Assembly (NCBI RefSeq): GCF_016919405.1
Contig: NZ_CP070352.1
Location: 310,001 to 374,000 of the forward strand
Length of the DNA: 64,000 nt
Reading direction: 5' to 3'
Origin: Ensifer sp. PDNC004
GTDB lineage: Bacteria; Pseudomonadota; Alphaproteobacteria; Rhizobiales; Rhizobiaceae
Under the pieces are notes generated by a model. That model saw only the letters and a list, made by a program, of their open reading frames with translations. It ran no database searches and was not told the DNA's origin. Shown piece after piece: positions 1-64,000 of this stretch. A program made the position numbers and the translations under genes. Positions within the stretch are counted from its first letter, which is position 1; each line of letters starts with the position of its first letter.

Positions 1-398
1 ACAAGCATGGGCTGCCACTGCCGGCTGCAGACCTGCTGATGACCAATGCCTATGACGAACTGATGAAGGGCGTCTATGACGCCAAGGATTTGGGAAGCGG
101 CGTCATCAACGGCCAGGAATGCGACTCCCTGGCGTTTCGCAAGGACGACGTGGATTTCCAGATCTGGGTCGCACACGGCGAACAACCGTATCCCTGCCGG
201 TTGGTCATCACCTCCAGCAAGGTCAAGGGCGGGCCGGAATACAGCCTCCAGATCAGGGACTGGAAATCCGGAGACGGCGTGCCCGCGGATGACTTTGCTT
301 TCAAGAACGCGACGAATGCCGAAAAGGCTGATGTCGCCGACCTCAAACAGACCTTGAGCGAACTGCCGGACAACTTCGTTGTGGGAGATAAAAAATGA
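1..398 (+). CDS. DUF2092 family predicted periplasmic protein, C-terminal part only
   Basis: The reading frame is open to the left window edge (codons from base 3 read K-H-G-L-P-L-P-A-A-D before the first internal ATG at 39), so this is the end of a longer gene. About 130 residues are visible. The stretch PYPCRLVIT, followed by a GGPEYSLQIRDW-like segment and ending FVVGDKK, is what I recognise of the DUF2092 family of predicted exported proteins. The family has no known reaction. The stop overlaps the next small gene by 4 nt (ATGA), so the two are translationally coupled. The N-terminus and any signal peptide lie outside the window. Confidence 0.75.
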   Translation, partial: KHGLPLPAADLLMTNAYDELMKGVYDAKDLGSGVINGQECDSLAFRKDDVDFQIWVAHGEQPYPCRLVITSSKVKGGPEYSLQIRDWKSGDGVPADDFAFKNATNAEKADVADLKQTLSELPDNFVVGDKK

Positions 399-607
399 GC
401 TTCTGCAAACGCACGGGAATCATCTGGCTCTTTCTGGCCGCCGCACTCATCATGGGCGACTTGACGAGCGAAGCGCTGAGCATAGCGATCCCCACCTTCG
501 TCTCTCCTGCCATTGCCAGGGTAGGACGACCGCTGACGCCGGTCAGCGTGGCGGGCGTTGCCCGTCGCACGACTCGACGTTGCGCGGCCGGTGTCTATAA
601 CTGCTAG
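395..607 (+). CDS. Small secreted hypothetical protein coupled to DUF2092 gene
   Basis: This 70-residue protein starts inside the stop of the DUF2092 gene (ATGA overlap). Residues 1-27 look like a signal peptide: a basic n-region (CKRTG), a hydrophobic core (IIWLFLAAALIMG) and a small-residue end. The mature part is short, basic and rich in V, R, T and P (RVGRPLTPVSVAGVARR), ending with two cysteines in the last seven residues. I do not recognise a characterised family. The coupling suggests it works with the DUF2092 protein in the periplasm, which is inference. Confidence 0.6.
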   Translation: MSFCKRTGIIWLFLAAALIMGDLTSEALSIAIPTFVSPAIARVGRPLTPVSVAGVARRTTRRCAAGVYNC

Positions 608-637
608 AAACGGTTCGATTGCTGAGGGAACAACAGA

Positions 638-664
638 CTGCTGAGCGGGTGCGCCGCTCAGCAG
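638..664 (+). terminator. Hairpin after the DUF2092 operon
   Basis: CTGCTGAGCGG (638-648) and CCGCTCAGCAG (654-664) form a perfect 11-bp stem with a 5-nt loop, 30 nt after the small gene. No T run follows, so it may stabilise the 3' end or act with Rho. The rest of 665-895 shows no clear signal apart from the ribosome-binding region of the next gene. Confidence 0.5.
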
Positions 665-895
665 CACACGTGATTGACCGCCTTCCGGCAGAAGTGCCGC
701 GCACACTGCGGCACCCGCCAACCGGGTTGTTCGAGTTCGCGCAATCCTGAATATTAGCGTATAATCATGTCTCCTATCTCATGCGGGGCAAGCTGGCGAT
801 CGGGCATGGCAGAGACGTGGCGCGCCGCGAGGACTGCGCAAGGCGGCTTCGGTTTCGAGGTGATGGCGTCGGCCATCGTCGGGGGGCAAGGTCAC

Positions 896-2173
896 ATGAA
901 CTGGAGCAGGCTGTATCGGTTCAAGAACTACATGCGGTCCTCGCTCTGGATCATCCCCTTCTTTGCGCTTATCGTGGAGCAGGTTCTGTTTCGCACGGTG
1001 ATGGCGCACGATGACTGGACAACCTGGGTGCCGCCGTGGCCCTTGAGCGTCGAGGGTACCGTCGCTGCGATGCAAGCGATCATCAGCCTCGCGCTTTCCT
1101 TCATCGTCTTCACGTTTGGGTCGCTGCTCGTTGCGATCCAGATCGCCAGCGGTCAATTGACGCCGCGCATCATCGCCATCACGCTTCTGCGCGACAACGT
1201 CATTCGTTTCACCGTGGGCCTGTTCATCTTCACGCTGCTCTTTGCGATCGGGGTGATCAGTCGGGTAAACGCATCGGCCCCGCCCTCGATCGTCTGGATC
1301 TCCGGCGTCCTCGGCGTCCTCTCATTGGCCGCCTTCCTCTATTTCATCGATTACTCCGCCCGTCTCTTGCGTCCGGTCAGCATCATCCACCGTGTTGCCG
1401 AGCAGGGTTTCGCCATGATCGAAGCCGTGTACCCCGACAATCTCAGGGAGACGAGCGAAGAGCCGCCGCCAAACGGTTCACTTGGCCCGCCCGATCGGGT
1501 GGTCACGCATATCGGCTCCTCAGACATCGTTCTCGCCGTGGACATGAAGTTTCTGGCAAGCCGGGCGGCGCGGGCTGGCGGTATCGTCGAGCTGGTCGCC
1601 CGTATTGGTGACTTCGTCTCCTATGGGCAGCCGCTCTTTCGGCTCTATGGCGGCGCCAAGACGATCTCGTCCCACGATCTTCGCAGCAGCGTGGCCTTCG
1701 GGCGCGAGCGGACGGTCGAACAGGACCCGACCTTCGCCTTCAGGATCATTGTCGACATCGCCACCAAGGCGCTTTCCAAGGCGATCAATGACCCGACGAC
1801 GGCGGTTCTGGCCATTGACCAGCTGCATCGTTTGCTGCGCAGCGTCGGCAACCGTAACCTGCGCAACGACAGCGTCTTTGACCCGCAGGGCCGCCTGCGC
1901 GTGATGTTCAGGACTCCGGATTGGGGAGATTTCGTACAGCTGACATGCCGCGAGATCAGGATCTACGGCGCCGATAACCTGCAGATCGCGCGAAGGCTGC
2001 ACGCCATGATCGACAATCTCGAGGAGGTCCTGCCCGATTGCCGGAAATCCGTCCTGCGCGTCGAACGCGAGCTGCTCGACCGGATGATCGACAAGGTCTA
2101 CCTGCTGCCGGAAGACGCGGCACTTGCAAGGATCGCGGATACCCAGGGGCTCGGCGGGTCGGTTAACGCGTGA
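896..2173 (+). CDS. DUF2254 family membrane protein
   Basis: This is a predicted inner-membrane protein of about 425 residues. Four membrane segments lie at roughly residues 17-34, 60-85, 102-122 and 130-150, followed by a long soluble C-terminal domain. The pattern FGSLLVAIQIASGQLTPR after the second segment, and the later A-F-R-I-I-V-D-I-A-T-K-A-L-S motif with D-P-T-T-A, are hallmarks of DUF2254. I chose the ATG at 896, which sits behind GGGGGCAAGG and gives a short cytoplasmic N-terminus. An ATG at 767 would add 43 residues unlike the family. Function is unknown. The gene ends 8 nt from the convergent regulator. Confidence 0.8.
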   Translation: MNWSRLYRFKNYMRSSLWIIPFFALIVEQVLFRTVMAHDDWTTWVPPWPLSVEGTVAAMQAIISLALSFIVFTFGSLLVAIQIASGQLTPRIIAITLLRDNVIRFTVGLFIFTLLFAIGVISRVNASAPPSIVWISGVLGVLSLAAFLYFIDYSARLLRPVSIIHRVAEQGFAMIEAVYPDNLRETSEEPPPNGSLGPPDRVVTHIGSSDIVLAVDMKFLASRAARAGGIVELVARIGDFVSYGQPLFRLYGGAKTISSHDLRSSVAFGRERTVEQDPTFAFRIIVDIATKALSKAINDPTTAVLAIDQLHRLLRSVGNRNLRNDSVFDPQGRLRVMFRTPDWGDFVQLTCREIRIYGADNLQIARRLHAMIDNLEEVLPDCRKSVLRVERELLDRMIDKVYLLPEDAALARIADTQGLGGSVNA

Positions 2174-2181
2174 GCGTCCGG

Positions 2182-2994
2182 CTAGAATGTCGGCGGCGTA
2201 TTGACCCAGAGAAGCACGGTTTCGCCGTCGTGACGGTTTGCCCAGGCGTGCCGCCGCTTGCTTTCGAAATAGAGCGAGTCGCCGACGCCGAGGTCGTAGA
2301 ATTGGTCGCTGTCGAGAATGAACTCGACCCGGCCGGAGAGGACATAGACGAACTCTTCGCCCTCGTGCCCATAGGCGCCTTCGCTGGACGCGCCGGGCTC
2401 CAGCACGAAGCGGTGGCAGTCCATCTGGTTGCGGCCATCGGCCAAAAGCTGCACCGTGACGCCGGGGGTCGTGCGCGGCCATGTCCGCCATTCGCCGGCC
2501 CGAACGACGGCGCGCGCATCCGCCTCCTCTTCACCGGCGAGGCTGGAAACGGTGGTGCCGAAGAATTCAGCGATGTTGTGCAGCACCGCGACCGAGACGC
2601 CCTGCGAGGTGCGCTCCAGCGTCGAAAGCACCGAGGCGGCGATGCCGATCTCACAGGCGACCTGCTCCAGCGTCTTGCCGGCGGCGTGCCTGAGGCTGCG
2701 CAGCTTGCGCCCCACCTGGTTTTCAGGGCCGTCGCTCGCCGCCGATGTGGGCTGGTCGTCCGCAGCCCCTTCAGCGTCCAGCGCCTCACGGATCGCAGCC
2801 GGATTGAGACCGCGCTCGGCCCGGAACCAGGAGATGCGCTTCAATCGGGCAAGATCGTTCTCGGTGTACTGCCGATGTCCCGTCGGCGAGCGCTCGGGCA
2901 CAACGAGACCCTGCGTCTCCCATAGTCTCAGCGTCGAGGCGGAAACCCCCGCCAATCGTGCCGCTTCGGCGACCTTGTAGCGCACTGCGCCCAT
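2182..2994 (-). CDS. Three-part transcription regulator: MerR HTH, XRE HTH and cupin
   Basis: The protein is 270 residues. Residues 5-72 form a MerR-type winged helix (YKVAEAARLAGVSASTLRLW, then GHRQYTENDLARLKRI). Residues 93-150 are a second, XRE-type HTH (GRKLRSLRHAAGKTLEQVA, then STLERTSQGVS). Residues 185-265 are a cupin_2 domain (HEGEEFVYVLSGRVEFILD, then GDSLYFESKRRHAW). Cupin-XRE regulators usually sense small amines, amino acids or fatty-acid derivatives; here an extra MerR DNA-binding domain is fused on. The start has a good Shine-Dalgarno (AAAGGGAA). It is divergent from gabT across a 225-bp region, so it probably controls the gab genes and itself. Confidence 0.85.
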   Translation of the reverse strand: MGAVRYKVAEAARLAGVSASTLRLWETQGLVVPERSPTGHRQYTENDLARLKRISWFRAERGLNPAAIREALDAEGAADDQPTSAASDGPENQVGRKLRSLRHAAGKTLEQVACEIGIAASVLSTLERTSQGVSVAVLHNIAEFFGTTVSSLAGEEEADARAVVRAGEWRTWPRTTPGVTVQLLADGRNQMDCHRFVLEPGASSEGAYGHEGEEFVYVLSGRVEFILDSDQFYDLGVGDSLYFESKRRHAWANRHDGETVLLWVNTPPTF

Positions 2995-3131
2995 TCCAAT
3001 TTCCCTTTACCGCCCAGCGGCGCTGCCCGAATCCTTGCAATTCCGGCGTGTCCGCAACCTTAGCCGCCGCGATCGAGATCTGACAAGAACGGCGCATCAG
3101 CAACCGTGGTGTCTCGATCACCAAATTTGAT

Positions 3132-3189
3132 TTGCAATCGACTGTGAAAGGTGTACCACTTCCACAATAAACTTGCAGAAAAAATGCAA
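3132..3189 (+). promoter_or_regulatory. Candidate operator cluster in the gabT/regulator divergent region
   Basis: TTGCAA at 3132-3137, TTGCA at 3173-3177 and TGCAA at 3185-3189 lie just before gabT; the last two form an inverted repeat with a 7-nt spacer. A further TTGCAA is at 3035-3040, nearer the regulator. Repeated half-sites in a short divergent region fit binding by the MerR-XRE-cupin protein. The link is inference. Confidence 0.35.
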
Positions 3190-3219
3190 TATATTAGCTC
3201 CAGACGACAGGAACGCGCC

Positions 3220-4488
3220 ATGACCAGCCTCACCGACCGCAAGAACGCCGCCATCTCGCGCGGCGTCGGCATGACCACCCAGATCTACGCCGATCGCGCG
3301 GAAAATTCGGAAATCTGGGACAAGGAAGGCAATCGCTATATCGATTTCGCCTCCGGTATCGCCGTGGTCAACACCGGCCATCGCCACCCGAAGGTCATCG
3401 AAGCGGTCAAGGCGCAGATCGATCGCTTCACCCACACCTGCCATCAGGTCGTTCCTTACGAAACCTACGTGCACCTCGCCGAGCGCCTCAATGCGCTGAC
3501 GCCGGGCGACTTCGCCAAGAAGACGATCTTCGTGACAACAGGCGCCGAGGCTGTCGAAAACGCCGTCAAAATCGCCCGTGCTTCGACCGGCCGCCAGGCC
3601 GTCATCGCCTTCTCGGGCGGCTTCCACGGCCGGACCTTCATGGGCATGGCGCTCACCGGCAAGGTCGTTCCCTACAAGGTCGGCTTTGGCGCGATGCCGG
3701 GCGACGTCTTCCACGCCCCCTTCCCGATCGAACTGCACGGCATCACCACCGAACAGTCGCTCGCCGCATTGAAGAAGCTCTTTGCTGCCGACGTCGATCC
3801 GGGCCGCGTCGCTGCGATCATCCTTGAGCCGGTGCAGGGCGAAGGTGGTTTCTACCCCGCGCCCGCCGCCTTCATGAAGGCGCTGCGCGAAATCTGCGAC
3901 CAGCACGGCATTCTGCTCATCGCCGACGAAGTCCAGACCGGCTTTGCCCGTACCGGCAAGATGTTTGCGATGGACCACCATGATGTCGCGCCCGACCTCA
4001 TCACCATGGCGAAAAGCCTTGCCGGTGGCTTCCCGCTCGCAGCCGTCACCGGCCGCGCTGAAGTCATGGACGCACCGGCTCCGGGCGGCCTTGGCGGCAC
4101 CTATGGCGGCAACCCGCTCGGCATCGCTGCAGCCCATGCCGTGCTTGACGTCATCGCTGAGGAGAAACTTTGCGAACGCGCCGAACAGCTTGGCGGCCGC
4201 CTTAAGCAGCGCCTTGCCGCGATCCGCGAGCAGGCACCTGAAATCGTCGACATCCGTGGCCCCGGCTTCATGAACGCCGTCGAGTTCAACGACGTGAAGA
4301 CCCACCTGCCGAGCGCCGATTTTGCCAACAAGGTGCGCCTGATCGCACTGGAAAAGGGCCTGATCCTCTTGACCTGCGGCGTGCACGGCAACGTCATTCG
4401 CTTCCTGGCGCCGATCACCATCCAGGACGAAGTCTTCGCCGAAGCGCTCGACATTCTCGAAGCCTCGATTCTCGCGGCGCGCCCTTGA
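3220..4488 (+). CDS. gabT: 4-aminobutyrate--2-oxoglutarate aminotransferase
   Basis: This class-III PLP aminotransferase converts GABA and 2-oxoglutarate to succinate semialdehyde and glutamate. With the ATG at 3220 (after ACAGGAAC) the protein is 422 residues, the normal GabT length; an upstream in-frame ATG at 3151 would add an unrelated leader. Visible family marks are TTGAEAVENAVKIAR (phosphate-binding region), SGGFHGRT, EPVQGEGG, ADEVQTGFARTG with the PLP Asp, and the Schiff-base lysine K265 in MAKSLAGGFPL. It is cytoplasmic. gabD follows on the same strand after a repeat-bearing gap, so both steps of the GABA shunt are adjacent. 5-aminovalerate activity is also possible for this family. 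Confidence 0.93.
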   Translation: MTSLTDRKNAAISRGVGMTTQIYADRAENSEIWDKEGNRYIDFASGIAVVNTGHRHPKVIEAVKAQIDRFTHTCHQVVPYETYVHLAERLNALTPGDFAKKTIFVTTGAEAVENAVKIARASTGRQAVIAFSGGFHGRTFMGMALTGKVVPYKVGFGAMPGDVFHAPFPIELHGITTEQSLAALKKLFAADVDPGRVAAIILEPVQGEGGFYPAPAAFMKALREICDQHGILLIADEVQTGFARTGKMFAMDHHDVAPDLITMAKSLAGGFPLAAVTGRAEVMDAPAPGGLGGTYGGNPLGIAAAHAVLDVIAEEKLCERAEQLGGRLKQRLAAIREQAPEIVDIRGPGFMNAVEFNDVKTHLPSADFANKVRLIALEKGLILLTCGVHGNVIRFLAPITIQDEVFAEALDILEASILAARP

Positions 4489-4523
4489 TCCTCGACCGGG
4501 CGCCCGCCAACGCGGTTGCCCGG

Positions 4524-4625
4524 TGCATAATTCCTCAATTCGGAATCGACTTGAGGGCAAAATTATGCAGCAATTCAAAGTGCTACGGCGACCTTAGCGC
4601 GTCTTGAAGGACGCGCGTCGCTGTG
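4524..4625. repeat. Rhizobial two-hairpin intergenic palindromic repeat
   Basis: Two stacked hairpins fill the gabT-gabD gap. The first pairs TGCATAATTCCTCAA (4524-4538) with TTGAGG (4551-4556) and AATTATGCA (4561-4569) around a 4-nt bulge. The second has a perfect core GCGCGTC (4597-4603) / GACGCGC (4610-4616) inside an outer stem CTACGGCGA / TCGCTGTGG. I recognise this layout as a common Rhizobiaceae intergenic palindrome of the RIME/REP kind. Related copies lie at about 40304 and 46579 in this window. It may affect gabT-gabD mRNA processing. Confidence 0.8.
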
Positions 4626-4745
4626 GGCGCTGCGCGCCAATTTCAGACGCGCAATGCTCGGGTGCCGGGATAAGTCGGTGCCCGCAAGAACAAGCAAAAG
4701 CGGGCCTGCCGTCTCGCGGCAGGCCATCGCCGGAGGATGCCCGCC

Positions 4746-6221
4746 ATGACCTTGACCCCCGCCTTGACCAAGCACTTGCGTGACGCCGACCTGTTCGCAT
4801 CGCTTCATACCGTTCCGGAGGCCGGCAGAAACTGGGCGGGCGCGACCTTCGATGTCTTCAATCCATCGACCGGCGAAAAGCTAGCAACGCTTCCGGACAT
4901 GGGCATCGACGAGGCCCATGCGGCAATCGAAGCTGCTGCCGAAGCGCAGGTTCTCTGGGCGGCAAAACCCGCCAAGGACCGGAGCGCCGTGCTTCGCCGC
5001 TGGTACGACTTGATCGTCGCGCATGCGGACGATCTTGCAGCCATCCTGACGGCCGAGATGGGAAAACCGATCGGCGAATCGAAGGGTGAAGTGCTGCATG
5101 CAGCTGCCTATGTCGAGTGGTATGCGGAAGAGGCCAAGCGCATCTATGGCGAAACCTTCCCGGCCCCGGCCAACGACCGGCGCATGCTTGTGATCAAGCA
5201 GCCCGTCGGCGTCGTTGGTACGATCACGCCGTGGAACTTCCCGGCTTCGATGGTCGCCCGCAAGATTTCGCCGGCCCTTGCCGCCGGCTGCACCATCGTC
5301 TTGAAGCCGGCCGAACAGACACCGCTCGTTGCCGGCGCGATGTTCGTGCTCGCCGAAAAAGCCGGCTTCCCCACCGGCGTCGTCAACCTGCTCTATGCCG
5401 CAGAAGGTGCCGCGATCGGCCGCGAACTTTGCAGCAATCCCAAGGTGCGCAAGATCAGCTTCACCGGCTCGACCGAGGTCGGGCGGCTGTTGATGCGGCA
5501 ATGCTCCGACCAGATCAAGAAGGTCAGCCTCGAGCTCGGCGGCAACGCCCCCTTCATCGTCTTCGACGACGCCGACATCGACGAAGCGGTGGACGGCGCC
5601 ATCCAGGCAAAATTTCGCAATGCCGGCCAGACCTGCGTCTCGGCCAACCGCATCTATGTGCAATCGGGCGTACACGATGCCTTTGCCGAGAAGTTCGTCA
5701 GGCGCGTCGCCGAACTGACCGTCGGCGACGGCTTTACGCCTAGCGTTACACTCGGCCCGATGATCGACAAGCACGCGATCGAGAAAATCGAGGCCCACGT
5801 CGCCGACGCCGTTTCCAAGGGCGCCAAGGTGCGCGCAGGCGGCCACCGGATCGGCGCGTCGGGCACCTTCTTCGAGCCGACTGTTCTCACGGGCATTTCA
5901 ACCGACATGCGCGTCGCCCAGGAAGAAACCTTCGGCCCGATCGCCCCGATCATCCGCTTCGAGACGGCCGAGCAGGTCATCGCCGAGGCCAATGACACGA
6001 TCTACGGTCTTGCCGCCTATTTCTACGCCGAGAACCTGAAGCGGGTCTGGCATGTGGCCGAAGCGCTGGAATACGGCATGGTCGGCATCAACACCGGCCG
6101 CATGTCCTCGGAAGCCGCGCCCTTTGGCGGCATCAAGCAATCAGGCATCGGCCGCGAAGGCTCGCGCCACGGGCTCGAGGACTATCTGGAAATGAAATAT
6201 CTTTGCATGGGCAATATCTGA
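4746..6221 (+). CDS. gabD: NAD(P)-dependent succinate-semialdehyde dehydrogenase
   Basis: This enzyme oxidises succinate semialdehyde to succinate, the second step of GABA use after GabT. The ATG at 4746 lies 9 nt after GGAGG and gives 491 residues; the ATG at 4737 touches the Shine-Dalgarno and is unlikely. Aldehyde dehydrogenase marks are GTITPWNFP, KPAEQTPL, FTGSTEVGR, the general base E263 in LELGGNAPF and the nucleophile C297 in NAGQTCVSANR. The C-terminus (EAAPFGGIKQSGIGREGS, ending YLCMG) is typical of the GabD subfamily. Related substrates such as glutarate semialdehyde cannot be excluded, and glutarate genes lie 8 kb away. Confidence 0.92.
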   Translation: MTLTPALTKHLRDADLFASLHTVPEAGRNWAGATFDVFNPSTGEKLATLPDMGIDEAHAAIEAAAEAQVLWAAKPAKDRSAVLRRWYDLIVAHADDLAAILTAEMGKPIGESKGEVLHAAAYVEWYAEEAKRIYGETFPAPANDRRMLVIKQPVGVVGTITPWNFPASMVARKISPALAAGCTIVLKPAEQTPLVAGAMFVLAEKAGFPTGVVNLLYAAEGAAIGRELCSNPKVRKISFTGSTEVGRLLMRQCSDQIKKVSLELGGNAPFIVFDDADIDEAVDGAIQAKFRNAGQTCVSANRIYVQSGVHDAFAEKFVRRVAELTVGDGFTPSVTLGPMIDKHAIEKIEAHVADAVSKGAKVRAGGHRIGASGTFFEPTVLTGISTDMRVAQEETFGPIAPIIRFETAEQVIAEANDTIYGLAAYFYAENLKRVWHVAEALEYGMVGINTGRMSSEAAPFGGIKQSGIGREGSRHGLEDYLEMKYLCMGNI

Positions 6222-6243
6222 CCCGTGCGGAGACCCGGCGGCT

Positions 6244-6282
6244 AAAGCGCGTCGCGATCTTTCAGGATCGCCCCCGCGCTTT
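6244..6282. repeat. Palindromic element between convergent gabD and fabI
   Basis: AAAGCGCG (6244-6251) and GCGATC (6254-6259) pair with GATCGC (6266-6271) and CGCGCTTT (6275-6282) across a TTTCAG loop. Such AAAGCGCGTCGCGATC palindromes are frequent in Sinorhizobium intergenic DNA. Placed between convergent genes, it probably also acts as a bidirectional transcript end. Confidence 0.65.
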
Positions 6283-6343
6283 ACGCCGTTGATTTGCCGC
6301 ATGTCGCAACCGCAAAACTGCTGCGCACCTTTGCGCGACGAGC

Positions 6344-7129
6344 TTAGTCGATGATGTGGTAGCCACCGTCGACATAGAGCACCTGCCCAGTGATCAGACG
6401 GGCGGCGTCATGCGCAAGGAAAGCGGTGGCCGCGCCGACGTCGTCGATGTCGATCAGCTCGCGGCTCGGCGATTTGACCTTGGTCTTTTCGAGCAGCGCG
6501 TCGAATTCCGGAATGCCGGAGGCGGCGCGGGTCGCCAGCGCGCCCGGCGAAATCGCATGCACGCGGATCCCCTTTGGGCCGAGTTCGGAGGCAAGATAAC
6601 GCACGGCGCTTTCCAGCGCCGCCTTGGCGACGCCCATGATGTTGTAGTTTTCCACCACCACCTGCGAGCCATGATAGGTCATGGTGAAGAGCGTGCCGCC
6701 GTTCTTCATCAGCGGCTCGGCGAGATGCGCCATGCGGATGAAGGACCAGCAGGAAATATCCATGGTCTTCAAAAAACCCTCGCGTGGGACATCGACCACC
6801 CGGCCGCCGAGCGCGTCCTTCGGCGAAAAGGCGATCGAATGGACGACGAAATCGAGTTCGCCCCAGATCTTCTCGATCTCTTCGAACACCGCTTCCATCT
6901 GGCCCGGCACCGCAACGTCAAGCGGCAGGAAGATCGGCGCTTCGATTTCGCGAGCCAGGGGCTCGACATGAGGTTTTGCCTTGTCGTTCAGATAGGTCAC
7001 GGCGACTTCCGCCCCGAAAGCGCGGAAAGCGCGGGCGCAGCCCCAGGCGATCGACCGATCGTTGGCAATGCCGACGATCAAGCCCTTGCGGCCATCGAGA
7101 AGTTTGGCCTTTGCGACAGGAATGGACAT
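6344..7129 (-). CDS. fabI: Enoyl-[acyl-carrier-protein] reductase (NADH), FabI type
   Basis: FabI reduces trans-2-enoyl-ACP in the last step of type II fatty-acid elongation. The protein is 261 residues, starting at the ATG at 7129 behind GGAGA; a TTG at 7132 is less likely. The atypical SDR nucleotide site GIANDRSIAWG is the FabI signature, replacing the usual GxxxGxG. The catalytic pair is Y162 and K169 (Y-N-I-M-G-V-A-K), with Y152 upstream. It is the last gene of a minus-strand cluster after ackA (17-nt gap). It is likely an accessory FabI paralogue rather than the housekeeping one, judging by this context with acetate kinase and a PHA-synthase-like gene. Confidence 0.93.
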   Translation of the reverse strand: MSIPVAKAKLLDGRKGLIVGIANDRSIAWGCARAFRAFGAEVAVTYLNDKAKPHVEPLAREIEAPIFLPLDVAVPGQMEAVFEEIEKIWGELDFVVHSIAFSPKDALGGRVVDVPREGFLKTMDISCWSFIRMAHLAEPLMKNGGTLFTMTYHGSQVVVENYNIMGVAKAALESAVRYLASELGPKGIRVHAISPGALATRAASGIPEFDALLEKTKVKSPSRELIDIDDVGAATAFLAHDAARLITGQVLYVDGGYHIID

Positions 7130-7146
7130 CAATCGTCTCCGATGGA

Positions 7147-8331
7147 TCAGGCTGCGCGGGATTTAAGCAGAGAAAGCGTGTGGCGAGCGATCATCAGTTC
7201 TTCGTCCGTCGGGATGACGTAGAGCGCGACGCGGCTCGAAGGCGTCGAAATCAGCGTGGCGCCCGCCTCGTTGGCGACACGATCGAGTTCGGCGCCGAGC
7301 CAGGCGATGTTCTCAGCGATGCGAGCGCGGATCGGGGCGGAGTTTTCCCCGACGCCCGCCGTGAAAACCAACGCGTCGACGCCACGAAGCGCCGCCGCAA
7401 GCATCCCGACATTGAGCCCCGAGCGATAGACGAAGTGGTCGATGGCAAGCTTGGCGTGAGGATCCGCGCTTGAAAGCAGATCGCGCATGTCGTTCGACAC
7501 GCCCGAGAGACCCTTGAGGCCGGCCTCGTGGTAGAGCAGATCGGAAACGGCCTGGGCACTCATGCCGCGCTGCAGGATGAGATAGAGCACGACGCCCGGA
7601 TCAAGCTGGCCGGGCCGGGTTCCCATCGGCAGACCGTCGAGGGCGGTAAAGCCCATCGTGCTCTCGACGCTGTGACCATTGCTGAGGGCGCACATCGAGG
7701 CACCGCTGCCGAGATGCGCGACGATGACGCGACCACCTGCGACCTGAGGCGCTACATCCCGCAGTCGCTCGGAGATGTATTCATAGGAAAGGCCGTGGAA
7801 GCCGTAGCGCCGCACGCCTTCATCATAGTAGCTGCGCGGCATCGCGTAGCAGTTCACCTCTTGCGGGTGACCGTGGTGAAAGGCCGTATCGAAACAGGCG
7901 ACCTGCGGCACATCCGGATTGATCGCCATCGCCTGGCGGATCGGCGCCAGATTGTTGGGCTGGTGCAGCGGCGCCAGATCCTGGTAGCTCGCGAGGCGAT
8001 CAAGGACGTTCGCGTCGATCAGCACCGGCGCGGCATAATCGGGACCGCCGTGCACCACGCGATGGCCGACCGCCCGCAGGGTGAAGCCTTCCAGCGTCAG
8101 CAGCCAATCGCGCGCCGCCGCGATCGCCGCCGGCAGATCGCCAACGACGTCGGCATCATAGCTCTTGTCGGTCAGCGTGCTGCCGTCGGCCGCTTTCGCC
8201 TGCAGGCGGGGACGCGTGCCGATGCCACCGATCTGGCCCTTGATCTGGCGTTCGAGCCCTTGATCCGTGATCCCGAACACCTGGAACTTCAGGCTCGACG
8301 ATCCGGCGTTGACGACGAGAAGCGCATCCAT
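7147..8331 (-). CDS. ackA: Acetate kinase
   Basis: AckA interconverts acetyl phosphate plus ADP and acetate plus ATP. Signatures are [11 protein letters not shown] at the N-terminus, RVVHGGP with the catalytic region, [16 protein letters not shown] and [12 protein letters not shown], and the C-terminal [13 protein letters not shown]. With the ATG at 8331 the length is 394 residues; a GTG at 8337 overlapping the pta stop (GTGA) is an alternative. It follows pta directly, the usual Pta-AckA pair. Propionate or butyrate kinase activity is possible because the neighbouring transferase is of the short type. Confidence 0.93.
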
Positions 8332-8333
8332 GG

Positions 8334-9290
8334 TCACACCGCCGCAACTTGCGCGGCCCGGCGCCGCGCCGCGTAGAGCGAGGCGACGGCGCAGGAGGCG
8401 AGACGCGTGCGCACGGAGTCCGCCCGCGACGTCAGCACGATGGGCACGCGCGCTCCAAGCACGATGCCGGCAGCGTCGGCGTGCGACAGGAAGGTAAGGT
8501 TCTTGGCGAGCATGTTGCCCGCCTCAAGGTCCGGCACCACCAGAATCTGGGCGCGACCGGCCACGGCGGAGGTGATGCCCTTGATCCTTGCTGCCTCCGG
8601 GTCGATCGCGTTGTCGAAGGCAAGCGGACCGTCGAGCAGGCCGCCGGTGATCTGGCCGCGCTCGGCCATCTTGCAGAGTGCGGCCGCCTCGATCGTCGAG
8701 GGGATCTTCGTCGTCACGGTCTCGACCGCCGAAAGAATGGCGACCCGCGGCTCACCGAGGCCGATCGTCACCCAGAGATCGATGGCGTTCTGCACGATGT
8801 CGCGCTTGGCTTCGAGGTCCGGGAAGATGTTGATGGCGGCATCGGTAATGAATAGCGTTTCGCTATGCCCCGGCACGTCCATGATGAAGACGTGGCTGAT
8901 CCGTCGGTCAGTCCTGAGCCCGGTTGCCGACGCCGCGACCTCCTTCATCAACTCGTCGGTGTGCAGGCTGCCTTTCATCAACAGCTCGCCCCACCCTTCC
9001 CGGATCATCGCCACCGCTTTGGCCGCCGCCGCATGGCTGTGCGGCGCATCTACGATCTCACTCTGGCCGAGGTCGAGTCCATATTCTGCGGCAACGCTGC
9101 GGATCTTTGCCTCCGGCCCGACCAAAACGGGCGCGATCAAGCCCATTTGCGCGGCCTCGAGCGCACCGCGCAGGGACGTCTCGTCACAGGGATGCACGAC
9201 AATGGTGACCGCCGGCGTTTCGTCTCGCGCGGTGGCGATCAGGAGATCGTATTTGGACTGCCCAACCGGCAGTTCAGTTACCTCGGACAA
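8334..9290 (-). CDS. pta: Phosphate acetyltransferase (short form, phosphate acetyl/butyryltransferase family)
   Basis: This 318-residue protein has only the catalytic PTA_PTB domain and lacks the long N-terminal regulatory part of enterobacterial Pta. Visible marks are [34 protein letters not shown] and a C-terminal [18 protein letters not shown] segment. It should make acetyl phosphate from acetyl-CoA for AckA; phosphobutyryl transfer is an alternative for this family. The start is a TTG at 9290 behind a strong AGGGGGAA site 6 nt upstream. It lies 14 nt after the PhaC-like gene, suggesting one transcript with ackA and fabI. Confidence 0.85.
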
Positions 9291-9304
9291 GTCGATTCCC
9301 CCTA

Positions 9305-11521
9305 TCAGGATGCATTGCGGTTGCGAATGGTCTTACCCGCTGCGATCGGAACCGGCGGCTCACTGTCCAGGCGAAATAGCGCGGCAACCTGCTGCAACCG
9401 CTCGGCAGCCACGCCCATCACGGCCCCGGATGCCTCCAGGATCTCACGAAGAGCCGTAAAGGCGGTGCGACGCTCCTCGACCGCTTCCGGCAGCAGCTTC
9501 GGAAGAGCGGCGAGTGCCGCCGCCTCGTCGATCAGCAGCATGAAATACTGCTCCCGCATAACGGTCTTGAAGTCGGCCAGGCTCAGTTGCTTTGCTTCCG
9601 GATGGGAAAGCCGGAGCCGGCGAATGGCCTCAAAGCCGCGTTCATCAGCGCCGCCGCGCGCCATGCCGACAAAAATCAGAGCTCTGGCAAGGCCTTCACA
9701 CGTTCCGCCCTCTGCCATCTGGGCCTTGAGTTCGGCGATCCGCGCCTTGACGAGTTCCCGGTGCAGCAGGCTCTTCTCCGCCTTTCGCGGCGGCTGCTTT
9801 GTGTTGGTGTCGACACCGAGTGCGGCCTGCAGGCTCGGAGCGCCGTAGAGGGCGTGGAAGCTCTGCTCCGAAAGGTACTCGGCCGTCCGCCGCCAGCTCT
9901 CGAGGCCGTCGACGATCTGCTGTGACAGCGCCTCCTGCCAGGCGATAAACGGGTTGCCGGCGGCGGCAGGTTCCCGGTTTTCGCGCACATGGTCCGTCAG
10001 CGCCGACGTCCAGGCCATGAACGGATTGTCCGGTCCGAAAAGCGCATATTGCAGGCGCAGCGGATGCATGTTGCGCATCGCCTCTGCCACGGGCGGCGTC
10101 GCCGCCGCCTTGACCATCGGCTGCAGGTAGGTGCGGTAGAGCGCCAGATTGATCTCCGAGAGCTTCGCCGCGGCGGCGAAACGCCTGTCGTCCTCGATGT
10201 CGTTGCCGCCGAGTGCGCGGATGTCCTCAAGAGTGCGCGACTCGCAGCGCATCAGCCATTCGCCGGAGACGAGCGCCCGGCCCTCGACCGTTTCGCTTGC
10301 CGGCGTCAGCACCGCCTCGTAAAGCCCCGGCGGCAGAACGTCGATCAGCTCGATGTTGGAGGCGAATTCATCGTGTTCCTTCCTGGCGACGCCCGCCGAG
10401 ACGAAGATGCCGAGATGGCCCACGGTCTCGTGCACGGTATAGACGATCGTCTGGCCGTAGGCGCGGATCTCGTCGACGCTGTCGTAGAGATCGAGGATCC
10501 AGTCAAGCGCCTGTTGCGGCGGGGTGATGTTGTCGCCCGTCGAGCAGAAGACCACGATCGGCGAGCGAATGTTGCGCAGGTCGATCGCGGTGCCGTCGGA
10601 GGTTCGTATTTCGCCGGCCGCGAGCTTGTTGCCCACGAAGAGCTCATCGACGATGAACTGCATCTCCTCTGCATTGAGCGTGACATGGCCGCCCCACCAG
10701 CGTTCGAAGCCGAGGTAGCGTGCCGCTTCCGTGTCGATCTTCGAAAAGAGATTGTACTGCTTGGTCCAGAGCGTGTTCGCCGGATTCTGGTTCTCGAAGT
10801 TCTGCACCAGCCAGGCGCCGTCAAAAATGCCACCACCGAGGTCGCCGGTCAGCGCCGTCAGCCAGCTGCCGCCGAGAAGCCCGCCGGAATAACGCATCGG
10901 GTTCTGCCCGCGCACGCCCGCCCAATAGGAAAGCGGCGCGCCGGCAATGATGATCGGGCCGAACAGTTCGGGCCGCAGCGCCGCAACGATCGTGACCGCC
11001 CAGCCCGCCTGGCAATTGCCGATCACGCAGGGCTTGCCATCTGCCTGCGGATGGCGGGCGATGACGGTTTCGAGAAAACCGGCTTCGGCCAGCGCGATGT
11101 CCTCGATCGTCTGGCCCGGAACAGGATCCGGCAGGAAGCCGATGAAATAGCAGGGATGGCCCGCTTTCAGCGCCACGCCGATCTCGCTGTCAGCCTTGAA
11201 GCCGCCGATGCCGGGGCCGTGCCCCGCCCGGGGATCGACGACAACGAAGGGACGCTTCGTCGGATCGATCGTGATACCCTCGGGCGGAACGATGCTGACC
11301 AGAGCATAGTTCACCGGCCGGGCGAGCGTGCGCCCATCGGTAACAAGTTGGGCCTCGAACTCCAGCACATTCGGCGCGGTCTGGGTGCGGTGTTCCTCAT
11401 ATTGCGCCCCACGCTGGCGCATCACATCGAGAAAGAGGACCGAACGCTGCCAGGCATCGAGCGAATAGGAATAGGCATCTGCGAAAGTCGGGATGGTCGG
11501 GCTCGTGGAATGCTTGGGCAT
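9305..11521 (-). CDS. PHA-synthase-like alpha/beta hydrolase (DUF3141 family)
   Basis: This is a 738-residue protein starting at the ATG at 11521 behind AGGAG. The first about 420 residues resemble the catalytic part of polyhydroxyalkanoate synthase. A lipase-like box V-I-G-N-C-Q-A-G carries Cys170, the PhaC-type nucleophile, and is followed by a plausible Asp330 (CSTGDNITPP) and His369 (VGHLGIF). The C-terminal 300 residues are helical and specific to the DUF3141 group. It likely acts on hydroxyacyl-CoA or a related thioester in the cytoplasm, but true polymer synthesis is unproven. As I recall, S. meliloti has a PHB-synthase-like ORF at the same place before pta-ackA. It is the first gene of the cluster, with a Pho-box-like site 112 nt upstream. 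Confidence 0.75.
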   Translation of the reverse strand: MPKHSTSPTIPTFADAYSYSLDAWQRSVLFLDVMRQRGAQYEEHRTQTAPNVLEFEAQLVTDGRTLARPVNYALVSIVPPEGITIDPTKRPFVVVDPRAGHGPGIGGFKADSEIGVALKAGHPCYFIGFLPDPVPGQTIEDIALAEAGFLETVIARHPQADGKPCVIGNCQAGWAVTIVAALRPELFGPIIIAGAPLSYWAGVRGQNPMRYSGGLLGGSWLTALTGDLGGGIFDGAWLVQNFENQNPANTLWTKQYNLFSKIDTEAARYLGFERWWGGHVTLNAEEMQFIVDELFVGNKLAAGEIRTSDGTAIDLRNIRSPIVVFCSTGDNITPPQQALDWILDLYDSVDEIRAYGQTIVYTVHETVGHLGIFVSAGVARKEHDEFASNIELIDVLPPGLYEAVLTPASETVEGRALVSGEWLMRCESRTLEDIRALGGNDIEDDRRFAAAAKLSEINLALYRTYLQPMVKAAATPPVAEAMRNMHPLRLQYALFGPDNPFMAWTSALTDHVRENREPAAAGNPFIAWQEALSQQIVDGLESWRRTAEYLSEQSFHALYGAPSLQAALGVDTNTKQPPRKAEKSLLHRELVKARIAELKAQMAEGGTCEGLARALIFVGMARGGADERGFEAIRRLRLSHPEAKQLSLADFKTVMREQYFMLLIDEAAALAALPKLLPEAVEERRTAFTALREILEASGAVMGVAAERLQQVAALFRLDSEPPVPIAAGKTIRNRNAS

Positions 11522-11632
11522 GATGTCCACTCCTCGGTGCGATTGAAGGTCGGCCCCGTTTCCAGAGCCAATAGAACAACGCAATTCGTCTCGCATTGAC
11601 CTTAGTCAAAGAGACAGGCGGCAGGCCGCGAT

Positions 11633-11650
11633 ATGAACTCGGCATGATAA
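11633..11650 (-). promoter_or_regulatory. Pho-box-like direct repeat
   Basis: On the plus strand ATGAACT-CGGC-ATGATAA is two 7-mers 11 bp apart, matching the reverse complement of the PhoB consensus CTGTCAT-N4-CTGTCAT at 4/7 and 5/7 positions. It faces the PhaC-like/pta/ackA/fabI cluster. The match is moderate, but phosphate-stress control of pta-ackA through PhoB is known in S. meliloti (recalled). Confidence 0.4.
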
Positions 11651-11820
11651 CCCAAGGCCATTGCTCGGGTCGAAGCAGCATAACTGCGGAGTGTTACGGC
11701 GATTTGTCGCCCGCGCGAATTCTTCGCCGTGGACCCCGTTGAAGAAGCATCGTTTCGCCAGCGTTCACTGATCTTTCGCACTGCAGCATTATCCAGAAAT
11801 GGGGAGCGCGCAAGTCAGGC

Positions 11821-11849
11821 CTTGAAATTCCGAACACCGCTTGCCAATT
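11821..11849 (+). promoter_or_regulatory. RpoH (sigma-32) type promoter of htpG
   Basis: CTTGAA at 11821-11826 (CTTGAAA with the next base) and CCAATT at 11844-11849 are 17 bp apart. They fit the alphaproteobacterial heat-shock pattern CTTGAA / CCnATnT and lie about 30 nt before the htpG start. A heat-shock promoter is expected for this gene. Confidence 0.5.
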
Positions 11850-11878
11850 GGGGCGAAACCCAAAGGAGTTGCCAGGCA

Positions 11879-13768
11879 ATGAGCGAAATCGAAATGTCCG
11901 TAGAGAAACATGTCTTCGAAGCCGATGTGGCGCGACTGCTCCATTTGATGGTGCATTCTGTCTATTCCGACAAGAACGTCTTCCTCCGCGAACTGATTTC
12001 GAATGCCGCGGATGCCTGCGAGAAGCTGCGCTACGAAGCGATCGTCTCGCCGGAGCTTCTGGCCGGTGACCCGACCCCGCGCATCACGCTGAAGCTGGAC
12101 GAGGAAAACAACCGGCTCGTCGTCGAGGACAACGGCATCGGCATGAGCCGCGACGAGCTGGTCGAAGCGCTCGGCACGATCGCCCGCTCGGGCACGCGCG
12201 CCTTCATGGAGCGTATCGAAGCCGCCCAGGGCAAGGAGGGCGCGCAGCTCATCGGCCAGTTCGGCGTCGGCTTCTATTCCGCCTTCATGGTCGCCGACAA
12301 GGTGGACGTGGTATCGCGTCGCGCCGGTTCCGAGCATGCCTTCCTGTGGTCGTCCGACGGCAAGGGCAGCTACACCGTTTCTGCAGCAGAGCTTGCCGAC
12401 GCCCCGGCGCGCGGCACGCGCATCACGCTGCACCTGATGGAAGACGCGAAGACCTACACATCGCGCTGGACCGTCGAGCGCGTCGTCAAGGACCAGTCCG
12501 GCCACGTGCCTGTGCCGATCTCGATTCTCGAAAAGCCCGATGCGGAACCGGTCCAGGTCGGCGACGGCACCGCGCTCTGGACGAAGCAGAAGAGCGAGAT
12601 CAGCAAGGAAGACTACGCCGATTTCTATCGAGGCGTCGCCGGCCAGTATGACGATCCGGCGCTGACGGTGCATTTCCGCGCCGAAGGCCGGCACGAATAT
12701 ACGGCCCTTGCCTTCGTGCCTGGTTCGAAGCCCTTCGATCTGTTCGACCCGGACCGCAAGGGCCGGATGAAACTCTACGTCAAGCGCGTCTTCATCACCG
12801 ACGAAGCGGAATTGCTGCCGCGTTACCTGCGCTTCGTGCGCGGTCTCGTCGATACCTCCGACCTGCCCTTGAACGTCTCGCGCGAGATGATCCAAGAAAG
12901 CCCGCTGCTCGCCAGCATCCGCAAGGGCGTGACCAACCGTGTGCTGACGGCGATCGAGAAGCTTGCGGAAAACGAGACCGAGACCTTCGACAAACTCTGG
13001 GAAAACTTCGGCAGCGTGCTGAAGGAAGGCATCTACGAAGACTACGAGCGCCGCGAACAGCTGGTGGCGCTGTCGCGCTTCCGTACCACCACGTCGGATG
13101 AGAGCCAGCGCAGCCTTGCCGATTACGTCAAGGACATGAAGGACGGCCAGTCGGCGATCTATTACCTGACCGGCGACAATCTCGCCCAACTCAAGGCCTC
13201 GCCACAGCTCGAAGGTTTTCGCGCCCGCGGCATCGAGGTGCTTCTCCTGACCGATCCGGTCGATAGCTTCTGGGTGACGTCAGCACCGGATTTCGACGGC
13301 AAGCCCTGGAAGTCGATTACGCAAGGGGCGGCCGATCTCAGCGCCATCGCCAAGCCCGAAGGCAGCAAGGAAGAGGCGCCGCAGGCGAGCCAGCTGGTCA
13401 TCGACTTCGTCGCCTTTGCCAAGGAAACCCTCGGCGCGGCCGTCTCGGACGTGCGCACCTCCGACCGCCTGACTGAAAGTGCGGTCTGCCTGGTGGCACC
13501 GGAACACGGCCCCGACCGCCAGCTCGAAAAGATGCTGCAGGGCGCCGGTCGTCTCGACGATGCCCCCAAGCCGATCCTCGAAATCAACCCGAGCCACGCG
13601 CTGATCACCGCCATGGCCGCAAGCCCCGCCGGCGATACGGCGTTCCGCACGGACGCCGTTCAACTCCTGCTCGACCAGGCGCGCGTGCTCGACGGCGACA
13701 AGCCGCAGGACCCGCGCGGCTTCGCCGAACGGCTGTCGCGCGTCTTCGACCGCGCCCTCAAGGCCTAA
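11879..13768 (+). CDS. htpG: Molecular chaperone HtpG (bacterial Hsp90)
   Basis: HtpG is an ATP-dependent dimeric chaperone of the cytoplasm. The protein is 629 residues, normal length, with the ATG at 11879 placed 10 nt after AAGGAG. The GHKL ATPase domain shows ELISNAADACEKLR, DNGIGM and GQFGVGFYSAFMVAD. The middle domain shows K-L-Y-V-K-R-V-F-I-T-D and PLNVSREMIQ. The C-terminal domain ends FDRALKA without the eukaryotic MEEVD tail. It stands alone as a transcription unit between a RpoH-like promoter and a strong terminator. Confidence 0.97.
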   Translation: MSEIEMSVEKHVFEADVARLLHLMVHSVYSDKNVFLRELISNAADACEKLRYEAIVSPELLAGDPTPRITLKLDEENNRLVVEDNGIGMSRDELVEALGTIARSGTRAFMERIEAAQGKEGAQLIGQFGVGFYSAFMVADKVDVVSRRAGSEHAFLWSSDGKGSYTVSAAELADAPARGTRITLHLMEDAKTYTSRWTVERVVKDQSGHVPVPISILEKPDAEPVQVGDGTALWTKQKSEISKEDYADFYRGVAGQYDDPALTVHFRAEGRHEYTALAFVPGSKPFDLFDPDRKGRMKLYVKRVFITDEAELLPRYLRFVRGLVDTSDLPLNVSREMIQESPLLASIRKGVTNRVLTAIEKLAENETETFDKLWENFGSVLKEGIYEDYERREQLVALSRFRTTTSDESQRSLADYVKDMKDGQSAIYYLTGDNLAQLKASPQLEGFRARGIEVLLLTDPVDSFWVTSAPDFDGKPWKSITQGAADLSAIAKPEGSKEEAPQASQLVIDFVAFAKETLGAAVSDVRTSDRLTESAVCLVAPEHGPDRQLEKMLQGAGRLDDAPKPILEINPSHALITAMAASPAGDTAFRTDAVQLLLDQARVLDGDKPQDPRGFAERLSRVFDRALKA

Positions 13769-13770
13769 CG

Positions 13771-13809
13771 GAAAAGCCCTGGAAATCTCTCCTATTTCCA
13801 GGGCTTTTC
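13771..13809. terminator. Bidirectional rho-independent terminator after htpG
   Basis: GAAAAGCCCTGGAAAT (13771-13786) pairs perfectly over 16 bp with ATTTCCAGGGCTTTTC (13794-13809) around a 7-nt loop. The A/T ends serve both directions, so it can stop htpG and the convergent CoA-transferase gene. Confidence 0.9.
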
Positions 13810-13870
13810 GCTGTTTTCTTCAGGTCGCGCCTCAACGGGACGCTCAGCATCTCACGCTGCGTTAGTCACG

Positions 13871-15046
13871 CTACGACGCGTCCATCCCGATTTCGGCCAA
13901 CACTTCGGCCGTATGCTCCCCAAGCCGCGGCACGCCACGCTCAAGCGCAAGCTCGGCGGCCGAAAACCGGATCGGCGTCCGGACCCCGGGCGAGGTACCG
14001 GCAGCAGCACCCGAATGCGGCGTATCCACCCGCATCTGCCGATGCTCGATCTGCGGATCGGCAAAGACGTCGGCGACCGTGTTGATTGGCCCGCCGGGCA
14101 CACCGGCATCTTCCAGCAACTTCAACAGCGTGTCGCGCTCGATCTTCGCCGTTTCGGCTGACAGTTCCGGCGTCAGCGTGTCCCGGTTCTGCACGCGAAG
14201 CGCATTGGTCAGATAACGCTCGTCAGTCGCAAGATCCGACCGTCCGAGCAAGGTGCAGAACTTCACGAACTGCCGGTCGTTTCCGACGGCAACGATCAGG
14301 TGACCATCGGATGTAGGGAAGACCTGATAGGGCGCGATGTTCGGGTGCGCATTGCCGAGCCGGCGCGGCGCCTTGCCGGAGACCAGAAAATTCAGCGCCT
14401 GGTTGGCGAGCACGCCAGTCATGCAGTCGAGCAGAGCCATGTCGATCTGCTGCCCCTCGCCGGTGCGCTCGCGCTGGGCAAGCGCCGCCTGCACGGCGAT
14501 CACGCCATAGAGCCCGGTGAAGATATCGGCAAAGGCGACGCCGATCTTCTGCGGCTCGCGATCGGGCTCGCCGGTCAGGTCCATGATGCCGCTCATGCCC
14601 TGGACGATGTAATCGTAGCCGGCGCGATGGGCATAGGGGCCATCCTGGCCAAAGCCGGTGACCGAGCAATAGATCAGCCCCGGATTGATCTTCTTCAGGC
14701 TCTCGTAGTCGAGCCCATATTTGGTAAGCCCGCCGACCTTGAAGTTTTCGAGCAGCACGTCCGACTGGGCGGCAAGGCGGCGCACGGCCTCCCTCCCTTC
14801 CTCGGTCGTGAAGTCGAGCACGACGGAGCGCTTGCCGCGGTTGCAGGCGTGGAAATAGGCGGCGTCCAGCTTCTCGCCGTCCTCGCCCGCAACGAAGGGC
14901 GGGCCCCAGGTGCGGGTGTCATCGCCATCAGGGCTTTCCACCTTGATGACGTCGGCACCGAGATCGGCCAGCGTCTGGCCGATCCATGGGCCTGCAAGAA
15001 TGCGGGCCAGTTCGAGCACACGAATGCCCTTCAGCGGCGCTTCCAT
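13871..15046 (-). CDS. CaiB/BaiF family CoA-transferase, probably succinyl-CoA:glutarate type
   Basis: This class-III CoA-transferase has about 391 residues from the ATG at 15046; a TTG at 15061 overlaps the gcdH stop. Family marks are LELARILAGPWIGQTLADLGADVIK at the N-terminus, F-K-V-G-G-L-T-K-Y-G-L-D-Y, YCSVTGFGQDGPY, and the catalytic Asp in GYDYIVQGMSG followed by D-L-T-G-E-P-D. It lies directly downstream of glutaryl-CoA dehydrogenase with an almost overlapping junction, so it most likely activates glutarate to glutaryl-CoA with succinyl-CoA as donor. The substrate is inferred from context. Confidence 0.88.
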   Translation of the reverse strand: MEAPLKGIRVLELARILAGPWIGQTLADLGADVIKVESPDGDDTRTWGPPFVAGEDGEKLDAAYFHACNRGKRSVVLDFTTEEGREAVRRLAAQSDVLLENFKVGGLTKYGLDYESLKKINPGLIYCSVTGFGQDGPYAHRAGYDYIVQGMSGIMDLTGEPDREPQKIGVAFADIFTGLYGVIAVQAALAQRERTGEGQQIDMALLDCMTGVLANQALNFLVSGKAPRRLGNAHPNIAPYQVFPTSDGHLIVAVGNDRQFVKFCTLLGRSDLATDERYLTNALRVQNRDTLTPELSAETAKIERDTLLKLLEDAGVPGGPINTVADVFADPQIEHRQMRVDTPHSGAAAGTSPGVRTPIRFSAAELALERGVPRLGEHTAEVLAEIGMDAS

Positions 15047-15057
15047 GACGGCGCCGC

Positions 15058-16245
15058 TCAAAAGAAGGCCTGGAGGCCGGTCTGGGCGCGGCCGAGGATC
15101 AGCGCGTGAACGTCATGCGTGCCCTCGTAGGTGTTGACGGTCTCGAGGTTCACCATGTGGCGCATGACCTGGTATTCCTCGGAGATGCCGTTGCCTCCGT
15201 GCATGTCGCGGGCCATGCGGGCAATGTCGAGCGCTTTGCCGCAATTGTTGCGCTTGACGATCGAGATCATTTCCGGAGCCATGCGGCCTTCGTCCATCAG
15301 GCGGCCGACGCGCAGCGAGCCCTGCAGGCCGAGCGTGATCTCCGTCTGCATGTCGGCGAGCTTCTTCTGGAAGAGCTGCGTCTGGGCGAGCGGGCGGTTG
15401 AACTGCTTGCGGTCGAGACCATACTGGCGCGCCGCATGCCAGCAGAATTCGGCAGCACCGAGCGCACCCCAGGAAATGCCGTAGCGGGCGCGGTTGAGGC
15501 AACCGAACGGACCCTTGAGGCCCTCGACATTCGGCAGCAGGGCCTCCTCGCCGACCTCGACATTGTCCATGACGATCTCGCCGGTGATCGACGCACGCAA
15601 CGACAGCTTGCCGGCGATCTTCGGGGCGGAAAGGCCCTTCATGCCCTTTTCGAGCACGAAGCCACGGATGGCGCCGCCATGCGCTTCCGACTTCGCCCAC
15701 ACCACGAAGACATCGGCGATCGGTGCATTGGAGATCCACATCTTCGAACCGACGAGGCGGTAGCCGCTCTCGGTCTTGATTGCGCGGGTCTTCATGCCGG
15801 CCGGGTCAGAACCAGCGTCCGGCTCGGTCAGACCGAAGCAACCGATCCACTCGCCGCTGATCAGCTTCGGCAGGTATTTCTGCTTCTGCTCCTCGGAGCC
15901 ATAGGCATAGATCGGATAGATCACCAGCGACGACTGCACGCTCATCATCGAGCGGTAGCCCGAATCGACGCGCTCGACTTCGCGGGCAACCAGACCGTAG
16001 GCAACGTAGGAAGCGCCGACGCCGCCATAGGTTTCCGAAACGGTGACGCCGAGCAGGCCAAGCTCGCCCATTTCGCGGAAGATCTCCGGATCGGTCGATT
16101 CTTCGCGGTAGGCGTCGATGACGCGCGGCTGCAGACGGTCCTGCGCATAGGCCCGCGCGGTGTCGCGGATCATGCGCTCGTCCTCGGTCAACTGATCGTC
16201 GAGGAGGAACGGATCATCCCATTGAAATTGCGTCTTGCCGGCCAT
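15058..16245 (-). CDS. gcdH: Glutaryl-CoA dehydrogenase
   Basis: This FAD acyl-CoA dehydrogenase oxidises and decarboxylates glutaryl-CoA to crotonyl-CoA. The length is 395 residues, with GGGAGAG before the ATG. Family marks are [38 protein letters not shown] (GCDH-like), [11 protein letters not shown] and the catalytic base E374 in [10 protein letters not shown]. It forms a two-gene unit with the CoA-transferase and is divergent from a LysR regulator, a layout known for glutarate/lysine degradation. Confidence 0.93.
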
Positions 16246-16311
16246 GTTTCTCTCCCATCGGATTATTCAGCTCACGTTATCGCAAGGGGTGCATGGCGTT
16301 TCAAACGAAAT

Positions 16312-16326
16312 TGAGGCACCGCCTCA
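16312..16326. promoter_or_regulatory. Inverted repeat, likely LysR-type operator
   Basis: TGAGGC (16312-16317), ACC, GCCTCA (16321-16326) is a perfect 6-bp dyad in the 234-bp region between divergent gcdH and the LysR gene. It has the T-N13-A form seen at LysR-type recognition sites. Confidence 0.5.
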
Positions 16327-16479
16327 TGCGTCCGGGGAATGGCCCCTCGTCCGGCTTTGCGCGGCCTTGTTGCAAAATCGCTGGAATATGACGACAAGAA
16401 GAGATGTCTTTCGCTCTGCCTGCCCTCCTTGCAGACCGAATGCCAGTGCAACGCCAGAGATCAGAAGCAAGCCACGACC

Positions 16480-17430
16480 ATGGCCAATGACCGCCTCGAA
16501 CGCTTCGCCCACAATCTCGACTGGAACCTGCTGCGCACCTTCGTCGTGCTCGTCGAGGAAGGCAGCATCACGGCAGCGGCCAACCGGTTGCTCCTGCAAC
16601 AGCCGGCCGTCAGCATGGCGCTGAAGCGGTTGGAACAGACCGTCGGTCAGAAGCTCATCGACCGCCGTCCCGGACGTTTCAACCTGACGGATGCCGGTGC
16701 CCGGCTGCATGCCCAGTGCCGCGATATCTTCGCAGCGGTCATCCGTCTGCCGAACGTTCTTGAAACCGCCGGCGATGAGATTACCGGCCATCTCAACATC
16801 CACTCGGTCAGCCACGCCCACAATCCCGCCTGGGACCGCAAGCTCGAAAGCTTCTTTCGCCTGCACCCCAAGGTGACCCTGTCGGTCACGGTCGCAACGA
16901 CCGTGGATGTGTTGAGTGCCGTCGAACGCAATGTCGCGACCATGGGCCTTTGCGACGGCAACATTCCCGACTGGCTGAACAGTCGCTTTCACGTGCGCGA
17001 GCGCTATGCGCTCTATTGCGGCAGAAGCCATCCGCTGTTCGGGGTCGAAGGCGTCGACTTCAACGATCTCAGGGGCAATCCCTACATCGCCTTCATCGCC
17101 GACGTTCTCGGCGGCCAGCACATGAACTCGGTAACCGCCGTGCGCGCGGTCGGGTCTTTCGGTCAGCAGGTCCGCGCCGTCTCCTGCAATGTCGAAGAGG
17201 TGATGCGACTGATCGCCTCCAATGTCGGCATCGGCATGCTGCCGGATCACCTGGCATCACCTGCCGTCGCGGCGGGCCAGCTCTGGCAGCTGCCACCCTA
17301 TAGCGATCTGCCGACCACCGACGTCTTTCGCATTTCCAATCCGAACGCGATCCTCAATCCGGCAGAAGCCGCATTTCTTGCCCATGTGGCCGACACGGAG
17401 CCGCTGGATCACTGCCTCGACGCCGCCTGA
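16480..17430 (+). CDS. LysR family transcriptional regulator, likely of gcdH operon
   Basis: The protein is 316 residues from the ATG at 16480; upstream in-frame codons back to 16339 are not LysR-like. Residues 14-75 form the winged HTH (NLLRTFVVLVEEGSITAAAN, then QPAVSMALKRLEQTVGQKLI). Residues 95-305 are the effector-binding domain. Position and divergence from gcdH argue for control of glutarate catabolism, probably with glutarate or glutaryl-CoA as inducer (inference). Confidence 0.88.
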   Translation: MANDRLERFAHNLDWNLLRTFVVLVEEGSITAAANRLLLQQPAVSMALKRLEQTVGQKLIDRRPGRFNLTDAGARLHAQCRDIFAAVIRLPNVLETAGDEITGHLNIHSVSHAHNPAWDRKLESFFRLHPKVTLSVTVATTVDVLSAVERNVATMGLCDGNIPDWLNSRFHVRERYALYCGRSHPLFGVEGVDFNDLRGNPYIAFIADVLGGQHMNSVTAVRAVGSFGQQVRAVSCNVEEVMRLIASNVGIGMLPDHLASPAVAAGQLWQLPPYSDLPTTDVFRISNPNAILNPAEAAFLAHVADTEPLDHCLDAA

Positions 17431-17525
17431 CCATCATCAGAATTGATAGTCGCCTTTCCGGTTATAAATTTGAACGCGGATGTCGCCTTGCCTATGGTCC
17501 GACCGACAACCAACGGAGGCGGGAC

Positions 17526-18653
17526 ATGCAGGACTACGACGTGGCGATTATTGGCGGTGGAATTGCCGGCCTGTCGCTGGCCTATTTCCTGGCGCCGCAT
17601 CGCTCCGTCGTGGTGATCGAGCGGGAGGAAGGGCTCGGCTATCACAGCACCGGTCGCTCGGCGGCGGAGTTCGTGCTTCGCTATAATGCGCCGGAAGTCT
17701 GTGCGCTCGCGGCGATTTCCAAGGGCTTCTTCGACAACCCGCCCGAAGGCTTCTCCGAAATCGCGTTGCTCAAGCAGCGCGGCGGCGTGATGATCGCCAA
17801 TGCCGAAAAGCTTGCGCGGTTCGAAGAGGTGTTTGCCGCGGAGAGCCGTGCAACCGCCGAAATTGAACGGCTGAGCGTCGATGAGGCGATCGCACGCGTG
17901 CCGATCCTGCGCGGCGACTATGTGGCGGCGGCCTTTTACGATCCGCAGTTCTGGGACATCGAAGTCGAGAACCTGTTGCAGGGTTACGTCCGGGGCGCGC
18001 GCCGCCATGGTGCCGCGATCATCGAGCGCTCGGACGTGCTGGCACCGCGCCGAGACGGCGACCGCTGGGTTCTGGCTACGAGTACCGGCGAGGTTGGCGC
18101 CAAGACGATCGTCAATGCCGCCGGCGGCTGGGCCGATCCCGTCGCGCAATCGTTCGGCGTCGCCACCGTCGGCATCGTGCCGCATCGCCGCACGGCAATC
18201 ACCGTCGACCTGCCCGAAAGCGTCGATGCGCTGACGCTGCCCGAAATCAACGAGATCGACGAAGACTTCTACATGAAGCCTGAAGGCGGGCGACTGCTTT
18301 CCTCGCCTGCCGACGCAACGCCGTGCGAGCCGGCCGACGTCCAGCCGGAGGAGATCGACGTCGCCTGGGCCGCGCACTACGTCGAGGAGGCGACAACCGT
18401 GCCGGTGCGCCGTATCTTCAAGAGCTGGGCCGGCATGCGCAGCTTCTCGCCGGACAAGCTTCCGGTGATCGGCTTTGCCCGCGAGCGCCCGGACTTCTTC
18501 TGGCTCGCCGGCCAGGGCGGCTATGGCATCCTCACCTCACCGGCGCTCGGCGCATTCGCCGCAAGCCTTCTCGTCGGTGCACCCGCGCCCGAGGGCTTTG
18601 AAGCGGCCGGGCTCGACGCCTCGACGTTCAGCCCGGCCCGGCTGGAACGCTAA
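17526..18653 (+). CDS. FAD-dependent oxidoreductase, DAO/DadA family
   Basis: This is a 375-residue flavoprotein with an excellent GGAGG site before the ATG. The FAD dinucleotide motif is VAIIGGGIAGLSLAY at residues 6-20, followed by V-I-E-R-E and the H-S-T-G-R-S-A-A segment. A C-terminal W-A-G-M-R-S-F and G-Q-G-G-Y-G-I-L-T-S-P motif closes the FAD site. The family oxidises the C-N or C-O bond of amino or hydroxy acids. The exact substrate cannot be read from sequence. It is not clearly in an operon: a 95-bp gap separates it from the LysR gene and 196 bp from the next gene. Confidence 0.8.
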   Translation: MQDYDVAIIGGGIAGLSLAYFLAPHRSVVVIEREEGLGYHSTGRSAAEFVLRYNAPEVCALAAISKGFFDNPPEGFSEIALLKQRGGVMIANAEKLARFEEVFAAESRATAEIERLSVDEAIARVPILRGDYVAAAFYDPQFWDIEVENLLQGYVRGARRHGAAIIERSDVLAPRRDGDRWVLATSTGEVGAKTIVNAAGGWADPVAQSFGVATVGIVPHRRTAITVDLPESVDALTLPEINEIDEDFYMKPEGGRLLSSPADATPCEPADVQPEEIDVAWAAHYVEEATTVPVRRIFKSWAGMRSFSPDKLPVIGFARERPDFFWLAGQGGYGILTSPALGAFAASLLVGAPAPEGFEAAGLDASTFSPARLER

Positions 18654-18849
18654 CTCGAGCGGGGTTGCGGACCCAACCGCAGATCTCCCGTCGGGGGCTG
18701 GTTGCGCCCGGGCACCCCAAAGCAAACGACGCGCCGAGCCGACTGCCGGCGCCCCGGCCACCGTATCGCCACATCGTTCTGGAAACCTCCGCCTCGTCGC
18801 GCGCCCAAGCGGATCGCCGGCACCGAGGTTTCTTAGTGACGGATAAACG

Positions 18850-19809
18850 ATGTCCACCATGAAGGAATATTCCCGCCGGCTGCTGGCGCGGCAGGCCCCC
18901 GATCTCCTGACGCAACTCTACCGCTGGTCCCGCTCCAGCCTTTTCCGCGAGGAGCGCCGAACCAGCACGCGCGCCTTCATCGAGGCGCAGTATCGCGGCA
19001 AAACCGGACGGGTGCTCGAAGTCGACAGGCCGCGGGGACTGAGCGAAAAGCTCAATGCGCTGAAGCTTCTGCCTGCGACGGACTTGCAGACGATCTGCGC
19101 CGACAAAATCCGGGTGCGCGACTACGTTGCCGAGCGCGTCGGCGCGGATCTGCTCATCCCCGCCATCCTCGCAACCTATCGGCTGAGGGACATAACGCCC
19201 CGTAACATCCGGCAGGATGCTTTTGTCCTCAAGACGAACCACGACTTCGGCGGCGTGGTAATCTGCCGGGACAGGAACGCCTTCGACTGGGGTGCCGCCC
19301 GAGCGAAGCTCGCCGACCATCTGGCGTTCAACCATTGGTATCGGCACCGGGAGCCGGTGTATCGGGACATCCGGCCGGGCGTTCTCGTCGAAGAGTTTCT
19401 CCACGCAGATAGTCCCGATGGCTTGCGCGAGTTCAAGATCTTCTGTTTCCACGGTCGGCCGGATTTCATCATGGTCATCCGCGAGAAGGACGGCGTGCGC
19501 ACCAAGACGGTCTTCGACACAGATTGGCAGCCGTTGCCGGTGCGTCGGCGCGGCGCGCCGTGCGAACGGGAAGCGATCGCCGCACCCCAGTCCCTTCGCA
19601 CCCTGCTCGATGTCGCGACGGAACTCGCTGCACCCTTCGCTTTCAGCCGCGTCGATCTCTACGAGAATTTCGGTCGGGTTCTGTTCGGAGAAATCACCTT
19701 CTTCCCGGAGGGCGGCATGGATGTTTTCGAACCTTATGAGTGGGAACTGCGCTTCGGGGATCTGCTGCGATTGCCGACAGCGGAACCAGGAGAGGAGGCC
19801 CACACCTGA
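18850..19809 (+). CDS. TupA-like ATP-grasp protein, surface polysaccharide modification
   Basis: This 319-residue protein resembles the TupA-like ATP-grasp family. Marks are GLSEKLNALKLL, D-K-I-R-V-R-D-Y-V-A-E-R, FVLKTNHDFGG (ATP-binding Lys), LVEEFLHAD and F-K-I-F-C-F-H-G-R-P. The C-terminal metal-binding part is FSRVDLYENFGRVLFGEITF. These enzymes are thought to form amide or peptide-like bonds on extracellular glycans, as in teichuronopeptide. The stop overlaps the next gene's ATG (TGATG), so three ATP-grasp genes are translated in series. Confidence 0.8.
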   Translation: MSTMKEYSRRLLARQAPDLLTQLYRWSRSSLFREERRTSTRAFIEAQYRGKTGRVLEVDRPRGLSEKLNALKLLPATDLQTICADKIRVRDYVAERVGADLLIPAILATYRLRDITPRNIRQDAFVLKTNHDFGGVVICRDRNAFDWGAARAKLADHLAFNHWYRHREPVYRDIRPGVLVEEFLHADSPDGLREFKIFCFHGRPDFIMVIREKDGVRTKTVFDTDWQPLPVRRRGAPCEREAIAAPQSLRTLLDVATELAAPFAFSRVDLYENFGRVLFGEITFFPEGGMDVFEPYEWELRFGDLLRLPTAEPGEEAHT

Positions 19810-20846
19810 TGCTGCAAACTTTGGTTCGACAGACGATCGTCACACGCCGTCTTCGCTTTCTGAAAAGCCACGCGCGGCGCTACTGGTCAGACAGCGCTTC
19901 CACCGAGGTGCGGCAGTTGGCGCCGCTGCAGCGCATCCAGGACATTCTGGCTGGCTTCGACCCCAAGGAGGCCGACTGGTATCGCCAGATCCGCGGTGAT
20001 GTCAGGGGCGTCGTCACCAATTGCGAAAGAGAGCAGCACCTGCATGGCCTAAACGGCCACTATGCCTATGTGCTGGACAACAAGGCCGTGTTCACCGAGC
20101 TTCTCGTCTCGGCTCAACTGCCCACGCCGCAGATCTTCGCCTGCTACTTCGCAGATCGGTGGTATTGGCGCGATGAAAAACGAAGCGCTTTCCACGACGA
20201 ACTCGCCGCTCGCGGCCGTTTCGTCATCAAGCCGACACTCGGATCGAAGGGGCGTTCGGTGCAGATCGGCACGACCCCGGACGCCGTCGACAGCTATCGC
20301 GGCGAAGACGCCATTCTCACCGGCTTCGTGCAGCAGGCCGATTATGCCCAGGTAATTTTTCCGGACGCCTTGAACACGATACGCCTGCTCATGCTGCGCG
20401 ACGACGATGGCGCTCCGGTCCCGGCCGCCGCCATCCATCGCTTCGGCAGCGCGCGTTCGGTGCCGGTCGACAACTTCAGCGCCGGCGGCCTCGTCTCCAA
20501 GGTGGACCTGAAAACGGGGCGGCTTTCGCGCGCCGTTTCGATCGGCAAGGACAATCACGTCTGTCATCATGACTTGCATCCGGATACGCGGGCAGCGATG
20601 ACCGATGTCGAGATCGCCCATTGGCCGGCGGTCCTGCGGCTCGTCGAGGATCTCGGCCGCGCCTTTCCCTATCTGCATTATGTCGGCTGGGACATTGCGG
20701 TGACGCCCGATGGACCGACTGTCATCGAGGGCAATGCGCATCCGAGCCTGCGCTTCTTTCAGCTTTATGATCGCCTGCTCGACGATCCACGACTACGCCG
20801 CATCTTTGCACGTTATATCCCCCGAGCCAACGGTGAGCCACTCTGA
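19809..20846 (+). CDS. Sugar-transfer-associated ATP-grasp protein (first copy)
   Basis: The protein has 345 residues, starting at the ATG at 19809, which shares one base with the previous stop. The ATP-grasp fold is shown by RFVIKPTLGSKGRSV (glycine-rich loop), then IHRFGSARSVPVDNFSAGG. The metal-binding end is HYVGWDIAVTPDGPTVIEGN, where E and N are the usual Mg ligands. It matches the PF14397-type sugar-transfer ATP-grasp group. It probably ligates a carboxylate to an amine on a sugar or lipid-linked glycan in the cytoplasm. Substrates are unknown. It is clearly paralogous to the following gene. Confidence 0.8.
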   Translation: MLQTLVRQTIVTRRLRFLKSHARRYWSDSASTEVRQLAPLQRIQDILAGFDPKEADWYRQIRGDVRGVVTNCEREQHLHGLNGHYAYVLDNKAVFTELLVSAQLPTPQIFACYFADRWYWRDEKRSAFHDELAARGRFVIKPTLGSKGRSVQIGTTPDAVDSYRGEDAILTGFVQQADYAQVIFPDALNTIRLLMLRDDDGAPVPAAAIHRFGSARSVPVDNFSAGGLVSKVDLKTGRLSRAVSIGKDNHVCHHDLHPDTRAAMTDVEIAHWPAVLRLVEDLGRAFPYLHYVGWDIAVTPDGPTVIEGNAHPSLRFFQLYDRLLDDPRLRRIFARYIPRANGEPL

Positions 20847-21880
20847 TGGCCGTGCTCCCGATCATCGGCACCATCCGGCACCGCGTCTCCTTGCTGCGGC
20901 AGTTCTGGGCGCTGGAACGGCGCGGAAATGCCGGTCGCCCCAGGTTGCGGCTCCTGACCCGCGGGTTCTTGTCTAACCGCGCCTGGCTCTACCCTTTCGA
21001 CCAGTTCCACCAGCACCTGTTTCTGACCGACCTCGAGGCCGAAGCGCGGTTGCCGCGGTTGAACAGCCCGGAGGCGATGGCGCTTCTCGGCGACAAGCTG
21101 CGGTTCCACCAATGGGCGGGCACGGGCACCTTTCCCGCATCCTGTCCGGAGTTGATCGGGATCATCGAGGATGGTGTCGCGAGACGGCTCGACGGCGGCC
21201 CGCTGCCGCGCGCCGAAGCCGACGGCCGCGCGATGATCGCAAAGCCGGTCGACGGCAGCGGTGGGCGAGGCGTCAAGCGCATAGCGTCGATCGATGACGT
21301 CGACCGACTTGGCCGCTATCTGATCGAAGCCGCCGTCGTGCAGCATCCCTACGCTTCCGCCATCTACCCGCACGCGGTCAACACGATCCGCGTCCTTGTC
21401 GGCCATGACGAGGCGACCGGGAAGACGGTGCTGCTCGGTGCCGCACACCGCTTCGGAACACAACGCTCGCGCCCGACGGACAACTTCAAGGCCGGCGGCA
21501 TCGTTGCGCTGGTCGATCTCGAGAGTGGTCAGCTGACCGCTGCGATCGCCGATGATGGCTGTCCTGAAAGGACGATCTTCGATCGTCACCCCGAGACGGG
21601 CACTGCCATCGTTGGAACCATCATCCCACGTTGGAACGACATCAAGACGCTGGCGTTGCAATGCACGCGCGCTATCCCCGGTCTGAGCTATGTCGGCTGG
21701 GATATCGTGTCGACCGAAGCCGGCCCGGTCGTGATCGAGGGCAATGCCGCGCTGGCCAATCCCAACCTCATCCAATTCCATGAGCCGATGCTGCTTCGCA
21801 AGGAGGCGCGGGACTTCTTCGCTGCCAAGGGCACGATCAGCCCCCGCCGGGTAAAGCGCCTGCGCGCCTTCGCTGCCTGA
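20846..21880 (+). CDS. Sugar-transfer-associated ATP-grasp protein (second copy)
   Basis: The protein has 344 residues and again starts on TGATG overlap with the previous gene. It shares the motif set of its neighbour: MIAKPVDGSGGRGV, AHRFGTQRSRPTDNFKAGG, and SYVGWDIVSTEAGPVVIEGN. Sequence outside these motifs has diverged, so the two are old paralogues with likely different substrates rather than a recent duplication. It ends 12 nt from the convergent flippase gene. Confidence 0.8.
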   Translation: MAVLPIIGTIRHRVSLLRQFWALERRGNAGRPRLRLLTRGFLSNRAWLYPFDQFHQHLFLTDLEAEARLPRLNSPEAMALLGDKLRFHQWAGTGTFPASCPELIGIIEDGVARRLDGGPLPRAEADGRAMIAKPVDGSGGRGVKRIASIDDVDRLGRYLIEAAVVQHPYASAIYPHAVNTIRVLVGHDEATGKTVLLGAAHRFGTQRSRPTDNFKAGGIVALVDLESGQLTAAIADDGCPERTIFDRHPETGTAIVGTIIPRWNDIKTLALQCTRAIPGLSYVGWDIVSTEAGPVVIEGNAALANPNLIQFHEPMLLRKEARDFFAAKGTISPRRVKRLRAFAA

Positions 21881-21892
21881 CGAGCGGTCCGA

Positions 21893-23470
21893 TCAGCCGT
21901 TGCGCGATGCCTGCGGGTCGGCAATCGTTCCGAGGATCAGCGGGATGCGCGATTTCGCCGAAGCCCAATCCCCACGCACGACATCGGACATGGCCTTGAG
22001 CAACAGGATCGTCTGCCGCGGATTGAAGGCGGCCCAGGCCAGCCCGTACACGATCACGCCGTTCGCAACCAGTGAGCAGAGCAACGGCACCGGCTGCAAG
22101 CCATGAATGGTCTCGCTGGCAAACCAGACGGAACCGGCCATGATCAAGGACGGAAGCGCTGCAATGAAAAGCATGCGCAACTGGCCGAGGGGATGCAGAC
22201 CGGAGACGCGATAGACCTGCATCGCGCCGACCGGCCAGAGCGTCCATTGCCGGAGCGACAGCGCGGCGGCAACGCCGACGAGGCCATATTGGACGCCGAC
22301 TGCGAGGAAGGCCGCGCCCAGAACAATCGACAGAACGGAAATGAAGGATACGGACCCCATGCGGCCGAACGCGACCAGCACCGCCGTGTTGAAGCTCGAG
22401 ACCGGCGCGCGCAGGGTTCCAAGCGCAAGGATTTGAAGCACGGGGATCGCGCCGGCCCATCCGTCGCCGAACGCCAGCGGCACGAGGACCGGGGCGACCA
22501 TTGCGACACCAAGGACGACCGGCCAGAACACCCAGGTCGTCAGCCGCACGGATGTCTCGATCAACCGGGCAAGGCGCTCCCGATCGTGCTGCAGCTGCGC
22601 GGCGGCGGGAAAGGCGACTGCCGCAACGGGACCGCTCAGAATGTTGTGCAACTGGTCGAGCAGCCGACGAGCGACAGCAAACAGGCCGAGCGCTTCGGTG
22701 CCTAGCCATTGGCCGACGAACAGCCGCGGCAGCGCGTTCTGCGAGATGTAGGTCAGTCCGTTGTTTTCGACCCGGCGCGATGCAAAGCGCAGGACTTCGA
22801 CGAGTTCCTGCCGCTGAAAGCCGAGGCCGGGTCGCCAGCGCGCTGCCGGAAAGAGCATCGCGAGGGTCATCGCGCGCCGCGCGATCTCCATGATCACGAG
22901 GCTCCAGATGCCGGCGCCGGAGAAAGCCAAGACCACGCCGACGAGAACGGCCAGGGTTCCGCTGATCGCCCCGATGCGGGCAAGATCATTAAATTGCAGC
23001 CGCCGCACGAGGATCTGGTTGGGAACGCTCGCAAGCCCGGTGAGAACGGGCAGAACCGTCATCGCAAGAAGCGGCGCCTGCAGCTGCGGCGCCTCGAAGA
23101 AGTCCGCCGCAGCGGTCCCACCCGCCCAGATCACGGCAGCCGAGAAAACCGAAATCACGCTCAGCGCGACGAAGGCGGCATTGCGATGGCCGGCTGTGAC
23201 ATCCGGTTTCTGCACCACGATGTCGGCGGCATGACCGCCGACGAAGATCTCCGCGAAGCCGACGATCAACAAACCGAGCGCGAACACACCATAAGTCTCG
23301 GCGCCAAGAATTCGTGCCAGGATGATGGTGCTTATGGTTGCAAGCAACGCCTGCGCCAGTTGGCCCAATGACGCCCAGATGGCTTGCCCGGTCAGTTTTA
23401 CTGCACGGCTCAATAGATCTGCCTTCCGTCGTTCGGCTCGCAAACTAGCCGAAGCAAGCCTGCTTTCCAT
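21893..23470 (-). CDS. Wzx-like polysaccharide flippase (MOP/MATE superfamily)
   Basis: This is a 525-residue integral membrane protein with about 12-14 hydrophobic helices. The N-terminus is typical of O-antigen/exopolysaccharide translocases (ARILGAETYGVFALGLLI), with F-N-D-L-A-R-I-G and a further amphipathic repeat in the second half. Flippases of this group move lipid-linked oligosaccharides across the inner membrane. It is convergent with the three ATP-grasp genes and divergent from a glycosyltransferase, so the locus looks like one surface-glycan module read from three promoters. Confidence 0.82.
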   Translation of the reverse strand: MESRLASASLRAERRKADLLSRAVKLTGQAIWASLGQLAQALLATISTIILARILGAETYGVFALGLLIVGFAEIFVGGHAADIVVQKPDVTAGHRNAAFVALSVISVFSAAVIWAGGTAAADFFEAPQLQAPLLAMTVLPVLTGLASVPNQILVRRLQFNDLARIGAISGTLAVLVGVVLAFSGAGIWSLVIMEIARRAMTLAMLFPAARWRPGLGFQRQELVEVLRFASRRVENNGLTYISQNALPRLFVGQWLGTEALGLFAVARRLLDQLHNILSGPVAAVAFPAAAQLQHDRERLARLIETSVRLTTWVFWPVVLGVAMVAPVLVPLAFGDGWAGAIPVLQILALGTLRAPVSSFNTAVLVAFGRMGSVSFISVLSIVLGAAFLAVGVQYGLVGVAAALSLRQWTLWPVGAMQVYRVSGLHPLGQLRMLFIAALPSLIMAGSVWFASETIHGLQPVPLLCSLVANGVIVYGLAWAAFNPRQTILLLKAMSDVVRGDWASAKSRIPLILGTIADPQASRNG

Positions 23471-23625
23471 CTCACGATAGATTTTGCCTTGTTGTCGAAA
23501 TTGAGGGCAGGCCGCCTTTTTGTGGACGTTTCAAGCGTCATGGTTGTGCACGTTTTCCGGGTGACACCCGGTTCATCGAGCGAATGCGCTGCAGGGGAGG
23601 CAGCGATCGAGGAGGAGCATAAAGC

Positions 23626-24786
23626 ATGAAATTGTCGAAAGAATCTCGCAACTGCGCCCGCGTGTCGATCATCGTTCCGACCTACAATCGCGCGCAGTTT
23701 CTGCCGGCTGCAATCGACGCGCTGCTGCCGCAGATCGCGGGGGATGACGAGATCGTCGTCGTCGACGACGGTTCGACCGATGAGACCATGGATGTGCTGT
23801 CCCGATACGGTGACAGGATCAGCGTCCTCAACCAGGAAAATGCCGGCAAGGCACGCGCCCTCAATGCCGGCTTGCAACAGAGCACTGGCCAATATGTCTG
23901 GATCGTCGACGATGACGACATCGTCTGTCCGACGGCCCTCTCCGATCTCCTGCGGGTCTTCGAGGCGGATCCATCAACCGACATCGCCTATGGGCGCTAT
24001 GTCCGCTTTCAGCACGAGCTGGACACCCCTGCCCGTTTCCTCGACACCGGCTACTGGACCGACTGCTCGCCGGACGACTTCCTGATCGCCACACTGGAAG
24101 ACTTTTTCGTCCATCAGCCGGGCATGCTCGTGCGCCGCCGGCTTTACGAAGCGGCGGGCCCCTTCGACGAAGCGCTGCCCCGATCCGTCGACTACGACAT
24201 GCTGATCCGGCTGTCGCTTCTCGGCAGGGCGACGTCGACCCGCAACATCATCTTTCACCAGCGCTTGCACGACGGCGACAGAGGACCGGCGGCAAGCCGC
24301 TTCCAGGCACATCGCCGAAATCAAAACTGGATCAGTAACGACGCCCTCATATTCGACCGCCTGCACCAGACACTGCCGCTGGCGGACTACCTGCCCACAC
24401 GGCGGATCGAGAGCGCCGAAGAGCGACGCCGAGCCCTTCTCCAGCGCGGCGCCATCATGGCCCGCAAGAAGCGCTGGGACGTGGCGATCACCGACTTCGG
24501 ACACGCGATGGAGGAAAGCCGCAGCGCTTTGACCGGCCATGAGAAGCGCATCCTGCGGCGCGCAACGGGATCGAAATACGATTGTGACGAGGTCTTCGGC
24601 AATGCCGCGATCGATGAGGGCCTGCGCGCACTCAGCCGCCGATATCCGTCGGGGCGCGAAGTTGCCCGCTCGCTCGCGCGCGGCCTCGTCTGGAGGGCCC
24701 GCGATGCGGCGACCCGCGGCGAGCTCACACGCAGTTCGCGGATCGCCCGGCAGGCCTGTCGATGGGCGGCGACGGCCTGGGGCTGA
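23626..24786 (+). CDS. GT2 family glycosyltransferase with C-terminal extension
   Basis: The protein is 386 residues, with GAGGAGGAGC before the start. Residues 12-230 form a GT-A domain: VSIIVPTYNRAQFLPAAID, E-I-V-V-V-D-D-G-S-T-D, ENAGKARALNAGL, a W-I-V-D-D-D-D metal site and a V-D-Y-D-M-L-I-R-L acceptor region. About 150 residues of helical sequence follow that I do not recognise. It probably adds a sugar to a membrane-linked glycan for the adjacent flippase. Donor and acceptor are unknown. Confidence 0.85.
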   Translation: MKLSKESRNCARVSIIVPTYNRAQFLPAAIDALLPQIAGDDEIVVVDDGSTDETMDVLSRYGDRISVLNQENAGKARALNAGLQQSTGQYVWIVDDDDIVCPTALSDLLRVFEADPSTDIAYGRYVRFQHELDTPARFLDTGYWTDCSPDDFLIATLEDFFVHQPGMLVRRRLYEAAGPFDEALPRSVDYDMLIRLSLLGRATSTRNIIFHQRLHDGDRGPAASRFQAHRRNQNWISNDALIFDRLHQTLPLADYLPTRRIESAEERRRALLQRGAIMARKKRWDVAITDFGHAMEESRSALTGHEKRILRRATGSKYDCDEVFGNAAIDEGLRALSRRYPSGREVARSLARGLVWRARDAATRGELTRSSRIARQACRWAATAWG

Positions 24787-24808
24787 TCGGATGAACAGGC
24801 GCCCCTCT

Positions 24809-24836
24809 CGGGCGGCACGCCCGGTGATGCCGCCCG
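24809..24836 (+). terminator. Hairpin after the glycosyltransferase gene
   Basis: CGGGCGGC (24809-24816) pairs with GCCGCCCG (24829-24836) around a 12-nt loop, 22 nt after the stop codon. There is no T run, so termination strength is uncertain. Confidence 0.4.
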
Positions 24837-24897
24837 CGCGACAAGATGTTGATGCCGCCGGCAAAACCTGACAGGAATACACGCGGGAGGACGGTTC

Positions 24898-25281
24898 ATG
24901 TATTACGCAATCTTGGCCTACCACGCAGCAGGCGTCGTCGAATCCTGGACCGAGGAGGAGGACGAAGCGCTGATGACCGACCTGCTTCAGGTTCATGACC
25001 GGTTCGTCCAGCAGAAGGCCTTTGGCCCGGCCGCCCGGCTCGGACCCGCCGAAGGTGCCGTGACGCTAAGGGGCAAGGGCGAAGGCATCGTCACCGATGG
25101 CCCCTTCGCCGAAACCAAGGAGCAATTGCTCGGCCTCTACGTCGTCGACTTCCCGGCCATCGACGCCGCCGTTGACGCCGCGCGCGAATTGCGCCGCTCC
25201 AATCCGAGCGCGATCTACGAAATCCGGCCGATTGCACTCTACATTCCCGGCGCGACGCTGGACCCCGGTCCGCAGAACTAG
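24898..25281 (+). CDS. YCII-related (DGPF domain) protein
   Basis: The protein is 127 residues, with GGGAGGA upstream of the ATG. The motif TDGPFAETKEQLLG defines the DGPF subgroup of YciI-like proteins, small ferredoxin-like fold proteins. Their genes usually sit beside an ECF sigma factor of the RpoE group. No sigma factor gene is present here on either side. The function is unknown; a stand-alone regulatory or enzymatic role is possible. Confidence 0.85.
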   Translation: MYYAILAYHAAGVVESWTEEEDEALMTDLLQVHDRFVQQKAFGPAARLGPAEGAVTLRGKGEGIVTDGPFAETKEQLLGLYVVDFPAIDAAVDAARELRRSNPSAIYEIRPIALYIPGATLDPGPQN

Positions 25282-25389
25282 CGCCCCTCACCGGTCCTGC
25301 GCCGCCGACCGCAGGTATCCGCTCGATGTTGATGCGAACTCCCCCTGAAAGTTGATGGCAGTACAGGCGCCTGCGCGCCGGCATTCAAA

Positions 25390-25403
25390 TTTGGTTAACC
25401 AAA
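25390..25403. promoter_or_regulatory. Perfect 14-bp palindrome upstream of the phn Pho box
   Basis: TTTGGTTAACCAAA is a perfect dyad lying 17 bp before the first Pho half-site. It is A/T rich in a GC-rich context, which suggests a protein-binding site that could modify Pho control. The binding protein is unknown. Confidence 0.4.
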
Positions 25404-25419
25404 CATGCGGGGCTGTGAA

Positions 25420-25448
25420 CTGTAACAGAACTTACAACAAACTGACAT
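25420..25448 (+). promoter_or_regulatory. Pho box with three half-sites upstream of phnC
   Basis: CTGTAAC (25420-25426), CTTACAA (25431-25437) and CTGACAT (25442-25448) are spaced exactly 11 bp apart with A-rich 4-nt spacers. This is the PhoB direct-repeat architecture (CTGTCAT-N4-CTGTCAT). It lies 74 nt before phnC, as expected for a phosphate-starvation promoter. Confidence 0.75.
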
Positions 25449-25521
25449 TCCGGCTTCATGAAGCGGCGATATGGCAGGGTCATACCGATGACCGGTCTCC
25501 CCTGGAGAGGACCTGCTAGAC

Positions 25522-26364
25522 ATGTTTCAGTTGAAGAATGTAACCCGCCAGTTCGGCAAGAAGACAGCCGTGAGTTCGGTTACCTTCGACATCCCGCAAG
25601 GCCAGATGGTCGGCGTTATCGGCCGTTCCGGCGCTGGTAAGTCGACGCTCCTGCGCATGATCAACCGGCTCGTGGACCTGTCTTCCGGCGCGATCGTCTT
25701 CGACGGCACGGAAGTTTCGTCGCTTCGGGGGTCGGCACTTCGCACCTGGCAGCGCGACTGCGCGATGATCTTCCAGCAGTTCAACCTGGTGCCGCGCCTC
25801 GACGTGCTCACCAACGTGCTTCTCGGCCGCCTCAACCACCGCTCGACGGTCTTGAGCATCCTCAACATGTTTACCCGCGAGGAGCGCATCATGGCGATCG
25901 GCGCGCTCGAGCGCCTCGGCATCGAGCAGACCGCGCTGCAGCCGGCCGGAACACTCTCGGGGGGTCAGCAGCAGCGCGTCGCGATCGCCCGCGCACTGAT
26001 GCAGCAACCGAAGGTTCTGCTTGCCGATGAGCCGATCGCCTCGCTCGATCCGTTGAACGCCAAGATCGTCATGGATGCGCTGCGCGACATCAACGAGCGC
26101 GACGGCATCACCGTCATCACCAACCTGCACACGCTCGATACCGCGCGCAACTATTGCGAACGCATCATCGGCATGGCGCGCGGCCGCGTGGTCTTCGACG
26201 GCCAGCCGAAGGATCTGACGGCAGCAGCCGTTGCCGAGATCTACGGCGCCGACACGGGCATCGAGGAATCGATGACCTCCACCAGCATCAACATTCCGGC
26301 GGCAGTACCGCAGGAAGAAACGGCATCGGCCGGCCTCAAGCCGCTGGCACTGGCCGGCATCTGA
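25522..26364 (+). CDS. phnC: Phosphonate/phosphate ABC transporter ATP-binding protein
   Basis: The 280-residue ABC ATPase has Walker [10 protein letters not shown] (34-42), signature LSGGQ (145-149) and Walker B with D169-E170. N-L-H-T-L-D-T-A after the switch region is typical of PhnC. It powers uptake of phosphonate and, in S. meliloti where the homologue is called PhoC, also phosphate (recalled). The start has GGAGAGGA upstream. It is the first gene of the phnC-D-E-E2 unit under a Pho box. Confidence 0.93.
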
Positions 26365-26448
26365 CGCCCGCCATGATCGAAAGCCCGCGTCAAGGGCACC
26401 TCTTTGAAACCCAATAGGATCCGGCCAAGCCGGACACGGGAGAACCTT

Positions 26449-27354
26449 ATGCTGAAGAAAGCTCTTCTGGGCGCCGTAGCGCTCCTCGCCCTCGTCGGCC
26501 ACGCCCAGGCTGAAGACCTGAAGGAATTCCGCATCGGCATCCTCGGCGGCGAAAACGAAGCCGACCGCCTGCGCAACTTCCAGTGCCTGGTCGACAAGCT
26601 GCCGGCCGCCATTGGCGTCGAGAAGGTCTCGCTGTTCCCGGCCGCCGACTATGACGGCGTTATCCAGGGCCTGCTCGGCGGCACGCTCGACTACGCCGAA
26701 CTTGGCGCTTCCGGCTACGCCAAGATCTACCTCGCCAAGGCTGACGCCGTCGAGCCGATCCTGACGACCGTTCAGACCGACGGTTCGACCGGCTACCACT
26801 CGATCATGGTTGCCCGCAAGGATTCCGGCATCACCAAGATCGAAGACCTGAAGGGCAAGAAGCTCGGCTTCGCCGACCCGGACTCGACCTCGGGCTACCT
26901 CGTCCCGCTCGTCACGCTCCCGGAAGCGATCGGCGCCCCGGTCAAGGAATTCTTCGGTGAAACCGGCTTCGGCGGCGGTCACGAAAACCTCGTTCTCGAA
27001 GTCGTCAAGGGCACCTTCGATGCCGGCACGACCTTCGGCTCGGGCGTCGGCGAATTCAAGGACGGCTACACCTCGGGCAACCTGAAGAAGATGGTCGACA
27101 AGGGCATCCTCGACATGAACGACCTGGTCGAGCTCTGGAAGTCGCCGCTGATCCCGAACGGCCCGATCGTCGTGCGCAACACGATGAACGAGGACATGAA
27201 GGCGAAGTTCAAGCAGTTCATGCTGGACCTGCCGAAGACCGACGCGGCCTGCTTCTCGGCCATCCAGGGCGGTGACTTCACCGGCTACACCGAAGTCAAC
27301 GCCGACTTCTACAAGCCGATCATCGACGCCCGCAAGGCGACGATCGGCGGCTGA
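26449..27354 (+). CDS. phnD: Phosphonate/phosphate ABC transporter periplasmic binding protein
   Basis: The 301-residue protein begins at the ATG at 26449 behind GGGAGAA; in-frame codons back to 26404 are not signal-like. Residues 1-21 are a Sec signal peptide ending H-A-Q-A. Mature marks are RIGILGGENEADRLRNF, LDYAELGASGYAKIY and D-P-D-S-T-S-G-Y-L-V-P, the oxyanion-binding region of PhnD/phosphite-binding proteins. It captures phosphonate or phosphate in the periplasm and hands it to the two PhnE permeases. Confidence 0.93.
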   Translation: MLKKALLGAVALLALVGHAQAEDLKEFRIGILGGENEADRLRNFQCLVDKLPAAIGVEKVSLFPAADYDGVIQGLLGGTLDYAELGASGYAKIYLAKADAVEPILTTVQTDGSTGYHSIMVARKDSGITKIEDLKGKKLGFADPDSTSGYLVPLVTLPEAIGAPVKEFFGETGFGGGHENLVLEVVKGTFDAGTTFGSGVGEFKDGYTSGNLKKMVDKGILDMNDLVELWKSPLIPNGPIVVRNTMNEDMKAKFKQFMLDLPKTDAACFSAIQGGDFTGYTEVNADFYKPIIDARKATIGG

Positions 27355-27373
27355 TAGACCCGCACCACTCGGG

Positions 27374-27401
27374 AACGCTGGCCGCCCAAACGGCCAGCGT
27401 T
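27374..27401 (+). terminator. Intra-operon hairpin after phnD
   Basis: AACGCTGGCCG (27374-27384) pairs perfectly over 11 bp with CGGCCAGCGTT (27391-27401), loop CCCAAA. It lies 19 nt after phnD and 122 nt before phnE. Such hairpins protect the abundant binding-protein mRNA and weaken downstream expression. Confidence 0.65.
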
Positions 27402-27523
27402 TCACTGTTTGAAGGGGTGCTTTCGCATCCTTCGCCGCATTGTTTTCACGCATTTCCGGGGCGGAAAACCGCTTCGCAAATTTCCTGGAAATGCTCTAGA
27501 GGCCGGCGAAAGCCGGAACGGTC

Positions 27524-28486
27524 ATGGCAACTTCCCTGCTCCCGCGACATCTGAGCGACAACGGCGCCGTCATCGAGCGTCACTGGCAGGAGCTCAGTTC
27601 CCGCCGCCGGCTCTATTCCTGGCTTGGCTTTGGCGTTCTCCTCCTGGCGCTGTCGGGTTCGCTCTGGTTCGCCAACGATTCCAATGCCGGCAAGTTCTTC
27701 GACCGTTTGCCGCATTTCTTCGATTTCGTCGGCGATCTCGCGCCGCGCGACGGGCTGGAGATTTTCCGCGCCATGTTCGACCTGCCCTCGCCCTATGACG
27801 ACGGCAGCTTCAAATACAACTATCCTGAGGGCCGGCTCTACCTGACCGAGAGCTTCTACATTCCCGAATACGTGCACAAGATGCTGGAGACCGTGAACAT
27901 CGCGATCTTCTCGACGGTGATCGGCACGGCCTTCGGCTTCGTGCTCTGCTTCCTCGCCGCCCGCAACCTGATGCCCAATCCGTGGATCCGCGGCATCGTT
28001 CGCCGCATCATGGAAGTTCTTCGCGCCTTTCCGGAGGTGGTGATCGCCGGCTTCTTCCTTGCGATCCTTTCGCTCGGCCCCATTCCGGCGATCGCCGCGG
28101 TCTCGATCCACACGATCGGCGCGCTCGGCAAGCTCTTTTATGAAGTGGTGGAAAACGCCGACATGAAGCCGGACGAGGGCCTGCGGGCTGCCGGCGGCAA
28201 CTGGATCGAGCGCGTGTGGTTCGGCATGGTGCCGCAGGTGCTGCCCAACTTCGCCAGTTACTTCCTGCTGCGCCTCGAGATCAACGTGCGCGCCTCGACG
28301 ATCATCGGCGCCGTCGGTGGCGGCGGCATTGGCGAGCTTCTCCGCCTTTCGATCGGCCAGGGACACCAGGCCAAGACCCTTGCAATTGTTCTCCTGCTGT
28401 TTGCGACCATTTTCGCCGTCGACCAGTTTTCCGCCTGGCTTCGCCGCCGCCTTGTTGGCGAGCAGGCCTTCCAGCTTGCCCAGTAG
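27524..28486 (+). CDS. phnE: Phosphonate/phosphate ABC transporter permease
   Basis: The 320-residue inner-membrane permease has a first helix at about 30-48, a periplasmic stretch of about 70 residues, then the BPD_transp_1 core from about residue 120 (AIFSTVIGTAFGFVLCFLAARN). The ABC-coupling EAA-like loop is around E-N-A-D-M-K-P-D-E-G-L-R-A-A-G, and the PhnE signature STIIGAVGGGGIG follows. It forms a heterodimer with the next permease. Confidence 0.9.
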   Translation: MATSLLPRHLSDNGAVIERHWQELSSRRRLYSWLGFGVLLLALSGSLWFANDSNAGKFFDRLPHFFDFVGDLAPRDGLEIFRAMFDLPSPYDDGSFKYNYPEGRLYLTESFYIPEYVHKMLETVNIAIFSTVIGTAFGFVLCFLAARNLMPNPWIRGIVRRIMEVLRAFPEVVIAGFFLAILSLGPIPAIAAVSIHTIGALGKLFYEVVENADMKPDEGLRAAGGNWIERVWFGMVPQVLPNFASYFLLRLEINVRASTIIGAVGGGGIGELLRLSIGQGHQAKTLAIVLLLFATIFAVDQFSAWLRRRLVGEQAFQLAQ

Positions 28487-28495
28487 GTGCGCACC

Positions 28496-30013
28496 ATGAC
28501 CATGACCACACGATTGAACCCGATGGAAATGGACGCGATCGCGAGCCGCCATCCCGAGCTCCTGAAATCCTCGACCTCCAGGCGCGTGCGCACGGCCGCA
28601 ATCACCGGCGGCGTCATCGTCTATCTCATTTTCAGCTGGTGGTTCTTCTCGATCGGCCAAGTGCTCGGCAACGCCAACTGGGGCATTGCAGGGACCTACC
28701 TTGCCGACTGGGTTTCCTACGAGGTGCGCCCCGAGATCCACGTCGCCCCGGACCGGACGATGAGCCTCAACTATCAGCGCAATTCGCCGCTTGGCCCCAA
28801 TCCCGATTCTGACTGGGTGGAACTCGACAAGGAGACGGTGACCCGCAAAGTCGAGATACCGGCATCGACGACACAGACAGCAAAGCCGAAGGCCAGTTCG
28901 TCCTTCAGCTTCATGACGCCCGGCTCGGCCTTGGGTTCCACTACAACGCCTGAGGCGGAAGCGCGTGTCGAAACCCGGACGGAAGAAGTCCTGACGCGCG
29001 TCGTCGTCACCTACAACCGCTCGACCAGGATCGAGATCGCCGATGGCCTGGTAAAGGCGACCCATGGTGGCGACACGCTTGTCATGGCCGTCGACGGCGC
29101 CGACACGGTGCGGCCGCAAGGCGCACTTCCGGCCTGGGCGACGCAGAAGCGGCCAGGTGAAAAGATCGTGCTTGCCTTCGGCGCCACCGGCTGGGCGGAA
29201 GTCGAAGGCGACGAGGTTTCCGTCCGAAACCGCTTCTTCGGTTGGGCGAACTTCCTCTTCGACACCAACTCGGCCTTCTTCGGCAAAAGCTACGGCGAGG
29301 TCGCCTCGCTCATCGCCTCCGGCGAGCGCATCGATCCGGCCCGTTCGAACCTGTCGCTTGCCTGGAACAACATCCTCTATAATGCCGAGTGGCAGCATCT
29401 GGATGTCTGGACGAAGCTGCTACAGACAGTCGTTATGGCCTTCGTCGGCACGCTCTTTGCGTCGCTGATCGCCTTCCCGCTCTGCTTCTTGGCCGCCCGC
29501 AACATCACCCCGAGCTTCCTGACCAACCAGATGGTCAAGCGCTTCTTCGACTTCCTGCGATCGGTGGACATGTTCATCTGGGCACTGTTCTTCACCCGCG
29601 CGTTCGGCCCCGGACCGCTTGCCGGCATCTCGGCGATCTTTTTCACCGACACCGGCACACTCGGAAAACTCTACTCCGAAGCGCTGGAAAACATCGACGA
29701 CAAGCAGCGCGAGGGCGTGAAATCGGTCGGAGCGACGCCGCTTGCGGTGCAACGCTTCGGCGTGCTTCCGCAGGTGTTGCCGGTCTTTGCCAGCCAGGCG
29801 CTCTATTTCTGGGAATCGAACACCCGTTCGGCAACGATCATCGGCGCCGTCGGCGCCGGCGGCATCGGCCTCAAACTCTGGGAAGCGATGCGTACCAATT
29901 CCGATTGGGAAAATGTCGCCTATATGGTGCTTCTGATCTTGCTGGTTGTCTTTATTTTCGACAGCATCTCGAACGCGTGCCGTTCGCGCCTGATGGGCAG
30001 CAAGGCACATTGA
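28496..30013 (+). CDS. Second phosphonate/phosphate permease with large periplasmic insertion
   Basis: This permease is 505 residues from the ATG at 28496, nearly twice a normal PhnE. After one helix (about 33-52) there are about 240 residues of periplasmic sequence including a T/S/P-rich linker. The usual permease core begins near residue 304 (KLLQTVVMAFVGTLFASLIA, F-P-L-C-F-L-A-A-R-N). The STIIGAVGAGGIGLKLWE motif shows a functional coupling region. The homologue in S. meliloti is called PhoT (recalled). The insertion may contact PhnD or sense substrate; this is inference. Confidence 0.88.
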   Translation: MTMTTRLNPMEMDAIASRHPELLKSSTSRRVRTAAITGGVIVYLIFSWWFFSIGQVLGNANWGIAGTYLADWVSYEVRPEIHVAPDRTMSLNYQRNSPLGPNPDSDWVELDKETVTRKVEIPASTTQTAKPKASSSFSFMTPGSALGSTTTPEAEARVETRTEEVLTRVVVTYNRSTRIEIADGLVKATHGGDTLVMAVDGADTVRPQGALPAWATQKRPGEKIVLAFGATGWAEVEGDEVSVRNRFFGWANFLFDTNSAFFGKSYGEVASLIASGERIDPARSNLSLAWNNILYNAEWQHLDVWTKLLQTVVMAFVGTLFASLIAFPLCFLAARNITPSFLTNQMVKRFFDFLRSVDMFIWALFFTRAFGPGPLAGISAIFFTDTGTLGKLYSEALENIDDKQREGVKSVGATPLAVQRFGVLPQVLPVFASQALYFWESNTRSATIIGAVGAGGIGLKLWEAMRTNSDWENVAYMVLLILLVVFIFDSISNACRSRLMGSKAH

Positions 30014-30130
30014 CGACAGCCAAGCATTTGCGTGTCCGCCATCATGATGTTGTCATGGAAATCGGCTAGCTGCGCATCGCATCCCGCAAACAATCGACCC
30101 CCGCCCTGGCGGGCCGGTCGCTACAAGAAA

Positions 30131-30847
30131 GTGAAGACCGTGCGTTATGCCATCTATTTCGCGCCGCCGGCGGACAGCCGGCTGTCGCAGGTCGCCTCCC
30201 GTTGGCTGGGGCGCGACGCCTTTACCGGCGAAGACCTCACGCTTCCGACGATCGCCGGGATTGACGAAGAGACGCAACGCGCACTGACGGCCGACCCTCG
30301 GCGCTACGGTTTTCACGGCACGCTGAAAGCGCCTTTCGAACTTGCCGAAGGTCGGGACGAAGGCGAGCTTCTAAGTATTTTCGAGTGCTTTGCCGCCGAC
30401 CTCGACCCGTTCGAGATCCCCGAAATCGTGCTGCACCAGTTGGGCCCGTTCTTCGCACTCGTGCCGTCCGCGCCTTGCGCCGACCTGCAGGATTTGGCCG
30501 AAGACGCCGTCCACCGCTTCGACCCGTTCCGTGCGCCGCTGTCGGACGCCGACTTTGCCCGCCGCAATCCAAACAGCCTGCCGGAACGACAGAGACGCTA
30601 CCTCAGAGAATGGGGGTATCCTTATGTTTTCGAAGAGTTCGAGTTCCACTTGACCTTGACTGGCCCGGTGCCCACGGAAGCCAGCGGCGTGATGCGTACC
30701 GCGCTCGAAACCACCTTTGCCGAACATATCGGCAAGCCGCTTCACGTTACGTCAGTCGCGCTTTTCGTCGAACCGGAGCGCGGCGCACCCTTTACTGTCC
30801 GCTCCCTGCTGCCGCTCGGCAGCGACACCCAACGAAAGATCGCATGA
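30131..30847 (+). CDS. DUF1045 phosphonate-operon protein, 2H phosphoesterase-like
   Basis: The protein is about 239 residues from a GTG at 30131 (a GTG at 30140 is also possible); ATG at 30032 would add unrelated residues. Two H-x-T motifs, FHGTLKAPF and FHLTLTGPV, place it in the 2H phosphoesterase superfamily, and the DUF1045 group occurs in phosphonate operons. It may act on a ribose-phosphate or cyclic phosphate intermediate of C-P bond breakdown. It ends one base before phnM, in the same reading unit. Confidence 0.82.
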   Translation: MKTVRYAIYFAPPADSRLSQVASRWLGRDAFTGEDLTLPTIAGIDEETQRALTADPRRYGFHGTLKAPFELAEGRDEGELLSIFECFAADLDPFEIPEIVLHQLGPFFALVPSAPCADLQDLAEDAVHRFDPFRAPLSDADFARRNPNSLPERQRRYLREWGYPYVFEEFEFHLTLTGPVPTEASGVMRTALETTFAEHIGKPLHVTSVALFVEPERGAPFTVRSLLPLGSDTQRKIA

Positions 30848-30848
30848 G

Positions 30849-31988
30849 ATGAGCAAAGAACAGGTTTTGACCAACGCCCGCATCGTCCTCGAGGATAGCA
30901 TCCTCGATGGTTCGGTGCTGATCCGCGACGGCAAGATTGCCGATATCTCCGCGGGCACGGTTGCCAGCGGCGAGGACTTCGAAGGCGACTATCTGATCCC
31001 CGGCCTGATCGAGCTGCACACCGACCACCTCGAAGCCCATTACTCGCCGCGCCCCGGCGTGCGCTGGCTGAAGATCGCGGCGATCCAGGCCCATGACGCC
31101 CAGGTCGTCACCTCCGGCATCACCACGGTCTTCGACTGCCTGCGTCTCGGCTCCGACGAGGACGGCGGCTTCCAGAAGGGCGAAATGCGCAGCATGGCCG
31201 ACGCGTTGGCCCAGGCCAAGGAAGAGGGTCGCCTTCGCGCCGATCACCTGATCCACCTGCGCTGCGAGGTCTCGACCTCCGACGTGCTCGATCACTACGA
31301 GGACTTCCAGAACGACCCGCAGGTCAAGCTCGTCTCGCTGATGGACCATGCGCCGGGTCAGCGGCAGTTCCAGACGATGGACCAGTACACGCTCTACTAC
31401 AAAGCCAAGCGCGGCTTCTCGGACGAGGAATTCGCGCGCTTCGTCGAGCGGCAGCAGGCATTGTCGGCAAAGTATGCCGGTCCGCACCGCACCGCGCTCG
31501 CCGAGGCCTGTGCGGCCCGCGGTATCACCATCGCCAGCCATGACGACGCGACCGTCGACCACGTCGAGGAATCGATCGGCTTCGGTATCAAGCTTGCGGA
31601 GTTCCCGACGAGCTTCGAGGCCGCCGAGGCGTCGCACCGCGCGGGCCTCAGCGTGCTCATGGGCGCGCCGAACATCGTGCGTGGCAAGTCGCACTCCGGC
31701 AACATCGCCGCCCGCGATCTCGCCGAGCGCGGCGTGCTCGACGTGCTGTCGTCGGACTATGTGCCCTTCAGCCTGATCCACGCCCCCTTCGTGCTCTCCG
31801 ATGAACTCGACGCCGTCGATTTGCCAAAGGCAATCGCCATGGTGACGTCGACGCCGGCGCGCACCGTCGGTCTCGATGACCGCGGTCGCATCGCGGTTGG
31901 CCTTCGCGCCGATATCGCCCGCGTGCACCGCAAGGAAGGCATCCCGGTCGTGCGCTCCGTCTGGCGCGAAGGACGGCGTGTCGCATGA
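30849..31988 (+). CDS. phnM: Alpha-D-ribose 1-methylphosphonate 5-triphosphate diphosphatase
   Basis: This 379-residue amidohydrolase-superfamily enzyme removes diphosphate from the ribose 5-triphosphate intermediate in phosphonate degradation. Metal-site marks are PGLIELHTDHLEAH, L-M-D-H-A-P-G-Q-R-Q, ITIASHDDAT and VLSSDYVPFS, all typical of PhnM. The next gene, phnN, overlaps it by ATGA. The C-P lyase core genes phnG-phnL are not in this window and must lie elsewhere if the pathway is complete. Confidence 0.93.
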   Translation: MSKEQVLTNARIVLEDSILDGSVLIRDGKIADISAGTVASGEDFEGDYLIPGLIELHTDHLEAHYSPRPGVRWLKIAAIQAHDAQVVTSGITTVFDCLRLGSDEDGGFQKGEMRSMADALAQAKEEGRLRADHLIHLRCEVSTSDVLDHYEDFQNDPQVKLVSLMDHAPGQRQFQTMDQYTLYYKAKRGFSDEEFARFVERQQALSAKYAGPHRTALAEACAARGITIASHDDATVDHVEESIGFGIKLAEFPTSFEAAEASHRAGLSVLMGAPNIVRGKSHSGNIAARDLAERGVLDVLSSDYVPFSLIHAPFVLSDELDAVDLPKAIAMVTSTPARTVGLDDRGRIAVGLRADIARVHRKEGIPVVRSVWREGRRVA

Positions 31989-32569
31989 GCGCGACCGAAA
32001 AGGGCGGCGCGCTCGTCGTCGTTGTCGGGCCGAGCGGCGCCGGCAAGGACAGCGTCATGGGCTTTGCCGCCCGGCACTTTGCCGATTGTCACGACGTGCA
32101 TTTCGTCCGCCGCGTCATCACCCGTCCGTCGGATGCCGGCAGTGAAGTGCATGAAAGCGTCTCGGAAGACGAGTTCGTCGAGATGCAGAAGGACGGCGCC
32201 TTCGCCGTCTTCTGGGATGCGCATGGGCTGCGATACGGCATCCCCGCCGTCGTGCTCAGGAATGTCAGGGACGGCATGACGGCGATCGTCAATGGCAGCC
32301 GCGGTGCCCTGCCGGCGTTCCGCGAAGCCTTCGGTGAGATCGCCGTCGTCGTTGTTACAGCCGAGACGCCGGTGCTTGCAAAACGACTTGCCGAGCGCGG
32401 TCGCGAGAGTGAAGAGGAAGTTTTGCGGCGCCTCAGCCGCCAGGCGCCTGACGTCACCTCAGGCCCCGATGTCAACGTGATCGACAACAGCGGGCGCCTC
32501 GACATTGCCGGAAACCGCTTTGTCGAGGTGGTCGAGCGGCTGCGCGCAAAGGCGGATCACGCGGTTTAG
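31985..32569 (+). CDS. phnN: Ribose 1,5-bisphosphate phosphokinase
   Basis: PhnN phosphorylates ribose 1,5-bisphosphate to PRPP, feeding phosphonate-derived ribose into nucleotide synthesis. The 194-residue protein has the guanylate-kinase-like P-loop VVGPSGAGKDS, then R-R-V-I-T-R-P, and the F-W-D-A-H-G-L-R-Y-G-I-P segment that distinguishes PhnN. The start overlaps phnM (ATGA), and a strong terminator follows, so it is the last gene of the operon. Confidence 0.92.
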   Translation: MSATEKGGALVVVVGPSGAGKDSVMGFAARHFADCHDVHFVRRVITRPSDAGSEVHESVSEDEFVEMQKDGAFAVFWDAHGLRYGIPAVVLRNVRDGMTAIVNGSRGALPAFREAFGEIAVVVVTAETPVLAKRLAERGRESEEEVLRRLSRQAPDVTSGPDVNVIDNSGRLDIAGNRFVEVVERLRAKADHAV

Positions 32570-32644
32570 CGTGATCCACGTTCGCGGCCCGGCAGGCTTG
32601 CGAGTCGCAGGCACGCATCGCGATCTCCATTACAAGGACAGGCG

Positions 32645-32679
32645 AAGGCTCCGAACCTCAGGGTTCGGAGCCTTTTCTT
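32645..32679 (+). terminator. Rho-independent terminator of the phn operon
   Basis: AAGGCTCCGAACC (32645-32657) and GGTTCGGAGCCTT (32662-32674) form a perfect 13-bp stem with a TCAG loop, followed by TTCTTTTT. Confidence 0.93.
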
Positions 32680-32833
32680 TTTACCTGCCGTGATGACGAA
32701 CCCACGAGAAGAAATTCCAGCGAAGTCAGAGTTCTACGGCCATTTTCTCAAAGCTCCCGCTCTGCTTCACTCGGCCGATCGCCCTTTCCTTTTCCGCAGG
32801 CTCCATAAATTTCCTCTTGTGAAGCAAGTTAAT

Positions 32834-32845
32834 ATGTATATACAT
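32834..32845 (+). promoter_or_regulatory. HutC-type operator
   Basis: ATGTATATACAT is a perfect 12-bp palindrome 22 nt before hutI. It matches the TGTATATACA core I recall for the GntR-family repressor HutC. No hutC gene is in the window, so the repressor must be encoded elsewhere. Confidence 0.7.
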
Positions 32846-32867
32846 TATATCCAGTGGAGGCGACCTG

Positions 32868-34112
32868 ATGAACGAACTCTCGACCCGCAAGCCAGCATCC
32901 GGCATTTGGCGCAATGCGCGTCTCGTGACGCTTGGCGAATCCGTTGACGGTCTTGGCCTCGTCGAGAATGCGGCCGTGGCGGTCGTCGATGGGCGGATCG
33001 CCTATGCCGGGCCGGAGAACGGGGTGCCCGCCGAACTCGCACGCAGCCTCGAAGCTGCGGACTGCCAGGGCCGCGTAATGACGCCCGCGCTGATCGACTG
33101 CCACACCCATCTCGTTCACGGCGGCAACCGCGCCCGCGAATTCCAGATGCGGCTGGAAGGCGCGACCTACGAAGAGATCGCGCGCGCCGGCGGCGGCATC
33201 GTCTCGTCGGTCAAGGCGACCAATGCGCTGACGGTCGACCAACTGGTCGAAACCGCGCTGCCGCGGCTCGACACGCTACTTGCCGAGGGCGTCTCGACCG
33301 TCGAAATCAAATCCGGCTACGGCCTCAACGTCACGGCCGAGCTCAACATGCTGCGCGCCGCCCGCAAGCTCGAAACACTGCGGCCGGTGCGCGTTGTCAC
33401 GAGCTATCTCGCCGCACACGCAACGCCTGCGGACTACAAGGGCCGCAACGGTGACTACATCACCGACGTCGTGCTGCCTGGACTAGACGCCGCCCATGCC
33501 GAGGGCCTGGTCGATGCGGTCGACGGTTTCTGCGAGGGCATTGCCTTTTCGACCACCGAGATCGCCCGCGTCTTCGACCGCGCCAAGGCACTTGGCCTGC
33601 CGGTCAAACTGCACGCAGAACAGCTTTCCAATCTCGGCGGCGCAAAGCTCGCGGCCTCTTACGGCGCGCTTTCGGCGGACCACCTCGAATATCTCGACGC
33701 AGAAGGCGCTGTAGCCCTTGCGAAGTCAGGCACGGTCGCCGTGCTCTTGCCGGGCGCCTTCTATGCGCTACGCGAAGAGCGCCTGCCGCCGGTCCAGGCT
33801 TTGCGTGACGCTGGCGCGCGGATCGCGATCGCCACCGACTGCAATCCCGGTACCTCGCCGCTGACCTCGCTGCTTCTCACGATGAACATGTCGGCGACGT
33901 TCTTCCGACTGACGGTTGCCGAATGCCTTGCCGGTGCAACGCGCGAAGCCGCCCGCGCGCTTGGCCTGCTGGCCGAAACCGGCACGGTCGAAGTCGGCAA
34001 GTCCGCCGATCTGGCAATCTGGAACATCGAGGATCCGGCCGAACTCGTCTACCGCATCGGCTTCAATCCGCTTCATGAACGCATCTTTAGAGGGCAAAGG
34101 ACCGGTCAATGA
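32868..34112 (+). CDS. hutI: Imidazolonepropionase
   Basis: HutI opens imidazolone-5-propionate to N-formimino-glutamate, the third step of histidine degradation. The 414-residue amidohydrolase shows [12 protein letters not shown] (metal site), [31 protein letters not shown] and [14 protein letters not shown] lies 11 nt before the ATG. hutH overlaps its stop by 4 nt, so the hut genes form one operon. Confidence 0.95.
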
Positions 34113-35644
34113 CCATCACTCTACACCCGGGCTCCGTGCCCCTCCGCGACCTCGAAACCATCTACTGGACCGGCGAGCCGGCCCGTCTCGATCCGTCTTT
34201 TGATGCCGGCATCGACAAGGCCGCGCGCCGCATTGCCGAAATCGTCGCCGGCAACGCCCCGGTTTACGGCATCAACACGGGCTTCGGCAAACTCGCCTCG
34301 ATCAAGATCGACAGTGCCGATGTCGCAACGCTGCAGCGCAACCTGATCCTGTCGCATTGCTGCGGCGTCGGTGAGCCGCTTGCCGAAAATATCGTGCGCC
34401 TCATCCTGTCGCTGAAGCTCGTCTCGCTTGGCCGCGGCGCCTCCGGCGTCCGCCTCGAACTCGTACGCCTGATCGAAGCCATGCTCGAAAAGGGCGTCAT
34501 CCCGGTCATCCCCGAAAAGGGCTCGGTCGGCGCCTCCGGCGACCTCGCGCCACTCGCCCATATGGCCGCCGTCATGATGGGCCACGGCGAAGCTTACTTC
34601 GAGGGCCGCCGCCTGGCCGGCGCCGAAGCGCTGACCGCCGCCGGCCTCAAGCCTGTGGTGCTTGCCGCCAAGGAAGGCCTGGCGCTGATCAACGGCACCC
34701 AAACCTCGACGGCGCTGGCGCTCGCCGGCCTCTTCCGTGCCCACCGTGCCGCACAGGCAGCGCTCATCACCGGCGCCATGTCGACGGACGCAGCCATGGG
34801 TTCGTCCGCGCCCTTCCATCCAGATATCCATACGTTGCGCGGCCATCGTGGCCAGATCGACACGGCCGCGGCTCTGCGCGCTCTGCTCGCGGGTTCCGCG
34901 ATCCGCGAAAGCCATATCGAAGGCGACGAGCGCGTGCAGGATCCCTACTGCATCCGCTGCCAGCCGCAGGTCGATGGCGCCTGCCTCGATCTCCTGCGCT
35001 CAGTCGCACGCGTGCTCGAAACCGAAGCCAACGCCGTCACCGACAACCCGCTGGTTCTTTCGGACAATTCCGTTGTTTCCGGTGGCAATTTCCATGCCGA
35101 GCCGGTCGCCTTTGCCGCCGATCAGATCGCCCTTGCCGTCTGCGAGATCGGCGCGATCTCGCAGCGCCGCATCGCGCTGCTCGTCGATCCTGCCCTTTCC
35201 TACGGCCTGCCGGCCTTCCTCGCCAAGAAGCCGGGCCTGAACTCCGGTCTGATGATCGCCGAGGTCACCTCGGCGGCCCTGATGTCCGAGAACAAGCAAC
35301 TCTCGCATCCCGCCTCTGTCGACTCGACGCCGACGTCGGCCAACCAGGAAGACCACGTTTCCATGGCATGCCACGGCGCGCGCCGCCTGCTGCAGATGAC
35401 CGAAAACCTGTTCTCGATCGTCGGCATCGAAGCACTGACCGCCGTCCAGGGCGTCGAATTCCGCGCCCCGCTCGCCACCAGCCCCGAATTGCAGAAGGCC
35501 GCCGCCGCCCTTCGCGCCGTCTCGCCGACGATCGAAGAAGATCGCTACATGGCCAACGACCTCAAAGCCGCCGGCGACCTCATCGCCTCGGGCCGACTGA
35601 ACGCCGCCGTCGCTGCCGGCATCCTGCCAAGCCTGGAGGCTTGA
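34109..35644 (+). CDS. hutH: Histidine ammonia-lyase
   Basis: HutH deaminates histidine to urocanate using an MIO cofactor made autocatalytically from A142-S143-G144 in [13 protein letters not shown]. Other marks are [27 protein letters not shown] and the [11 protein letters not shown] segment. The length of 511 residues is normal. It overlaps hutI, and hutG begins 1 nt after its stop. It is the first enzyme of the pathway although second in the operon. Confidence 0.96.
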
Positions 35645-35645
35645 G

Positions 35646-36460
35646 ATGGCTGTCGTCGAAGTCAAAAGAGGCAACTCGCCGATCATTCTCGGCTTTCCGC
35701 ATACCGGCACCGACGTGCCAGCGGCGATCCGGGATCGGCTGAACGACAACGGCCGGATCCTCGCCGATACCGATTGGCATATCCATCAGCTCTATGATGG
35801 TCTTCTGCCGGAGGTGACCGTCGTTCGCGCCACCTTCCATCGCTATGTGATCGACGCCAACCGGGATCCCGAAGGCGTGAGCCTCTACCCCGGTCAGAAC
35901 ACGACCGGGCTGATCCCGGAAACGGATTTCGACGGCAAGTCGATCTGGAAGGATGGAGAGTCACCGACCGAAGCCGATATCGCCGAACGTCTCCAGGGGT
36001 TCCATGCACCCTATCACGCGGCCCTTGCCGCCGAGATCGAGCGGGTGAAAGCGATCCATGGCGTGGTCGTGCTTTATGATTGCCACTCGATCCGCTCGCA
36101 CATCCCGTTCCTGTTCGAAGGCAAGCTGCCGGATCTCAACATCGGCACCGACATGGGCAAGACCTGCGCGCCCCAGATCGAGAAGGCGACGGCCGAAATC
36201 GCCGCCGGTGCCGAAGGTTACAGCAGCATTCTCAACGGCCGCTTCAAGGGCGGCTGGACCACCCGCCACTATGGTCGCCCGGAAACCGGCGTGCATGCCA
36301 TTCAGATGGAGCTCGCGCAATCGACCCATCTCGCCGCCGAAGAACCGCCTTTCGCGCTCGACGCCACACGATCCGCCCTGTTGCGAAAGCCGCTGGGAGC
36401 GATCCTGAACCGCATCGAAACCATCGCATTTGACCTCAAGACACTGACAGGGAGCGAGGC

Positions 36461-36464
<4 letters not shown>
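35646..36464 (+). CDS. hutG: N-formylglutamate deformylase
   Basis: The 272-residue FGase-family protein shows [12 protein letters not shown] at the N-terminus, [22 protein letters not shown] and N-I-G-T-D. The C-terminal [11 protein letters not shown] segment is also typical of HutG. It hydrolyses N-formylglutamate to formate and glutamate, the last step of the five-step pathway. That route needs a formiminoglutamate deiminase (HutF), which is not visible here. It overlaps hutU by 4 nt. Confidence 0.92.
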
Positions 36465-38140
<1,676 letters not shown>

Positions 38141-38174
38141 GCCGCGCCCGACCGACATAATCAAGGACCTACAG

Positions 38175-38206
38175 ATAGGGGCGTCGAAAGGCGCCCCTAT
38201 CACTTT
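38175..38206 (+). terminator. Terminator of the hut operon
   Basis: ATAGGGGCG (38175-38183) pairs with CGCCCCTAT (38192-38200), 8-nt loop, followed by CACTTTTTG. Confidence 0.85.
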
Positions 38207-38407
38207 TTGATGAGACTGCTGTCAGGAGTGCGTCTTCCAGGCTCCGGCGCCTTGCAGCCGTTGATAGCAATGCTAGAAAAATCGAGATGCCATCGCATTG
38301 CCCGCGACGCGTTGCAGGACGTCTCCGTTCGCTCACGCGCGCGCTGGCTTTGACGAGAAGGCTTGATGCGTTAGGGCACGAACAGGAGAAGAACCATTAG
38401 ACATCTG

Positions 38408-39046
38408 ATGTTTGCAACCGGGCTTCTTGCGAGCGTCTTTGTTGCCTCGTCCGCGCTCGCTCAGACCGTGAGTTTCTTCGGCCCTGTTCGCAACGGAGAA
38501 CGGCATTTTACCGCCTTCCCGGAGTTTATCGGCGTCGGAATGAGCCAGGGGGAGACCAAGAAGAGGGACGTGGTCTTCTCGACAATTCAAATGATCGCCA
38601 TGGCCGCCGGACTTGAGACCAAGGCTCAACCGGGCCTTGGAAGAAATACCATCGGCGTGATCTTCAGAAAAGACGTCGTCAAGAATGGGCGGGTCGACGT
38701 CAGAAAAATTGAAGACTTCGGCTTCGACGCCTACTACGAGCGCCTGCTGAACGATACTGCCGCAACTGGCGTACCGAATTGCGCTTCCGCCGTAAACTAT
38801 TCTGCGGAAGGACGGTTTGACCGAGCCGTCATCGTTGCAAACAGCGATGTCCCCGACCAGGAATTGGCGACTTGCGTGGCGCAGGCCCAGGCGCACGCTC
38901 TGGGGATCGCCACCTTTACCTCCAGCAAAGCCGACTTTTCGCGCTTCTTCGCAAGGATCATGATCCTCGCCGATCAGAAGAAGAGATGTCTCCAGGACAA
39001 CCAGACAAAGTTCACCTGCACTTTTGTCGACGAGCCCTGGGACTGA
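38408..39046 (+). CDS. Secreted protein of unknown function
   Basis: From the ATG at 38408 the protein is 212 residues with a hydrophobic signal core ending S-S-A-L-A-Q. The ATG is 20 nt from the nearest AGGAG (38383-38387) and the signal lacks a basic start. An in-frame ATT at 38396 would add I-R-H-L, giving a positive n-region and ideal spacing, so the real start may be non-standard. The mature part has three or four cysteines and a R-A-V-I-V-A-N-S-D-V-P-D-Q-E-L segment, faintly like DUF2927, but I cannot assign a family. The gene ends next to a convergent exporter gene. Confidence 0.65.
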   Translation: MFATGLLASVFVASSALAQTVSFFGPVRNGERHFTAFPEFIGVGMSQGETKKRDVVFSTIQMIAMAAGLETKAQPGLGRNTIGVIFRKDVVKNGRVDVRKIEDFGFDAYYERLLNDTAATGVPNCASAVNYSAEGRFDRAVIVANSDVPDQELATCVAQAQAHALGIATFTSSKADFSRFFARIMILADQKKRCLQDNQTKFTCTFVDEPWD

Positions 39047-39047
39047 C

Positions 39048-40268
39048 TCACGAGCGCCGGATTGTTTTCTTCCCTGATTTATCGCCGTCGAGCGCGAGCA
39101 GCAGCACCAGCCCGGCAAAGCCCCCGGCACCGCCAAGCAGGGCGGTGCCCGAGTAATCGCTGATCCGCGTGCCGAGTGCAAAAAGCCCGGCGCAAAGACC
39201 GCCGCTCAGGAAAAGGTTCACGGCGAGCAGCGAGCTTCCCAATCCCGGTCGGTCGGCAATCAGGTCTTGGAGGTAGCTGATCGGGATGGTGATCAACGCG
39301 GCGGCGCCAAAGGCGCTGATCAGCGTAAGCGCGTAGATTTGCCAGGTCGCGGTCGAGAAGCCGAGCAGCACCATGTAGCCAATATAGATTGCGGTCCCGA
39401 GCGCCAGCGCCTTGAATGGAACGAGGCTCAATTGGATGCGCGCCCAGACGAAGATGAACACGACTTCGAGGAAGGCGACAATGCCGACGATGATGCCGAT
39501 ATCGGTGACACTGCCGCCAATCTCGTCGGTCATGATCAAAGGCAGCACGGCGGCGTTGACGTGCAGCGACGAGGTGATGATCGCAACCGCGATCACGCGC
39601 AGGAAAATCCGCGGCGCCAGGATCTCCCGAAAAGACGTCCAGTACGAAAGCCGCTTGCCGAGCGATGCGTCGGCCCCGCTTTCGTTGGGCAGTTTGAAAT
39701 AGACGATCAGCAGATTGGCAAGGCAACCGAGACAGGCGAGCAGGTAGGCCGGCAACATGCTGTCGCCGCCGGCGAGCGCAAAGCCGACCAGTCCGGGCAC
39801 CAGAACCCAGGACACGGATATGGCCGCGCGGGCGCCCGTCGTCAGCGATGCAGCATCATGGCCGCTCATCCGCCGGGCGATACTGCGCACATTGGCGAAA
39901 AGCAGCGTGTAGACCGCGCCGTAGATCGGCAGCAGCAAGAGGACGCTGACGACGAAGCTCATCTGGTGCGGGAGCACATAGACGATGCCGTAGCCGACAA
40001 CGCCGAAAAAGATCGCCGTCGACATCAGCAGTCGGTAGTTGCCGACGCGATCGGCCAGGATGCCGATTGAAACGCTGACGATGACGTTCACCGTCGACGC
40101 AAGCAGGATCAGCAGCGAATAGACAGCGTCGCTGAGCCCCAGCTCGTTGATACCGACGACCGACTGATAGGGCGAGGTGGCCGCACCGGCAAACCCGAAC
40201 AGGAAGATTGCCAGCATGCTGATCCGCATGGCCGGGTTGCGCATGGCGCTGAGAATGGTGGAGGTCAT
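39048..40268 (-). CDS. MFS transporter, sugar-efflux (SET)-like
   Basis: The 406-residue protein (ATG at 40268) has 12 predicted helices. The layout, with V-G-I-N-E-L-G-L-S early and I-L-A-D-R-V-G-N-Y-R between helices 2 and 3, fits the major facilitator superfamily, nearest to sugar-efflux (Set) members. The substrate is unknown. It is convergent with the secreted protein gene (1-nt gap) and lies beside an M81/GH20 catabolic block whose products it might export or import. Confidence 0.82.
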   Translation of the reverse strand: MTSTILSAMRNPAMRISMLAIFLFGFAGAATSPYQSVVGINELGLSDAVYSLLILLASTVNVIVSVSIGILADRVGNYRLLMSTAIFFGVVGYGIVYVLPHQMSFVVSVLLLLPIYGAVYTLLFANVRSIARRMSGHDAASLTTGARAAISVSWVLVPGLVGFALAGGDSMLPAYLLACLGCLANLLIVYFKLPNESGADASLGKRLSYWTSFREILAPRIFLRVIAVAIITSSLHVNAAVLPLIMTDEIGGSVTDIGIIVGIVAFLEVVFIFVWARIQLSLVPFKALALGTAIYIGYMVLLGFSTATWQIYALTLISAFGAAALITIPISYLQDLIADRPGLGSSLLAVNLFLSGGLCAGLFALGTRISDYSGTALLGGAGGFAGLVLLLALDGDKSGKKTIRRS

Positions 40269-40303
40269 GCTAGAACGTGTCCGCGAAGCGGGTGGAGGAT
40301 ATC

Positions 40304-40400
40304 GCACAATCGCTTAAATTGTGATCGATTTAAGGACGGTGTTATGCGGAAGGCCAAGGTTCTGCGCTTCTTGCAGGTCGAACGACACGCGGCGCTTTGA
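40304..40400. repeat. Degenerate copy of the rhizobial palindromic repeat
   Basis: The stretch aligns base by base with the element at 4524-4625 in the same layout. It has a left hairpin CTTAAAT (40313-40319) / ATTTAAG (40328-40334) and a decayed TTATGC mark, and ends with GGCGCTTTGA. The right hairpin has largely lost pairing, suggesting an old insertion. Confidence 0.55.
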
Positions 40401-40446
40401 TGAAAGCCCTACCCGGAAATCGGGGAGGGAAAGTGCAAAATATGTC

Positions 40447-41889
40447 TCAGGCGCCGCTCGACCAACGCGCCGAAAAACGGGCGACAGGTTCGAAGGCAAA
40501 GTCCTGGTCAAACGGATAGGCCGGTCGCTGACGGCGCAGACTCGCGAGCCCCTGTATGTCCTGATTGACGACCCCGTCAGTCAGGGCCATCAGGTTGGGG
40601 TTGGCGATCGGCGCCAGTTCAGGCGAAAGATAGCCCGACTTGACGACGAGCAGCCGAACGGCCTTGGGATCCAGGCCCAGCCGCCGGAAATCCTCGATGT
40701 TGTGGTAGGGCCTGCGGCGTGCCGCGATGACCACATCGATCGCGCCGACACGCACCACCGCCTGCCGCTCTTTCGCAGGCCCGGGATCATCCAGCGTGAC
40801 GACCTCAGCCAGCATCTCTGCGCGAGGGCTTGCCGGATCGAGGCTGCCGCCGATCTTGAGCATCAACGTTTCGCCGATACCAGCGGCAAAGCAGGCTTCG
40901 ACCGCAGGCAGGTCCGTGATACCTGCAATCAAGGCGCCCCGCCAGCCGCGGGCGAGCAGCGCCTTCAGCACATCGGCGCGGTCGCCGACGCCGCCGCCGG
41001 TCGGGTTGTCACCGGAATCCGCAAGAATGATCGGCGTCGTCGTTGCCCGCTCGGCGATATCGAGCATTTCGTTCAGTGGGCCCGTCGCCGGACCGAAGCG
41101 GAAGTTGCGACGCTCGGACCAGTAGCCGGCGGCAATCTCCTCCGCTGCGCGTTTGGCCGCCGCCCTATCCGTGGCAGTTACCACCGCACAGGCGGTCGCC
41201 CGCGGCTCGTCGGCCCAGACATAACCGACCATCAGGTTGGCATCGAGCACGCCCGGCCGCTTATCCATTTCGGGCAGTTGCGCGTAAAGCGACTTTGCCG
41301 GCTCGTCCTCGGTCGATGTGCATTCGCCGGGAAGCAGGACCGGAACCGGTGCCCAGGCGATGCCGGGACGCGTCCCGTCTCTCAGCGCCGAGACGAGCAT
41401 CGACCAGGCACGGGTCATGGTCTCCGGCGTGTCGATATGCGGCGCGGTTCGATAGGCGGCAAAGATGTCGAGCTGATCGATGATCTTCTGGCTGACATTG
41501 CCATGCAGGTCGTAACTGGCCGCGATGGGGCAAGCGGGGCCGACGACAGCGCGGGCGGCCGAGATCCAGTCCCCTTCCGCATCGTCCACCCCATCGACCT
41601 TGATGGCGCCGTGCATGGCGAGATAGAGGCCGTCGATCGGCAGGGCTTCACGCAGCTTGTCGAGGAACTCCGCCTTGAAGGCGTCGTAGGTCGGGCGCGA
41701 CACTGGGCCACCCGGAACGGCGCGCGCATGCAGCAGCGGCAGATGCTCGACGCCTTCGGCTTTCATGAACCCGAAGTACTCGGCGTCCAGCAGCGCCTTT
41801 CCGCGCAGCACGCGAAAATCTTCCTCCGTCATTAGGACAGGCGAGTAGGTGCTGCATTCGGTATGGATCCCACCAACGGCGATGCGCAT
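40447..41889 (-). CDS. M81 family metallopeptidase (MlrC-type), first of two
   Basis: The 480-residue protein begins at the ATG at 41889 behind GAGGGGAACG. N-terminal GGIHTECSTYSP and L-A-M-H-G-A-I-K-V-D, then YDLHGNVSQK, give His/Asp/Glu metal ligands of the microcystinase C (MlrC) family. D-S-G-D-N-P-T-G-G-G-V-G-D is the other conserved part. MlrC cleaves linear peptides after microcystin opening, but most relatives act on unknown small peptides or amides. It is the last gene of a minus-strand group with a hexosaminidase and an SDR. Confidence 0.82.
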   Translation of the reverse strand: MRIAVGGIHTECSTYSPVLMTEEDFRVLRGKALLDAEYFGFMKAEGVEHLPLLHARAVPGGPVSRPTYDAFKAEFLDKLREALPIDGLYLAMHGAIKVDGVDDAEGDWISAARAVVGPACPIAASYDLHGNVSQKIIDQLDIFAAYRTAPHIDTPETMTRAWSMLVSALRDGTRPGIAWAPVPVLLPGECTSTEDEPAKSLYAQLPEMDKRPGVLDANLMVGYVWADEPRATACAVVTATDRAAAKRAAEEIAAGYWSERRNFRFGPATGPLNEMLDIAERATTTPIILADSGDNPTGGGVGDRADVLKALLARGWRGALIAGITDLPAVEACFAAGIGETLMLKIGGSLDPASPRAEMLAEVVTLDDPGPAKERQAVVRVGAIDVVIAARRRPYHNIEDFRRLGLDPKAVRLLVVKSGYLSPELAPIANPNLMALTDGVVNQDIQGLASLRRQRPAYPFDQDFAFEPVARFSARWSSGA

Positions 41890-41900
41890 GGGCGTTCCCC

Positions 41901-43820
41901 TCAGAGGTTCGGGCTGAGCGGCGCGATGGCCGCAAAGCGAAGCCAGTCCTTCGCCGACTTCGGTGTCCATGCCGCTTCGGCGATCGCTGGAAGCCGCGGG
42001 AAGACGAGACGGTTGAAGTAGCCGCGCGAAAGATAATGCTCGGACCAGATGCAGGCCTGCACGCCTCTGAGGCGCGCCTTCAATTCGTCCGGGAACTCGC
42101 CCTCGGCCTCGTAGCCATAGGTGTGCGCAGGTGTCGCCGTACCGGCCCAGCTTGCGCCCGGCTCCTGCCAGGCGTCAGCCTGCGCCATGTCGAGGTAATA
42201 GGCTTGGCCGGGGGTCATCACCACATCATAGCCTTCGCGGGCGAGTTCGATCCCGACCTCCGGTCGCTCCCAGGCCATCAGCAGCGTATCAGCGGTCGAG
42301 ACACCGCCGCCATGCGCCACCTCGTTCCAGCCGGCGAGCTTGCGGCCACGCGCCGTCAGCATCTGCTTGACCCGTTTCAGGAAGTAGGATTGCAGCGCGA
42401 AGGTGCCGGAAATGCCTTCCTGCTCCATCAGCTTCTTGGCCAGCGGCGAAGCGAGCCATGACCCGTTCGCCACTTCGTCGCCGCCAATGTGGATGTAGGC
42501 GCTCGGGAAAAGCTCGACCATCTCGTCGAGGACCGTCTCCAGGAATTCATAGGTGAAGGCAACGGCCGGGTTGAGCGCGTTGTTGGGATAGCCCTGAACC
42601 GAGTGGTAGCTCTCCGGCGCCTCCTGGCCATCGGTCAGATCCGGCAGCGCCACCAGGGTCGCCGTGCTGTGGCCGGGAATGTCGATCTCCGGTACGACAT
42701 CGACATGCAGGGCCGTCGCCTGCGCGACGATCGCCTTGACGTCCTCCTGACTGTAGAAGCCGCCGACGGGCTCAGCGCTGTTGCCGAGTTGCGGCAACAG
42801 CGGCTCATCCGGCCCGCGCAACACGCCAAGCGTCGTCAGTTGCGGGTAGGCCTTGATCTCCAGGCGCCAGGCCTCATCGTCGGTCAAATGCCAATGGAAA
42901 ACGTTGAACTTGAACCAGGCGAGAATGTCGATTAGCCGCGCCACATCCGCCGTCGGATAGAACTGGCGGGAGACGTCGAGATGGCAACCGCGCCAGCTGT
43001 AACGCGGAGCATCCGAAATTGTGCCGCTCGCCGGAAAGCGGAACTTGCCCGGATGGTTGCGTGCCCCGTCCAGAAGCTGGACCAGACTGATCAAACCATA
43101 TTGCCGGCCGGCGCTGCCGCCAAAGCTGAGGCGAATTTCGGTCTCGGAAAAGTCGAGCCGATAGGCCTCGGCCTTAAGACCAGTGTCGGCGGCAAAGACG
43201 ATCGCCTGCCCCTGCTTTGAGGCCGCCAGGCTGAAGGGGGCGTGACCCGCAGTAAACAGGCGATGGTACATCGCCAGAACCGTATCGACGGCTGCGACAT
43301 CTTCGCCCGACGCGCCGACCGCCGGATAGAGAACGACGGGGAATCCGTCTCCAGCACGAAGCTCGAGCTTCGCCGGCCAGGGCTGCAACGCATAGGGCTG
43401 ATCGAGCTTGCCTTCCGGCAGCCGCACAGGCGGCGGCTCGCTGACAGCATTTTCAAGCAGCAGGTCGGAGACGGCAACCGGCACGTGCCGGCCATCGGCA
43501 AGCGTCAGATAGGCGGACTTCGCACCATCGGTGCAATGGCGCGCATTGCGGTGCAGGCCGCTGACAGTGAAGGTCCAGCTTCCACCGTTATCGATCGTCA
43601 GCCCCGCTGGCGGTGCGAATTCGTGAAAGTTGGCGTTGCGGCGCAGGAACACGGCATTGTCGCAGGCCTTGGGATCGATCACCCGGGTGAGCGAGGTATA
43701 GACGATCCTGAAACCGGAAAGCGGCGCTCCGGAGAAATTGAACAGCGTGAAGGTAAACCGCCCGAACGGCCCGCCATCCGGCTGCCAGGACGCCTCGAGA
43801 CGGTAGGAAACCGGGTGCAT
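41901..43820 (-). CDS. Beta-N-acetylhexosaminidase, GH20
   Basis: The 639-residue enzyme starts at the ATG at 43820 after GGAGG (an ATG at 43826 touches the site). An N-terminal carbohydrate-binding-like region (about 1-130) precedes a GH20b-like domain and the catalytic (beta/alpha)8 barrel (H-L-D-V-S-R-Q-F-Y, W-H-L-T-D-D-E-A-W, HIGGDEVANGSW). The acid pair is D448-E449. It releases terminal GlcNAc or GalNAc. There is no signal peptide, so cleavage would occur on imported oligosaccharides in the cytoplasm. Confidence 0.9.
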   Translation of the reverse strand: MHPVSYRLEASWQPDGGPFGRFTFTLFNFSGAPLSGFRIVYTSLTRVIDPKACDNAVFLRRNANFHEFAPPAGLTIDNGGSWTFTVSGLHRNARHCTDGAKSAYLTLADGRHVPVAVSDLLLENAVSEPPPVRLPEGKLDQPYALQPWPAKLELRAGDGFPVVLYPAVGASGEDVAAVDTVLAMYHRLFTAGHAPFSLAASKQGQAIVFAADTGLKAEAYRLDFSETEIRLSFGGSAGRQYGLISLVQLLDGARNHPGKFRFPASGTISDAPRYSWRGCHLDVSRQFYPTADVARLIDILAWFKFNVFHWHLTDDEAWRLEIKAYPQLTTLGVLRGPDEPLLPQLGNSAEPVGGFYSQEDVKAIVAQATALHVDVVPEIDIPGHSTATLVALPDLTDGQEAPESYHSVQGYPNNALNPAVAFTYEFLETVLDEMVELFPSAYIHIGGDEVANGSWLASPLAKKLMEQEGISGTFALQSYFLKRVKQMLTARGRKLAGWNEVAHGGGVSTADTLLMAWERPEVGIELAREGYDVVMTPGQAYYLDMAQADAWQEPGASWAGTATPAHTYGYEAEGEFPDELKARLRGVQACIWSEHYLSRGYFNRLVFPRLPAIAEAAWTPKSAKDWLRFAAIAPLSPNL

Positions 43821-43843
43821 GCTCATCCTCCAGTATGCTTATG

Positions 43844-44620
43844 TCAGTAGTGGCTTGATTGCGAGAACGTGCGGGCCAGCTCCGCCTGTCCGGCGGTCAG
43901 GCCGCAATCGACAGGCAAGCAGACGCCCGAAATGGCGGCCGCCAGCGGGCCTGCCAGGAAGTGCACGGCATTGGCGACGTCATCGGGATTGACGATGCGC
44001 TGCAGCGGATACCAGCGGCGCGCCTCTTCGAATACGTCCGGGTTCGATGCCGCCCTCGCCTCCCAGGCCTGGGTGCGCACCGTACCGGGCGCCACCGCAT
44101 TCGAGCGGATGCCGAACTTGCCGTACTCGACCGCGATCAGTCGGGTCAGATGCAGGAGGCCGGCCTTGGCGGCGCTATAGGCCGGGTGGCCGAAGACGTT
44201 CATGCCGTTGACCGAGGCGATGTTGACGACCGAACCGTGGGTCTCTTTCAGCATGTCCTCGACGGCGCGAAAGGTGAGGAAGGCTGCCTCGAGGTTTAGC
44301 GCATTGTCCATGCGCCAGATCTCCGGCGTCGTGTCGTGCAGGCTGACGGCACGGGCGGCGCCCGCATTGTTGACGAGAGTGCGGACGGCGCCCTTCTCCG
44401 CGGCCTTCGCCGCCATCGCCGCCACGCTTTCGGCGTTGGTCACGTCACAGGCGACAGCGATGAAGCGCTTCTCGTCGCCAAGCGCCGTTGCTGCCTTTTC
44501 GGCGGCCTCCGCATCGATGTCGACGAGCAGGACCACGTCATGGTCTTCGGAAAGCTTGCGGGCGATAGCACGGCCGATATCGCCGGCGGCGCCGGTGACG
44601 ATCGCGAGAGATTGCGTCAT
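43844..44620 (-). CDS. Short-chain dehydrogenase/reductase
   Basis: This is a classical SDR of 258 residues with T-G-A-A-G-D-I-G at 9-16, N-N-A-G at 84-87, catalytic S136 and Y148-x3-K152. Substrate specificity cannot be read, but the place between the hexosaminidase and the RpiR regulator suggests oxidation of a sugar or amino-sugar derivative. The next gene upstream, RpiR, is 21 nt away. Confidence 0.88.
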   Translation of the reverse strand: MTQSLAIVTGAAGDIGRAIARKLSEDHDVVLLVDIDAEAAEKAATALGDEKRFIAVACDVTNAESVAAMAAKAAEKGAVRTLVNNAGAARAVSLHDTTPEIWRMDNALNLEAAFLTFRAVEDMLKETHGSVVNIASVNGMNVFGHPAYSAAKAGLLHLTRLIAVEYGKFGIRSNAVAPGTVRTQAWEARAASNPDVFEEARRWYPLQRIVNPDDVANAVHFLAGPLAAAISGVCLPVDCGLTAGQAELARTFSQSSHY

Positions 44621-44641
44621 GCGTTGACCTTTCGCGGCACG

Positions 44642-45505
44642 TCAGTCTCCGAGAAGCTGGCGGTCGTCACCGTCGCGGTGCGTCACCAGTTGCTGTTTGA
44701 TGCGCCGAAGTGTGGCCGTTGCCTGCGGCTGAACCCGGTAGGCGACGAGACTGGAGAGGATGTCGAGCAGCGCCAGATAGGCGATGCGGGTGGAGGTGGG
44801 ACGGTAGATGTTGTTGCCCTCGGGCAGGTCGACCGGAACGGTGATGCTGGCAGCGTTGGCCACCGGGCTGCCGCTCTGCGTCAACGCGATGGTCGGCACT
44901 TTCAGTTCGCGGGCGAGCGTGAAGGCGCGCACCAGTTCGGCGTTACGGCCGGAAAAGGAGGAGCCGATCAGCACGTCCGTCGGCCGGGCCGCCGCCGTCA
45001 TCATCAGTTGCATGCTGTGATCAGAGCTGGATGTGATGCGCAGCCCGAAACGAAAGAGCCGGTTTTGAAGCTCGCCGGCGATCATCGACGAATTACCACC
45101 GGAACCAAAGGCGTAGATCATTTCCGCTGAGGCGATGCGCTCGACCGCCTGTTCAATCGCGGCCAGATCGAGCGAACGATGCAGCAAGAACAGCGCGTTC
45201 TGCGATTTGGTGATGATGTCCTGGGCGACGTCGCCGGTCTCGCGGCTCTTCGGCTCCGGCTTCAGGTAGCGCATGCCGATGTAGGCGGTTCGCGCAAGCT
45301 GCACCTTGAAGTCGGAGAAACTGTCACAGCCCAGCCGGCGACAGAAGCGGGTGACCGTCGGCGGCGAAACGTCCGCCTTGCCCGCGAGCTCGATGATGGA
45401 GGCGTTCACCGCGAACTCGAAGTCGTTCAGGAGAATATCGGCAATGCGGTTTTCCGATTGGGAGAGCCGCCCTTTTTCTTCCTGCAGTGTCGCGAAGATG
45501 TCCAT
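44642..45505 (-). CDS. RpiR/MurR family transcriptional regulator
   Basis: The 287-residue protein starts at the ATG at 45505; a TTG at 45580 overlapping the RidA stop is less likely. Residues 1-77 form the HTH_6 domain (RLSQSENRIADILLNDFE, then PTVTRFCRRLGCDSFSDFK). Residues 125-255 form a phosphosugar-binding SIS domain (IYAFGSGGNSSMIA, V-L-I-G-S-S-F-S-G-R-N). It likely represses or activates the surrounding amino-sugar genes in response to a phosphorylated sugar. Confidence 0.88.
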   Translation of the reverse strand: MDIFATLQEEKGRLSQSENRIADILLNDFEFAVNASIIELAGKADVSPPTVTRFCRRLGCDSFSDFKVQLARTAYIGMRYLKPEPKSRETGDVAQDIITKSQNALFLLHRSLDLAAIEQAVERIASAEMIYAFGSGGNSSMIAGELQNRLFRFGLRITSSSDHSMQLMMTAAARPTDVLIGSSFSGRNAELVRAFTLARELKVPTIALTQSGSPVANAASITVPVDLPEGNNIYRPTSTRIAYLALLDILSSLVAYRVQPQATATLRRIKQQLVTHRDGDDRQLLGD

Positions 45506-45576
45506 CGCCCGCTTACGCCTTGCTCGGATCACGAATGAGAGCGGGCTGCGGACCGAAAACCGCTCCCGCTCCAGGA

Positions 45577-45966
45577 TCAACCTTCCTTCGGCTTATAGGC
45601 CACGCAGTCGATCTCGACCTTGCAATCGACCATCATCGACGACTGGACGCAGGCCCGTGCCGGCGGATGCGCGCCGAAGTACTCCTGGTAGATCTTGTTG
45701 AATGTCCAGAAGTCCCGGGGATCGTCGAGCCATACGCCGCAACGAACCACGTGCTCCGGGCCGTAGCCGGCTTCCGCCAGGATGGCCGTCACATTGGCGA
45801 TCGTCTTGTGGGTCTGGGGGATGATCCCACCCTCGATGATCTCGCCGTTTTCCATGGCGACCTGACCGGAGACATAGAGCCAGCCGTCCGCCTCGACAGC
45901 GCGCGCAAAGGGCAAAGTTTTGCCGCCAGCGCCGACCTGTTCCGCACCATAGCGCTTGATCGTCAT
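45577..45966 (-). CDS. RidA family enamine/imine deaminase-like protein
   Basis: The 129-residue protein has the RidA fold signs V-S-G-Q-V-A, Q-T-H-K-T-I-A-N-V and, near the end, HPPARACVQSSMMVDCKVEID, where the Arg is the usual substrate-binding residue. RidA proteins hydrolyse reactive enamines made by PLP or amino-sugar enzymes. It is the first gene of the minus-strand group and divergent from the NTF2-like gene. Confidence 0.88.
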   Translation of the reverse strand: MTIKRYGAEQVGAGGKTLPFARAVEADGWLYVSGQVAMENGEIIEGGIIPQTHKTIANVTAILAEAGYGPEHVVRCGVWLDDPRDFWTFNKIYQEYFGAHPPARACVQSSMMVDCKVEIDCVAYKPKEG

Positions 45967-46080
45967 CTTGAGCCTTCTTGCAAATTATTTTCTTTGATCG
46001 TTGACAAGTGACCATAGAAAGCTGAATTTGGCTAGCGAAAAACACCATTCATGAAAAGAATTTCAATCCAGGGCGCGAAT

Positions 46081-46578
46081 ATGCGGGATCCTTTTCTCAA
46101 TCCATTCCCCTCCTCCGATGCTGCACGCCACTCGATCTGGGAGATGCTGGTCTCCCGCGACATCACTGCCTTTCTGGCAGCCGACTGGTCGATGGTTGCA
46201 GACGATTTCGTCGGAGAGAGCTTCATCGGCATCGATGGACGCCGCGAAACCAATCCGGACAATTGGCGGCTGACGTTCCCGTCGCTCGCCGCCTATCGCG
46301 AAGAGTGGCTGCGCCAGGCGCAGGATTTTGCGACACAGAGCTTCGCCGAAGATCCGCGCACTGCGATCTTCACCACGACAACGCTCGAGGACATCGAGAT
46401 CAACGGCGAGCAGGCGCTGGCGCGCAAGAAGTTCGATGGCAGCCTGAAGAAGACGGACGGCAGCGTCGACATCCTGAAATGGCAGACAGTCTATTACTGC
46501 CGTCTGCATGAAGGACGCTGGAAGATCGCCGGCTTTACCGGCTACCTGCCAAACCCGATGGACACGGCTTCCGCATAA
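46081..46578 (+). CDS. NTF2/SnoaL-like small protein
   Basis: The protein is about 165 residues from the ATG at 46081 (upstream GGGCG); an ATG at 46051 would add ten residues. The layout of an N-terminal helix, a W-x-M-V-A-D-D-F-V-G core and a C-terminal beta-rich part with H-E-G-R-W-K-I-A-G-F is typical of the NTF2-like fold, such as SnoaL or ketosteroid-isomerase relatives. The exact role is unknown. It is divergent from RidA and upstream of the second M81 gene, with a repeat between. Confidence 0.6.
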   Translation: MRDPFLNPFPSSDAARHSIWEMLVSRDITAFLAADWSMVADDFVGESFIGIDGRRETNPDNWRLTFPSLAAYREEWLRQAQDFATQSFAEDPRTAIFTTTTLEDIEINGEQALARKKFDGSLKKTDGSVDILKWQTVYYCRLHEGRWKIAGFTGYLPNPMDTASA

Positions 46579-46670
46579 TTTCCTGGATCGTCACCCGTCC
46601 GGGAAAAATCATGCGCCAGACTTAGAGCTTGCAGCGGCTTTCGCTCATCCGGACGGATGAGCGGCGCTGC
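46579..46670. repeat. Rhizobial two-hairpin palindromic repeat, variant copy
   Basis: A left hairpin, TTTCCTGGA (46579-46587) with TCCGGGAAA (46598-46606), is followed by an AATCATGC core. A right hairpin, CGCTCATCC (46642-46650) with GGATGAGCG (46655-46663), lies inside an outer GCAGCG / CGCTGC stem (46631-46636 / 46665-46670). The same skeleton as the copy at 4524 is kept, while stem sequences differ and still pair. The repeat starts right after the stop of the NTF2-like gene. Confidence 0.7.
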
Positions 46671-46700
46671 GGGCGTGACGTGATAGAAAAGGCAACGGCA

Positions 46701-48176
46701 TTGCGGATCTTCACAGCGGCGCTTGCGACCGAGACCAACACCTTCTCTCCGATCTGCATCGACCGCAGGGCCTTCGAAGCCTCGCTCTACGCTCCGCCGG
46801 GAGAACACCCGGAGACGCCGACGCTTTGCACGGCGCCAATCACCGTCGGCCGGCGCGTCTGCGCGGAGAAGGGCTGGGACCTGATCGAGGGGACCGCGAC
46901 CTGGGCGGACCCGGCTGGCCTCGTCAATCGCGAAACCTATGAAGACCTGCGCGACGAGATCCTTGGCCAGTTGCGCGCCGCCATGCCCGTCGACGCCGTG
47001 GTGCTCGGCCTGCACGGCGCGATGGTCGCCGATGGTTACGAAGACCCCGAAGGCGACCTGCTGACGCGCGTGCGCGCAATCGTCGGTCCCGATATCCTCG
47101 TCTGCGCCGAACTCGACCCCCATAGCCACCTGACCGCCAAGCGCGCCGCCGCGTCGACCTTCTTCGTCTACTTCAAGGAGTTCCCGCACACCGACTTCGT
47201 CGACCGGGCCGAGGATCTCTGGAAGATCGCCGTCGACACGCTCGAAGGCCGCATCACGCCCGTCATGTCGATCTTCGACTGTCGGATGATCGACGTCTAT
47301 CCGACTTCACGCGATCCGATGCGCTCCTTCGTCGACAAGCTGATGCGAATCGAGAAAGAAGACGCTGACGTGCTTTCTCTTTCCGTGATCCACGGCTTCA
47401 TGGCCGGCGACGTCCCGGAAATGGGGACGAAGCTGCTCGCCGTCACCAACGGCAAGCCGGAGAAGGGCGCGAACCTCGCGCGGGAACTGGGTCTCGAACT
47501 CTTCTCACACCGCGGCACCTTCATCATGCCGCAAATCGACGAGAAGCAGGCGGTCGACGAGGCGCTCGCGGCAACCAGAGGCCCCGTCGTCATCGCCGAT
47601 GTCTGGGACAACCCGGGCGGCGGTACGGCCGGCGACGCGACGGTGCTGCTTGAAGAGTTGCTCGCCCGCGGCGCAACCGACGTTGCCGTCGGCACGATCT
47701 GGGATCCGATGGCGGTGCAGATCTGCATGGCGGCGGGCGAAGGCGCCGAAATCCCCTTGCGCTTCGGCGCCAAGTCGGCGCCGGGAACCGGCAATCCGGT
47801 CGATGGCACGGTCAAGGTGGTCAAGCTGGTGCGGAATGCCGAGATGCGCTTCGGCGAGAGCTTCGCTCCCTTCGGAGATGCGGCTCACATCCGTTTCAAG
47901 GGTATCGACATCATCCTCAATTCGACCCGGGCGCAAAGCTTCGATCCGAGCCTGTTTTCGGTGATGGGCATCGACCCGACGGAAAAGAAGATCCTGGTCA
48001 TCAAGTCGACCAACCACTTCTACGCCTCGTTCTCCAAGATCGCTGCGGAGATCCTCTATTGCTCGGCCGGCACGCCCTACCCCAACAATCCGGCAAAGAC
48101 CGACTACAAGCGCGCGCCGAAGAATATCTGGCCGAAGGTCGAGAACCCGCACGCAACCGAGAAGGGCGCGGCCTAA
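46701..48176 (+). CDS. M81 family metallopeptidase (MlrC-type), second
   Basis: The protein is about 491 residues from a TTG at 46701, 8 nt after AAAAGG, giving the N-terminus M-R-I-F-T-A-A-L-A-T-E-T-N-T-F-S-P. Starts further upstream fall in the repeat. LGLHGAMVADGYEDPEGD and C-A-E-L-D-P-H-S-H-L-T provide metal ligands. V-W-D-N-P-G-G-G-T-A-G-D is the second conserved block. The early His of the first M81 protein is absent here. It probably acts on a different small peptide or amide than its neighbour. Confidence 0.82.
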   Translation: MRIFTAALATETNTFSPICIDRRAFEASLYAPPGEHPETPTLCTAPITVGRRVCAEKGWDLIEGTATWADPAGLVNRETYEDLRDEILGQLRAAMPVDAVVLGLHGAMVADGYEDPEGDLLTRVRAIVGPDILVCAELDPHSHLTAKRAAASTFFVYFKEFPHTDFVDRAEDLWKIAVDTLEGRITPVMSIFDCRMIDVYPTSRDPMRSFVDKLMRIEKEDADVLSLSVIHGFMAGDVPEMGTKLLAVTNGKPEKGANLARELGLELFSHRGTFIMPQIDEKQAVDEALAATRGPVVIADVWDNPGGGTAGDATVLLEELLARGATDVAVGTIWDPMAVQICMAAGEGAEIPLRFGAKSAPGTGNPVDGTVKVVKLVRNAEMRFGESFAPFGDAAHIRFKGIDIILNSTRAQSFDPSLFSVMGIDPTEKKILVIKSTNHFYASFSKIAAEILYCSAGTPYPNNPAKTDYKRAPKNIWPKVENPHATEKGAA

Positions 48177-48212
48177 CGATTTGTGGTAGCGTCGCCGGGC
48201 GCGATCGCTCCT

Positions 48213-48569
48213 TCAGCGATCGACGGCCTGGCGGGCCATCTCGATGTACTGTGCGACGTGTTTCTCATCCATATCCGCCGGGCTCAGGAGCCTGATGTGG
48301 CGACGAAGCTTGCCCGAACCCTCCAGGACAGCATGCGGATCGGGCAAGGCGGCGCCACGGCTAAATTCCAGCGTCACGTGCTGGGCGTAGGAAAAGACGC
48401 CGCAGAAGCTCTCAGCGGACGAAAACAGTATGCCGCCATACTTCACCTCTTCGGTGACCGCAGGGCCTGAAGCAAGCGCGATGTCCCGCAATCGGGTGAC
48501 GATCGCAAGCTGATCGCCGCGATGAAGCTCGATCTCCCGCAGAAGGGCCTGGATCCGGTCATCGGTCAT
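48213..48569 (-). CDS. DUF1801 family protein
   Basis: The protein is about 118 residues from the ATG at 48569. Its EVKYGGILFSSAESFCGVFS and H-V-T-L-E-F-S-R-G-A segments match the YdhG-like DUF1801 group, whose function is poorly defined. It overlaps the preceding VOC gene by 4 nt, so it is the last gene of the small minus-strand operon behind the AraC regulator. Confidence 0.8.
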   Translation of the reverse strand: MTDDRIQALLREIELHRGDQLAIVTRLRDIALASGPAVTEEVKYGGILFSSAESFCGVFSYAQHVTLEFSRGAALPDPHAVLEGSGKLRRHIRLLSPADMDEKHVAQYIEMARQAVDR

Positions 48570-48970
48570 GCGGCACCCGAGGCGATGACAAACGGCCTGA
48601 ACTCCGGCGCGGGTTCGCGGTTGGAGTAGATGTAGAGCAGCACGCCGTTCGGATCCTTCACCGCAAAGCCACGATCTCCCCAAGGGTGATCCTCGATCGG
48701 CAGTGCCGCGGCAAGGCCTGCCGCCGTGATCCGGCGATACTCGCCGTCGACGTCCGCGACGCAGAGATTATAGGTGAGGCCTTCGGTGTTGCACACGGGC
48801 TGCCCCAGTTGCGGCTCCATGAATTGCAGCGACAGGCCTTGGCCCAGTTCCAGGCTGATGTACCAGCCGCAGTCGAACGTCAGCCGCGCAGAGAAGTATG
48901 TCAGGTAAAAGTCTCGCGACGCGGCAATCCGGTTGGTCGTAATACAGGGCGAGGCTGTGGTCGGGCGCAC
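48566..48970 (-). CDS. VOC (glyoxalase-like) family protein
   Basis: The 134-residue protein starts at a GTG at 48970, 8 nt after the strong AGGAGGA. Beta-alpha-beta-beta-beta repeats are shown by A-A-S-R-D-F-Y-L-T-Y-F, S-L-E-L-G-Q-G-L-S-L and F-A-V-K-D-P-N-G-V-L-L-Y-I-Y. It is a vicinal-oxygen-chelate fold protein, possibly a resistance or dioxygenase-type member. No substrate can be stated. Confidence 0.82.
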   Translation of the reverse strand: MRPTTASPCITTNRIAASRDFYLTYFSARLTFDCGWYISLELGQGLSLQFMEPQLGQPVCNTEGLTYNLCVADVDGEYRRITAAGLAAALPIEDHPWGDRGFAVKDPNGVLLYIYSNREPAPEFRPFVIASGAA

Positions 48971-49025
48971 AGGCGGGTTCCTCCTGAGTTATGGCGTTCG
49001 TGGGTTGCGCGGTCGTGCCGGGCCG

Positions 49026-49421
49026 CTAAGCGGGCATCGCGGAGCAGAGCTCGACAAGGCAGCCGTTGAGATCGCGGACATAGCCGACCACCTGCCCCCA
49101 CGGCTTTTCTTCCGGCGGCTTCACCGGCGATGCTCCGGCAGAGACTGCCATCTCATAGGCCTCTTGCGGCACCGAGCAGACAAGCGCGATTTCGAAACCG
49201 GCAGCGAGGTCACCCTTGCGGTTCGCGCGAACAGCAAAACCATTCAGCTCCGCCATGGTCTCGCTGGCAAAGGCCAGAGCCGTTTCACCGGTCTGCATCT
49301 CCGCATAGAGGTTGCTTTCATGCACGAACCCGCGCTTCAGACCGAACGCCGCCTCATAGAACGAGACCGTTGCCGGCACGTCGGGAACATAGAGGATCGT
49401 GTATCCGAAACGGATAGTCAT
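49026..49421 (-). CDS. VOC (glyoxalase-like) family protein
   Basis: The 131-residue protein starts at the ATG at 49421 behind GGAGA; in-frame codons back to 49472 are not family-like. Y-T-I-L-Y-V-P-D-V-P-A-T-V-S-F-Y is the usual VOC N-terminus, and GYVRDLNGCLVELCS is the C-terminal strand with the metal Glu. It is distinct from the neighbouring VOC gene. Confidence 0.85.
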   Translation of the reverse strand: MTIRFGYTILYVPDVPATVSFYEAAFGLKRGFVHESNLYAEMQTGETALAFASETMAELNGFAVRANRKGDLAAGFEIALVCSVPQEAYEMAVSAGASPVKPPEEKPWGQVVGYVRDLNGCLVELCSAMPA

Positions 49422-49510
49422 GTTTTCGTCTCCAAGAGTTGCCCGCCACTGAAGTCGGTCACGGGCTATCATCGTTCATTGCCTGGCTCCGTTCTTGAAC
49501 AATTCGGACA

Positions 49511-50287
49511 TCAGTCCGAGATCGTCACCAGCGTGACGTCGGGCAAGCGCGCCGGCGAGAACCCGCCCAACCGCCGGAAGACCCGGGTCATGTGGGATTG
49601 GTCGGCAAAGCCGGCTTCGAACGCGGCATCGGCTGGGCTGAGGCGGTGATCGCGCAAAAGACGCAGGGCCCGATGAAACTGGATGATCGCCGCAAACGCC
49701 TTCGGCGTAAGACCCGTCGCGTGAAGGAGGATGCGCCTGGCGGTGCGCTCGGAGACACCATGCATCGCGGCGAGCTCGGCGATGCGCAACCGACCGCCGG
49801 AAGCGTGCAGCGCGCTTATGATGTCGCGGCTGAGCGGTGCCACCTCAAAGTCACTCTCGGCATCGCGCTTGCGGACGAACCGCACCAGCCGACCGGCAAG
49901 TTCCTGCTGGTCCGATGCCGGCTCGCAAAGGGCGGCGAGGTCGGGCCATTGGCCCAGAGCGGCCGCGCCGATCAGCGCGTCACCGTGCAACCGGATCGGC
50001 TCCAGCCCGAGAATTCTCTGGAAATGGCCGGGCCTCAGCCGCACGCCGACGAAGGCGGCACCCGGTTTCAGCGGGACGTCGTAATAGCCAGTCGTTGGAC
50101 CGGTCACGATCGGCGTCAGGTCGCGGATTGGCGAAGCCTTGAGCGCAAACCTGAGGATGATGTCGCATCGCCCATCCGGCAGGACCCGGTAACTGCCTTC
50201 GTTGCGGCTGACAGACGCCCAGACGGCTTCGATCCCGGCATTGGCGTCAACGAGATGAGGAAGCTCCGTATAGCGGCTAAGCGTCAT
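49511..50287 (-). CDS. AraC family transcriptional regulator
   Basis: The 258-residue protein has an N-terminal sensing domain with PDGRCDIILRF and a G-P-T-T-G-Y-Y-D segment, followed by a two-HTH AraC domain (A-A-M-H-G-V-S-E-R-T-A-R-R-I and DAAFEAGFADQSHMTRVFRR). It lies upstream of two VOC and one DUF1801 gene on the same strand, so it may co-transcribe or regulate them. The inducer is unknown. Confidence 0.88.
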   Translation of the reverse strand: MTLSRYTELPHLVDANAGIEAVWASVSRNEGSYRVLPDGRCDIILRFALKASPIRDLTPIVTGPTTGYYDVPLKPGAAFVGVRLRPGHFQRILGLEPIRLHGDALIGAAALGQWPDLAALCEPASDQQELAGRLVRFVRKRDAESDFEVAPLSRDIISALHASGGRLRIAELAAMHGVSERTARRILLHATGLTPKAFAAIIQFHRALRLLRDHRLSPADAAFEAGFADQSHMTRVFRRLGGFSPARLPDVTLVTISD

Positions 50288-50442
50288 GATGCCCTATCCC
50301 AGTGCGCTTGATCGCCTTTGAACAGGAGGAATGGGCGCCAGCGACGGGCGATTTTTACAGACAGAACTGACGGATATCCAGCTACACTACCAAGCACTGG
50401 CCGCGCCCTGATCGGACGCGACCGTGATCCTGGCCCCTGGTT

Positions 50443-51576
<1,134 letters not shown>

Positions 51577-51631
51577 GAAACTGTCTCCGGCCACCGGCGA
51601 GAAGCGGCTCATTTATAGCAGAAGGAAGCAA

Positions 51632-51661
51632 GGGCCGCGAACCCCAATGGGATCGCGGCCC
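51632..51661 (-). terminator. Hairpin between sugar-binding protein and ATPase genes
   Basis: GGGCCGCGA (51632-51640) and TCGCGGCCC (51653-51661) pair perfectly over 9 bp. On the transcribed strand it follows the binding-protein gene and precedes the ATPase gene, a common attenuating or stabilising position. Confidence 0.6.
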
Positions 51662-51668
51662 GGTGGCC

Positions 51669-52898
51669 TTACTTGTACTCTTCGAGGTCGGCAGCCGCCT
51701 TCTTCAAGGCGTCGGCCGGCTCGGCCTTGCCGGTCACGACCGACTGGACCATCTCGATGATGACGTTCTGGAAGCCCTTGTAGTCGGTAAAGAGCGGCTC
51801 GGGACCACCGAAGGCGATACCGTCGATGAACGGCTTCCAGTAGGGATCCTTCTTGACGAATTCATCGACCATCGGCGACGGACGAAGCGGCGTCAGGCCA
51901 GCAGCGCCCTGAAGTTCATACTCGCCCTGCGGGCCGGGCGACGTGATGAACTTGGCGAACTCGATCGCCTTCTCTTCGACGCCGGAGCCCTTGAAGACCG
52001 CCAGGCTGTCGGTGATGAGAAGTGTACCCTCGCCCTTGGCCGAGGGGCCGAGCGGCAGCGGCGCCACGCCCCAATTGACCTTGGTGTCCTTCAGGCGAAC
52101 GGCAGCACCGGAGCCCGACTGAAGCATACCGACCTTGCCGTCGAGGAAGATGGCCCGCATCTCGTTCTGTTCGTAGGCGGTCGCGCCTTCGACAGAATAG
52201 GGCGTGATGTCCTTGTAAGCCTGGAGCGCCGCCAGAACTTCCGGGCTGTCGATGACGATCTTGTCGCCGTCGATGACCTTGCCGTTGTTGGTATAAACCC
52301 AATGCATGAACTGGTGCATCGTGTTGTCGAAGGTCTTGGCCGGAAGGCCATAACCGGCAACGCCCGTCTTTTCCTTGATCGTCTTGGCGAACTCGATTTC
52401 TTCAGCCCAGGTCTTCGGCGGCTTCTCGGGATCAAGGCCAGCCTGCTTGAACAGGTCCTTGTTCCAGTAAAGCGCCTTGGTCGAGAACGCGACCGGCACG
52501 CCCCACTGGTTGTCGTCGAAGGTCACCGTATCGACGATGTTGGGGTAGTAAGTCTTCTTTTCGTCGTCCGTCATCGGCACGGGTACGATGAGGTCGTTCT
52601 GGGCGAATTCCTTCAGCGTGCGCGAGCCGACATAGGCCATGGCGACCGGCGTGCCGGCGGCGGCAAGGGTCGTTGCCTTGTCCTGGCACTGGGCCCAGCC
52701 GACGACTTCCGGGGTCACCTTCCAGCCCGGGTTCTTCTCCTCCCACTGCTTGATGTACTTCTCGTGCACCGCATCCATGGTGTCGCCGCAGTAGATCCAG
52801 CTGATCTCCTGGTCGGCCGCCTTTGCGGTCACGGCGCCGAGCGCGGTCGAGCCGAGCAGGGCAAGGGCGAGCACCCCCGTCTTGAATTGGATAGACAC
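51669..52898 (-). CDS. Carbohydrate ABC transporter substrate-binding protein
   Basis: The 409-residue extracellular solute-binding protein (family 1) has a signal peptide at residues 1-28 ending A-K-A-A. The GTG start at 52898 lies 8 nt after GGGAGC. D-T-M-D-A-V-H-E-K-Y-I near the N-terminus and W-G-V-P-V-A-F-S-T-K-A-L-Y-W-N-K are typical. The sugar is unknown. It is expressed with two permeases and a Gfo/Idh enzyme. Confidence 0.9.
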   Translation of the reverse strand: MSIQFKTGVLALALLGSTALGAVTAKAADQEISWIYCGDTMDAVHEKYIKQWEEKNPGWKVTPEVVGWAQCQDKATTLAAAGTPVAMAYVGSRTLKEFAQNDLIVPVPMTDDEKKTYYPNIVDTVTFDDNQWGVPVAFSTKALYWNKDLFKQAGLDPEKPPKTWAEEIEFAKTIKEKTGVAGYGLPAKTFDNTMHQFMHWVYTNNGKVIDGDKIVIDSPEVLAALQAYKDITPYSVEGATAYEQNEMRAIFLDGKVGMLQSGSGAAVRLKDTKVNWGVAPLPLGPSAKGEGTLLITDSLAVFKGSGVEEKAIEFAKFITSPGPQGEYELQGAAGLTPLRPSPMVDEFVKKDPYWKPFIDGIAFGGPEPLFTDYKGFQNVIIEMVQSVVTGKAEPADALKKAAADLEEYK

Positions 52899-52936
52899 GT
52901 TTTTATGCTCCCGTTCTCTGGTGGTTGACTTAAGTC

Positions 52937-53794
52937 TTATTGTTTCACCGCGCCCGCGGTGAGCCCGCTGACGAGATAGCGTTGCAAGAGGAAGATCACG
53001 ACGACGGCCGGCGCGATACCGACGAAGCTTGCCGCCATCAGTTCGTTCCAGACCACCTCCTGGCGCCCGAAATAGGCAAACAGCCCGACGGGAAGCGGCA
53101 TGTATTCGCTCTTGGAATTAAAGGTCAGCGCGTAAATGAACTGCTGGGCATAGGCGCCGATGAAGGTGGTGATCGCCACCACGGTAATGCCAGGCATGGC
53201 GATCGGCAGGATCACCCGGCGCAGCGTGTAGAAGTGGCTGGCGCCGTCGACGAAGGCAGCCTCGTCCAGTTCGCGCGGGATGCGCATCATGTAGGTGCGC
53301 AGCAACCAGATCGCCGACGGGATCAGGAAGGCGACGCCCGGCACGATCATGGCGAGATACGTGTTGAGCACGCCGAAGGTGCGCATCAGCCGGAACAGCG
53401 GAATGAGCAGCACCGCGCCCGAGAACATGTTGACGGCGAGGAATGCGCCGAGCAGCACGCCGGCGCCGCGGAAGTTGAAGCGGGCGAAGGCGTAGGCAGC
53501 CGGAATGACCAGCACCAGCACGATGGCCGTGACGATGGTGGAGATGAAGAAGGAATTGAAGATGTAGCGGGCAAAGCCCGGCACGCTCTGCCACATCGTA
53601 AAGTAGGCGGCGAACGAGCCGTTTTCCGGCCAGAAGCGATAGGGTGACGAGAACAGCAGCCCGAGCGGCTTCAGCGACACCAGAAAGCCCTCGACGAAGG
53701 GCGCCAGGATAAAGCACAGGAACACGAAGATACCGGCATAGATTCCGACAAGCTCGTACCAGCGGTAGCGATTGATCAGGGCCGGCTGGCTCAT
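52937..53794 (-). CDS. Carbohydrate ABC transporter permease (MalG type)
   Basis: The 285-residue protein has six predicted helices. Its coupling loop R-E-L-D-E-A-A-F-V-D-G-A-S is the EAA motif of CUT1 permeases. It overlaps the upstream MalF-type gene by 4 nt, so the two subunits are made in equal amounts. Confidence 0.92.
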   Translation of the reverse strand: MSQPALINRYRWYELVGIYAGIFVFLCFILAPFVEGFLVSLKPLGLLFSSPYRFWPENGSFAAYFTMWQSVPGFARYIFNSFFISTIVTAIVLVLVIPAAYAFARFNFRGAGVLLGAFLAVNMFSGAVLLIPLFRLMRTFGVLNTYLAMIVPGVAFLIPSAIWLLRTYMMRIPRELDEAAFVDGASHFYTLRRVILPIAMPGITVVAITTFIGAYAQQFIYALTFNSKSEYMPLPVGLFAYFGRQEVVWNELMAASFVGIAPAVVVIFLLQRYLVSGLTAGAVKQ

Positions 53795-54675
53795 TTCTGT
53801 TCCCCCTGAGAAAGACGGCTGGTGACCCGGAAATAGGCAAAGCAGAAGATCGACAGGAAGATGCAGATCAGCACCGCACGCGCCGCCCCTTCGCCATACT
53901 TCTTCGATCCGATCGCGGTGCGATAGGTGTCGATGATCATCGTCGTCGTCTCACCATTGGGACCGCCCTGGGTGAGGATCCAGATGATGTCGAAGGAGTT
54001 GAAGGTCGCAATCAGCGACAACATCGACATGGTGATCAGCGACGGCACGAGCAGCGGCAGCGTGATGCGGCGGAAGCGATAGAAGCGCCCTGCCCCGTCG
54101 GTCCAGGCGGCCTCGTAGAGATCCTGCGGGATCGCCTGCATGGCCGCCAGCATGTAGAGCGTTACCAATGGCACGCCGATCCACACGTCGGTGACGATCG
54201 TCGCCCAGAAGGCGGTTTCGCCCCGCGCCAGGAAAGCGATCGGTCCATTGCTGAGGCCGAGGTTCTGCAGCACGCCGGAGATCATGCCGAACTGGCCGTT
54301 GTACATCCAGCCCCACATGAAGATGCCGATGGCCATCGGCACGATCCATGGCGGCATGGTGAGCAGACGGAACAGCGCCCGGCCGGGCACGGCGGCATTC
54401 AGCATCGTTGCGCCGAAAACACCGATGATCATCTTGATCGACACCGAGAAGAACGTCCAGACGAAGGTCCGGAAGATGACCTCGGCGAAGGTCTCGTTGA
54501 AGATCTTGTCGTAGTTGGTCCAGCCGACCCAATTGGTCGTCTTCTTCAGCGACGCGTCCGTAAACGACAGGATGAAGGTGTCGACCAGCGGATAGGCGAC
54601 GATCACCGTGACGTAAAGAACAGCAGGAAGAAGCAGGATCCAGGCGAAGATGACTGTGCTGCGTTGAACACTCAT
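53791..54675 (-). CDS. Carbohydrate ABC transporter permease (MalF type)
   Basis: The 294-residue protein has six predicted helices and the EAA loop Q-D-L-Y-E-A-A-W-T-D-G-A-G. The N-terminus L-L-L-P-A-V-L-Y-V-T-V-I is typical of sugar permeases. It begins 13 nt after the oxidoreductase gene, which is first in the operon. Confidence 0.92.
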   Translation of the reverse strand: MSVQRSTVIFAWILLLPAVLYVTVIVAYPLVDTFILSFTDASLKKTTNWVGWTNYDKIFNETFAEVIFRTFVWTFFSVSIKMIIGVFGATMLNAAVPGRALFRLLTMPPWIVPMAIGIFMWGWMYNGQFGMISGVLQNLGLSNGPIAFLARGETAFWATIVTDVWIGVPLVTLYMLAAMQAIPQDLYEAAWTDGAGRFYRFRRITLPLLVPSLITMSMLSLIATFNSFDIIWILTQGGPNGETTTMIIDTYRTAIGSKKYGEGAARAVLICIFLSIFCFAYFRVTSRLSQGEQK

Positions 54676-54688
54676 CCGTCGCCTCCCC

Positions 54689-55846
54689 TTACGCCGCGCG
54701 GGAATGCAGGGCTTCGTCGAAACGGTCCCAGATGGGCCGGAGGTCTATGACGCTCTTCTTGCGCCGAGCCTCGTCCATGGAGAGCGCCAGGATGCCGGCT
54801 TCCAGCGCATCGCGCGTCGAAACCGGCAGCGGCCGGCCGTCGCGGACATGGCCGATGATATCGGTCGCCATCTGCTCGTCGGCACCGTAGTGCTGCGACA
54901 GTTCGGTGGCCTTGTATTTGTTCTCGATGACCTTCTTGCCGGTCAGCATCTCGTGCACGTCGAAGTAGCCGCGAATGAAATCGCCCTCGGCCATACCGCG
55001 CGAACCCATGATGCAGAAGCGGCGGAACTGGTCCGGCACGTTGAGATTGGTGTGGAAGTTCATGCCGACGCCATTGGCATATTCGACGATCGCAACCTGG
55101 TAGTCGATGATGTCGCCGTCGCTGTCGAAGACCTTTTCAGACCCCATCCAGCCGCTCGGCTTGCGGTGGAAGAGCTCGAGGTCGTTGATGCCTTCGCGGG
55201 CCGGATCGTTGGCGGGGATGAAGCTCTTGCGGCCACCGAAGCTCGCGACGCGTTCCGGGCGAGCACCGACGACGCCATTGTAGAGGTCGAGGTCGTGGCA
55301 GCATTTCTCCAGCATGAAGCTGCCGGAATAGCGCTCGTAGCGGCGCCAGTCGCGCATGAAGAAGGCGCCGTGATAGGGCTCGATATGCTCGGATGCCTCG
55401 ATCGAGACCACCTGGCCAAGCTTGCCTTCGGCAAGCGCCTGGCGGAGATCGCGGTACATGGGCGCGTAGCGCAACACGAGACCGACCATCAGCCGCTCAT
55501 GACCGAACTTCGCCATGAGCGCTGCGAGTTCCAGGCTCTCCTGGATCGTCGTCACGATCGGTTTTTCGCTGAAGACCTTCAGGCCGGCTTCGAGGCCGAT
55601 CCGGATATGGTCGAGGTGCATGTGGTTGGGCGAGCCGATCATCAGGAGATCGAGCTTCTCGTTGGCGATCAACTCTTGCGGTGTAGCATAGGCCTTGCCG
55701 GGAGAGATGCCTTTTTCGGTAAGCGTGGCCAGACCGGCCGGGTTCGGATCGACGTATCCGGCGATTTCGAAGCTCTCGTCCATGGCCTTGAAGACATAGC
55801 CGAGATAACCCAAACGGAATCCGAGTCCGATGATGCCAACTTTCAT
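54689..55846 (-). CDS. Gfo/Idh/MocA family oxidoreductase
   Basis: The 385-residue NAD(P)-dependent dehydrogenase has the nucleotide motif G-I-I-G-L-G-F-R-L-G-Y at 4-14 and F-S-E-K-P-I-V-T-T with the conserved E-K-P. A C-terminal alpha/beta domain contains M-L-E-K-C-C-H-D-L-D. It is first in the sugar importer operon, so it probably oxidises the imported sugar or its derivative. Confidence 0.9.
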   Translation of the reverse strand: MKVGIIGLGFRLGYLGYVFKAMDESFEIAGYVDPNPAGLATLTEKGISPGKAYATPQELIANEKLDLLMIGSPNHMHLDHIRIGLEAGLKVFSEKPIVTTIQESLELAALMAKFGHERLMVGLVLRYAPMYRDLRQALAEGKLGQVVSIEASEHIEPYHGAFFMRDWRRYERYSGSFMLEKCCHDLDLYNGVVGARPERVASFGGRKSFIPANDPAREGINDLELFHRKPSGWMGSEKVFDSDGDIIDYQVAIVEYANGVGMNFHTNLNVPDQFRRFCIMGSRGMAEGDFIRGYFDVHEMLTGKKVIENKYKATELSQHYGADEQMATDIIGHVRDGRPLPVSTRDALEAGILALSMDEARRKKSVIDLRPIWDRFDEALHSRAA

Positions 55847-55944
55847 GCTCGTCCTGTTCCCCTGCCTTTTGGCGTAATTTATTTTCGCAGACTGGGACAG
55901 TTTTTTCAGGCCGTCAACTCAAATCCGCATATTTCGTAAAATTG

Positions 55945-55959
55945 TGAAATTCATTTTCA
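55945..55959. promoter_or_regulatory. Inverted repeat upstream of the sugar operon
   Basis: TGAAA (55945-55949) and TTTCA (55955-55959) form a dyad with a 5-nt spacer about 100 nt before the Gfo/Idh gene on its upstream side. The AT-rich surroundings support a control region. The regulator is not identifiable here. Confidence 0.3.
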
Positions 55960-56087
55960 TATCTCAGGCAAATGCTGACAAAGCAGGCATTTCATGGACA
56001 ACTAAAGAGGGTGCGCACAGCGCAACTCTACGGCAGGAGGAAAGCGGTCCAGACCACTGCACGTTGCGGAACGATCTTTTTCACGGC

Positions 56088-56900
56088 TCACGTTTTTCCG
56101 ACCAGGCGGTCACGCCAGCGCAGAAGCCCGAGCAAGGGCCGGGCCAGATAGGGCGTCGGGATTTTTCGGTGGTCGCCGACCGTCCCTCCTCTTGCGACAG
56201 GCGCATCCGGCTCGATCAGGAACGCAACGACCAGCGCGTCGCGGGTGGCGACAAGGTCCAAAGCTTCATCGGAGGGAAACAGACCCTGCTCCGTCGCGCA
56301 GAAACTGGCTCGACCCGCCTGTATCGCACCGGAGAAGACATAGAAATAGAGGTGACGGCCTGCCACTCGGGGAAACGTTGTCCCTACCCCGGCCTCGAGC
56401 CGGAGATCGAAAATGTCGATGGCGTTGCGGACGAAGAAGGGAGCCGTCCCACCTTCTGGCCCGACAAGATGCCGCCACTCGTTGACCGCCCCGGCGGCAA
56501 TCGGCCCATGCTGGATGTTCGGCGGCAGATCGAGGCCATGCGGGCGCACGAGGATCTGGAGCATCCTGAGCGGCGGATCATCAGGCAACGTCTCTTCGGA
56601 ATGCCAGAAGCTCGTGCCCGCATTCATCACCATCAGGTGTCCGCTGTCGATGACCAGCTCGCCGATGGAGCGGTCGTTGTGGCGCATGACGCCATCCGGC
56701 ACCCAGGACAGGATTTCGTCGTTGCGGTGCTCGTGCATGGCGATCAGCCGACCCGGCGAAAGCATCGATTCCACGACCATCGCCAGGGGACCATAACCAT
56801 GATCGCGCGGCCAGGGCAGCAGCCATCCGGGCATGTTGAGCCTGGCGACAAACCCGCCGGCATCCCGGACGACAGGACTTCTGGCCCCTCGATAAAGCAT
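56088..56900 (-). CDS. Pirin family protein
   Basis: The protein is about 270 residues from the ATG at 56900; a GTG at 56933 would add eleven. M-H-E-H-R-N-D-E-I-L-S-W-V, followed by G-V-M-R-H-N-D, V-M-N-A-G-T-S-F-W-H-S-E, is the metal-binding pirin cupin. Pirins act as regulators or quercetinase-like dioxygenases; which applies here is unknown. It is the gene just after the osmoprotectant importer on the same strand, with a 78-nt gap. Confidence 0.85.
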   Translation of the reverse strand: MLYRGARSPVVRDAGGFVARLNMPGWLLPWPRDHGYGPLAMVVESMLSPGRLIAMHEHRNDEILSWVPDGVMRHNDRSIGELVIDSGHLMVMNAGTSFWHSEETLPDDPPLRMLQILVRPHGLDLPPNIQHGPIAAGAVNEWRHLVGPEGGTAPFFVRNAIDIFDLRLEAGVGTTFPRVAGRHLYFYVFSGAIQAGRASFCATEQGLFPSDEALDLVATRDALVVAFLIEPDAPVARGGTVGDHRKIPTPYLARPLLGLLRWRDRLVGKT

Positions 56901-56978
56901 CGTCCATTCTAACACGATGCTGCGGCTTGGCACGCCGACGAATGGCGAGCGCGCCCTGGGCCGTTCCGTGAGGCGGCT

Positions 56979-57716
56979 TCAGCGGCCCATGCGCGCGGCA
57001 AGCTTCCGCTCCGCCGCCTGCAACCCGTCGTGCAAAAGCACCGCAAGCGTTGCGACGATCAGGCCACCCTGAACGACGAAGGAAAGGTTGTTCGACTGCA
57101 ACCCGGCGATGATCACTTCGCCAAGCGTTTTTGCGGCGACCGTCGATCCGATCGTCGCGGTTGCGAGGCTGATGACCACCGAAAGCCGGATGCCGGCCAG
57201 GATCACCGGCATCGCCAGCGGCAGCTCGACTTTGAGAAGCCGCTGGCCGCTCGTCATGCCGGCACCGCGCGCCGCCTCCATGACCGACGGAGGCAAGGTC
57301 GTCAGCCCCGTCAGCGCATTCTCGAAAATCGGCAACAGGCCGTAGAGGAAGAGCGCGATCAGCGTCGGCTTTTCACCGAAGCCGAAGATCGGAACCGCTA
57401 GCGCCAGGACCGCAACGGGCGGAAAAGTCTGACCGATATTCACCAGGCTTCGCGAGAGCGGCAGGAATTCCGCTCCCGAGGTGCGCGTGACGAGAATGGC
57501 AAGCGCCAGTGCAACCAGCGCGGCCGCTGCTACCGCCAGCGCCACCGTGCGCAGATGCAAGAACGTCAGCTGCAGCAGGCTTCCCTGGTTGTAGATGACA
57601 GGGGCGTTGTCCTGCACCAGCGGTCGCAGCAGCGGCTCGAACCAATGCGGCTGCAGCAGGAACGCGACCAGAGCCAGGAGAACCGCGATGCGAATGAGCG
57701 TGGCGAGCTTCGGCAT
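56979..57716 (-). CDS. Osmoprotectant ABC transporter permease (YehW/OpuBB-like)
   Basis: This 245-residue permease has five to six helices. The core G-L-L-P-I-F-E-N-A-L-T-G-L and the coupling loop M-E-A-A-R-G-A-G-M-T-S-G-Q are typical of the OpuB/Yeh group. Its ATG shares one base with the ATPase stop (TGATG). Confidence 0.88.
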   Translation of the reverse strand: MPKLATLIRIAVLLALVAFLLQPHWFEPLLRPLVQDNAPVIYNQGSLLQLTFLHLRTVALAVAAAALVALALAILVTRTSGAEFLPLSRSLVNIGQTFPPVAVLALAVPIFGFGEKPTLIALFLYGLLPIFENALTGLTTLPPSVMEAARGAGMTSGQRLLKVELPLAMPVILAGIRLSVVISLATATIGSTVAAKTLGEVIIAGLQSNNLSFVVQGGLIVATLAVLLHDGLQAAERKLAARMGR

Positions 57717-58654
57717 CAGGCTGGACCGGCCGCGCGTTTGGCCAGCCCCTTGAGGCTGACCTTGCCGATCACGGCACCGTCGGGACCTGCAACCGGCAGG
57801 GCATCTCGTCCGGACCAGAGGAGTTCGGCCAAGGCTTCCCTCTGGCTGGCATCGCTCGAAATCGGCGCGCCTTCTGCGGCCCCGGGCTCCACCGCGCTCG
57901 AAACCGGCGCGATCGCCAGCAGACGATAGGGCCGTTCGCCCGACCCAATCAGGCTTTCGACAAAGGGGGTGGCCGGCTTCAGCAGCATTTCGGCGGGGGT
58001 CGCGTACTGAACAACTTTGCCCTTGTCCATGACGGCGATGCGATCGGCCAGGTGAAAGGCCTCTTCCATGTCGTGAGTGACGAGAATGATCGTCGTCTGA
58101 AAATGTTTCTGGATGGCAAGCAGGTCGTCCTGCGCCTTGGCGCGGATGATCGGATCGAGCGCCCCGAAGGGCTCGTCCATCAACAGCACCTTCGGCTCGG
58201 CGGCAAGCGCCCGGGCAACGCCGACACGCTGCTGCTGGCCGCCGGAAAGTTCGTGTGGGAAGCGTGGACCGAAATCAGCAGGATCGAGCTGGAAAAGGCG
58301 CAGGAGTTCCTCCACCTTCGCATCGATGCGCGCCCGCTCCCATCCGAGCAAGGTCGGCACGGTCGCAATGTTCTGAGCGACAGTGCGATGGGGAAACAGA
58401 CCGTGCCCCTGGATCGCGTAGCCGATCCGTCGGCGCAACTCATAACCCGGTAGCGAACGATTGTCCTCGCCGTCGAGGCGGATTGTGCCCGAGGTCGGCT
58501 CGACCAGCCGGTTGACCATGCGCAGAAGCGTGGTCTTGCCGGAGCCGGAGGTCCCGACGACGACCGTGACCGTGCGCGGCGCGATCGTCAGGCTGACGTC
58601 ATCGACAACGGTGCTTTCGCCATAGCGTTTGATGATGTTCTCGATCTCGATCAT
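57716..58654 (-). CDS. Osmoprotectant ABC transporter ATP-binding protein (YehX/OpuBA-like)
   Basis: The 312-residue ATPase starts at the ATG at 58654, which overlaps the permease stop (ATGA). Walker A is GTSGSGKTT (34-42), the signature is [15 protein letters not shown] and Walker B is V-L-L-M-D-E-P. A Y-A-I-Q-G-H-G-L-F-P-H-R-T segment marks the glycine betaine/choline class. The C-terminal part is reduced compared with a double CBS domain. Confidence 0.9.
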   Translation of the reverse strand: MIEIENIIKRYGESTVVDDVSLTIAPRTVTVVVGTSGSGKTTLLRMVNRLVEPTSGTIRLDGEDNRSLPGYELRRRIGYAIQGHGLFPHRTVAQNIATVPTLLGWERARIDAKVEELLRLFQLDPADFGPRFPHELSGGQQQRVGVARALAAEPKVLLMDEPFGALDPIIRAKAQDDLLAIQKHFQTTIILVTHDMEEAFHLADRIAVMDKGKVVQYATPAEMLLKPATPFVESLIGSGERPYRLLAIAPVSSAVEPGAAEGAPISSDASQREALAELLWSGRDALPVAGPDGAVIGKVSLKGLAKRAAGPA

Positions 58655-59820
58655 GCGGCCTCTGCCTGCCTGGTGTTGGGTGTGGCCATCTCGATGACCG
58701 CGTCGAGCACGATCGCCGCGGCGAACGCCAGCACGACCGTCGGGACGGCACCGAGTAGCACGAGGTCCATCGCGGTCTGGCCGACGCCCTGGAAGACGAA
58801 GACGCCAAAGCCGCCGCCGCCGATGAGCGCAGCGATGGTCGCAAGGCCAATATTCTGGACGAGCACGATGCGGATCCCGGTGAGGATCACCGGAAAGGCC
58901 AGCGGAAATTCGATGCCGACCAGCCGTTGCCAATCGGTCATGCCGATGCCACGCGCGGCGTCGTTCGCGTCTCGCGGAACGCCGGCCAGTCCGACGACGG
59001 TGTTGGCGACGACAGGCAGCAGCGAATAGAGGAAGAGGGCGACGAAGGCCGGGGCAACGCCGATGCCACGAATGCCGATCGAAGCGGCGCCCGGCACATG
59101 GAGGGCGATCCAGCCGAGCGGGGCGATGAGAATCCCGAAGAGCGCAATCGACGGGATCGTCTGAATCGCGTTCAGCACGCCGAGCAATCCGTCGCGCAGT
59201 CGCGTGACCCGGTGGCAGAGGATGCCGAGCGGGATGCCGACGAGGGTCGCGGCGACGAGCGAGCCGAGCGCCAGGGTCACATGCTTCCGGCCCTCCGCCC
59301 AGAACGTATCCACGCGGCTCGCGTACTCCTTCAGGATGGAAAGACCATCCCAGGTGCCTGAAAGCAAGAGTATCCCTGTAAAGCCAAGCACGGCGACGAG
59401 CACCACCACGCGCACGAAAGGCGCCGGGCGCAGTCGCGTCAAGGCGTCGGCCGCGAGCAGCCCGAAGGCAAAAAGCATGGTCCAGAAGCCCGAAGCGGGC
59501 GACACCCGGGCATAAGTGTTGGCTTCAGGCGTCAGATGCGTGGCGGCAACACCGATGCCGAGCGCCAGCGTGGCGAGCGTGACAAAGGCCGCAGCGAGAC
59601 GCAGATAAGCGGGCGAGCGCAGTAGCGCGACGACGACCGCGCAGACCACGATGGCCAGCAGCACGGCACTCCCGCCCGCAGGCAAGGCGTCGGCCACCGA
59701 CTTGACCTCACCGGCGACGATACGGTTGGCACGAAACGTTGCAAAAGGTGCGATGAAGGCACCGCCGAGCGCCAAGACCGCAATGATCGCTCCGAGCTTG
59801 TCAAAGCGGAGTGCTTTCAA
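58651..59820 (-). CDS. Osmoprotectant ABC transporter permease (YehY-like, long N-terminus)
   Basis: This 389-residue permease has about four extra N-terminal helices before the transport core (H-V-T-L-A-L-G-S-L-V-A-A-T-L, then P-S-I-A-L-F-G-I). The coupling loop P-R-D-A-N-D-A-A-R-G-I-G-M-T follows. This layout matches YehY. It is the first permease after the binding protein. Confidence 0.88.
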   Translation of the reverse strand: MKALRFDKLGAIIAVLALGGAFIAPFATFRANRIVAGEVKSVADALPAGGSAVLLAIVVCAVVVALLRSPAYLRLAAAFVTLATLALGIGVAATHLTPEANTYARVSPASGFWTMLFAFGLLAADALTRLRPAPFVRVVVLVAVLGFTGILLLSGTWDGLSILKEYASRVDTFWAEGRKHVTLALGSLVAATLVGIPLGILCHRVTRLRDGLLGVLNAIQTIPSIALFGILIAPLGWIALHVPGAASIGIRGIGVAPAFVALFLYSLLPVVANTVVGLAGVPRDANDAARGIGMTDWQRLVGIEFPLAFPVILTGIRIVLVQNIGLATIAALIGGGGFGVFVFQGVGQTAMDLVLLGAVPTVVLAFAAAIVLDAVIEMATPNTRQAEAA

Positions 59821-59917
59821 ACCACATCCCTCCCCGCCTGTGCCGGCGCGTCTCCGGCACCTGCAGGCCTATCCCGGAACGCCGGCCATCCGACCAGCGT
59901 CCCGGGTGTCCGTCAAC

Positions 59918-60829
59918 TTATTTCAGGAAACCGTTCTTCTTCAGGAAGTCCTCGGCGACTGCCTTGGCCGGTTCGCCGCCGACCTGCACGCGGCCGTTCA
60001 GCTCCTGCAGCGTCACCAGGTCCAGCTTTTCGAACACCGGCTTCAAGAGTTCCTCGATCTGCGGGTTTTCCTTGAGCACCGCTTCGCGGATGATCGGGGC
60101 CGGCTGATAGACGGGCTGCACCGCCTTGTCATCCTCCAGCACGACGAGGCCGGACGGCGCGATGCCGCCGTCGGTGCCATAGACCATGGCCGCGTTCGCG
60201 CCGTTCGTCTGGTTCGCCGCGGCCGCAATCGTTGCCGCGGTATCACCGCCGGAAAGCGTGATGAGCTGGTCCTGCTTCAAGGTGAAGCCGTAGGTCGTCT
60301 GGAACGCCGGCAGTGCGGCGGCCGAGTTCACGAATTCCGACGATGCCGCCAGCACGAGCTTACCGCCGCCGGCGACATACTTGCCGAAATCGCTGAGCGT
60401 CTTCAGCTTGTTTTCGTCGGCCACTTCCTTGCGCAGGCCGATCGCCCAGGTGTTGTTGGCCGGTGACGGCGTCAGCCAGACGATCTTGTTGGCGTCGTAG
60501 TCGAGCTTCTTGGCCGTCTCATAGCCCTTGGCCGCATCCTTCCAGACCGGATCGTCGGCCTTTTCGAAGAAGAAGGCGGCATTGCCCGTATATTCCGGAT
60601 AGATGTCGATCTCGCCGGCGGTGATCGCCTTGCGCACGACCGGCGTCGCCCCAAGCTGGACGCGGTCGACCGTCTTGATGTTGTTGGCGTTGAGCACCGC
60701 AAGGATGATGTTGCCGAGCACACCGCCCTCCGTGTCGATCTTCGAGGATACGACCACATCGGCACTCGCCGCGGCAGCAGTCAGCGTGAAGGCAAGGGCA
60801 GTTCCGATAAGCAGTCTGGTCAGGCGCAT
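59918..60829 (-). CDS. Osmoprotectant-binding periplasmic protein (OsmF/YehZ-like)
   Basis: The 303-residue protein starts at the ATG at 60829 behind GAGGAGAGAC. Residues 1-23 are a signal peptide ending A-S-A-D. The mature OpuAC-type domain shows S-S-K-I-D-T-E-G-G-V-L-G-N, I-Y-P-E-Y-T-G-N and W-L-T-P-S-P-A-N-N-T. It is the first gene of the importer, whose order (binding protein, permease, ATPase, permease) is that of yehZYXW. A small hairpin (59840-59860) separates it from the permease gene. Glycine betaine or a similar solute is likely. Confidence 0.9.
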   Translation of the reverse strand: MRLTRLLIGTALAFTLTAAAASADVVVSSKIDTEGGVLGNIILAVLNANNIKTVDRVQLGATPVVRKAITAGEIDIYPEYTGNAAFFFEKADDPVWKDAAKGYETAKKLDYDANKIVWLTPSPANNTWAIGLRKEVADENKLKTLSDFGKYVAGGGKLVLAASSEFVNSAAALPAFQTTYGFTLKQDQLITLSGGDTAATIAAAANQTNGANAAMVYGTDGGIAPSGLVVLEDDKAVQPVYQPAPIIREAVLKENPQIEELLKPVFEKLDLVTLQELNGRVQVGGEPAKAVAEDFLKKNGFLK

Positions 60830-61162
60830 GATGGGTCTCTCCTCGAGTTTCGCTCCGCAAGTTTGATCACGGAACGCCCGCTCCGTCGGGGCAAGGCATT
60901 CCATATATGTCAGGCCCCGGCAAAAAATAGGGTTGCACGCAGAGACTGTAGCAGGTGAATAATCTCGCCGGCGACTAAGACGATCGAAAGCATAGACTAA
61001 GAGAAACCGCCGGTGATTGCGCGATTGCAAAGGCCGGCATTGTCGGCCACTCTGATTGTGGCCCGCCAGAAACAACCGCTTTCATTCTTGGTCGCGAAGC
61101 CGCCCGACCCGACCCGTCTGGGGCTGACGGCCGGGCTCGCCCGGCGAACGTTCGGGGAATTC
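60830..61162. other. 333-bp divergent intergenic region
   Basis: No gene is supported. It contains the ribosome-binding site of the OsmF gene at its left end and CGGGGAATTC before the DUF4126 gene at its right end. I see no convincing promoter boxes, palindrome or repeat. Confidence 0.5.
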
Positions 61163-61630
61163 ATGTCGATCTATCTTCTCGCGCTGCTTATCGGCGTGGT
61201 TTCCGGCCTGCGCACCATGACCGCACCTGCCGCCGTCAGCATTGGCGCAGCCGCCGGCTGGCTGCCGCTCAGCGGCACCTGGGCGGCCTTCATGGGCTTC
61301 CGGTTCACGCCCTATGTCGCCGGCCTTCTGGCGCTCGTGGAGTTCGTCGGCGATCAGTTGCCGAGCACGCCGAGCCGCAAGGTTCCCCAGCAGTTCGGCG
61401 CCCGCATCGTTTCGGGCGCTTTCTGCGGCGCCGTGCTTGGCACGGTCGGAGGTGCTATGCTCCCCGGACTGGTTGCCGGCGTCATCGGTGCAATTATTGG
61501 AACGCTCGGCGGCTATGAAGCGCGCAAGCGCCTCGTTGCGGCCATCGGCGGCAAGGACCTGCCGATCGCCCTTCTCGAGGATGCTGTTGCCGTTCTCCTC
61601 GCACTCTGGGTGGTGTCCTCGGTCTCATGA
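61163..61630 (+). CDS. DUF4126 small membrane protein
   Basis: The 155-residue protein has four or five hydrophobic segments. G-V-V-S-G-L-R-T-M-T-A-P-A near the N-terminus and D-Q-L-P-S-T-P-S-R are typical of DUF4126. The ATG at 61163 is chosen because upstream codons back to 61013 are not conserved in type. Its stop overlaps the flavoprotein gene (ATGA), suggesting a joint membrane-redox role. Confidence 0.82.
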   Translation: MSIYLLALLIGVVSGLRTMTAPAAVSIGAAAGWLPLSGTWAAFMGFRFTPYVAGLLALVEFVGDQLPSTPSRKVPQQFGARIVSGAFCGAVLGTVGGAMLPGLVAGVIGAIIGTLGGYEARKRLVAAIGGKDLPIALLEDAVAVLLALWVVSSVS

Positions 61631-63003
61631 CGAAACATTTCGACGCAATCATCATCGGCGCTGGCCAGGCCGGCCCATCGCTTGCCGGGCGGTTCACGGC
61701 GGCCGGCAAAACCGTCGCCCTGATCGAGCGCAAGCACTTCGGCGGCACCTGCGTCAACACCGGCTGCATGCCGACCAAGGCGATGGTCGCGAGCGCCTAT
61801 GCCGCACATTTGGCGCGACGAGGCGCAGACTATGGCGTGACGACCGGCCCCGTCACCATCGACTTTGCCCGCGTCATGGCGCGCAAGGACACGGTGCGGT
61901 TCACCTCCCGTGGAAACATCGAAAACTGGCTGAAAGGTATGGAGAACTGCACCGTGTTCCAGGGCCACGCGCGCTTCGAAAGCCCGCATGAGATCCGGGT
62001 CGGCGACGCGCTGCTCTCGGCCGACCAGATCTTTCTGAATGTCGGCGGGCGCGCCGCGACCCCGGACTTCCCTGGTGTCGCGGAGGTGCCCTATCTCACC
62101 AACGTCTCGATCATGGATCTCGACACCCTGCCCCGCCACTTGATCGTCGTCGGCGGCAGCTACATCGGGCTCGAGTTTGCGCAGATGTTCCGTCGCTTCG
62201 GCTCCGAAGTCACCGTGATCGAGAAGGGGCCGCGGCTGATCGGCCGCGAGGATACGGACGTTTCCGACGCCATTCTCGCGATCCTCGAAAAAGAGGGCAT
62301 CCAGTTTCGCCTCAATGCCGAGTGCATCCGCTTTGCCAGGAGCGGCGACGATGTCGTCGCCGGCGTGGATTGCACGGCGGGCGCACCCGAGATCGTCGGC
62401 TCTCACCTGCTGCTCGCGACCGGGCGCCGGCCGAACACCGACGATCTCGATCTTAACCGCGCCGGCGTCAAGACCGACGCTCGCGGCTATGTCGAAGTCG
62501 ACGAGACGCTTAACACCAACGTCTCGCATATTTTCGCGATGGGCGATTGCAATGGCCGCGGCGCCTTCACCCATACGGCCTATAACGACTTCGAGATTAT
62601 CGCCGCCAATCTGCTCGACGCAGAGGCGCGGAAGGTCAGCGATCGCATTTCGACCTACGGCCTCTTCATCGATCCGCCGCTCGGACGCGCCGGCATGACC
62701 GAGACCGAGGCGCGCAAGTCGGGGCGCAAGCTGCTCATCGGCACGAGGCCGATGACCCGCGTCGGCCGCGCCGTGGAAAAGGGCGAGACCGAAGGCTTCA
62801 TGAAAGTGATCGTCGACGCCGAAAGCAACGAGATCCTCGGTGCATCGATCCTCGGAACGAGCGGCGACGAGGCGGTACAGAGCATCCTCGACGTCATGTA
62901 TGCCGGCAAGCCCTACACGACAATTACGCACGCGGTTCATATCCACCCGACCGTGTCCGAGCTGATCCCGACGGTCTTCGGCGACCTTCACCCGGCCACC
63001 TGA
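61627..63003 (+). CDS. Mercuric-reductase-like flavoprotein disulfide oxidoreductase
   Basis: The 458-residue class-I oxidoreductase has the FAD motif IIIGAGQAGPSLAG, redox pair C42-C47 in GGTCVNTGCMPTK, an NAD site VVGGSYIGLEFAQMF and F-A-M-G-D-C-N-G-R. It lacks the N-terminal heavy-metal domain and the C-terminal C-C pair of true mercuric reductase. The dimer region reads A-V-H-I-H-P-T-V-S-E-L. The acceptor is unknown. Confidence 0.88.
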   Translation: MTKHFDAIIIGAGQAGPSLAGRFTAAGKTVALIERKHFGGTCVNTGCMPTKAMVASAYAAHLARRGADYGVTTGPVTIDFARVMARKDTVRFTSRGNIENWLKGMENCTVFQGHARFESPHEIRVGDALLSADQIFLNVGGRAATPDFPGVAEVPYLTNVSIMDLDTLPRHLIVVGGSYIGLEFAQMFRRFGSEVTVIEKGPRLIGREDTDVSDAILAILEKEGIQFRLNAECIRFARSGDDVVAGVDCTAGAPEIVGSHLLLATGRRPNTDDLDLNRAGVKTDARGYVEVDETLNTNVSHIFAMGDCNGRGAFTHTAYNDFEIIAANLLDAEARKVSDRISTYGLFIDPPLGRAGMTETEARKSGRKLLIGTRPMTRVGRAVEKGETEGFMKVIVDAESNEILGASILGTSGDEAVQSILDVMYAGKPYTTITHAVHIHPTVSELIPTVFGDLHPAT

Positions 63004-63029
63004 GCGGCCGGGCGTTTGATGCCGCGCGC

Positions 63030-64000
63030 TTAAACGAGCGCTGCGCGTGCGAGCTGGTAGAAATAGGTCGCGCCGCGCTCAAGAATGTCGTCGTTGAAAT
63101 CGTAGCGGGTAGTGTGCAGCCCGCTGCTGTCGCCATTGCCGATCAGCACATAGGCGCCCGGCACCTTTTCCAGCAGGAACGAGAAGTCCTCGCTGCCCAT
63201 CAGTGGCTCAGGCAACTCGACATAGGCATCCGCGCCGAACGTGTCGGCGATCACCGCACGCGCGTCCTCGACCGCCTCGGCATCGTTGATCGTCGCGGGA
63301 TAGCCGACCTGCCAGTCGAAGACGGCTTCGGCGTTGTAGCTTTCCGCCTGCAGGCGGGCGATCTGCTCGACACGCTCCTGCAACTGCTTGCGGACGACAG
63401 GGTCCATGGCGCGCATGCTGATTTCCAGCACCGCGGTATCCGGAATGATGTTGGAGGCGGAACCTGCCTGGAACGAGCCGACCGTCAATACGGACGGCTG
63501 GTGCGGCGAGACGTTGCGCGAGACCAGCGTCTGCAACGCCATCACCACGCTGGAACCGACGACGACCGGGTCGACCGTCAGTTCCGGCTGGGCGCCGTGG
63601 CCGCCTTTGCCCTTGATCGTCAGCGTCAGCACGTCGATCGACGCCGCCATGGCGCCGGCGCGGCTGGAGAACTGGCCGACCGGAAGACCCGGCCAATTGT
63701 GCAGCGCATAGACCCGTTCGCAAGGGAAGCGCTCGAACAGGCCGTCTTCGATCATCAGCTTGCCGCCACCGAAGTTTTCCTCGGCCGGCTGGAAGATCAG
63801 GTGAACCGTGCCGTTGAAGTTCTCGTCCTTCGACAGCGCCCAGGCCGCGCCGAGCAGCATGCTGGTGTGGCCGTCATGGCCGCAGGCATGCATCGCGCCC
63901 GGATGCTTGCTCTGATAGGCAAGGCCGGTCTCTTCCTGCATCGGCAGCGCGTCCATATCGGCGCGAAAGCCGATGGCGCGGTTGCTGTTGCCGCGCTTCA
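63030..64000 (-). CDS. M20 family amidohydrolase (hippurate hydrolase-like), cut by window end
   Basis: The frame is open to the right edge; about 322 C-terminal residues are visible. Metal-binding motifs are F-R-A-D-M-D-A-L-P and HACGHDGHTSMLLGAA, with Q-P-A-E-E-N-F-G-G-G as the catalytic Glu pair. The lid domain begins near I-K-G-K-G-G-H-G-A-Q-P. Members hydrolyse N-acyl amino acids or indole-amino-acid conjugates; the substrate is unknown. The start lies outside the window. Confidence 0.92.
   Translation of the reverse strand, partial: KRGNSNRAIGFRADMDALPMQEETGLAYQSKHPGAMHACGHDGHTSMLLGAAWALSKDENFNGTVHLIFQPAEENFGGGKLMIEDGLFERFPCERVYALHNWPGLPVGQFSSRAGAMAASIDVLTLTIKGKGGHGAQPELTVDPVVVGSSVVMALQTLVSRNVSPHQPSVLTVGSFQAGSASNIIPDTAVLEISMRAMDPVVRKQLQERVEQIARLQAESYNAEAVFDWQVGYPATINDAEAVEDARAVIADTFGADAYVELPEPLMGSEDFSFLLEKVPGAYVLIGNGDSSGLHTTRYDFNDDILERGATYFYQLARAALV

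Follow-up and report, generated by a model that had tools for sequence, protein, structure and literature searches.

The window analyzed here, the whole 64,000-nucleotide stretch of Ensifer sp. PDNC004 DNA, holds five neighboring genes that behave as one accessory island. The genes, the two ligase gene junctions and the stretches that differ among Ensifer genomes are as follows:

18850..19809, + strand: TupA-like ATP-grasp ligase (P0001; PF14305, 319 aa)
19807..19811, + strand: TGATG junction of the TupA-like and ST2 genes, 1-base overlap (same in G401)
19809..20846, + strand: ATPgrasp_ST ligase ST2 (P0002; PF14397, 345 aa)
20844..20848, + strand: TGATG junction of the ST2 and ST3 genes, 1-base overlap (same in G401)
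20846..21880, + strand: ATPgrasp_ST ligase ST3 (P0003; PF14397, 344 aa)
21893..23470, - strand: Wzx-type flippase of the MOP family (P0004; PF13440, 525 aa)
23626..24786, + strand: GT2 glycosyltransferase (P0005; PF00535, 386 aa)
18668..24549, no strand: stretch absent in one piece from six plasmid records of Ensifer adhaerens, including G216 (Casida A)
18654..24840, no strand: whole island, approximate limits (alignments with G154, G313 and G395 break off at 18646-18647 and start again at 24837-24849)

The three ATP-grasp genes run head to tail (18850-21880), and both of their junctions read TGATG, as an earlier note on this DNA had pointed out; the congener G401 has the same junctions. These overlaps suggest translational coupling of the ligases, but the synthesis in a fixed ratio that the note had also proposed does not follow from them. 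The flippase and GT2 genes do lie beside the ligases; the flippase gene, however, runs the other way, facing the ligase genes tail to tail and the GT2 gene head to head, so that the five genes are not a single operon.

All five family assignments are well above their Pfam cut-offs: the TupA-like protein matches PF14305 at 126.6 bits (curated cut-off 25), ST2 and ST3 match PF14397 at 131.2 and 138.7 bits (curated cut-off 31.4), and the flippase and GT2 reach 208.7 bits (PF13440, MOP/PST type) and 120.4 bits (PF00535). The gene order is kept in Ensifer G401, and a comparison of two Ensifer genomes yields dN/dS values of 0.10-0.16 with no internal stops, all five genes being under purifying selection between them. 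Taken together, the Pfam matches, the order kept in G401 and the purifying selection rule out chance or artefact.

The ligases have moreover kept what an ATP-grasp enzyme would need. The N-F-x-A-G-G and V-I-E-G-N motifs attributed to both paralogs can indeed be read from the ST2 and ST3 translations, and the invariant columns of the orthologue alignments include K128, R267, D269, E281 and T283 of the TupA-like protein (21 sequences), K141, R192, D295, E307 and N309 of ST2 (29 sequences), and K133, R182, D286, E298 and N300 of ST3 (26 sequences). From ATP-grasp enzymes in general, we take K128/D269/E281 of the TupA-like protein to serve in ATP/metal binding, and K141/D295/E307/N309 of ST2 and K133/D286/E298/N300 of ST3 to have the corresponding core roles. 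The expected ATP/metal ligands are thus invariant in all three orthologue sets, which rules out degenerate ligases. Structure prediction, suggested for all three active sites, covers two of them: the models of the TupA-like protein (pLDDT 91.8) and ST3 (pLDDT 90.8) find their nearest solved folds in Ddl/ArgX and RimK/ArgX, respectively, with which they share fold and catalytic core; the best structural alignments (with RimK 5zct_C, ArgX 3vpb_A and Ddl 6u1k_D) show 18-21% identity, and substrates are not transferable. Sequence searches of solved structures returned no clear relative of ST2 (best E 0.015) or ST3 (best E 0.0026), and no match to the TupA-like protein up to E 1.

The same trio of ligases is found in Salinarimonas and Aerophototrophica and, as inferred by matching three separate protein searches rather than from DNA, in Nitratireductor, Tabrizicola and six further contigs; the trio of contig 7201, 76-86% identical, probably comes from Ensifer or a near relative. 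A neighborhood conserved across genomes, on which the earlier proposal depended, is found for the ligases, although their TupA-ST2-ST3 order was seen on DNA only in two Ensifer genomes. The three proteins co-diverge (Mantel r 0.94-0.98 over 12 sets), in a test that includes the shared ancestry of the hosts and in which 8 of the 12 sets rest on matching separate protein searches, not DNA. Within this material the ST3 of Tabrizicola is incomplete (264 aa), the protein starts in Aerophototrophica and Salinarimonas are unsure, and one of the three ligase protein searches scored the best 7997 candidates by shared words. ST2 and ST3 form separate clades in a tree of 51 hand-chosen rows, in which labels denote the search that found each protein and long branches, Parvularcula included, are flagged. 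A search of plasmid DNA with the ligase genes gave no match, and a plasmid protein search with ST2 gave eight records, none of them from Ensifer, near relatives being possibly left out. As judged from these comparisons, the TupA-like ligase, ST2 and ST3 are a real, rare and co-inherited three-ligase set.

Among 16 congeneric genomes, two carry the five-gene island intact; absences in the genome samples come from a non-exhaustive scoring of 5 or 6 first-look candidates per genome, and the family-, order- and class-level samples partly coincide. The six E. adhaerens plasmid records share an identical scar, at which the alignment stops at 18667 and restarts at 24550 with ~31 bases between, leaving a 3' stub of the GT2 gene. 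E. adhaerens strains in which the block is naturally lacking are Casida A, M8, NER9, E-60 and Corn53. By contrast with this stub, in G154, G313 and G395 no island gene or stub was found, and the upstream oxidoreductase gene directly adjoins a YCII gene. The five genes are thus one discrete accessory island, present or missing as a block. Its end stretches hold a direct pair of 13 bases (24825/24850, 92%), an inverted pair of 14 bases (18605/18625, inside the upstream gene) and no further pair, and the longest word shared by its ends, 10 bases, is equaled in 67 of 282 random window stretches; no flanking repeat was thus found, and a reading of the island as a transposon was rejected. None of the five proteins matched a PADLOC family, and none of the three ligases a PHROGs family, at E 0.001, and an anti-phage defense or phage-derived module was discarded on these grounds.

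The RimK/ArgX-like fold of ST3 might suggest that the ligases tag proteins or another intracellular target in the manner of RimK, with the flippase and GT2 as unrelated neighbors. We hold this to be very improbable, since the five genes come and go as a block whose order is kept in G401, and since the precedent for a TupA-like ligase is the amidation of a capsule (in the available text of PMC11800379).

Our favored reading, to which we give about an even chance, is that the island decorates, through amide bonds, a surface glycan that contains uronic acid; the three enzymes probably link amino acids or comparable amines to a surface sugar that is then exported. As to substrates, reaction order, lipid linkage, export and the contribution of other loci, we infer the following scheme. 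Each of the three ligases would use ATP to activate a carboxylate and would then couple an amine to it; the most likely target of the TupA-like enzyme would, as with Cj1438C, be the uronic acid carboxylate at C6, and ST2 and ST3, two old paralogs, could either lengthen the substituent or modify other carboxylates. GT2 would add a sugar to the (modified) glycan, the flippase would export the lipid-linked product, and its completion would fall to polysaccharide machinery from other parts of the genome.

The closest biochemical precedent, compared by description and not by sequence, is Cj1438 of Campylobacter jejuni HS:2, whose TupA-like domain, beside a GT2 domain, amidates capsule glucuronic acid with phosphorylated serinol or ethanolamine, the phosphate being removed by Cj1435 (PMC11800379, in the available text). 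Both systems have a TupA-like ligase adjoining a GT2, and for Campylobacter it has been demonstrated that a glycan carboxylate is amidated; in Cj1438, however, a single ligase and the GT2 are domains of one protein, whereas the Ensifer island has three separate ligases, a separate GT2 gene 3.8 kb from the TupA-like gene, without a Cj1438-type fusion, and a flippase. No Cj1435-like phosphatase was recognized by Pfam among the five genes. The namesake of PF14305, TupA of alkaliphilic Bacillus, belongs to a system in which polyglucuronic acid and poly-gamma-L-glutamate are joined as teichuronopeptide, but in a Gram-positive cell wall, and the available part of the source describes no three-ligase set (PMC8153356).

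Two of the ligases need not extend what the first begins. One EPS, according to the available text, carries Ala in amide linkage on two GalA residues, one of which also bears amide-linked Ser (PMC4663550), and the distinct clades of ST2 and ST3 are compatible with different substrates; the ligases could thus act independently on different carboxylates or amines of one glycan, a variant of the favored reading that we regard as unlikely, co-inheritance fitting stepwise extension equally well.

Operons of linked ATP-grasp ligases were reportedly described by Iyer et al. in 2009. In such operons, known here through the available part of PMC4431377, adjoining ligase genes are thought to act in succession, surface polymers included, and successive ligation is said to be frequent. 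This also speaks for a metabolite reading, which we consider somewhat unlikely: the ligases would build a small soluble or lipid-linked peptide-like (oligo-amide) metabolite, with optional glycosylation by GT2, export by the MOP transporter and no polysaccharide at all. The Salinarimonas locus has an uninterrupted same-strand run of TupA, ST3 and an MFS gene, with ST2 pointing away from it; beyond these come NRPS genes (condensation, AMP-binding and carrier domains) and a TauD gene, and the nine genes scanned include no glycan gene. This arrangement speaks against a strictly glycan reading; yet the NRPS genes converge on ST2 and could simply be neighbors. Near the TupA-ST3 pair of Aerophototrophica lie genes for a transporter of the flippase family, a hydrolase, a LacI regulator and a TonB receptor, with no glycosyltransferase among six genes scanned, and in Haloplanus YcaO and SagB genes lie within 7 kb of an ATPgrasp_ST. 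Against the metabolite, the three full-length relatives of the Ensifer GT2 examined on plasmids all sit in polysaccharide loci, and PF13440 transporters are usually polysaccharide flippases.

For the decoration of a surface glycan speak, besides Cj1438 and the GT2 relatives, the flippases that adjoin the ligases in G401 and TupA-ST3 in Aerophototrophica; being only 25% identical between Ensifer and Aerophototrophica, they are not one conserved partner. Distant ATPgrasp_ST regions on plasmids (seven viewed, out of eight records) have an annotated flippase within 7 kb in only three cases (Natrononativus, Rhizobium, Shinella), whereas those of Haloplanus, Lichenicola, Caballeronia and Halomontanus have no annotated glycan gene within that distance in an incomplete gene table. 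These four regions, the low flippase identity and Parvularcula, with an ST2-like gene and no TupA match, count against the glycan. So does the island itself: it shares its MOP/PST flippase with Wzx/Wzy-type polysaccharide loci, but Pfam recognized no initiating transferase, polymerase or uronic-acid gene in it, and neither an initiating sugar-phosphate transferase nor a Wzy polymerase was present among the five genes and 10 flanking genes scanned.

A bolder proposal, which we advance only as a rather doubtful one, is that of a three-ligase assembly line long kept together in scattered Alphaproteobacteria, which would build, stepwise, a defined non-ribosomal tri-amide (a short peptide) on a single carrier: in Ensifer a lipid-linked sugar, in Salinarimonas a different carrier. 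The result would amount to a cytoplasmic Mur-like peptide branch for a non-peptidoglycan surface molecule. In line with the earlier note, no characterized three-ligase locus in rhizobia appeared among the literature matches listed, in a search with subscription journals mostly outside its scope; the Pfam name of PF14397 retrieved no paper, and the term ATPgrasp_ST did not occur in the listed 20 of 24 matching papers.

Amide-linked amino acids and amines alter the charge and recognition of bacterial polysaccharides, and to our knowledge few ligases are known for such decoration, Cj1438C being the one biochemical precedent found in the literature search. The natural presence, deletion and absence of the island among close Ensifer genomes offers a clean comparison for finding the product of the trio, and could help give PF14397 a function. 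As to the island DNA, a promoter scan of 18640-24900 gave 0 sites against 0.8 expected, and the same span holds seven terminator-like sites against 4.3 expected, neither count being informative. The GC content of the island is level with that of its flanks.

The three ATP-grasp ligase genes of the window (hereafter the trio) constitute a real, co-inherited, and rare module, an unusual threefold grouping of ordinary enzyme families. The contig that holds the window measures 1.79 Mb, in a genome of 6.78 Mb, and the earlier note's description of three overlapping ATP-grasp genes accompanied by a flippase and a GT2 gene is borne out by five Pfam matches over cut-off and by the TGATG junctions, the trio running head to tail with the A of TGATG held in common by each neighboring pair.

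The five genes of the island (window coordinates, strand, gene; each a Pfam match over cut-off)
18850-19809, +, TupA-like ATP-grasp ligase (PF14305)
19809-20846, +, ST2, ATPgrasp_ST ligase (PF14397)
20846-21880, +, ST3, ATPgrasp_ST ligase (PF14397)
21893-23470, -, Wzx-type flippase (PF13440), downstream of ST3
23626-24786, +, GT2 gene (PF00535), after the flippase

ST2 and ST3 are ~32% identical over their full alignment. PF14305 has one match in the source genome and PF14397 three, the third of which scores 22 bits and falls below cut-off, and the trio thus holds the only over-cut-off matches to these two families. Elsewhere in the window, an HSP90-family (HtpG-like) gene (11729-13768) adjoins a DUF3141 gene (9305-11596).

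From a coevolution perspective, the distance matrices of the three ligases are strongly correlated across 12 sets (TupA–ST2, r = 0.963; TupA–ST3, r = 0.942; ST2–ST3, r = 0.981), none of 9,999 permutations reaching any of these values; common host ancestry could account for part of the correlation. A tree of 51 rows places ST2 (19) and ST3 (18) on opposite sides of a branch with support 96/95, the ST3 fork is supported at 91/99, and the two halves, judged by eye, branch alike. Within one genome, ST2 and ST3 are 31–38% identical, when the minimum identity is 44% among ST2 and 38% among ST3. From these sequence comparisons, we infer that the ST2/ST3 duplication probably predates the spread of the set.

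As for the family, 43 of 394 genomes carry a TupA-like match over cut-off and 123 an ATPgrasp_ST match, many of the latter being short matches of ~35 bits; matches above 70 bits occur in 23 genomes, counting the source genome. Among the matches listed, only the source genome combines a TupA-like with two ATPgrasp_ST ligases: G264 has two ATPgrasp_ST, and G309 and G038 have one ligase of each family a few kilobases apart, the TupA-like frame of G038 being interrupted by a stop. A further genome of this sample (G348) has six TupA-like matches spread over several contigs. At orthologue level, ST2 is confined to the source genome (584 bits) among 397 order and 385 class genomes, with best scores elsewhere of 119 and 221 bits, respectively. 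Searches of the protein database with the three ligases gave eight protein triplets, grouped by equal size of source contig alone, including Nitratireductor (contig 18,797) and Tabrizicola (3,629). In Salinarimonas ramus, the trio lies within ~3.1 kb with TupA and ST3 on the same strand and ST2 divergent, an arrangement unlike that of Ensifer; in Aerophototrophica crusticola, TupA and ST3 share an ATGA overlap and lie next to a flippase, with ST2 on a separate contig. In the family of Salinarimonas (ST2 search, 1 of 149 genomes) and in that of Aerophototrophica (ST3 search, 1 of 82), the one match was the genome from which the search was centred. Parvularcula, where an ST2-like gene but no TupA match was found, is a counter-example to co-occurrence. 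A Gemmatimonadales MAG (L071, 617-5182) has three ATPgrasp_ST matches in 4.6 kb, which may be a three-ligase array of another kind.

Closer to the source, the named protein nearest to ST3 among the matches listed is from Ensifer sp. KUDG1 (94%), and ST2 is present in 2 of 16 congeneric genomes, G000 (the source) and G401. The latter keeps the five island genes in unchanged order, at 77–85% amino-acid identity, and shares the YCII/phosphonate-transport flank next to GT2; a search of 2.8 kb past the island did not find the upstream oxidoreductase. All five genes are under purifying selection between these genomes (dN/dS 0.10–0.16; flank genes YCII 0.07, phnC 0.04). The state of the site was read from the flanks in six of the 16 genomes. 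In E. adhaerens Casida A, one of these six, the flanks align unbroken to window position 18667 and resume at 24550; the block between is absent, and a GT2 remnant of 80 residues is left. A search of 72,556 plasmid records found this remnant in 6, each from E. adhaerens (E-60, M8, NER9, Casida A, Casida A-T305, and Corn53), with both breakpoints identical in all six. Because a remnant was left behind, the sequence points to loss of the island in this clade; not all records so named are without the genes, as an ST3 protein (P0007, 77% identity) bears the name E. adhaerens. In G154, G313, and G395, the oxidoreductase directly adjoins YCII with no GT2 remnant found between them, and these genomes may have lost the block or never carried one. 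No flanking repeat was found when the two ends of the island were compared.

With regard to function, we hold amide decoration of a uronic-acid glycan to be an even bet, and the stepwise peptide building proposed in the earlier note is not established. According to PMC11800379, the TupA-like domain of Cj1438, a Campylobacter jejuni capsule amidation protein, uses ATP to join serinol-P or ethanolamine-P through an amide to C6 of glucuronic acid, its GT2 domain afterwards requiring the amidated acceptor. By analogy, the TupA-like enzyme would amidate, GT2 would then extend the chain, and ST2 and ST3 would be further ligases; for the Ensifer trio, this precedent speaks to plausibility only. The general idea of linked ligases and successive ligation was already known, since a passage of PMC4431377, citing Iyer et al. 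2009, gives it as a frequent role of linked ATP-grasp ligases (e.g., teichuronopeptides, O-antigen); this three-ligase set was not found in the literature searched, among the matches listed.

The surroundings of related genes bear on this reading. GT2 relatives in Palleronia, Salipiger, and Leisingera (38–41% identity; three regions inspected, from the best 15 of 1,178 matching records) all lie within polysaccharide loci. Of seven plasmid regions viewed around distant ATPgrasp_ST genes (8 records), three carry an annotated flippase no more than 7 kb away. On a plasmid of Shinella sp. WSC3-e (L194, 1-9309), the ligase stands in a row with an acyl carrier protein, an AMP-binding protein, a type III PLP enzyme, a cupin, and a nucleotide-sugar dehydrogenase, with a flippase at the edge; the PLP enzyme, AMP-binding protein, carrier, and dehydrogenase suit an amine joined to a uronic acid, and the row looks like an amine-to-uronate amide pathway. 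On a haloarchaeal Natrononativus plasmid (L191, 6590-11403), the ligase and an oligosaccharide flippase converge, and a gene of the O-antigen ligase family comes next; the convergent ligase/flippase layout of this archaeon is that of the Ensifer window. No such flippase/uronate context was found in the viewed plasmid regions of Haloplanus, Lichenicola, Caballeronia, and Halomontanus. In the Haloplanus region (L190, 6779-14825), an amidase, an M28 peptidase, SagB, and YcaO lie a few kilobases from the ligase, a set that recalls a modified-peptide cluster.

A possible link of trio-type ligases to non-ribosomal peptides comes from Salinarimonas ramus (L063, 6455-20824), whose trio is flanked by an MFS transporter and an NRPS run (condensation, AMP-binding, and carrier domains, TauD dioxygenase), which counts against the glycan reading. 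With regard to glycan decoration, an alphaproteobacterial MAG (L069) has a flippase 1.4 kb from its ATPgrasp_ST ligase, although a scan of 10 genes there showed no glycosyltransferase, and in another class member (L174) a flippase and a gene for a pyruvyl transferase lie a few kilobases from an ATPgrasp_ST ligase.
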